From contig JAJYPH010000015.1 of the NCBI GenBank assembly GCA_021795575.1, forward strand, positions 1-34,588: DNA of 34,588 nt, in the 5' to 3' direction. Made by a program: the position numbers and the translations under genes. A model generated the notes under the pieces. That model was not told the DNA's origin and made no database searches. It worked only from the letters and a program-made list of their open reading frames with translations. Source of the DNA: Bacillota bacterium (GTDB lineage: Bacteria > Bacillota > Sulfobacillia > Sulfobacillales > JAIMBI01). This document shows positions 1-34,588 of this stretch, in pieces; position 1 is the first letter of the stretch, and every line of letters starts with the position of its first letter.

Positions 1-35
1 CGGGCTCGCAGCACCAGAGGGAAACCGATCTCAGT

Positions 36-55
36 CGAAGGGCCTCCTCCCTTCG
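36..55. terminator. Hairpin CGAAGGG-CCTCCT-CCCTTCG, possible terminator
   Basis: Perfect 7-bp stem with 6-nt loop read directly; T-run follows about 10 nt later on the + strand. Confidence 0.35.
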
Positions 56-64
56 CCATGCCGC

Positions 65-240
65 TTTTTCATTCCTGCCACGGGCCGGCACGGCCATGGG
101 CGTCTCCCTTGGAAAATAGATGGGGCGTAGTACCGGTAGTAGGGCGGTGCTCTCGATAACACAAGATACGGAGCGGCCGAAAACGTCACCCAGTCATTTT
201 TCATTCCTGCCACGGGCCGGCACGGCCATGGGCGTCTCCT
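65..240. repeat. 43-bp perfect direct repeat, two copies (65-107 and 198-240)
   Basis: TTTTTCATTCCTGCCACGGGCCGGCACGGCCATGGGCGTCTCC occurs twice, separated by 90 bp. Confidence 0.9.
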
Positions 241-306
241 TCCCAAATCCTTTGAGGAGCCCGCACGCGAACATTCGCCGACTCCCGGCCCCGCTGGGTC
301 TCCCGG

Positions 307-1452
307 TCATTCGACGCGATCATGATGCGCACCTATATAGTGTCCTGAGTTAGAAATGCGCTTACAATAGTTTGCAAGGGCCGCGAGTATCTGGTCGGCC
401 GTCTTCACCCACACATAGGGCCGGGGATGGTCATTCCAGGCGGCGATCCACGCCTCAATATCGCTTTCCCGCTCTTTGACACTCCGGTGGGCGGACCGTG
501 GGAGCTTTTTCGTGGTCAGTTCCGCGAACCACCGCTCCACGAGATTCAGCCACGAGGCGCTGGTGGGCGTGAAATGCAGGGCACACCGCGGGTGCTTCCC
601 CAGCCAGCGCTGAACCGGGAGCGCTTGGTGGATCGCATCGTGGTCCAACACGAGATGCACCGCAAGGTTCGCGGGGACCGTCGTGTCGAGGCGGTCCCGA
701 AACGCTTGGAACTCCTGGGTCCGATGCCGGGGCCGCAGGCTCCCCACCACCTCCCCGGTCGGCAAGGTCAGGGCGGCGAACCGGCTGGGGGTGCCGTGGC
801 GTTGATCATCGTGGCTCCGACGGGCCGGGGTCCCCGGCAGCAGCGGGAGCACGGGCTGCGGTCGGTTCAAGGCCTGGATCTGGGTCTTTTCGTCGACACA
901 GAACACCACGGCGCGCTCGGGCGGGTCGAGGTAGAGCGCCACCACGTCGCGGACCTTGTCCACGAACAGGGGGTCGGAGGACAACGTGAACGATTCGGTG
1001 CGGTGGGGTTGGAGGCCAAACGCCCGCCAGATGCGACTCACCGCCGTTTGGGAGAGCCCGACGGTGCGCGCCAGGCCCCGGGTCGACCAGTGGGTCGCGT
1101 CCGGGGGCGTCTCCTCCAGGGTTTTAGCGATGACCTGCTCCACCTGGGCGTCCGTAATCCGTCGCGGGGCGCCGGCGCGGGGCAAGTCCGCCAGCCCTGG
1201 GAGCCCGTCCCGGAGAAAGCGCTGCCGCCCCTGGCCCACCGTGGGTCGGCCGACGCCCAGTTCGTCGGCCACGGCGAGATTCGAGATCCCGTCGGCACAG
1301 CGGAGCACAATGCGCGCCCGCAGGGCGAGGGATTGCCCCGTCGTCGGCCGGCGCGCCCAGCGTTCCAGGGTCCCCCGCTCGTCCGGGGTGAGGGTCAACG
1401 GCGCCAACGGGCGCCCGATTCGTCGCGACTTGGTTGGAGGTATAGGAGACAT
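307..1452 (-). CDS. IS630-family transposase
   Basis: HTH N-terminus plus DDE motifs VDEKTQIQALNR and LHFTPTSASWLNLVERWFAELT; the ORF runs through the TIR and stops in flanking DNA. Confidence 0.92.
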   Translation of the reverse strand: MSPIPPTKSRRIGRPLAPLTLTPDERGTLERWARRPTTGQSLALRARIVLRCADGISNLAVADELGVGRPTVGQGRQRFLRDGLPGLADLPRAGAPRRITDAQVEQVIAKTLEETPPDATHWSTRGLARTVGLSQTAVSRIWRAFGLQPHRTESFTLSSDPLFVDKVRDVVALYLDPPERAVVFCVDEKTQIQALNRPQPVLPLLPGTPARRSHDDQRHGTPSRFAALTLPTGEVVGSLRPRHRTQEFQAFRDRLDTTVPANLAVHLVLDHDAIHQALPVQRWLGKHPRCALHFTPTSASWLNLVERWFAELTTKKLPRSAHRSVKERESDIEAWIAAWNDHPRPYVWVKTADQILAALANYCKRISNSGHYIGAHHDRVE

Positions 1453-1498
1453 ACCCTATCAGACTATATAGATCGCGCACTAGCAACTCAGGACACTA
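338..1498 (-). mobile_element. IS630-family insertion sequence (IS-A)
   Basis: Terminal inverted repeats GTGTCCTGAGTT (340-351) / AACTCAGGACAC (1485-1496) flanked by TA on both sides; encloses an IS630-type transposase. Confidence 0.9.
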
Positions 1499-1720
1499 GA
1501 AGCACACGATGGACCTGTCACTTGGGAAACGTGCCGCTGCGCAGTGCAGGCGAATGCCACGTGCGCCCCGCAATCGTGCAGGGGCCGCCGTGCCAGGTGC
1601 TAAATGCGGCCGCCCCGCAGGACAGCCGCATTGCATCGCTCCATGCCCAAAAATTCGGGCGGTGGACTTTAGAGAGTGGCGGTTGCGGGCTTGCCCTAAT
1701 GCTGTCTCGGGCCCCACCGC

Positions 1721-2365
1721 TCAGGGCACGAGCCAGCCCAGCTCCTGCGCCCGCCGCACCGCCTGCACCCGGGAGCGCACATCCAGCTTGCTCATGATGT
1801 TGCCCATGTGGTATTCCACGGTGCGCTCGCTGACCAAAAGTGCCCCCGCAATCTCTTTGTTGGCCAGCCCCTCCGCCACTTTGCCCAGCACCTCCAGCTC
1901 ACGGGCCGTGAGCCTTGGGCTGTCCCGCCGAGACCACGCCCGCACGGCGGCCAAGTTGTTGCCCGGCAGGACATGGGCGCCCAGAGTGGCCGCCCGCACC
2001 GTGGCCAACAGCTCCTCGCTGGCGCACCCCTTGTCCAGATAGGCGGTCACGCCCACGTCCAGGAGGCGCAGTCGGTACTGTGGCGCCGTGTGCGCGGTCA
2101 GCACCACTATAGCGGTCTGGGGATGCCGGGCGGCCATCCGCTCGGCGGCCTCCACGCCGTTCTGGTCCGGCAACCCCAAGTCCAGCAGCACGACGTCCAC
2201 GCCATCGTCGGCACCCTTGGCTTCCTCGCTATCGGCCAGCGCACGGAACGCGGCCGCCGCCGTGCCTGCCTCCCCCACCACGCGGATATCGGCCTCGCGC
2301 TCCAAGAGACTCCGAGTCCCCTCCCGCACCAGGGTGTGGTCATCCACCAGCAGCACGCGAATCAT
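1721..2365 (-). CDS. NarL/LuxR-family response regulator
   Basis: MIRVLLVDDHTLVREG receiver, LLDLGLP phospho-site context, C-terminal LTARELEVLGKVAEGLANKEIAGALLVSERTVEYHMGNIMSKL LuxR HTH. Confidence 0.93.
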   Translation of the reverse strand: MIRVLLVDDHTLVREGTRSLLEREADIRVVGEAGTAAAAFRALADSEEAKGADDGVDVVLLDLGLPDQNGVEAAERMAARHPQTAIVVLTAHTAPQYRLRLLDVGVTAYLDKGCASEELLATVRAATLGAHVLPGNNLAAVRAWSRRDSPRLTARELEVLGKVAEGLANKEIAGALLVSERTVEYHMGNIMSKLDVRSRVQAVRRAQELGWLVP

Positions 2366-4424
2366 CGGCCATGCCTCCCCTCTCAGGCGCCGCCCCCTGG
2401 CCATGCTGCGGGCCGGCTGGGCTCGGCTCCGGCACGACCAGGGTTACCGTGGTGCCGGCCCCCGCTGCCGTGGCAATCTGGAGCGTCCCGCCCAGCATGG
2501 CGGCCCGCTCGTACATGCTGGCCACTCCCAGGTGGCCGGAAGCCACCCAGCGGCTCGGGCGGCTGGGCATGAGGAACCCCTGGCCGTCATCGTGGACCGC
2601 CACGACCACCAGAGAGTCCTGGCTCGCCAGCCGAATGTGGATGTGGCGGGCGCGCCCGTGGCGCAGTGCATTGTGCAGCGCCTCCTGAGCTACCCGGAAA
2701 AGCCCCTCGCGCACGGACTCGGGCAGCGGCGGCAGTGCATCCGCCTCCAGCTCCACCACTGGGCCATTAGCGCCCAGCACCCGAGACAGCCGCTCGATGT
2801 AGGTTCTGAGTGCCTCAGCCGGGCCTAAGTCATCCAGCAGCGCCGGGTGAAGGCTCGCCGCCAGCTGGCGCAGCTCCTCGGCGGTGTCCAGCGCCGCCTG
2901 GCGGAGCCGATCGGCGGCCACCGGCACCTCGGCCCCGCGCGCCATGGCCAAGACCGACTGCAGCGGCCCGTCGTGCACCTCGCGGGCGAGGCGGCGGCGC
3001 TCCGCCTCTTGGGCTTCCACCAAGCGGCGGGCCAACAGCTGCATCTCCTCCTGCTGCGCCCGCGCGGTGTCCAACTTCTGCGCCAGGTCGGCTCGAAGCG
3101 CGGCGGCCTCCATGGCGACGCCCAGCACGCCGGCCACCGCCGCCACCAGCTGTCGGTCGGTGGCTCTCAGGTCTCCGTGGCGGAGCTTTTCCGCCGCCAG
3201 CAGGTAGCCCGCCACCGGCTGCCCCTCCACGCCGAAAGGGACCAGCAGCCAGTCGGGGTTCGCTCCATCCCGCTCCGTTGGCCGATGGCGATCCAAGCTG
3301 CCCAATCCCGCCAGCAGGCGGCGGCCACCGCTTGCATCCTGCTGGATGGCGGCGGCGCCGCGCACGCCCAGGGCCGCCGCCACCTGGCTCACGGCGAACG
3401 CCGCCATTTCACGGGGGTCTCCGCGGGCTCCAATGCCGCCGCTCAGCTGGGCCATCACGGCGGCATAGTCGAAGTCATCGCGAAACACCACCCGGTCCAC
3501 GGCCCGGCGCAGCATCACCCAGGCCGGCGCCAGCGCCGCCGTCGCCGCCAGCAGCAGGGCAATCGGCACTGCGGCCACGCCCCCCCGCGACGCCAGCGGC
3601 ACCAGTGTGGCCAGCACCGCGCCGTAAAGGATGGCAGCCGTCGCGGCCGACACCAGGTACAGCAGGCGGCGCAGGCTGACCCCAATGCGGACGCCCATAA
3701 ACCGGCCCCACAAGACCGCCACCAGCGCGTACACGGGCATCACCGCAATTTCCACCGACAGCGTCCAGGCCGGCACGCCGATCCCCAGCCGCTCGGCGGT
3801 CACCGTGAGGGCGGGCGGCACCAGGCCCAGGACCGAACCCAAGAGCAGGATTCCAAGGTGCGGAGCACCGGCCACCCGGGTCCCCTGGCGGCGCCCGCGA
3901 GCGACCGCCGCCAGCCCCACCCCCACCGTGGTGAGATACCAGGCGGCGATGAGATTCGACATGACTGGGGCGGCGATCCACGGCATCCCCGCCACCAGCA
4001 GAGCGGCACCCGCAAACCACACCCACGTCTTCCATTTCCATGGCGGAGCGGGGGCGCCGCGCGTCCACTCTTGGCAGAACGCCACATACGTGGCCCCCAA
4101 TAGGGCCGTCGCCACGGTCGCCAAGCCTTCGGCCTGGGGAAATCCCAGGCTCGCGAGCGGCAGGGCCACGGCCTCCACCATCCCCAGCCCGTTCAGCCCG
4201 AGGCAGTATCGGGCCACCTGCTCCGACGTGGCGGCCGCAATCCCCGCGCCCGCCGCGACCAGCACCACCAGCGTGCCGCCCATGCCCATCCAGGTGCCCG
4301 CCGGAAGCACCGCGGCATGCCCGGTGAGCATGGGGACGGCGGCCGCCAGCAGCAGCGCGGCCGCCGCGAAAGCCGCGCCGAGGCCCCACCGCTGGAGCGG
4401 CCACCTTCGCGCCAAGACGACCAC
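2340..4424 (-). CDS. Membrane sensor histidine kinase (HisKA_3 type)
   Basis: Multiple N-terminal hydrophobic segments, GAF-like middle, LAREVHDGPLQSVLAMARG H-box, HDDGQGFLMP ATPase motifs; overlaps the response-regulator start. Confidence 0.92.
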   Translation of the reverse strand: MVVLARRWPLQRWGLGAAFAAAALLLAAAVPMLTGHAAVLPAGTWMGMGGTLVVLVAAGAGIAAATSEQVARYCLGLNGLGMVEAVALPLASLGFPQAEGLATVATALLGATYVAFCQEWTRGAPAPPWKWKTWVWFAGAALLVAGMPWIAAPVMSNLIAAWYLTTVGVGLAAVARGRRQGTRVAGAPHLGILLLGSVLGLVPPALTVTAERLGIGVPAWTLSVEIAVMPVYALVAVLWGRFMGVRIGVSLRRLLYLVSAATAAILYGAVLATLVPLASRGGVAAVPIALLLAATAALAPAWVMLRRAVDRVVFRDDFDYAAVMAQLSGGIGARGDPREMAAFAVSQVAAALGVRGAAAIQQDASGGRRLLAGLGSLDRHRPTERDGANPDWLLVPFGVEGQPVAGYLLAAEKLRHGDLRATDRQLVAAVAGVLGVAMEAAALRADLAQKLDTARAQQEEMQLLARRLVEAQEAERRRLAREVHDGPLQSVLAMARGAEVPVAADRLRQAALDTAEELRQLAASLHPALLDDLGPAEALRTYIERLSRVLGANGPVVELEADALPPLPESVREGLFRVAQEALHNALRHGRARHIHIRLASQDSLVVVAVHDDGQGFLMPSRPSRWVASGHLGVASMYERAAMLGGTLQIATAAGAGTTVTLVVPEPSPAGPQHGQGAAPERGGMADDSRAAGG

Positions 4425-4564
4425 CTCCGCTTGCCGCCGCTGCCGCCCGCCTTGCTCGGCATACTTCTCCAGCCGGCGGAATTACCCTCTCTGTACCACG
4501 TTATACCACCCCTTCCACCCAGGGAGCCGAGGGGAACCCGCCGATGAGCATCATCTCACCCGCC

Positions 4565-5305
4565 TTAGGCCAGCAGCTCTAAGCCACCGTCCACGACCAG
4601 CGTTTGGCCCCGGATCATGAGGGATGCCGGGCCGGCCAAAAATGCCACGGCATCAGCCACGTCCTCCACGGTTACCAGCCGCCCGGCCGGGACACGGCGA
4701 GCCGTCTCTCGCCGCAGGGCCCGTCCTTCGGGATGGGAGTCCAGCGCCGAGGTGGCAAGCACCCCGGACCGAACCGCGTTCACCCGCACACCCTGCGCCG
4801 CCAGCTCGGCGGCCAAGCAGCGCGTGAGGTGCTCCAGTGCCGCCTTGGCGACGCCAATCGCGCCATAGTGCGGCACCGTCCGCACGGCCCCCGTGCTAGA
4901 CACATTCACGACCGCGCCCCCCGCCAGCAGCGGCGCGAGCCGCGTGGTGAGCAGCCAGGGGCCCTTGAGGCACGTGTCCAGCGTCAGGTCCCAGTGGCGC
5001 ACCGAGAGCGCCGTCAAGTCGCGAAACGCGCCCAGTGCAGCACTGTTCACCAGCACCCGCACCGGCACCCCGCCTGACAGGAGCGGCCCAATGATGGCCG
5101 CATTGAGAGCGGAAGGATCTCTGGCATCCGCCTGCACGACCGTGACCTTTCCCGCGCAGGCGCCGAGCGCGGCTTGCGCTTCGTGAGCGGCTTCGTGATT
5201 CAGCAGGTACGTCAGCACCAAGTGGACATCCGGAGCGGCCAGCCGGCGGGCCACGGCCAAGCCTAAGCCGCGCGTCCCGCCGGTGACTAGGACGACGCCG
5301 GTCAC
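4565..5305 (-). CDS. SDR protein resembling FabL-type enoyl-ACP reductase
   Basis: VTGGTRGLG cofactor motif; Y-x6-K (YGAIGVAK) rather than YxxxK; C-terminus TPAGR-like RVPAGRLVTVEDVADAVAFLAGPASLMIRGQTLVVDGG resembles FabL. Start (GTG) is approximate. Confidence 0.7.
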   Translation of the reverse strand: MTGVVLVTGGTRGLGLAVARRLAAPDVHLVLTYLLNHEAAHEAQAALGACAGKVTVVQADARDPSALNAAIIGPLLSGGVPVRVLVNSAALGAFRDLTALSVRHWDLTLDTCLKGPWLLTTRLAPLLAGGAVVNVSSTGAVRTVPHYGAIGVAKAALEHLTRCLAAELAAQGVRVNAVRSGVLATSALDSHPEGRALRRETARRVPAGRLVTVEDVADAVAFLAGPASLMIRGQTLVVDGGLELLA

Positions 5306-6504
5306 AGCGCGCCACGCCTTGCTGCTGGCAGCAGCAGCGCGTCCAGCCGGCACCGCCGCCGTGCGGGCAGAGTGGGGTCCACGGACAGGGCGGCCGACGC
5401 CACTCGGCGGGCCTCCTCCGGCCGGCCGGCCTTTTCCAAGGCTTCAGCGAGCCCAGCCAGAATCCGCGACGACGTGGGGGCCAGGCTCGCCGCCAGCCGA
5501 TGAAGGGCCAGTGCCTCCTCTGGACGTGCCCACCGCCCCGGCCGATGCTCCAGCCACACCGCGCACGCGTGCCAAGCCACGGCGTCCGTGGGGCGCGCCT
5601 GGGCCCCCCGGCGGAGCCAGCGGCCGGTCTCCAGAAACATAAGCCCTTGCGGGAGTCCCCCACCTTTACCGAGCGCACGCTGCCCGAGCCACCGCCCCCA
5701 CTCCACCGACAGCGATGCGTCCTCGCGGAGCGCCGCCCACAGCGGCCGAATCCAAGCATCCCGCTCGCCCAGTCCGTGTGCGGCGGCGTGCTCCGTACAC
5801 GCCGCCAGCCTTTCGGCGGCGGGCGACAGCGGGGGCCGGCCCCACGCGAAGCGGTCCCGCACCGCCGAGTCGACGGATTCGGCCGGCCACTGCCCGGTGA
5901 GGGCGGCGACCTGCTGAAACAGGCCGCGCACCCACACGCGCCCGGCGGAGCGGCCAACCGCTGGCGGAGGGAGGGGCGCCCCCACCCGCAGCATGGCCCG
6001 CCGGCCGCGCCGGGGCCAGCGCCCGCCGACGGGCAGCACTTCCTTGGTCCCCAGCAGCCCCACGGGGATGGTGGGCACCTGGGCGGCGGCGGCCAGACTG
6101 GCGGCGCCCGTGCGGAAGGCTGCCAGGTCTCCCGACCGACTGCGCGTCCCTTCGGGGTACACCACCACAATGCCGCCCTCCGCCAGAGACTGCCGAGCTA
6201 CCGACCAGGCGTCGGTGTCGACCGCCCCCCGGCTGATGGGAATCCCGCCAAACGCCCGATGCAGCCGCCCCGCCACGGGGCGGCGAAACTGCTCCGCCTT
6301 CGAAAGGAAGCGCAGGGCAGGCCAGCCCTGTCGGCCCGCCCACCAGATGAGGAGGGCATGGTCGAAGAAGCTCAGGTGGTTGGCCGCCACCATGAACGGC
6401 GGGGGCGGCAAGGGGCTGGACGCGTCCACCACCGCCAGCACCCGCCGCCCCACGCTCCGGCCGAGCCACCGGGCCGCGGGCCGACTCAGCACTCCCGCGC
6501 TCAT
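5302..6504 (-). CDS. PlsC-like 1-acylglycerol-3-phosphate acyltransferase with TPR-like C-terminal extension
   Basis: NHLSFFD (HX4D) and VYPEGTRSRSG motifs; C-terminal helical repeats (EEALALHRLAASLAPTSSRILAGLAEALEKAGRPEEARRVASAAL). Confidence 0.85.
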   Translation of the reverse strand: MSAGVLSRPAARWLGRSVGRRVLAVVDASSPLPPPPFMVAANHLSFFDHALLIWWAGRQGWPALRFLSKAEQFRRPVAGRLHRAFGGIPISRGAVDTDAWSVARQSLAEGGIVVVYPEGTRSRSGDLAAFRTGAASLAAAAQVPTIPVGLLGTKEVLPVGGRWPRRGRRAMLRVGAPLPPPAVGRSAGRVWVRGLFQQVAALTGQWPAESVDSAVRDRFAWGRPPLSPAAERLAACTEHAAAHGLGERDAWIRPLWAALREDASLSVEWGRWLGQRALGKGGGLPQGLMFLETGRWLRRGAQARPTDAVAWHACAVWLEHRPGRWARPEEALALHRLAASLAPTSSRILAGLAEALEKAGRPEEARRVASAALSVDPTLPARRRCRLDALLLPAARRGAL

Positions 6505-7166
6505 CGCTCCATCCCCCGGCGCACCTGCGCCACGTCTTCGACAGACAGGATGGGCACGGCCCAGCGGCGGGCGCGCGAGGCCAGCAGGCGGCCCCACACG
6601 GCGCGGCCCTGGCGGTCCAGCACTTCCACGATGATGGCCACGGGAGCAAGGCCAGCCAGGCGCATGAGGTCCGTGGACGCCTCGGTGTGCCCGCGGCGCA
6701 CCAGGACGCCTCCCTGCCGCGCGGCGAGGGGAAACAGATGCCCCGGACTCCGCAGGTCTTCGCGGCGAGTTCCCGGATAGGCCAGCAGCCGGGCGGTCAC
6801 GGTGCGGTCGTGGGCAGAAATGCCTGTGGTGACCCCAAATCGGCCGTGGGCATCCACACTCACGGTGAATGCTGTCTCATGCGGGTCCGTGGAATGGGCC
6901 ACCATGGGAGTTAGGCCGAGCCGCGCCGTCCAGGCTGGATCCATGGCGACGCATATCAGTCCGCCTCCATGCCAAATGAGGAAGTTCATCTGCTCCACGG
7001 TGGCCAGCTCCGCCGACAGCACCAGGTCGGCCTCTCCCTCCCGGTCCGCATCGTCCGCAACCAGCACCGGCTCCCCGCGGCGCAGCGCGGCGGCCGCCCG
7101 GGCCACGCGCACCGAGGCCGGCGCCTCCTCCCGCGGAACCTCAAGGGTCAGTGTGACGCTTGCCAT
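6501..7166 (-). CDS. ribB: 3,4-dihydroxy-2-butanone-4-phosphate synthase homologue (RibB-like)
   Basis: VADDADREGEADLVLSAE, GGGLICVAMDPAWTARLGLTPM, FTVSVDA, FGVTTGISAHDR, SPGHLFPL, RRGHTEASTDLMRLAGL; AAGGAGG RBS at 7173-7180. Confidence 0.9.
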   Translation of the reverse strand: MASVTLTLEVPREEAPASVRVARAAAALRRGEPVLVADDADREGEADLVLSAELATVEQMNFLIWHGGGLICVAMDPAWTARLGLTPMVAHSTDPHETAFTVSVDAHGRFGVTTGISAHDRTVTARLLAYPGTRREDLRSPGHLFPLAARQGGVLVRRGHTEASTDLMRLAGLAPVAIIVEVLDRQGRAVWGRLLASRARRWAVPILSVEDVAQVRRGMER

Positions 7167-7181
7167 CTTCGTTCCCTCCTT

Positions 7182-7245
7182 CAGATGATTCCAGATGCTT
7201 CCGGATGTCTTTCGGATGTTCTCCAGGTGTTTTCCTGTGTGTTCC
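7182..7245. repeat. Tandem imperfect 10-11 bp repeat array upstream of the ribB-like gene
   Basis: Six units: CAGATGATTC / CAGATGCTTC / CGGATGTCTTT / CGGATGTTCTC / CAGGTGTTTTC / CTGTGTGTTCC. Confidence 0.75.
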
Positions 7246-7355
7246 CACTGCTCTTGAGTTTTCGCCTCTCGGTTCGTGCTGCTTGGGCTCCCGGGCTCTC
7301 CCGGCGCTGCCCGCCGATGCAGACTCTCCGCATCCGCCTTGCAGCGAGAGGCACG

Positions 7356-7739
7356 TCACTGCGGCGCCGCCGGCGGCGATGCCACCGCCACCGCTACCAC
7401 CATGCCTGCGTCATGCGTCAGCGCGACGGCCAGCTCGCGGCCGCCCAGCCAAGTGCGCGCCAAGGCGCCGCGCACGGACACCCGCGGCGCCCCCCATTCA
7501 TCCACGGCAATCTCGATGTCGCGCCAGCTGACACGGGTTCCGCATCCCAGCGCCTTCAGCACCGCCTCCTTCATGGCCATGCGCCCCGCGACAAAGCGCG
7601 CGCGCCCTCCCAGGGACTCTGGAGCCTGCCGCCCCTCGGCCTCCGTCAGCAGCTCCTTCACCACCGCGTCGCCCCATTTGGCCAGCAGCCGCGCGATGCG
7701 GGCCTCGGGCACCAGATCCACCCCCACGCCGGGCATCAT
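7356..7739 (-). CDS. acpS: Holo-[acyl-carrier-protein] synthase
   Basis: GVGVDLVPEARI, RFVAGRMAMKEAVLKALGCG, LAVALTHDAGMVVAVAVA motifs. Confidence 0.9.
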   Translation of the reverse strand: MMPGVGVDLVPEARIARLLAKWGDAVVKELLTEAEGRQAPESLGGRARFVAGRMAMKEAVLKALGCGTRVSWRDIEIAVDEWGAPRVSVRGALARTWLGGRELAVALTHDAGMVVAVAVASPPAAPQ

Positions 7740-8626
7740 GGCGCGTCCCCCTCGCACACGAACTCCTGCTCATTGAACAGGTCCTCGGAAAATCCGAGCG
7801 CCACCACCGACTCCAGATAGCTGACGAGGGCGGCCACTCCGCGATCCCGGTGCTTAGCCGCCAGGTACCTGAAGTTGGGCAGCCCCCGGCGAAATTTCTC
7901 CGCGCTGGATCGCGAGTGCTCCAGGTGGCAGTTCACGGCGTCGGGCGCATCGGCCAGCCGCCAGCCGCGCTGCTCGGCCCGGTAGCCCAGGTCGGTATCC
8001 TCGCCCCCCCATCCGGTGCCAAAGCGCTCGTCGAAGCCTCCGAGGGCTCCAAAGACGCCGGCGCTGACCGACAGGTTCGATGTGCAGGTGTGGGCAAACC
8101 GGTAGGCGTGGTGCACAGGCAGTGCCAGCGCCCGGCGGGCGCGCGCTTCCCCCACGGTCATGCGCGCCTTCCCCCACAGCCGATCCAGCGCCGCCGGGGT
8201 GACGGGCTCCGCCAGCCACGCGGGCACTTCATCCACGGGGATGGCCCAGCGGCGCCCGCGATACAGCCAGCCCGGATCCGCCTGAAGCCGCCGCACATGA
8301 GCCGCGATGAATCCCCGCTGGGGGACCATGTCGTCATCGCTGAACACGAACCACGAGCCGCGCGCTTGGGCCGCCGCCTGATTGCGCGCGGCCGCCGCCC
8401 CGCGGTGCGTGCCGCGCACGACCTGCAAGGGAAATGGCAGCCGGCACGACGCGAGCCAGGCGCCTGTTCCATCCGTGGACCCGTCATCGGTGACCACTAC
8501 TTCGAAGGGAAATCCCTGCGGAGTCAGGGCAAACGCCTCCAACACCGCACGCAGCCGATCCCGCTTGTTGTAGGTCGGCATGACGACAGAGGCTAGGGGC
8601 CGCCTGGGCCGCGCCCCCGCGGTCAT
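7736..8626 (-). CDS. Family 2 glycosyltransferase
   Basis: SVVMPTYNKRDRLRAVLEAF, VVVTDDGSTDGT, FVFSDDDMVP, GGFDERFGTGWGGEDTDLGYR. Confidence 0.92.
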   Translation of the reverse strand: MTAGARPRRPLASVVMPTYNKRDRLRAVLEAFALTPQGFPFEVVVTDDGSTDGTGAWLASCRLPFPLQVVRGTHRGAAAARNQAAAQARGSWFVFSDDDMVPQRGFIAAHVRRLQADPGWLYRGRRWAIPVDEVPAWLAEPVTPAALDRLWGKARMTVGEARARRALALPVHHAYRFAHTCTSNLSVSAGVFGALGGFDERFGTGWGGEDTDLGYRAEQRGWRLADAPDAVNCHLEHSRSSAEKFRRGLPNFRYLAAKHRDRGVAALVSYLESVVALGFSEDLFNEQEFVCEGDAP

Positions 8627-9378
8627 GCCGTGAGCCCCCCATCCACGACGATAGTGGTGCCGTTGATGTATGAGGCAGCCGGGCTGGCGAGGAAGCGGAC
8701 GACCGCGGCCACCTCGCGGGGATGTGCAAAACGCCCGAGGGGGATGTCCGCCAAGTACTGCCGCCGCACCTCAGCCGGCAGGCCGGCCACCAGCTCCGTT
8801 TCGATGAATCCCGGCGCCACCGCGTTGGCGCGCACGCCCGTGCCTGCGAGCTCACGCGCCAGCGAGCGGGTCAGCGACACCAGCGCCGCCTTGCTGGCGG
8901 CGTACAGGGCTTGTCCCCGAGCGCTTTTAAGGGCCGCCGCCGACGCGACATTAATGATGTGTCCGCGCCGGCGGAACAGCATGTCGCGCCCCAGGGCCGT
9001 CATGAGCGCCAGGGGCGCGCGCACATTCACGGCTTGGACCGCATCCCACTCGTCCGGCGTCTGCAGGAACAGCAGGCCATCGGCGCTGATGCCCGCATTG
9101 TTCACCAGCACTTCAAACGGACCCGCGCCGCGGGCAACCTGCTCCAGGCGGGCGGCCCACTCCTCGGGGGGTGCTGCCAAGTCCCAGCGCATGGGCACGA
9201 AGCGTGTGTGCGGGCACCGGCGCGCGGCCGCGGCGGCCGCCGCGGCCGCCGCGTCTTCGCGCGTGCGATAGGTGAACACCACGGGGTCGAAGCGGGCGCC
9301 CAGCGCCGCCACCAGCGTTCGCCCCAGTCCCCGCGATCCGCCGGTGACCAGGGCCGCCCCGCTCCGCGGCCCGCTCAT
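8623..9378 (-). CDS. 3-oxoacyl-ACP reductase (FabG-like SDR)
   Basis: ALVTGGSRGLGRTL, NNAGIS, YAASKAAL catalytic motif, NGTTIVVDGGL; ATGA overlap with the downstream GT2 gene. Confidence 0.9.
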   Translation of the reverse strand: MSGPRSGAALVTGGSRGLGRTLVAALGARFDPVVFTYRTREDAAAAAAAAAARRCPHTRFVPMRWDLAAPPEEWAARLEQVARGAGPFEVLVNNAGISADGLLFLQTPDEWDAVQAVNVRAPLALMTALGRDMLFRRRGHIINVASAAALKSARGQALYAASKAALVSLTRSLARELAGTGVRANAVAPGFIETELVAGLPAEVRRQYLADIPLGRFAHPREVAAVVRFLASPAASYINGTTIVVDGGLTA

Positions 9379-9665
9379 ACGGCCTGCTCGCCGCGCCGCT
9401 CCACGCACAGGTCATAGAGCGCGCCCAGCGTCTGAAAGGCACCGGTATCCTTCTGCGTGATGCGTATGCGGTGCAGCTTCTGCAGGGCGACGGCCAGCTC
9501 AAGGCAGTCCACCGAGTCCAGCCCCAAGCCGTCCTCGCCCATGAGCCGCGTCTCGCGGCCCAGCGCCTGGCTGTCCATATCCAGTTCGAGATGCGTCACC
9601 ACCAGCTCCGCTAAATCTGCCAGCGTGAGCCCGGGCGCGCCGTCGGTCTTCAGCACGGTTGCCAT
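9375..9665 (-). CDS. Acyl carrier protein
   Basis: Small acidic protein with DGLGLDSVDCLELAVALQ phosphopantetheine site; AAGGAGG RBS; ATGA overlap with the FabG-like gene. Confidence 0.88.
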   Translation of the reverse strand: MATVLKTDGAPGLTLADLAELVVTHLELDMDSQALGRETRLMGEDGLGLDSVDCLELAVALQKLHRIRITQKDTGAFQTLGALYDLCVERRGEQAV

Positions 9666-9699
9666 CGTGGCCATCCTCCTTCGATTGTTCGGCTTCGCT

Positions 9700-9717
9700 G
9701 CCGCCAAGCTTGGCGGC
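9700..9717. promoter_or_regulatory. 18-bp perfect palindrome in the divergent control region
   Basis: GCCGCCAAGCTTGGCGGC, about 35 bp upstream of the ACP start codon. Confidence 0.6.
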
Positions 9718-9767
9718 CGTTCGCGTGGAAAGTGCCGTCGCGGAGCGGGCGTACTGCGGCCCACATG

Positions 9768-9782
9768 GCGGAGCGCCTCCGC
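9768..9782. promoter_or_regulatory. Inverted repeat GCGGAG-CGC-CTCCGC
   Basis: Perfect 6-bp arms read directly. Confidence 0.4.
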
Positions 9783-9906
9783 GACCCGGGTCGATGATGC
9801 CGCTCGCGATCCCACGGTCGGATCCGGAGTGGAAGGGAAGTTGTCCCTGCCCACCCCACCGTAAGAGGTCCCGCACACGGGGAGCCTCGGGAAAACCCTA
9901 GGCTAA

Positions 9907-9938
9907 GCCCTGGTATTTTCACCGGGGACCACCAGGGC
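9907..9938. promoter_or_regulatory. Inverted repeat GCCCTGGT-N16-ACCAGGGC
   Basis: Perfect 8-bp arms in the divergent intergenic region. Confidence 0.45.
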
Positions 9939-10113
9939 CCAGCCGCCCACACTGAGGGTCGTTGAGAGGCGATCGGGCGGGCGGCTGGCCCACACGCTCG
10001 GCTCCCACTCTATAGGCAGGCAACACGCGAGACGGGCTGCGGCACAAAGCCCCCGACCCCAAGCGGCATGTGAATGGCCGAGAGGGCAAAACCGCGAAAG
10101 GAAAGGTGACAGG

Positions 10114-11127
10114 ATGGCGATGACAACGAATTCCCGGATGCTGGCCACCGGCTCCGATGGCGCGGGAGGGCTCCGCCAAGCCGCCCCCGCCGGCTCCGCG
10201 CCGGTGGTCGCCGGCCAAAACCTCGGCAAGCGCTATGGAGACCGGTGGGCGGTGCGCCACTTGGACCTCACGCTGTACTCCGGGGAGGTGTTTGGCCTCT
10301 TGGGCCCCAACGGGGCCGGCAAGACGACCACCTTCAATTTGCTGGCGGGGCTTCTGTCCGCCGACGAAGGCGAGCTCACGGTGCTGGGAGAGCCGTGGCA
10401 CCACCCACGCGCTGCGGCGCGCCGCCAGCTGGGGATGGTGCCGCAGCACCTCGCCCTCTACCCGGAGCTGTCCGCCCGCCAGAACGTCCACTTCTTTGGC
10501 CGGCTGTATGGGCTCGCGGGCACCGCCCTGGACCAAGCGGCCATCAGAGCGCTGGACGCGGTGGGGCTGGCCGACCGCCAGCATGACACGGTGGCGGCGT
10601 TCAGCGGCGGGATGAAGCGGCGCCTCAACATCGCCTGCGCGGTGCTGCATCGGCCGCAGATCCTGCTCCTGGATGAGCCGACCGTCGGTGTCGACCCGCA
10701 GTCCCGCAACCTGATTTTCCAGACGCTCCAGCAGCTTGCCGACGACGGCGTGACCATCGTGTACACCACGCACTACATGGAGGAAGCGCAGGCGCTGTGC
10801 GACCGGGTGGCCATCGTGGACGGCGGCCGCGCGGTGGCGGAAGGCACGGTCTCCGAGCTGCTGCGCCAGCACGGCGAAAGCGTGATCCAGGTGACCGTGG
10901 ATCCCCCGCAGGCCGCGTGCCTGGAGCGGGCTCTCGCCGGTGCCGGAGCGGAGGTGACGCTCACCGGTGGGACGCTCGCGATTCGCGCGCGGGATGTGCC
11001 GGAGACGCTCGCGCTTGTCACCCATCACTTGGCGGCGCTCGCCATCCGCCCCACGTCGCTGGATCTGGTGCCGGCCAGCTTGGAAGCCGTTTTCCTCACC
11101 CTCACGGGGCGGCGGCTGCGCGACTGA
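10114..11127 (+). CDS. ABC transporter ATP-binding protein (exporter type)
   Basis: Walker A GPNGAGKTTTFN, signature FSGGMKRRLNIA, Walker B ILLLDEPTVGVDPQSR. Confidence 0.95.
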   Translation: MAMTTNSRMLATGSDGAGGLRQAAPAGSAPVVAGQNLGKRYGDRWAVRHLDLTLYSGEVFGLLGPNGAGKTTTFNLLAGLLSADEGELTVLGEPWHHPRAAARRQLGMVPQHLALYPELSARQNVHFFGRLYGLAGTALDQAAIRALDAVGLADRQHDTVAAFSGGMKRRLNIACAVLHRPQILLLDEPTVGVDPQSRNLIFQTLQQLADDGVTIVYTTHYMEEAQALCDRVAIVDGGRAVAEGTVSELLRQHGESVIQVTVDPPQAACLERALAGAGAEVTLTGGTLAIRARDVPETLALVTHHLAALAIRPTSLDLVPASLEAVFLTLTGRRLRD

Positions 11128-11254
11128 TGGGCTCACCGGCTGTCCGAGCTTTTCGGTGCCGCTGGCGATGGACAGCCCGCCGGAGCCGGGACAGCGGGCC
11201 CGGCGCGATACAGCTCAAGGAGAACGAGAGCCAAAAGAAGGAGGCATCGGCGAA

Positions 11255-12379
11255 ATGTGGCCCATCGCGATGAAAGACTTTTGGATTTACCTGCGCGACC
11301 GCGGGACCATTGTGAACCTGTTTGTCCTGCCCCTGATGTTTGCCGTCGTGCTGACGGCCGCTCTGGGCGGCGTGTTTGGCGGCGGCACTCCCGCTGCCAC
11401 CATGAAGGTGCCGCTGGTGCTGGAGCAGCCGAACCCTGCCGTCACTCAGGCGGTGCAGCGCCTGCCGGGGGTGGTGCTGACCCGCGAAGGCGCCGGGGCG
11501 GCCCGGAGCGCCGTGGCCAGCGGTTCGGCCCTGGCCGCCATCGTGGTGCGCGGCCAGCACGTGATGATTTGGCAAAGTCCCACGGAGCCGGCCACGGCGT
11601 CCCTGTTCCGCGGGGCGGTGGCCTCCGCCATCTCCGCCGGCGTGAGCCGCGCGGACCTTGCGACGCTCATCGCCCGCATCGGCCGGACGTCTGCCGGCCG
11701 CACCCTGGCAGCGGGGCTGTCCCCCATGCCGGCCGTGACGCATCTGGCCGTGGGCGTCACCCGCCAAGCCCCTCACCCCAGCGCGGTGGAGCAGTATGTG
11801 CCGGGCTTTACCGTGGCGTTTCTCTTCTTCATTGCCGCCACCATCGTGCAAAGCTTCTTCAGCGAGCGGGAGCGCGGCACCATGGCCCGCATCCGCGTCG
11901 CCTCGACCAGCCCGCGCGCCATCTTGGCGGGCAAGCTCATCCCCACGTTTGCCATGGGCATCATCCAGGCGGTGGTGATGTTTGCCGCTGGCCACTGGCT
12001 CTTTGGCCTGGCGCTGCCGAACCCCGCCGCGCTGCTGGCCGTGACGGTGGCCATCAGCGTGGCGGCCAACGGGCTGGGCTTGCTGGTCACGTCTTACGCG
12101 CGCACCCAGAGCCAGGCCCAAAACGTGGCGACCCTGCTCGTGTTCCTGCTGGCGGCCGTGGGCGGGTGCTACGTGCCGCGCTTCTACATGCCGCCCATCA
12201 TGCGCTCGCTGGCGCTGGCCACACCCCAGGGCTGGGCCATGCGGGCTTACCAGGCCATTCTGCTGCAGGGGCAAGGCTTGGGCCACGTCTGGCCGAACCT
12301 CGCCGTCCTGATGGGGTTCGGCCTGGTTTTCTTCGTGGTGGCCCTGCTGCGCTTCCGCGTTGACCAGGTGGCCGCGTGA
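11255..12379 (+). CDS. ABC-2 type transporter permease
   Basis: MWPIAMKDFWIYLRDRGTIVNLFVLPLMFAVVL, FSERERGTMARIRVASTSPRAILAGKLIP, C-terminal TM segments; follows the ATPase gene. Confidence 0.9.
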   Translation: MWPIAMKDFWIYLRDRGTIVNLFVLPLMFAVVLTAALGGVFGGGTPAATMKVPLVLEQPNPAVTQAVQRLPGVVLTREGAGAARSAVASGSALAAIVVRGQHVMIWQSPTEPATASLFRGAVASAISAGVSRADLATLIARIGRTSAGRTLAAGLSPMPAVTHLAVGVTRQAPHPSAVEQYVPGFTVAFLFFIAATIVQSFFSERERGTMARIRVASTSPRAILAGKLIPTFAMGIIQAVVMFAAGHWLFGLALPNPAALLAVTVAISVAANGLGLLVTSYARTQSQAQNVATLLVFLLAAVGGCYVPRFYMPPIMRSLALATPQGWAMRAYQAILLQGQGLGHVWPNLAVLMGFGLVFFVVALLRFRVDQVAA

Positions 12380-12843
12380 GCGCCATAGGGGAAGGGACGG
12401 CGGCTGCCGCGCACGCGGTCGAGCCGGTGCGCGTGGACGCCTACCTGCCACACCGCGGGGCGCTCTTGCTGGTGGATCGCGTGCGCCGGATGGGGCCGCC
12501 GCTGGCGGCCGCGGAGCTTGATGTCCCGATCGGCCACTGGGCCGTGGCCGGGCACTTTCCCGGCGTCCCCATTTTCCCCGGCGTCCTGCTGCTGGAGTTC
12601 ATGGCACAGACCGGGCGGTTTCTCTTTCCCGAGCCCGGAACCGCACCGGCCCTCTTGGTTCGCGTGCGCCATGCTCGCTTTCTGGCGCCGGTGCATCCGC
12701 CGGCCCGCCTCGTCGCCATGGCCTCACTGGAGGGCGAGGTGGGGCCGCAGTTCCAAATTCGGTGTGAAGCCGTGGACGAGCACGCTCCACCGGAAGGCCG
12801 AGTGGTGGCCCGCGCCCACTTCACCGTCCTCCGGGCGGGGTGA
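12376..12843 (+). CDS. FabZ-like 3-hydroxyacyl-ACP dehydratase (hotdog fold)
   Basis: LPHRGALLLVDRV and AGHFPGVPIFPGVLLLEFMAQTG; GTGA overlap with the permease stop. Confidence 0.85.
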   Translation: MSAIGEGTAAAAHAVEPVRVDAYLPHRGALLLVDRVRRMGPPLAAAELDVPIGHWAVAGHFPGVPIFPGVLLLEFMAQTGRFLFPEPGTAPALLVRVRHARFLAPVHPPARLVAMASLEGEVGPQFQIRCEAVDEHAPPEGRVVARAHFTVLRAG

Positions 12844-12955
12844 GCGGCGGGACCACCGTGCGGCAGGTGGCCCCCCCGCCCAACCGGCCTCGATTCCCGA
12901 GCCGATTGATGCGATGAGACCCCATGATCCGGGCGGAGATGGCCACACACGAGCT

Positions 12956-12977
12956 GAGGTTAGAGAGAGGTTAGAGA
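12956..12977. repeat. Perfect tandem 11-bp repeat (GAGGTTAGAGA)x2 upstream of the CLF-like gene
   Basis: Two adjacent identical 11-mers, immediately before the AAAGGAG RBS. Confidence 0.85.
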
Positions 12978-12991
12978 AAGGAGCGGTCTAC

Positions 12992-13924
12992 ATGCGTTCC
13001 ACGACCCGCATCGCCCTCACGGGCTTTGGCGCCGTCCACCCCGACGGCATGGGCCCGGTCTCCGGCGCGCTGCGCAGCACCGCCCGACTGGACGATGCCG
13101 AAGAGGTCGTCCCGGGCACCTGGCGCCGCACCGTCGCGCAGCCCATCCTAGACCCATGGCTCCCGCCAGCCGGCCGGCGCCGGCTGGACCACCTGGCCCA
13201 AATGGCCGTGGCGGCCGTGCGCGCGGCACTCGCCGACCGGGGTCCCATCCTGGTGAGCAGCCCTCCAGGCCTGTTTGTGGATACTCTGTTTGGCAGCGCC
13301 ACGGCGGTGGCCCGCCTGATGGCGTCGGCCGGCGACCCCGATGGCGTGGTGTCGCCGCTCCTGTTTCCCGGCGTGGTGGCCAATCAAGCGGCCGGCCAGG
13401 CGGCCGCGGCCGCAGGCCTCACCGGACCCTCGACGGTGTTTGGGGGCCACGGGGCGTTCGAGTACGCATGCCTCCAGCTCATGGCGGGCCGCATCTCCGC
13501 CGCCGTGGTGCTTGGCCTCGACGACATCTCTCCGCTGCTCGCCCGCGTGCTCGCGCGATCCGGGATGCGGCTGGGCGCGCCAGCTCCCGCGCCTCAATTG
13601 CTCACCGAGGCGGCTGCGGCGCTCGTACTGGAGACCGAGGCCCACGCCCAGCTGTGCGGCGCGCACGCACGGGTGTGGGTAGCTCCCGAGTGGCAGGACG
13701 CTCCCTCGGGCGCACACCTGGACTCCCGCGCGTGGGACGCGACTTGGGGATTCAGCGCCGCAGCCTGGCTGCCGCTGGCGGTGGGCACGCTCGCGGCCAG
13801 CGGCATACAGGCGCCGGCCGCGCTCCAGGCGGCCGATCCGCTGCGGCCGGGCGTCACCTGGGTCAGGGTGGCTCCTGCCGGCCGCAGCGCCGCCCGACCT
13901 TCCGCACTGGGGGTGGCCCAGTGA
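12992..13924 (+). CDS. Degenerate ketoacyl synthase homologue (chain-length-factor-like)
   Basis: KS-N-like TRIALTGFGAVHPDGMGPV and LFPGVVANQAAGQAAAAAGLTGPS; active-site Cys replaced (VFGGHGAFEYA); no HGTGT/KS-C His motifs; about 310 aa. Confidence 0.75.
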   Translation: MRSTTRIALTGFGAVHPDGMGPVSGALRSTARLDDAEEVVPGTWRRTVAQPILDPWLPPAGRRRLDHLAQMAVAAVRAALADRGPILVSSPPGLFVDTLFGSATAVARLMASAGDPDGVVSPLLFPGVVANQAAGQAAAAAGLTGPSTVFGGHGAFEYACLQLMAGRISAAVVLGLDDISPLLARVLARSGMRLGAPAPAPQLLTEAAAALVLETEAHAQLCGAHARVWVAPEWQDAPSGAHLDSRAWDATWGFSAAAWLPLAVGTLAASGIQAPAALQAADPLRPGVTWVRVAPAGRSAARPSALGVAQ

Positions 13925-15213
13925 GCGCGCGGACAGCGGTCGCCATCACCGGGCTGGGCGCCGCCACTCCACTCGGTGCCGACGCATCCACCTTCCGGGC
14001 AGGACTGCTGGAGGGGCGGCACGGCTTTGGGCCAGTCAGCCGCTTTGATGCCACCCGCTACGGCGTCAACTGGGCTGGCCAGCTGGACGACGCCGTGTGG
14101 GCGCCCCCTGGCTCCCCGGATGCAGGCTCCCGGCCCGCTCAGCTTCTGGATCGGGTGGCGGCGGAGGCGCTGGCCATGGCCGGCGGGCCGAACGACACGC
14201 GCACGGCGCTGGTGCTTGGCACCACGCTGGGATCCGATGAGCTGTCGCGGGTGGCCTGGCAGGAGCAGCACGGGCACGCACCCGACTATGACACCGTCCT
14301 GTCCGGCATGGCCGACTGTGCGGGCCGGCGGCTGGTGGACCGCCTGGCGCTCGGCGGGCCCGTGTGGAGTGTGGTCACGGCCTGCGCGGCCGGCACCACC
14401 GCCATTGGCGTCGGGGCCGACCTGATTCGCCTGGGTCTCGTGGACCGGGTGCTGGCCGGCGGGGTCGACACGCTTACCGAGCTCATTTATGCCGGGTTTG
14501 ACAGCATGGGGGCGCTCGGGCATGACTGCCGCCCCTTCGCCGAGGACCGGGAGGGCGTCGTGCTGGCCGAGGGCGCCGCCATGATAGTGCTGGAGTCCGA
14601 AGGCCACGCCCGGGGGCGGGGGGCACACATCCAAGCCTGGGTGTTAGGCTGCGGCACCGCCAACGACGCCTACCACGCGACCGCCCCGCACCCCGACGGC
14701 CGCGGCGCGGCATTGGCCATGCAGCGCTGCCTCAGCGACGCGGGGCTCTCCCCCGCCGACATCGACTACGTCAACGCGCACGGCACCGGCACCCACGCCA
14801 ACGATCCCGCGGAGTGGGCGGCCATCGCGGCGGTGCTCGGGAGCCACGCTTGGGAAATTCCTGTTAGCTCGACCAAGAGCCAGATGGGTCACGCCCTGTC
14901 CGCGGCCGGAGCCATCGAGGCGGTGGCCACGGTGCTGGCGCTGCGAGACGGCTTCGTGCCGCCCACCGCGCACCGCCACGCCCCCCTGGCCGCGGCAGTG
15001 GGAGCGGACTTCGTCCAGGACGCCGGGCGCCGGCGGCCGATGGCCTGTGCCCTCAGCAACTCCTTTGCGTTTGGCGGCCACACCGCGTGTCTCGCATTGG
15101 GCCGCGCCGACATCGACTGGAACTCGGAGCGCAGCGGTGGGCATCCAGCGCTCAGATCGCCGTCCCCGGACCCCACGCGCCACCGGGGTGTCCGCGCAGC
15201 ACACTCCCGGTAA
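13921..15213 (+). CDS. Beta-ketoacyl-ACP synthase (FabF-like), intact catalytic triad
   Basis: VVTACAAGTTAIG, NAHGTGTHANDPAE, KSQMGHALSAAGAIEA, SNSFAFGGHTACL; GTGA overlap with the preceding gene. Confidence 0.93.
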   Translation: MSARTAVAITGLGAATPLGADASTFRAGLLEGRHGFGPVSRFDATRYGVNWAGQLDDAVWAPPGSPDAGSRPAQLLDRVAAEALAMAGGPNDTRTALVLGTTLGSDELSRVAWQEQHGHAPDYDTVLSGMADCAGRRLVDRLALGGPVWSVVTACAAGTTAIGVGADLIRLGLVDRVLAGGVDTLTELIYAGFDSMGALGHDCRPFAEDREGVVLAEGAAMIVLESEGHARGRGAHIQAWVLGCGTANDAYHATAPHPDGRGAALAMQRCLSDAGLSPADIDYVNAHGTGTHANDPAEWAAIAAVLGSHAWEIPVSSTKSQMGHALSAAGAIEAVATVLALRDGFVPPTAHRHAPLAAAVGADFVQDAGRRRPMACALSNSFAFGGHTACLALGRADIDWNSERSGGHPALRSPSPDPTRHRGVRAAHSR

Positions 15214-15312
15214 GAAGGGGAGCCATCCATTAGGAGAACACGGACGGCGCCGACGGCAAGCGCGACAAGGACGCCGCGCATGACACAGACGACGAAAGGA
15301 CGGAACATCAAC

Positions 15313-15708
15313 ATGATGAAGGGCAAGCAGATGAACCGCGGTGGGAACCGGCACTGGATGGGAGCGAGGAGCAGGCGGCTGGCCGCCGCCCTCAAGGGGT
15401 TTGGCACGCTGGCGGGAATCGCGCTGTTGGTCGGGCTGGTGGCCAGCGGCCTCATGCCCGCTGCCGAGCGCGTGGTGGCTGTCGCCGCCGCCTGGCCTGC
15501 CGCCACCGCCGCCGAGTTTTCGGTGGGGCGCCGCGTGTCTGCCCGTACGGCCCAGGTGCTGGGCAGCGCGATGGGGGGCCTGTGGCTGGTTGCCGCGATA
15601 GGGCTCTGGTGGGGCTTTGCGTCGGCCAGCGGCATCGCGGCCTTGGGGGCCGGCTTGTGGGTGGCGCTGAGCTTCGTGGTTGACCCCGCCTACGGCATGG
15701 CGGATTGA
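15313..15708 (+). CDS. Small hypothetical membrane protein
   Basis: Two or three hydrophobic segments; co-directional after the KS gene; start uncertain (15280 or 15313). Confidence 0.5.
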   Translation: MMKGKQMNRGGNRHWMGARSRRLAAALKGFGTLAGIALLVGLVASGLMPAAERVVAVAAAWPAATAAEFSVGRRVSARTAQVLGSAMGGLWLVAAIGLWWGFASASGIAALGAGLWVALSFVVDPAYGMAD

Positions 15709-15780
15709 GGGACCGCGCGTGTGTGGTGGCTCGTAGCCGCACTGCCCAGCCCCTTGCGAAGTTGCCTCCACAGAGGACAC

Positions 15781-15812
15781 CACCCCCAGCGTCGGGCTGG
15801 GTGGGGGGTTCT
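15781..15812 (+). terminator. Possible intrinsic terminator after the lipid operon
   Basis: CACCCCCAGC..GCTGGGTGGGGGG imperfect hairpin followed by TTCTCT. Confidence 0.35.
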
Positions 15813-15813
15813 C

Positions 15814-16406
15814 TCAGTCATCTGGTTGAGGTGGACTGTCCCGGGGGGCGGGCTCACATTGGCGGGCCAGTCCGGGGCCGCCCAGCGCAGCACGCATGCG
15901 CTGCAAGGCATCACTGGGCCGCGCCACCTCCACGCCCGGGGGAGAGTAGTAGTGCCGCATGTTAATGGTCACCAGCCAGTCGGCTGAGACTGAGGCGGCG
16001 GCCAGGACATGGACGTCTTTGGGGTGCGCGTACTTGGCCCAACGCGCGAGGTTCGATTCGCCCGGGTCAGTTCCTACGGTGAGGCTGTTCGGCCACATCG
16101 CTTCGAAAATCGGCAGTTCGCGCGGCAGCTTGCGGATGAGGTTGCTGCGTACCTCCATCAATACCGCCGGCAATGTCCACGCCTACACCATCCCCAACGC
16201 TCCGACGAGCAACAGGGCATGCGAGGCGCCGCAGTAGGTGTCAAGCCCCCGGGGACAGATCAGCACAGGAAAGTCACGCTCTCTTGTTACGGGGGATCCT
16301 CGGGGGGATTGATCGCCACGCGGTCCGGCAGGGCCGGGGGTTGGGGCGGGCCGCTCGGTGACGCACATCCTGCAATAATCGCGTCGGCGTCCAAAAACAC
16401 CCGGAG
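15814..16406 (-). pseudogene. PIN-domain (VapC-like) toxin pseudogene
   Basis: VFLDADAIIAGCASPSG + ASHALLLVGALGMV * AWTLPAVLMEVRSNL...HPKDVHVLAAASVSADWLVTINMRHY; interrupted by a 122-bp insert (16233-16354) and an in-frame TAG. Confidence 0.78.
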
Positions 16407-16720
16407 TGGGGTTGGCGTAGGTCGTCAGGAGAATTGCCCGAGCGGTCGTCGCCAGGTTTGGTGAAATCGGTGAACCGAGGCGCATCGGCGCCGTAGCGGT
16501 CCTGAGCCCACGCGGACAGGAGATCGTCGACGGATAAATTTTCGGAAGCGCGCTCGGCCGGTAGCTGGCGAGCGAGTTCTGTCACCACCGGAACGCGCGA
16601 GCTGAGTACCAGGAGGCCATCCCAGTCCACCAGCGTCAGTGGGGTATCTGTCGCCAGACCGTACCGATCGCGGACGTCCTTTGGCCGCGCCACGACACCG
16701 CGTTCGCGCACTTGGACCAC
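16274..16720 (-). CDS. AbrB/MazE-like antitoxin, cognate to the PIN pseudogene
   Basis: VQVRERGVVARPKDVRDRYGLATDTPLTLVDWDGLLVLS resembles SpoVT/AbrB antitoxins; the ORF overruns into the PIN gene out of frame, so the true end is uncertain. Confidence 0.6.
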   Translation of the reverse strand: MVQVRERGVVARPKDVRDRYGLATDTPLTLVDWDGLLVLSSRVPVVTELARQLPAERASENLSVDDLLSAWAQDRYGADAPRFTDFTKPGDDRSGNSPDDLRQPHSGCFWTPTRLLQDVRHRAARPNPRPCRTAWRSIPPRIPRNKRA

Positions 16721-16937
16721 ATACTATCGCACTGTCTCCCTTTTTTTGCAGTGTACCACAGAAAAGCAGAAATGCAGACCGCCATAGCCGGACGACGGCG
16801 CGCCGGGGCAGTAGCTGTCCACCGGCGGCCGCCGGAACGTGACGGCGGGGCCCTCCGATCGCCCCAGCTGGGCGCCTGGTTCGCGAGGTGACTCGCTTAA
16901 GATTCGACCACCGACACGTAGTGCATTGCCCCGTATT

Positions 16938-18194
16938 CTAGTAGATCCATTCCTAGTTGTTGCCATATTGGAGGCATGGAGGTAGGCTGGGGGGGAGTCT
17001 TCGTGGGAGGTGATTCGGATGCCCCATCCCCGCACGATTCCGCCCTTGACCGTCCGTCCCGCCGACCAAACGTACCTCGACCGGTTGGCTCGCTCCCGCA
17101 CGGCCCCCGTCCGCACGGTCACCCGCGCCCGGATCCTCGTCGCGTATGCGGCGGGGGCCAGTTGCCCCGCGATTGCCCGGGACCTCGGCGTGCCGCTCCC
17201 CACGGTGATGCGGTGTGTCAAGAAAGCCTTGGCCCTGGGCCCCCGCCGGGCGCTGGACGACTTGCCCCGCGCCGGCCGGCCGCCCCGCATCACCGCGGAG
17301 GCCCGGGCGTGGATCATCAGGCTCGCCTGCCAAAAGCCCAAGGATCTGGGGTGGGCGCCCGAGTTCTGGACGGAGTCGCTCCTCGCCCGCTACGTGCGTG
17401 AGCACGCGGGTGCGGTGGGTCATCCCAGCGCCGGCCAGATCCAGCAAGGCACCATCTCGAAGTTGCTGGCGGCGCAGGACCTGCACCCGCATCGGGTGCA
17501 GTACTACCTCCAGCGGAAGGCCCCGCACTTTGACGACCAGATGGTGCAGGTCCTGCACGTCTACCAACAGGTGACGTTTGAGGTCGACCCGGCCGATGAC
17601 CGCCGCACGGTGCGCTGGTCCTACGACGAACAGCCGGGGATTCAAGCCCTGCGGGCGATCGCGCCGGACCGCGCCCCGCAGCCCGGGGTGGTGGACCAAG
17701 GGACCTGGGAACGGGAGTACGAGTACCAGCGCCTAGGCACCCGGACCCTGCTCGCGGGCATCGACCTCGCGACGGGCGAGGTCTTGGGGGTGGTCCGCGC
17801 CCGCCACCGGAGCCGGGAGTTCGTGGAGTGGCTGCATGCGCTGGACGCGAAGTACGACGCGCCGGTGAAGATCCAGGTCGTGTTAGACAACCATTCCGCC
17901 CACACGTCGAAGGAGACCCGGGCCTACTTGGCCACCCAGCCCAATCGGTTCGAGTTTGTGTTCACCCCAGTGCACGCCTCCTGGCTGAACCTGATCGAGA
18001 TGTTCTTCGCCAAGCTGGCCAAGCAGTGTTTGCGGGGGATCCGCGTCGATTCCGCGGAGGAACTGGAAACCCGCCTCCAGCAATACATCGACTGGGTGAA
18101 CACGGACCCGGTCCCCTTTCGCTGGAAGTGGCGCTTGGAGTCGGCGGATCCCGCACCGGTCGAACCAGATGTCAGTTAGGAATTGCTCTACTAG
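16938..18194 (+). mobile_element. IS630-family insertion sequence (IS-B)
   Basis: Imperfect TIRs CTAGTAGATCCATTCCTAGTTG (16938-16959) / CAGTTAGGAATTGCTCTACTAG (18173-18194), flanking TA; encloses a transposase. Confidence 0.88.
17010..18179 (+). CDS. IS630-family transposase
   Basis: N-terminal HTH (SCPAIARDLGVPLPTVMRCVKKA), SYDEQPGIQAL, VLDNHSAHTSKETRAYL, FTPVHASWLNLIEMFFAKL; stop codon lies inside the right TIR. Confidence 0.94.
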   Translation: MIRMPHPRTIPPLTVRPADQTYLDRLARSRTAPVRTVTRARILVAYAAGASCPAIARDLGVPLPTVMRCVKKALALGPRRALDDLPRAGRPPRITAEARAWIIRLACQKPKDLGWAPEFWTESLLARYVREHAGAVGHPSAGQIQQGTISKLLAAQDLHPHRVQYYLQRKAPHFDDQMVQVLHVYQQVTFEVDPADDRRTVRWSYDEQPGIQALRAIAPDRAPQPGVVDQGTWEREYEYQRLGTRTLLAGIDLATGEVLGVVRARHRSREFVEWLHALDAKYDAPVKIQVVLDNHSAHTSKETRAYLATQPNRFEFVFTPVHASWLNLIEMFFAKLAKQCLRGIRVDSAEELETRLQQYIDWVNTDPVPFRWKWRLESADPAPVEPDVS

Positions 18195-18418
18195 GCGCCT
18201 GGGCTACGGCGGGGCTGGCCGCCACCTTCGGACCCGGCGCGGGTCATGGCCCGGAGGGGATCGGGGGGATGGGGCTGGCGCTCGGGATGCTGGGTCTCTT
18301 GGCGTGGTGGGCCAGCGCACCGTCCAGCATCCTGGCCGGTGCGTCCGGATTCCTGGGGCCGGTGTTTTGGGGGGCGTTGGTGGGAGGCGTGGGCGGCACG
18401 CTGTGGAACCCCGGGTGA
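18195..18418 (+). pseudogene. C-terminal remnant of a membrane protein abutting IS-B
   Basis: GAWATAGLAATFGPG...MGLALGMLGLLAWWASAPSSILAGASGFLGPVFWGALVGGVGGTLWNPG* reads in-frame directly from the IS edge, with no clear start. Confidence 0.45.
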
Positions 18419-18441
18419 GGTTTGGCCTCCCTCCGGCCGTG

Positions 18442-19062
18442 TCAGCGGCGGCGCAGGGGTTGGGCGAGGCGCAGGAGGCCCAGCACCACCAGACTGTAGG
18501 GGATCAGCAGCCACAGCAGGCGGCCCCAGCCCGTGGCACGCCGCAGCACCCCCACCCCCATCAGGGAAAGATAGGCGGCCAAGGTTCCCAAGCTGGCGGG
18601 TGGCGACCAGTGCCACTGATGCATGGCCACGACGCCTGCCGCCATGCCCACCAGCCATCCCCACTCTTCCGGACGGCGGCGGGGCGTGGTCGCATGGGTG
18701 GGGCAGGCCGGGCACGTGCGCGCCATCACACACGCGGCGCACGCCGGCGCCCCACAGGCGGGACAGCGGTGCACGCGGTCCGCCGCGTGCCGGGGACACA
18801 CGGGCGGGCGGTGCGGCGCGGCGGCGGCAGCCGGGGCGGGCGGAACCTCGCCCACCTCCGCCTGGGCGGCTACCTGGGTGATGAGGGCGCGGTAGGCGGC
18901 GTTCACCTGTTTCATGGCGTCTTCAGCGTGCCGGCGCGCCCGCTCCTGGCCGGGTGCCGCATAAAAGTCCGGGTGCCAGCGGCGGGCCAGCCGATGGTAC
19001 GCGGCCCGCACCTCGGCCCGGGTGACGGGTGGGGTGAGTTCCAGCACCTGATACGGGTCCAT
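18442..19062 (-). CDS. J-domain membrane protein with Cys-rich zinc-binding segment
   Basis: MDPYQVLELTPPVTRAEVRAAYHRLARRWHPD (HPD), CPRH..HRCPACGAPACAACVMARTCPACP, C-terminal TM helices. Confidence 0.82.
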   Translation of the reverse strand: MDPYQVLELTPPVTRAEVRAAYHRLARRWHPDFYAAPGQERARRHAEDAMKQVNAAYRALITQVAAQAEVGEVPPAPAAAAAPHRPPVCPRHAADRVHRCPACGAPACAACVMARTCPACPTHATTPRRRPEEWGWLVGMAAGVVAMHQWHWSPPASLGTLAAYLSLMGVGVLRRATGWGRLLWLLIPYSLVVLGLLRLAQPLRRR

Positions 19063-19232
19063 GGCCTGCCTTTCCGAGCGTGAATGCCAGCTGTCGTCGG
19101 ACGACGGCGGCGCCACCGGGCCGCCCAGCCGGTGACCGGTGACGCCATGGGAAACCTATGGCGCGACCCCCAACCCTATGATCGGGGGACGAAGCGCTCC
19201 ATAATCCCGGGACAGGACGGAAGGGGTACGCC

Positions 19233-19757
19233 ATGGACGAGCCGCTGCGCGATATTTTGGTACCGGGGCTCTTGGTGCTGCTGGTCGGCTACAATCCGGG
19301 CCGCTATTCCTGGGAGCGCGGACATCACTTTGCCGGGCCGGGCAATGATTTTTGGCCCCTGCTGTACGAATCGGGGCTGACCGGCCGGCGGCTCACGTGG
19401 CAGGACGACCACGAGCTCCCGGTCTGGGGACTCGGGGTGTGCAACCTCGTGGACCGCATGACGCCCTCGAGTCAGGACTTGTCCCGGGAAGAACAGCGAG
19501 AGGGCGGATGGCGCCTGCGGCAGAAGGTGTGGCAGCTTCGCCCGCGGGTGGTGTGCTGCCTGGGCAAGGACGTCTATCGCGGCTACGCCCTCCGCCGGCC
19601 ACGGGACCCTGTCGCCTGGGGCCGCCAGCCCCACGGGATCGTCGAGGGCGTCTGGGACGTGGTGGCTCCGAACCCCAGCCGCCGGTCGACCGTGCCCTAC
19701 GCGACGCGGCTGGCCGTGCTCCACCAGGTGGCGGAGTTGGTGCGGACGGCGCCGTGA
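19233..19757 (+). CDS. mug: Mismatch-specific uracil/thymine-DNA glycosylase (Mug/TDG-like)
   Basis: LVGYNPGRYSWERGHHFAGPGNDFWPLLYESGLT and VVAPNPSRR motifs. Confidence 0.88.
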   Translation: MDEPLRDILVPGLLVLLVGYNPGRYSWERGHHFAGPGNDFWPLLYESGLTGRRLTWQDDHELPVWGLGVCNLVDRMTPSSQDLSREEQREGGWRLRQKVWQLRPRVVCCLGKDVYRGYALRRPRDPVAWGRQPHGIVEGVWDVVAPNPSRRSTVPYATRLAVLHQVAELVRTAP

Positions 19758-19771
19758 CTCGACTGGCTATA

Positions 19772-20899
19772 ATGGCCGGGGAGGGATTGCAGTTGGACGA
19801 TACCAATCGGTTGGACCGGATTCGCCGCGCCCTGGCGGCCGAGGGCTTCGCGGCCGTGTGCCTCTGCCCCGGAGACGACACGCGGTACGCGGTGGGATTC
19901 ACCCCCCCGTATGACGAACGCCTCGACTTCCTGATCGTGGGGGAGGCGGGTGCGGCGCTGGTGGTGCCGGGGGTGAACGCCACCGAGGCCAGGACCCGGC
20001 TCGCCGCCGCGGGCGTCGAGGTGCTGGACTGGGCGGATGACGAGGGGCCCCAGGCCGCGTTGCGCCACGCGCTCGGGGTGGCCACCGGGAGCGAAACGGC
20101 CGGTGCCGTGCTGGTGTCGGACGATGCCCGCTACGACCATGCGCGCCGGCTGGCCGAGGTGCTGCAGCCCAAGCGCGTAGAGTTGGCCAGTCGCGTGATG
20201 CGGGGGCTCCGACTCATCAAGGACGCGGACGAGATTCGCCGGCTCAGGATATCCGCCGGCCTCGCGGATCAGGCGATGGAGGCGGGCTTTCGGGCGATTC
20301 GCCGCGGCATGACGGAAACCGAACTGAGCGACGCCATTCGCACGGCCTTTGTGGAAGCCGGCGCGGACCAGGCGTCCTTCATGATGGCCGCGTACGGGCC
20401 CGGGGCCGCCGAGCCCCATCACCATCCCGGCAGTGCCCGCATCGCGGACGGCCCGATTACATTGGACATTGGCTGCCGCGGGGCCGGCTATGCGTCCGAC
20501 ATGACGCGCATGGCGTATGTGGGCACCCCCGATGACGAGTTTTTGAAGGTGCACGAGATCGTGTATCAGGCCCGGATGGCGGGGGAACGGGCTGCGCAGA
20601 TTGGGGCCCCGTGTTCGGCGGTGGACCGGGCGGCCCGGGCCGTCATCGAGGCGGCGGGCTACGGTCCGTATTTTGTGCATCGCACGGGCCACGGCATCGG
20701 GGTCTCCACCCACGAGCCCCCCTCGATGATGGCGGGCGACGAGACGCCGCTCGCGCCTGGCATGGCGTTTTCCATCGAGCCCGGGATCTACCTGCCCGGC
20801 CGCTTCGGGGTGCGCATCGAGGATGTGGCGGTGATGCATGCCGACGGTCCCGAGATTTTGTCACACCTCTCCCAGCAGCCCCGGGTGGTGGCGGGATGA
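19772..20899 (+). CDS. M24 family Xaa-Pro peptidase
   Basis: LRLIKDADEIRRLRISAGLAD, LDIGCRGAGYASDMTRM, HRTGHGIGVSTHEPP, FSIEPGIYLPGRFGVRIED. Confidence 0.93.
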   Translation: MAGEGLQLDDTNRLDRIRRALAAEGFAAVCLCPGDDTRYAVGFTPPYDERLDFLIVGEAGAALVVPGVNATEARTRLAAAGVEVLDWADDEGPQAALRHALGVATGSETAGAVLVSDDARYDHARRLAEVLQPKRVELASRVMRGLRLIKDADEIRRLRISAGLADQAMEAGFRAIRRGMTETELSDAIRTAFVEAGADQASFMMAAYGPGAAEPHHHPGSARIADGPITLDIGCRGAGYASDMTRMAYVGTPDDEFLKVHEIVYQARMAGERAAQIGAPCSAVDRAARAVIEAAGYGPYFVHRTGHGIGVSTHEPPSMMAGDETPLAPGMAFSIEPGIYLPGRFGVRIEDVAVMHADGPEILSHLSQQPRVVAG

Positions 20900-21405
20900 G
20901 TGAGAGCCTCCGCTACCCGCGTGGGGGGACGGGCGAAGGGGCTGGGGCGATCGCGCTGGGCGCCCCGGCCCCCCGGGTGGTGTTTGACACGGAGCAGGGG
21001 CAGCTGCCGCTGGCGTCGTTCGTCGGCCACACGGTGGTCGTGTACTTCTTTCCCCGCGCGATGACGCCGGGGTGTACGACGGAAGCGTGCGATTTTCGGG
21101 ACCGCTATGAGGCGTTTCGCCAGGCGGGGGCGGTGGTGATGGCGGTGAGTCCAGACGGCCCCGACCGCCACGCCCGCTTCTCGGCCCGGTATCAGTTGCC
21201 GTTTTACCTCGCCACCGACCCCGAGGGCACGGTGGCGGAGGCGTTTGGCGTTTCCGTGATGAAGGCCGCGCGTGGGGTGCCCCAGCGATCGGTGGAGCGC
21301 GCCACGTTCGTAGTGGACGGCGAGGGGGTGGTCCGCGCGTGCTGGCGGCGCGTGCGGGTGGCGGGCCACGCGGGCGAGGTGCTGGCGGTTGTCCAGCACC
21401 TCTAG
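20896..21405 (+). CDS. Peroxiredoxin (BCP/PrxQ-like)
   Basis: VVYFFPRAMTPGCTTEACDFRDRYEAFRQAGAVVMAVSPD. Confidence 0.9.
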   Translation: MSESLRYPRGGTGEGAGAIALGAPAPRVVFDTEQGQLPLASFVGHTVVVYFFPRAMTPGCTTEACDFRDRYEAFRQAGAVVMAVSPDGPDRHARFSARYQLPFYLATDPEGTVAEAFGVSVMKAARGVPQRSVERATFVVDGEGVVRACWRRVRVAGHAGEVLAVVQHL

Positions 21406-22069
21406 GCCCCCGGCCCGGCCGCGGCACGTGCGGGCCGTGCTGGACGCGCTGGCCGACGCCTATCCCGCCGCGGCGACGGCGCTGGTGTTTTCCACGCCGT
21501 GGCAGCTTTTGGTGGCGACGATCCTGTCGGCGCAGTGCACGGACGCGCGCGTGAACCTGATCACCGCCCGGTTGTTTCCCGAGTGCCCCGATGCCGCGGC
21601 GATGGCCCAGTTATCGGTGGAGGCGATCGAGGCGCGCATCTTTGACTGTGGGCTGTACCACGCTAAGGCGCGGCATCTGGCCGCGACCAGTCGGGTGGTC
21701 ATGGAGAAGTGGGGCGCGGAGCTGCCGGCCACCATCCGCCGCGAGGAGCTGGAAGCGCTCCCGGGGGTGGGGCGGAAAACCGCCAGCGTCGTGCTGGCCA
21801 ATGCGTATGGCGTCCCGGCGCTGGCCGTGGATACGCACGTGTTTCGCGTGGCCCATCGGCTGGGGTGGTCTGCGGCCAAAGACGCGGATCACACCGCGGA
21901 CGACTTGTGTCGGTTGATTCCGCGGCGGCAGTGGGCCCCCGCGCACCACTGGCTGATTGGCCACGGCCGCCAAGTCTGCCACGCCCGGCGTCCCGCCTGC
22001 GGCCAGTGCGTGCTGTCCGCATGGTGCCCTCGCTTGGGCGTGGAGGGCGCCGCCCCGGCGGCGCCCTGA
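21389..22069 (+). CDS. nth: Endonuclease III
   Basis: LLVATILSAQCTDARVN, LPGVGRKTASVVLANAYG, VDTHVFRVAHRLG, C-terminal CX6CX2CX5C (CHARRPACGQCVLSAWC). Confidence 0.93.
   Translation: MSSTSRPPARPRHVRAVLDALADAYPAAATALVFSTPWQLLVATILSAQCTDARVNLITARLFPECPDAAAMAQLSVEAIEARIFDCGLYHAKARHLAATSRVVMEKWGAELPATIRREELEALPGVGRKTASVVLANAYGVPALAVDTHVFRVAHRLGWSAAKDADHTADDLCRLIPRRQWAPAHHWLIGHGRQVCHARRPACGQCVLSAWCPRLGVEGAAPAAP
22045..22066. terminator. Strong hairpin GGGCGCCGCC-CC-GGCGGCGCCC between convergent nth and sat
   Basis: 10-bp perfect arms at the nth 3' end; no obvious T-tract. Confidence 0.5.
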
Positions 22070-22083
22070 GACGAGGCGCCGCG

Positions 22084-23262
22084 TCACGCGCCCCCGGAGG
22101 TCTGGGCTGCGTAGTACCGGGACAGGACGTCCAACACCTCGGGCCGGCTGAAGTGGTCGGGCACCGGCTGGCCAGTCGCCAACAGCTCCCTGAGGCGCGT
22201 CCCGCTGATCATCACGCGGTCGGTGTCCGGGTGTGGGCAGGTTTTTCGCGACGCCATCTGGTCGCAGCGGCGGCAGTAGAAGGTGAGGTCCATGGCCAGC
22301 GAGCGAATTTCCAGGTCGTCGGGTTGGAGCCGTTGGAAGGCGCGCTGGGCGTCGTAGGGGCCGTAGTACCCCCCCACCCCCGCGTGGTCCCGGCCCACCA
22401 GCAGGTGACTCGCACCAAAGTTCTGGCGTATCACCGCATGCAGCAGCGCTTCCCGGGGACCCCCGTACCGCATCTCCAGGGGACAGCCGGCCTGCAGGAC
22501 GCTTCCCGGCACAAAATAGTGCGCGACCAGCCGGTCGACCGCCTGCACCCGGATGTCCGCGGGAATGTCGCCGGGCTTCAGCTGGCCCAGCACCTGGTGC
22601 AGGAAAAGCCCGTCGCACACTTCCAGCGCGATCTTGGCGAGAAATTCGTGCGAGCGGTGCAGGGGGTTGCGGGTTTGCAGCGCGGCCACCCGGCTCCATC
22701 CCCGCTCCGTGAACTGGCGCCGGGCGTCGGCCGGCGTGAGATAGAGGCCGGCATACCGTTGGCGGTAGCTGCCTTCGGACAGGACGGCCACCGGGCCGGC
22801 CAGGTTCACCGGTCCCTGCGTCAACACCTTCGCCACGCCGGGGTGGCCCGGGTCGATGGTGCCAAACACCTGCTGGCACTCGTACAGCGCGTCGATGGCA
22901 TACTTTTCCTCTAGGTGCAGCACGGCCAGGGGTTGGCCGCCCCCCGTGAGCGCGACGTCGGATCCCAGCCGCAGCGGGTCGGCCAGGGCCCGCGGAGCCG
23001 AGACGGTGATGGGAATCGGCCAGAAGGTGCCGTCCGCCAGGCGCTGATGAGACACCGTGGCCTGCCAGTCGCGGGACCCCATGGGCCCCGCGAGCGGCGT
23101 GTAGGCCCCCATGCCCAGCATCAACAGGTCGGAGGCCTCCCGGCTGGTGAGGGGCACGGCGGGCATCCGCCGCGCGTCGGCCAGCAGCGCGGAGCGGTCG
23201 GGTTCGGGCACCAGGCGGGGACGGAGCACCCGGTCGGGTCCATGGGGCTTAACCAGGGGCAT
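22084..23262 (-). CDS. sat: Sulfate adenylyltransferase (ATP sulfurylase)
   Basis: TRNPLHRSHEFLAKIALE (QT/RNPxH), GGPREALLHAVIRQNFGASHLLVGRDHAGVG. Confidence 0.95.
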   Translation of the reverse strand: MPLVKPHGPDRVLRPRLVPEPDRSALLADARRMPAVPLTSREASDLLMLGMGAYTPLAGPMGSRDWQATVSHQRLADGTFWPIPITVSAPRALADPLRLGSDVALTGGGQPLAVLHLEEKYAIDALYECQQVFGTIDPGHPGVAKVLTQGPVNLAGPVAVLSEGSYRQRYAGLYLTPADARRQFTERGWSRVAALQTRNPLHRSHEFLAKIALEVCDGLFLHQVLGQLKPGDIPADIRVQAVDRLVAHYFVPGSVLQAGCPLEMRYGGPREALLHAVIRQNFGASHLLVGRDHAGVGGYYGPYDAQRAFQRLQPDDLEIRSLAMDLTFYCRRCDQMASRKTCPHPDTDRVMISGTRLRELLATGQPVPDHFSRPEVLDVLSRYYAAQTSGGA

Positions 23263-23420
23263 GCAAAACCTCCTCGCTCCCTAGCTCTACGATACGATGG
23301 GCAAAGGCGTGCGCCGCCGCCCCGTGCGGCGGCGGCCGGATCGGGTGCGATCCGAAGAATCCCACAAGGAATTTGGCGCGCGGTCGGGAACATAACGCAC
23401 GGCGAAAAGGGGGGGCAGCC

Positions 23421-24020
23421 ATGCGCGTGGTGCTGCAGGGGTTTGGGCCGTTTGGCCGTTTTCAGGTGAATCCGTCGGAGCGTCTGGTCCGCGATCTCGC
23501 CGAGTCGCCACCACCCGGAGTGGACGTGGTACCGTTGGTGCTGCGCACCGCGGACGCCGAGGTGGCTAAAGTTCCGGGCTTCATGGCCGAGTGGGTGCCG
23601 GACGTGTGGATTGGGGTGGGACTCGCGGGAGGCCGCCACGCCGTGTCGGTGGAACGCGTGGCCATCAATGTAGCCGACTACGGCATCGGTGACGTGGACG
23701 GGGTGGAGCGTCGAGACGACCCCATCGTCCCGGACGGGCCGGTGGGCTACTGGTCCACGCTGCCACTGGCTCGCATCGTGGCGGGCTGGCGGGCGGCGGA
23801 TGTTCCCGGCTATGTGTCTAATTCGGCCGGCACGTATCTCTGCAACCGCAGTTTCTACGTGGCCCGCCATGCAGCGGAGCAGCTGGGGGTGGCGCGTACG
23901 GGTTTTATTCACGTGCCCGCGATGGTAGAACAGGTGCAGAGTGGGGGGGCCGCCTGGCCGTACGCGCTCCTGCGCCAAGCGCTGGCGCTAGCGGTGGCGG
24001 TCGCGGCCGATCCCGCGTAG
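23421..24020 (+). CDS. pcp: Pyroglutamyl-peptidase I-like
   Basis: VLQGFGPFGRFQVNPSE, VERVAINVADY, VSNSAGTYLCN active-site motif, FIHVPAM. Confidence 0.9.
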   Translation: MRVVLQGFGPFGRFQVNPSERLVRDLAESPPPGVDVVPLVLRTADAEVAKVPGFMAEWVPDVWIGVGLAGGRHAVSVERVAINVADYGIGDVDGVERRDDPIVPDGPVGYWSTLPLARIVAGWRAADVPGYVSNSAGTYLCNRSFYVARHAAEQLGVARTGFIHVPAMVEQVQSGGAAWPYALLRQALALAVAVAADPA

Positions 24021-24040
24021 CCGAAGGGAGCCAACCGACG

Positions 24041-24628
24041 ATGGCAGGAAGCCGGGGGCATCGGATGACCGTGGTGGGGCTGGTGGCCGGGCTCGCCCTG
24101 GTGGGAGCGGCCGCGCTCTATGTGTTGGACAACGCCGCCAGCCACCTGTCCGGCAACAGCGTCCACCCGGCGCCGGTGTTCAGCTCGTCCGGCTATGACC
24201 AGCGGGTCACGGCCAGCACTGCCGCCGAAGTGCTGCTGCACTTTGTGCCGGATCAGGATGCCAACAGCCTGGGCACGGCGATGTGCACGGCCACCGGTCA
24301 GCCCACGTGCCGTCTGGCGCACTTTCCGGGCCAGGTGCACGTGACGCGGTCGTCGCAGAATCGGTTTCTCGTGTCCGTGGTGATGACCGTGCAGGTGCAC
24401 CGCCTCCTGAAGGCAGGGGAGATTGCGCTGGGCAGCCTGCCCGGGGCGTCGAGCCTCACCACCGGCCAGCTGGCGGTGTCCAGCGACAGTGCCATCTACG
24501 GCGTGAAAATGAACCCGTCGTCTCATCGGGCGGTGTTCAGCTTCTTTCTGGCCGCCAACGGCAGCACCGTGTGGGCGACGGACTGGAACGCACTGGGTGC
24601 CGTGAGCCAAAGCGCATCGCTGCAGTGA
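24041..24628 (+). CDS. Hypothetical protein with N-terminal TM/signal segment
   Basis: MTVVGLVAGLALVGAAALYVL followed by a soluble extracytoplasmic-type domain; uninterrupted ORF directly after pcp. Confidence 0.6.
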   Translation: MAGSRGHRMTVVGLVAGLALVGAAALYVLDNAASHLSGNSVHPAPVFSSSGYDQRVTASTAAEVLLHFVPDQDANSLGTAMCTATGQPTCRLAHFPGQVHVTRSSQNRFLVSVVMTVQVHRLLKAGEIALGSLPGASSLTTGQLAVSSDSAIYGVKMNPSSHRAVFSFFLAANGSTVWATDWNALGAVSQSASLQ

Positions 24629-25187
24629 TGGGGACACCGCCCCGACGCTCATCTGCGGGACCAGATGGCCGTGTCGCCCGCTTTGGGTAAGGTCAGCCAG
24701 ACGTCAACGCGTTGTTCCGGCATCATTGGGGCGATCGATCAGGGAGGCGGCACATCGAGTAAGGTTGTCAATCCGAACGAGTTCGAGTCGGCGCAGTGGC
24801 GGCTGATGCCGGGCCTGGCCCAAGAGATCACCGTCCTCTGTCCCGAGATTCTGGTGGGCGGCGCCGAACGGAACACCGCCGTTCGAACCCTTGTCCACCA
24901 ACACAGGGAGGGCGGTCCACCCTGGTGCCCTGCGGTTCCGTGAGGAGTGAAGCCTTCCGGCCACAGAACAGCACAGACCTGGTGGACCATGTGCAGGTTG
25001 GCGTTGCGTTCGCTGGCCAGCCGGCGAACCGACACGTCGGCTGGTCGTCGGCTCCAGCTGTCCTCCGACGACTGCGGGAACCACTTGATTCTGCGGTGGC
25101 AGGTCGGCAGCCCGAGACGGCAACGCTTGGCCGCAACTGGCCGCGGCCGCAGTCGTGACCAGCGGAAAGGACTCCGCGCCTGCCCGC

Positions 25188-25670
25188 TCAGTCGGCCCCC
25201 TGCTCCAAATCCCCCAGTTGGATTTGACGAGTGAGCGGTGCAGGCTCCATTACGCGGACACCCTCCACCGTCTCCCCGATGGGAAACCCGCGATCCCACG
25301 TCATGAGCGCATCGCACTTGGTGCGAATCGCCGACGCCAGGTGAACGGCGTCCGATCCGCGCAGCCGGTAGCGCCGCGAAAGCACTCGGGCCTCATAAGC
25401 TAGTGGCACGTCCAACTCGACCCAGTGAACAAATGGGTGGCGGAAGAAGTCATTGACGATTTTGTCGACTTGGGTGACATCCTGGGCGGCGCGAACCTCG
25501 CCGTGCCCGCACAGTTCAGCCAAGACCAAGGGGCTGGCCATTAGCACCGAGCGGCCCGCTTCGCCCTCTTCGATTGCGCGTCGCGACGCCTCCACGCGAC
25601 CCTCCTCTTGCTTGATCACCGCAATGTAGACGCCAGTGTCGAGATAGACTCGCGCCACGACGTCACTCAT
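25188..25670 (-). CDS. PIN-domain toxin (VapC-like), intact
   Basis: RVYLDTGVYIAVI, LAELCGHGEV, RYRLRGSDAVHLASAI, CDALMTWDRGF; four acidic PIN positions present. Confidence 0.82.
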   Translation of the reverse strand: MSDVVARVYLDTGVYIAVIKQEEGRVEASRRAIEEGEAGRSVLMASPLVLAELCGHGEVRAAQDVTQVDKIVNDFFRHPFVHWVELDVPLAYEARVLSRRYRLRGSDAVHLASAIRTKCDALMTWDRGFPIGETVEGVRVMEPAPLTRQIQLGDLEQGAD

Positions 25671-26491
25671 CCCTCATCCCTCATCCACCGCAGATAGTCG
25701 TCGGTGGACAGGTCACCGGTGTACCAGGGGGCGATCCCGACGAGGTCGGCGACCGAGGGCAAGGGTCCATCATCGGGGATGCGTGCAACCTGCTCGGCAT
25801 CGACGCGCAACACCTGCCCACGCCGGTTGCGGGTCACCGTGCCGACCGCTCGGACTCGGTACCCCAGGGCGCCTCGGACGTCTTCGAGGCATTCGGGGAG
25901 AAACCGGCACGGGATTGCGCGGCGCGTCTCGACGTCGTACAAGCTAACGCGCCGGCCGCGTCGCAGGTTGACGATGTCCAACACGCCGCTAACCGACCCT
26001 AGTGCCGGCGCCACTGCCTGCGTTGACGCTTGGGCGTTGGACACCACGTCTGTCGTGACAGACGCGGCCAAGCCCGCCGTCCCGGCCCTCGATGCACGAT
26101 AGGTGACGCCAGTCAGGCCGGCCTGGCTGGCACAGCGTCCGACCCGCACCAGTTGGGCCGCCAACTTTGCAGAGAAAAATGGGGGTAGCTCCTCCACGTT
26201 ACGCAATTGGTGAATGCCCGCCACCAAGCGGTCCGGGGTTTCAGTCCCGACGGTTCCCTCGCGGCGGACAACGGCTTTCGCACTGCCAATGCGCAGATCG
26301 GCGAGGGTCCACGATCGCATCGACAGGCCCTCCCTCACCTCGGCGCGGTCCAGTTCCGCCAGCATGTGCAAGGTAATCCGAAGAATATCCGCGAACGATT
26401 GGGCGGGAATTGCGCCTGCGGCCCCATCGACTCGGACTTCTAAAGACGCCTCCACGAAAACGTCGCTCCTCTCATAGCCAGTTGCGTGCAT
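25667..26491 (-). CDS. ~274-aa uncharacterised protein overlapping the PIN toxin (putative large antitoxin/partner)
   Basis: MHATGYERSDVFVEASLEV...; 4-bp ATGA overlap with the PIN gene; C-terminal GDLSTDDYLRWMRDEG; OB-like beta-rich region by eye. Confidence 0.6.
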   Translation of the reverse strand: MHATGYERSDVFVEASLEVRVDGAAGAIPAQSFADILRITLHMLAELDRAEVREGLSMRSWTLADLRIGSAKAVVRREGTVGTETPDRLVAGIHQLRNVEELPPFFSAKLAAQLVRVGRCASQAGLTGVTYRASRAGTAGLAASVTTDVVSNAQASTQAVAPALGSVSGVLDIVNLRRGRRVSLYDVETRRAIPCRFLPECLEDVRGALGYRVRAVGTVTRNRRGQVLRVDAEQVARIPDDGPLPSVADLVGIAPWYTGDLSTDDYLRWMRDEG

Positions 26492-26813
26492 TGTACGACA
26501 TCGTCGCATGACAGTCCGACGTGGGCGACGGCCAGCAAACGGTCGCCCGTGGCGAGATGGACCCGATGACTCATCCGGCGCAGCGATCTTCGTTCTGGCC
26601 GCGGACGGCAACACGGTGACCAGGAGTGGAATACACTGGGTATCGCGACTGGGCGGATCACGGCGGTGACCAGGGTGGCCGTGGGTGCCCGCGAGGAGAC
26701 CACCATCAGCTGCCAACCCGACACCACGAAAACATGTCCCGCGCGCGAAGACTGGCCCTGGCGGTCGTCACATGCAGCCCCATCATGGCCAGGGAAGGAC
26801 CAGGCATAATGTG

Positions 26814-27205
26814 TCATTCGTTACAATGCTTCGGGTGCACGGCTTGAACGTGCCGCCGGTCCAGCGTGGCCAGCAGACGCGTATTCAGGCGCTCCGCCAG
26901 AGCGACAACCGAGGCGCCCACCCCCTCTAGGGGCAAGTCCTGATACTGTCGGGCCAGCGCAGCCATTCGTTGGGGAGCGGGGCTTCCACCTCAAAGTCCT
27001 CCAACGCCTGCAGAAAAGAGGCTGCCGCGTCGGGGCCCCGTCGCCTGCCGACCAAGTCGGAGACTTCCGCTGCCACCAGCGCGGGGATGATCCGCACGCG
27101 CCCAGGCAAGCCAGCGCCTCGACGGACGCGAGGTGGTGAGCGTCGTCGCGATCGGCCGCGGCATGCAGGGGCATGCAGGGGCCCGGCGTCCATCACACAG
27201 ACCAC
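26814..27205 (-). pseudogene. PIN-domain toxin pseudogene (multiple frameshifts)
   Basis: VVCVMDAGPLHA / AAADRDDAHHLASVEALACLG / RIIPALVAAEVSDLVGRRRGPDAAASFLQALEDFEVEAPLPNEW / ALARQYQDLPLEGVGASVVALAERLNTRLLATLDRRHVQAVHPKHCNE* in shifting frames. Confidence 0.8.
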
Positions 27206-27455
27206 GGGTACGCTGCTCGCTGGCCGGGGCAACCCACTCTTGGGTGAGGCTCTCTTCCACGTGAACCGAGGTATGGGTGAATGGAGTTCGACCCATGCCG
27301 GCAAAGCCGAGTGTCCGCGCTTGGCCCTAACTGGTCTGGAAGCGCGCTGCCAGCGCCTGGCGGACGACCTCCGAAACCGGGATGCGTTTGCGCCGCGCTT
27401 CCCGGTTCACTGCTTCGGCTAGTTGTTCTGGGATGCTCACGGTTAGTCTCTGCAT
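27195..27455 (-). pseudogene. RHH antitoxin interrupted by in-frame TAG
   Basis: MQRLTVSIPEQLAEAVNREARRKRIPVSEVVRQALAARFQTS*GQARTLGFAGMGRTPFTHTSVHVEESLTQEW; same frame on both sides of the stop. Confidence 0.65.
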
Positions 27456-27664
27456 ACTGCATACGATAAAGCTCCAAGTCAAGTGGCGCGCCAGAGCACT
27501 TACGAACCCGCCAACTGAGGGAGGAAGCGTGGATGGGGGCTCACGGGCCACGCCCGTTGGGGGCGGGCCCCGGCAGCCGGTCCGCGGTACCACCCCACGC
27601 GGCGGGTTCCAGTTCAGCATGGTAAGGCTATGCACCGCCAGGCTTGGAAGAGACCAGGGCGTGT

Positions 27665-28138
27665 TTATCGCGGCGGCGTCCACTGTTCCAGACGTTTACG
27701 CCACTCTTGGCTCTGCTCGTTTGGCGGGGCCAGGCTGGTGAACACCAGCGTGAATCCGTCGCGGTCGCGCGGGATGAGGTCCCGGGTGTTCCACGGCGTG
27801 ATGACCGGTCCCTCGACCGTGCCGCCGGCGTGCTGGCGCGCGCGTGCGGCCAGGACATCCAAATCGCTTCCCTCGGCCGAACACGTGAGGCGAATCGGCC
27901 ACGACGGCGCTGGCGGAGCGGGCTCCGCGCGTGGGACGAGCAGCACGTCCTGGTAGCGCCACCGGCGCAGATGCGTCAACCCGGGCAGCTGGGCCAGGAC
28001 CACGAAGTCGAGGCCGTCCACGTACCAGCGCGTGGACGCTTCGCGATCGGTCACCGACAGCGTGGCAAAGAAGGGCATGGCATAGATGCTCGTGTCCACC
28101 CGGGGCGTCGGCACCTCAAACGGAGAGTCTTGGGCCAT
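27665..28138 (-). CDS. VOC/glyoxalase-fold protein
   Basis: FFATLSVTDREASTRWYVDGLDFVV ... GPVITPWNTRDLIPRDRDGFTLVFT. Confidence 0.85.
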   Translation of the reverse strand: MAQDSPFEVPTPRVDTSIYAMPFFATLSVTDREASTRWYVDGLDFVVLAQLPGLTHLRRWRYQDVLLVPRAEPAPPAPSWPIRLTCSAEGSDLDVLAARARQHAGGTVEGPVITPWNTRDLIPRDRDGFTLVFTSLAPPNEQSQEWRKRLEQWTPPR

Positions 28139-28152
28139 CGGATTCAACCTCC

Positions 28153-28899
28153 TCAGGTTTGGGTCGCCGTGGCGGCGATGGCCGCGGCCAAATAAGCGGC
28201 CAGGCCTGGGCCGTGTCGGTCAAAGTGCTCCTGAAAGCGAGGATCGCTGACGTACAAGCGTGCGAGACCCTGGTGCATGGGGCGGCTACTGGGATAGAAC
28301 CAGCGGTCGATGTGCCGGCGATGCCCTTCGGCCAGCTCCCGCGCCCGCGGGTCGTTGGCCGGTACGCGCGAGCGCTGCAGCGCGGCCAGCTTATCGCCGA
28401 GACTGTGTTCCTCCTCGCGAATGGTCGCCCAGTCTTCGCGAGAGTATCGGGACGTACGGCGCTTCGCCTCGTCCCATGCATCCGTTTTGCCAAATCGTTC
28501 GCGGGCTTCGACGGTCCATCGGCCGGGCCGTTCGCCGCCAAATGCCTGGGAGAGGTCGTAGGGCGCCAATCTGATGCCCGCCTCCCGCAGATTGGCGACC
28601 TCGTTCCACTGGTTCAGCGCCCCTTGGGCTGCCTCGACGCGGGGGCGGGCCGCGTCGTGCTGGCGCGTCCACCCCTCCCTATCTGGATGGTCCAGCAGGG
28701 CGCTGATGTCGTGCAGCGCCACCCCGAGGCCACGGTAGTACAGGATTGCACGGAGCCGCTCCTCATCAGAGGCCGCGTAGCGCCGATATCCGGCCGCATC
28801 CCGGTCACAGGGCGTGAGGAGCCCAATGGCCTCGTAGTGGTGCAACAGACGCACGGTCACGCCGTGCCGGCGGGCGACGATTCCTACCAACTCACTCAC
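28153..28899 (-). CDS. MerR-family regulator with TipAS-like ligand domain
   Basis: IVARRHGVTVRLLHHYEAIGLLTP MerR HTH; AYDEAKRRT..W..I-like region and HRRHIDRWFYPSSRPMHQGLARLYVSDPRFQEHFDRHGPGLAAYLAAAI as in TipA. Confidence 0.88.
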   Translation of the reverse strand: MSELVGIVARRHGVTVRLLHHYEAIGLLTPCDRDAAGYRRYAASDEERLRAILYYRGLGVALHDISALLDHPDREGWTRQHDAARPRVEAAQGALNQWNEVANLREAGIRLAPYDLSQAFGGERPGRWTVEARERFGKTDAWDEAKRRTSRYSREDWATIREEEHSLGDKLAALQRSRVPANDPRARELAEGHRRHIDRWFYPSSRPMHQGLARLYVSDPRFQEHFDRHGPGLAAYLAAAIAATATQT

Positions 28900-28918
28900 T
28901 GGGCCACCTCCATCCAAC

Positions 28919-28949
28919 AGGGTAAGACCTCACGCAGCGGCAGGGTCAA
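28919..28949 (-). promoter_or_regulatory. MerR-type promoter, TTGACC-N19-TACCCT
   Basis: 19-bp spacer with GACC..GGTC dyad immediately upstream of the merR-like gene. Confidence 0.5.
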
Positions 28950-29004
28950 GAGTGGGTGGGACAATTCGCGGCGCGGCGGACGGCTCATCTGGTACAGTCG
29001 ACGC

Positions 29005-30225
29005 ATGGCCATGCACGAATCAACGAGCCACCGTGCCAGTGGGTCGACGCCGTTTCGCTTCTCGCACTTTCCTCCTGCCGTCTGGGCCACGGCGTTTGCA
29101 ACGTTCGTGGCGTTCATGGGCATCGGCGTGGTGGATCCCATTCTGCCGCTGATCGGCCGTGCCATGGGGGCCACGCCGTCCCAGGTGGAGTGGCTGTTCA
29201 CCAGCTACATCGCCGTCATGGCGGTGGCCATGCTGGTGTCCGGGGTGCTGGCCACCCGGCTCGGCGGCAAGCGCACGCTGCTGGCCGGGCTGGGGGTCGT
29301 GGTGGTGTTTGCCACCGCCTCCGGTCTGTCCCCCAACATCGGGGTGCTGGCGCTGGTGCGCGGCGGATGGGGATTTGGCAACGCGCTGTTCACCTCGACC
29401 GCGCTTTCGATCATCGTGGGCCTGTCGCTGGGCGGGATGGGCGTGGCCATCACGCTGTACGAGGCGGCGCTGGGGCTCGGCATCGCGTCGGGGCCGCTTA
29501 TCGGCGGCTGGCTGGGCTCGCACTATTGGCGCGACCCATTTTTCGGCACCGCGACCCTGATGGCCATTGCCTTTGTGGCCACCTGGGCCTATGTGAAGGA
29601 GCCACCGCGGCGCGAGCCGGCGCGGACGGCGCGCGACATTCTCGCGGCCATGAAGAACCGGCCGGTGCTCACCAACGCGCTCATCGGCCTGTCGTATAGT
29701 TATGCCTTCTTCACGATCCTGGCCTACTCGCCGCTCACGCTGGCGCACCTGACGCCAATTCAGCTCGGGGTGACATACTTTTTCTGGGGTATCCTGGTGG
29801 CGCTGAGTTCGGTGCTGCTCGTGAACTGGCTCTTGGCACGTTGGCCCGCCACCAGCATCTTGGCGGTCAATCTGGGCTGTCTGGCCGTCTTGTTTGTGGT
29901 GGCCGGCCTCGTGCAGGGATCGGGGCTGTTGGATGCCATCGTCGTGTCGGGTTTGTTCTGTGGGGTGGCCAACGCCCTGTTCACCACCATGGCGATGGCG
30001 GTGTCGCCGTTTTCGCGGTCGATAAGCTCTGGCGCCTATAACTTTCTGCGCTGGGCCGGCGCGGCCATCGCGCCGGTGGCCTCGGGGCTGGTGGACCAGG
30101 CTTTCGGCGTGCACGTGCCGTTTTTTGTCGGGGCCGGGATGCTGGTGGTGGGCACGACGGCGCTGTTGGCGCGCCGCGGCGTGTTGGAAGGGGCCATGGC
30201 GCACGAACGGGCTCGGGCGGGATAG
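29005..30225 (+). CDS. MFS transporter (drug-efflux type)
   Basis: FVAFMGIGVVDPILPLIGRAMGATPSQVEWLFTSYIAVMAVAMLVSGVLATRLGGKRTLLAGL; multiple TM helices; divergent from the MerR gene. Confidence 0.93.
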   Translation: MAMHESTSHRASGSTPFRFSHFPPAVWATAFATFVAFMGIGVVDPILPLIGRAMGATPSQVEWLFTSYIAVMAVAMLVSGVLATRLGGKRTLLAGLGVVVVFATASGLSPNIGVLALVRGGWGFGNALFTSTALSIIVGLSLGGMGVAITLYEAALGLGIASGPLIGGWLGSHYWRDPFFGTATLMAIAFVATWAYVKEPPRREPARTARDILAAMKNRPVLTNALIGLSYSYAFFTILAYSPLTLAHLTPIQLGVTYFFWGILVALSSVLLVNWLLARWPATSILAVNLGCLAVLFVVAGLVQGSGLLDAIVVSGLFCGVANALFTTMAMAVSPFSRSISSGAYNFLRWAGAAIAPVASGLVDQAFGVHVPFFVGAGMLVVGTTALLARRGVLEGAMAHERARAG

Positions 30226-30331
30226 AAGTCGCGACCGGATGCCGCCAGCGCGCGCGGTACAGGCACTCTACGCGTCGGGACGGCAGCCTGCGGCACGGTG
30301 GCGGCGTGGCGTCGCTAGCCGGACGTGACCG

Positions 30332-31069
30332 CTACAGGGTCCGCCGCATGAGGCTGAAGGACTGGCCGGTGGGACCAGGCTCCGGGTGCGTGGCCAGGAA
30401 CAGGGCCAAGGGGACCACGTCGTCGGGCTGCTTTAGCCACTCGCTCTCCATGGAAAACACACTGCTCGGGTCGCTGGCCGGCCTGGTCATGTGGGTGTGA
30501 ACCGGGCCGGGAATCAGTTCGTTTACGCTGATGTGGTCTGGTGCGACTTCATCGGCTAGGACACGGACGAGCATCCAGAGGCCGGCCTTCGACACCGAAT
30601 AGGCCGAGTGCGTCGCATGGCCGTGGTGCCCCAATCCCGACCCCACCATCACGATGCGGCCACCACCCCGCATTTTCAGGAGGGGAATCGCGGCCCGAGC
30701 ACAGTAGTACGCACCGAAGAGATTGGTGGTCACCACCTGCGTCCAGCGCTCGGGATCGCTCGCCTCGAGCTCCACCGGTTCGTCCCCCACCCCAGCATTG
30801 AGCACCGCGATGTCGATCCCGCCATACTCCGCCGCCACCTGCGAAAACACCGCCTTCACGCGGTCTTGGTCCGTCACGTCACACGCATAGGCGGCCGCGT
30901 CTCCCCCCGAGGACGCGATGTCCGCCACCGTCCGGGCAAGCTCGCGCGCGGACCGGGCGACGCACAGCACGACAGCTCCGGCGTCCGCGTACCCACACGC
31001 GATGGCGCGCCCAATCCCGCGGCTGGCTCCCGTCACCAGGGCCACCTGGTTGTTCATTGGTCGCGACAT
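30332..31069 (-). CDS. SDR-family oxidoreductase
   Basis: VALVTGASRGIGRAIA, VLNAGVG, YSVSKAGLWML. Confidence 0.9.
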   Translation of the reverse strand: MSRPMNNQVALVTGASRGIGRAIACGYADAGAVVLCVARSARELARTVADIASSGGDAAAYACDVTDQDRVKAVFSQVAAEYGGIDIAVLNAGVGDEPVELEASDPERWTQVVTTNLFGAYYCARAAIPLLKMRGGGRIVMVGSGLGHHGHATHSAYSVSKAGLWMLVRVLADEVAPDHISVNELIPGPVHTHMTRPASDPSSVFSMESEWLKQPDDVVPLALFLATHPEPGPTGQSFSLMRRTL

Positions 31070-31190
31070 GGTGGGCCTCCTTTCCTGCCACCAGCTCCTG
31101 GCCCCAGCGTAAAGTCGCCTGCGCGCACCAGGGCGAGTCGTGCGACGGCTTGCCGCCGGCGCCCGGACCGTCCCATGGAGGCGCGGCCCA

Positions 31191-33029
31191 TCAGTCGGGT
31201 TTGGGCGCGGGCCAGTCCTCCCCCATCCAGCCGGCGTACAGGGCCTGCTGGGCCGGGGTGGGGTCCTTCACGCGACGGATCTGGTATTCGTTGGGGGGCG
31301 CGTCGCCCAGCGTGACGGGTCGACGCAGCAACTGGCCACGGCGGAACAGCGCCACCTCCACGACGTCGCCCGGCGCATGATTGATGCGCAGCCGATCGTC
31401 CAAGCTTTTCGCATCAGGGAGGCGCACGTCGTCCAGCGCCACCAGCTCGTCGTCAGGATACAGCCTGCCCGCCGCCGGCCCGGGGTCGTAGGCGACCCGC
31501 ACCAAGAGGCGGTTTTCCTGCGATCGGGTCTCAATGCCCAGCCACGCCATCGGCGGGTCGGACACGGGCGGCTCCCCCGGCTTTGAGGACTGGTCCTCAG
31601 GATCTTGTTGGTGCAAGTCTTCGTTTTTGGTCACCCGGTCGACCGTGAGCCCAGCGTCGGCCAGCCACTCGTCCAGCGGCAGCTCGTCCACGCCTTCGAT
31701 GTAGCGGCCAAAAAACTCGGCCAGCGACCCGCCGGCCACTTCCTCGGCCGTCTCTTGATACACCGGCTCGGGAAACCCGTGGCCATGACGGCCATAGCGT
31801 TCGAACAGCAGGCGCAGCACGTCATCCAGCGACCGCGTGCCCTTCGTGCGGCGGCGAATCTCCAAATCCAGCGCCAAACCCACCAGGGAGCCTTTCAGGT
31901 AGTAGGAGATGCGGCGGTTGGGCTTGTCGGCGTCCCGACCGTATTCGCCGAGCCAGGTGTCGAACGAGGAACGTGCGAGTGACATCACGTGGCGGCCCGG
32001 TTGGCGCTCGTATGCCTTCAAATCGTTGGCCACTTCTTCGAGGTAGTCCTTGACGGTGTAGAGCCCCGCGCGCCGCAGGGACAGCAGCGCGAAGTAATCG
32101 GTAAAGCCCTCCATGGCCCACAAGAGGTGCGTGTAAACCTCCTGGGAGTAGTCAAACGGCCCCAGCATGTCTGGGTGGATGCGCTTGACGTTCCACAGGT
32201 GGAAAAACTCGTGGGCAATCAGGTAAAGCGACCGCCGGTAGCGCTTCCAGGGCTTGAAGCCGTTGCGGTCAAACCCGCAGGTGGTGGAATTGAGATGCTC
32301 CAATCCTCCAGTGCCCCGGGCGGCAATGTGAAAGATAAACGTGTAGTCCCGATACGGCAGGCCGCCAAACATGGCCGCCTGGGTTTCCACGATGGTGCGG
32401 GTGTCGGCCACCAGCTTTTCATCGTCCTGGTTGCCCGTGCCCCAAATGGCGACCGTGTGCGGCTTCTGGTCCACCGTGAACGTGTAGCGTCGGTGGGTAC
32501 CGACCTCTACGGGGGAGTCCAGCAGGATGTCAAAGTTGGGCGCGCTAAAATGCAGGGGGTCCGCTGGGTCGCCGGGGAGCCCGGTGGAAGCATACCACCC
32601 GGCCGGCGCCCTGACATGAATGTCCACCGGAAGCTCCTGACGCTGGTCGAGGCAGAAAAACAAATTCGCGCCATTCCAATAGGCATGGGTGTCGTCCAGG
32701 TGGCTGCTGCTGGTACCCAGCTCGAAGGCGTACACCGAGTACCGTACCGACGCGCCACTCGTGGGCGTGTCAAATGTCCAGGTGTTCTTGGTCGTCTTCT
32801 TAATGGCGAGCGCCTCGGCGTGCGCGTCAAACGCGGCCACGTCAAACACGTGGCGGGAATAGTCGGCCACCTCATAAGATCCCGGTGTCCACACCGCCAT
32901 GTCCAGGCGGTGGGGGCCCGGCTCCAGATGCGCCAGGTCCAGCGTCACCTGGTACACGTGGCGGCCCGGATCCAGACAATCCACCGTATACGTGAGGCGG
33001 GGGGCGGCAGGGGCGTGCTGTTTCGGCAT
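31191..33029 (-). CDS. M61-family (glycyl) aminopeptidase with PDZ domain
   Basis: [17 protein letters not shown] zinc motif, [12 protein letters not shown]-terminal PDZ-like [21 protein letters not shown]. Confidence 0.92.
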
Positions 33030-33186
33030 GTCTCACCTCGTGTCGACAACTTGGGATGCCGGAGGGCACCTTGGCCATCGTAGCATGACCCCGATGCGCG
33101 CTGAATTTTCGCCGGGGTGTCCCCGGCCGCGCCCCGCCGAGACATTAATCAGGTGCTCGGGCGCGAGCGAGAGGGAGGCGGTGGCG

Positions 33187-33873
33187 ATGGCGTTGGTTCC
33201 GATGGTGGTGGAGCAAAGCAGCCGGGGGGAGCGTTCGTTTGACATCTATTCACGGCTCCTGCGGGACCGGATCGTGTTTGTGACCGGGGGCATCGACGAT
33301 GACCTGGCGGGCTTGGTGGTGGCGCAGCTGCTGTTTCTCGAAAGCGAGGACCCGGACCGGGACATCAGCGTGTACATCAACTCGCCGGGGGGATCGACCA
33401 CGGGCGGGATGGCCATTTACGACACCATGCAGTACATCCGGCCTGTGGTGGCCACCGTGGGCATCGGGCTCGCGGCCAGCATGGGGTCCGTGCTGTTGGC
33501 AGCCGGCGCACCGGGCCGCCGCACCGCGCTTGCCAACAGCCGGATCATGGTGCATCAGCCGTGGGTCCCCAATCAGCTGGGCGGCAACGCGACCGACCTG
33601 GCCATTCACGTCCAGGAGCTTGCCGCCCAGCGGAGCCAACTGGCGGGACTTTTAGCCCGTCACTGTGGTCGGACCGTCCCGGAAGTGCTGGCTGAGATGG
33701 AGCACGACCGGTGGTTTGGCCCCGAGGAGGCCCAGGTCTTCGGGCTGGTGGACCACGTCATGCGGTACCGGGACGCGGACTCGGCGCAGGAACCGGCCGA
33801 CGCATCGCGAAGTGCTTCGTCCAACCCGAAGGAACCCGCGTCGTCCCGGGATCGGTCCACGCTTGAACCCTGA
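33187..33873 (+). CDS. clpP: ClpP-family serine protease with C-terminal extension
   Basis: [54 protein letters not shown] (Ser), RIMVHQP (His). Confidence 0.93.
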
Positions 33874-33889
33874 GTCGTCCCGCCGGACG

Positions 33890-34579
33890 ATGTCAGTGGC
33901 CCGAAGTGCCGAAGGAGGAGAGAGCATGGGAAGCATAGGGATCTGGGGCCCGACGGAAGGTACGTCCGCATTGAGCCTGACGACGCGTCGCCGGGAGGCA
34001 CCGGTCTGGCGGCCCCGCGTGCTGCTTGGCGGCGCGCCCGGCGCCGTGCATCCCGACGCCGGGGTGGCCGACGTCGGCGGCGAGCGGTTTCTCGTCGAGC
34101 ACCGGCGGCTGGTGGAGGCCGAGGTGGCGCGCTACGCGCGGCGCGGCGGCGACCGGGACGACCTCGCAGGCGAGGCGTGGCTCGCGCTCTGGGAGGCGCG
34201 CCAGGGGTACCGGCCCACCCAGCATCGGACGGACTTGGCCCACTACGTGCAGAACCACGTGCATCGGCGGGTGCGGGCCGCCTATCTGGCGGAGGTGCGG
34301 CACCGCCATCGCCAGGCGTGGGGCGAGCCGCGGGACGCCGCCGAACGTGACGGGCAGCTCGAGGGGGTGGAAGCCCGGGTCGATTGGACCGCCGCGTGGC
34401 AGGCATTGCGACCCCAAGATCGGGCGGTACTGGCCGACTGGCTGGCGCCACTGGGGGACCCGGCCGCCCCACGGGAGTCCGCGGGCGCGCCGTCGGCCGC
34501 CGTCAAGAAGCGGCGGCAGCGCGCCCGGGCGCGGCTTCGGCACACGTTCGAGGCCGAACCTACGCCGGCGCGGAGGTAG
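33890..34579 (+). CDS. Sigma-70-region-2-like protein, low confidence
   Basis: FLVEHRRLVEAEVARYARRGGDRDDLAGEAWLALWEARQGYRP resembles sigma region 2; basic C-terminus KKRRQRARARLRHTF. Confidence 0.5.
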   Translation: MSVARSAEGGESMGSIGIWGPTEGTSALSLTTRRREAPVWRPRVLLGGAPGAVHPDAGVADVGGERFLVEHRRLVEAEVARYARRGGDRDDLAGEAWLALWEARQGYRPTQHRTDLAHYVQNHVHRRVRAAYLAEVRHRHRQAWGEPRDAAERDGQLEGVEARVDWTAAWQALRPQDRAVLADWLAPLGDPAAPRESAGAPSAAVKKRRQRARARLRHTFEAEPTPARR

Positions 34580-34588
34580 TGGGCGGGT

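Follow-up and report, generated by a model that had tools for sequence, protein, structure and literature searches.

Lipids of the aryl-polyene type have been described in Gram-negative bacteria, with export to the outer membrane. The aryl-polyene clusters of E. coli CFT073 and Azospirillum encode a ketosynthase (KS), a chain length factor (CLF), a ketoreductase (KR), a dehydratase (DH), a lysophospholipid acyltransferase and a GT2 glycosyltransferase; the CLF is about half the size of the KS (PMC8358021), and a role in joining the chain to a lipid anchor was proposed for the acyltransferase and the GT2 protein (PMC8253772). Two other described systems were compared: the highly reducing type II polyketide synthases (PKSs) of Streptomyces (ishigamide Iga11-Iga12 type; for the Streptomyces references used here, membership in this type is itself inferred) and the Nod factor system (NodE/NodF/NodA/NodC/NodIJ).

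The stretch of DNA analyzed here (the window; 34,588 nucleotides) is the whole contig C3 of a Bacillota genome, G000 (3.68 Mb, 305 contigs). Its comparison with the aryl-polyene lipid clusters gave the following picture: (i) both have a KS with a half-size CLF, a FabG-type KR, a FabZ-like DH, a lysophospholipid acyltransferase and a GT2 protein, as well as an acyl carrier protein (ACP) in the case of E. coli, (ii) the window lacks the aryl starter and activation genes, the second ACP, the ApeR-type KS, the thioesterase and RND/LolA/LolB export, and (iii) it adds an ABC-2 exporter, a FabL-like short-chain reductase (SDR), RibB, and an acyltransferase extended by TPR repeats. No genes for activation or supply of an aryl starter were found in 1721-15708. 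The acyltransferase and GT2 genes for lipid anchoring are thus present, whereas export by an RND/MMPL protein with LolA/LolB is absent, and, since defining aryl-polyene features are lacking, the locus is taken to work like an aryl-polyene cluster but is not classified as one. The likeness proposed by an earlier, sequence-only reading was supported for the core and for the GT2/PlsC lipid-anchor genes, as were the two distinctions it drew, namely a FabL-like reductase and RibB, both missing from the E. coli cluster, and a different means of export.

With the highly reducing type II PKSs, the window shares the grouping of the KS (support 96/93), its position outside FabF, its pairing with a Cys-less CLF, and the KR, DH and ACP; it differs in its Bacillota host and in the presence of a lipid-type acyltransferase, a GT2 protein and an ABC exporter in the cluster. 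PKSs of this type make polyenes with KR and DH and no enoyl reduction; in the window, KR and DH are present, and the operon of the KR also holds the FabL-like SDR. With the Nod factor system, it has in common a specialized KS/ACP, an acyltransferase, a GT2 protein and an ATPase that scores well with NodI models, but the KS belongs to another clade, there is no deacetylase, and a PlsC fold takes the place of NodA, so that the likeness is one of analogy only. We propose that the locus is probably a transferable cluster for a specialized, envelope-directed lipid. The novel aspects are its apparent recent transfer and a conserved ribB-plsC(TPR) pair. The block suggests a Gram-positive counterpart of the aryl-polyene-type lipids, with its own export route.

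Gene content of the divergent operons

Domain searches, motifs and gene starts confirmed all genes listed by the sequence-only reading (ACP, KR, DH, a Y-x6-K SDR, KS, a CLF-like KS, AcpS, a PlsC-like acyltransferase, GT2 and an ABC exporter) in two divergent operons, 4565-9665 on the minus strand and 10114-15708 on the plus strand, separated by an intergenic region (9666-10113); the block comprises about 15 genes. Gene starts were revised for ACP (9665), KR (9378), PlsC (6504), SDR1 (5305) and the ABC permease (11255).

The minus-strand operon begins with the ACP (9375-9665), which starts at an ATG at 9665 following AAGGAGG and carries a DSV site; it has no Pfam match at E 0.001, and it matches NCBIfam carrier-protein models (NF006617, 5e-10) and PDB entry 9ls6. 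It is followed by SDR2, a FabG-type KR with a YxxxK motif (8623-9378; TIGR01830, 2.5e-63), a GT2 glycosyltransferase with DDGS, DDD and ED motifs (7736-8626; PF00535 and Glyco_transf_7C), and an AcpS-type holo-ACP synthase with a KEA motif, a second copy in the genome (7356-7739; PF01648/TIGR00516). The next gene encodes a monofunctional RibB of the 3,4-dihydroxy-2-butanone 4-phosphate (DHBP) synthase family, also a second genome copy (6501-7166; PF00926, 4e-69). It scores 232 bits, above the TIGR00506 cut-off, and has the family motifs. The PlsC-like acyltransferase (5302-6504; PF01553) carries HX4D and EGTR and, at the C-terminus, TPR repeats. The last gene, SDR1 (4565-5305), has a GTG start at 5305 that overlaps the plsC stop, and a Yx6K motif; its best solved structure is the enoyl-ACP reductase FabL (3oic, E 1e-41). 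Its score with the curated FabL model, 195 bits, is below the cut-off of 328, and its enoyl reductase (ER) activity is putative.

The plus-strand operon starts with an ABC exporter ATPase (10114-11127; PF00005) in which Walker A, signature and DEPT motifs are all present, and which scores best with DrrA (TIGR01188) and NodI models. An ABC-2 permease (11255-12379; PF12698/PF01061), whose start follows AAGGAGG, and a DH with FabZ-type H and E residues (12376-12843; PF07977, 1e-12, and FabZ models) precede the CLF (12992-13924; PF00109, 4.5e-6) and the KS (13921-15213; PF00109 and PF02801). The operon ends with a small hydrophobic protein, probably a membrane protein (15313-15708), that has no match in the Pfam search and is conserved in a second genome, G002, at 97% nucleotide identity. 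The GT2 and ABC proteins belong to large families, and their substrates are not readable from sequence.

The seven 4-bp stop/start overlaps, ATGA in ACP/KR, KR/GT2, GT2/AcpS and RibB/PlsC, and GTGA in PlsC/SDR1, ABC permease/DH and CLF/KS, bear out those noted in the sequence-only reading and argue for translational coupling. To the left of SDR1 and on the same strand lie genes for a sensor histidine kinase with HisKA_3/HATPase domains (2340-4424; 98% nucleotide identity in G002, dN/dS 0.14) and a NarL/LuxR-type response regulator (1721-2404; PF00072 and PF00196). Since both are conserved with the cluster in G002, the cluster probably extends leftward to include them (1721-4424). Between G000 and G002, dN/dS of the cluster genes is mostly 0.06-0.35, i.e., selection is purifying; the higher values for DH (0.57) and ACP (0.70) rest on very few changes.

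The ketosynthase pair and the predicted pathway

The KS has an intact triad, C in TACAAG, H in AHGTGT and H in STKSQMGH. In a tree of 32 KSs, with few references and long branches, its closest grouping is with three KSs from Streptomyces, all of them adjoining short CLFs (support 96/93). Placement of the KS within the FabF clade was rejected (p-AU 0.003), whereas a single clade that also includes ApeO was not rejected (p 0.066). In pairwise comparisons, the KS resembles FabF at 40-44%; the nearest structures by score are those of FabF, and the KS entry 6kxd scores lower. The CLF (310 aa) has its active-site Cys replaced (GGHG) and lacks the C-terminal thiolase half; it aligns with the short CLFs over the same core, a weak match with hhalign probabilities of 14% and 48%. 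Its AlphaFold model (pLDDT 33) is unusable. Taken together, these comparisons give moderate support to a KS-CLF pair like those of the highly reducing type II PKSs.

In the proposed pathway, AcpS would arm the cluster ACP, and KS-CLF would extend an acyl chain, the malonyl units coming from housekeeping FabD and the starter probably from primary metabolism. Each keto group would be handled by KR and DH. The FabL-like SDR1 could saturate some or all of the double bonds, so that the chain would be a polyene or an acyl group reduced in part or completely. PlsC-TPR would move the chain from the ACP to a polar acceptor, and RibB would work with PlsC, most simply by supplying this acceptor. Further, the GT2 protein would glycosylate the acceptor or the acyl-acceptor, the ABC-2 transporter would export the product, and regulation of the cluster may lie with the neighboring histidine kinase/NarL pair. 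Gene content, motifs, gene overlaps, KS placement, purifying selection, conservation and the ribB-plsC linkage are observed; we infer the order of reactions, the degree of reduction, the acceptor, the glycosylation and the transport substrate. By analogy, such a pathway would work like the aryl-polyene-lipid or Nod-factor route, in which a specialized chain is combined with an acyltransferase, a GT2 protein and an exporter. Neither a malonyl transferase nor KAS III, an AMP ligase or a thioesterase was found within the cluster, so that its earlier description as a near-complete pathway requires primary metabolism to supply both FabD and the starter.

The points counted against the proposed polyketide-like lipid pathway are the pairwise proximity of the KS to FabF, the weak match and low-pLDDT model of the CLF, the missing hallmark neighbors of aryl-polyene clusters, and the dN/dS values of DH and ACP.

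The pair could alternatively belong to a dedicated saturated fatty-acid system, in which KS/CLF, KR, DH and the FabL-like ER would run full cycles of fatty acid synthesis (FAS II) and yield no polyene but a fixed-length chain that would go into a common membrane glycolipid built on glycerol. The complete KR/DH/ER set, the FabL-type motif and structure match of SDR1, and the pairwise score of the KS near FabF are all in line with such a system; however, the KS is excluded from the FabF clade, the SDR1 score falls short of the FabL cut-off, and a CLF is, to our knowledge, not used by any known FAS II. We regard a saturated system as possible but rather unlikely. An enoyl reductase gene close to such a KS-CLF pair has precedents: fabV and fabI are found near a KS with a short CLF in two Streptomyces plasmids.

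The block was also considered as the only housekeeping FAS II of the organism, and this possibility was rejected: contig C262 carries a complete, separate FAS II operon, fapR-plsX-fabH-fabD-fabG-fabF, followed by rnc, smc and ftsY (names read from ORFs), and the cluster is absent from the G001 and G003 genomes. Elsewhere, G000 encodes RibBA, another AcpS and another YX6K FabL-like SDR, which are common to the genus; the cluster copies are therefore extra ones, and the view of the cluster as a dedicated second system is upheld. A search for FabK gave a strong match in G002 only.

Distribution and transfer of the block

The whole block is present in G002, another species of the same genus, where it is split over two contig ends, with window positions 1496-8436 on contig C4 and 7923-16941 on contig C116. 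The cluster genes of the two genomes are 96-99% identical and have no indels in any aligned gene, whereas core loci are 72-85% identical. G001 is nearer to G000 (91% in the fabF region), yet it lacks the block. Among 154 genomes of the class, the CLF search detected the cluster in G000 and G002 only, with no occurrence in the other 152; the side matches were weak and led to other type II PKS (T2PKS)-like loci in G522 and G524. The KS search in 399 genomes of the phylum yielded FabF-level matches only, at most 44% among the matches listed, a scan of genome contigs for orthologous clusters returned the G002 contig alone, and plasmid searches with KS and CLF gave no close relative. The simplest reading is that the block was probably transferred recently between the two species, since it is far more similar than the core loci and the CLF is missing from the 152 other genomes of the class. 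That two species whose genomes have otherwise diverged carry a nearly identical block suggests its spread as a unit. The sequence-only reading would have been refuted by an arrangement conserved in no relative; the block is intact in G002, and ribB-plsC recurs in two distant genomes. The co-occurrence of ribB, the fabL-like gene, CLF and GT2 that this reading named as support was seen in full in G000 and G002 only.

At its right boundary, the block is followed by an IS630-like element (16940-18190, plus strand; DDE_3 transposase at 17010-18179), a boundary marker outside the pathway, which has terminal repeats and is inserted at CTAG. Collinearity breaks at 16941, and the backbone beyond (dnaJ-like, UDG, pepP) is 91% identical to G001. 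This element is multi-copy, which raises the possibility of an assembly chimera: the contig's left half, ending at the element at 16940, would then derive from a G002-like strain, wrongly joined through the repeated IS, and the cluster would be real but reside in another host. The disparity in identity between cluster and core would fit such a chimera, as would a junction exactly at a multi-copy element and a right flank resembling G001, which itself lacks the cluster. Against it, a repeat element inserted at 16233-16350 is missing at the corresponding G002 site and most resembles (99%) a copy at another place in G000, which ties the left half to G000, and an IS of the left-flank family that lies beside the block in G002 differs in position and orientation. 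A misassembly seems unlikely; it would concern the location and host of the cluster, not its mechanism.

The ribB-plsC(TPR) pair and relation to described clusters

Beyond G000 and G002, a class search with the PlsC-TPR protein as the query identified full-length relatives in G009 and G024 only, with 32-34% identity, and profile searching across 399 genomes of the phylum gave no further one that includes the C-terminal part. In all four genomes, a monofunctional ribB is located directly upstream of plsC(TPR). G009 and G024 are distant genomes of the same taxonomic order as G000, their cassette being tetR-ribB-plsC(TPR)-MMPL-SDR-cyclase (Pfam assignments of the SDR and cyclase are from G009). 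It shares with the window the ribB immediately upstream of plsC(TPR), an SDR, and a membrane protein from a family of lipid exporters, and it differs by MMPL instead of ABC-2 and TetR instead of the two-component system; the 20 kb read around it yielded no relatives of KS, CLF or ACP. The genes ribB and plsC(TPR) thus stay paired while those around them change. The cluster RibB is 46-48% identical to the G009 and G024 RibBs and 45-51% to RibBA, i.e., not decisively closer to the former; the support for shared descent of the two genes as a pair comes from the arrangement and from PlsC, not from the RibB sequence. The G009 and G024 cassettes probably go back to one ancestral event, which leaves two independent settings.

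From these two settings, we infer that RibB acts on behalf of the acyltransferase, perhaps as the source of its acceptor. DHBP is a riboflavin precursor, and we know of no acyl-DHBP lipid. Gene linkage suggests a tie between RibB and lipid acylation, with the C4 compound DHBP as a candidate acyl acceptor, and such pairing across otherwise different clusters would point to an unsuspected link. In its boldest form, RibB, PlsC-TPR and the SDR would make up an undescribed lipid module: RibB would form DHBP from ribulose 5-phosphate, PlsC-TPR would acylate its hydroxyl instead of that of glycerol 3-phosphate, and the SDR would reduce the ketone, as occurs with acyl-DHAP, before glycosylation and export; in the window, the chain would come from the dedicated KS-CLF and export would proceed through ABC-2. 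This scheme agrees with the persistence of the pair despite diverged PlsC (only about 31-33% identity between the settings) and different surroundings, with the restriction of full-length PlsC-TPR to these four among the class and phylum genomes searched, with the SDR that follows in both settings, and with a second, monofunctional RibB alongside the housekeeping RibBA. We nevertheless consider a C4-backbone lipid doubtful, as the window RibB has REGEAD in place of RENEGD in its acidic loop, the SDR types differ between the settings (YX6K versus YxxxK), and the settings number only two. A literature search on RibB within natural-product or lipid clusters found nothing relevant.

An aryl-polyene cluster proper, making an aryl-polyene lipid, is highly improbable, for, despite the common KS/CLF/KR/DH/ACP/GT2/acyltransferase set and the single clade with ApeO that was not rejected, the block has no AMP ligase, ammonia lyase, methyltransferase, second ACP, ApeR, thioesterase, RND exporter or LolA-like gene. 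The proposed specialized lipid cluster had earlier been called an undescribed cluster type; the differences in gene set stand, and the locus is better described as a Gram-positive form of the highly reducing type II PKS/aryl-polyene-lipid kind. Our literature search on Sulfobacillus polyketides and glycolipids found nothing relevant. A T2PKS-like cluster in G522, a genome of the same class, encodes KS, ACP, KR, CLF, DH, GT2, an ABC-2 type exporter and a PIG-L-type deacetylase, and the combination of a type II synthase with GT2 and ABC export is therefore not unique to the window.

Elements and small genes flanking the cluster

The block is bracketed by two IS630-like elements that are not the same one: the left-hand element (338-1498) has terminal inverted repeats of 24 nt, and the right-hand element (16940-18190) differs from it. 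The small hydrophobic protein encoded at the cluster end (15313-15708) is kept alongside the cluster in G002, another species of the genus with a near-identical block, and had no match in Pfam.

Adjoining the cluster on the minus strand is a pair assigned by eye as a PIN-type toxin and an AbrB-like antitoxin (15814-16720). The PIN gene is broken by the repeat element at 16233-16350, whereas its G002 counterpart is intact (162 aa). The dispersed, MITE-like element at 16233-16350 (~118 bp) forms a strong hairpin, and G002 has an empty site at this position; CCGC was apparently duplicated at the insertion. Twelve matches to the element were found within the window's own genome, and copies are also present in G002 and in two genomes lacking the cluster (G001 and G003), but two genomes from another genus of the same family gave no matches.

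The ribB-plsC cassette and type II PKS-like loci of G522 and G524

A tetR-ribB-plsC(TPR)-MMPL-SDR-cyclase-like cassette was found in two genomes of one family (L125, 8751-15342; L126 of G024, 8468-14969). In G024, a similar toxin/antitoxin pair (L126 5628-6367) lies ~2 kb upstream of the cassette.

A further type II PKS-like cluster in G522 (L076 5018-15118) encodes a KAS III-like protein, a thioesterase, a PIG-L-type deacetylase, a GT2, an ABC exporter, and BtrH/DarH-like proteins. The G524 locus (L077 88-4412) encodes an ACP, a FabZ-like DH, a GcvT-like protein, and a KS-CLF fused into a single protein of 782 aa, and similar fusions are encoded on Streptomyces plasmids (L058 and L083).
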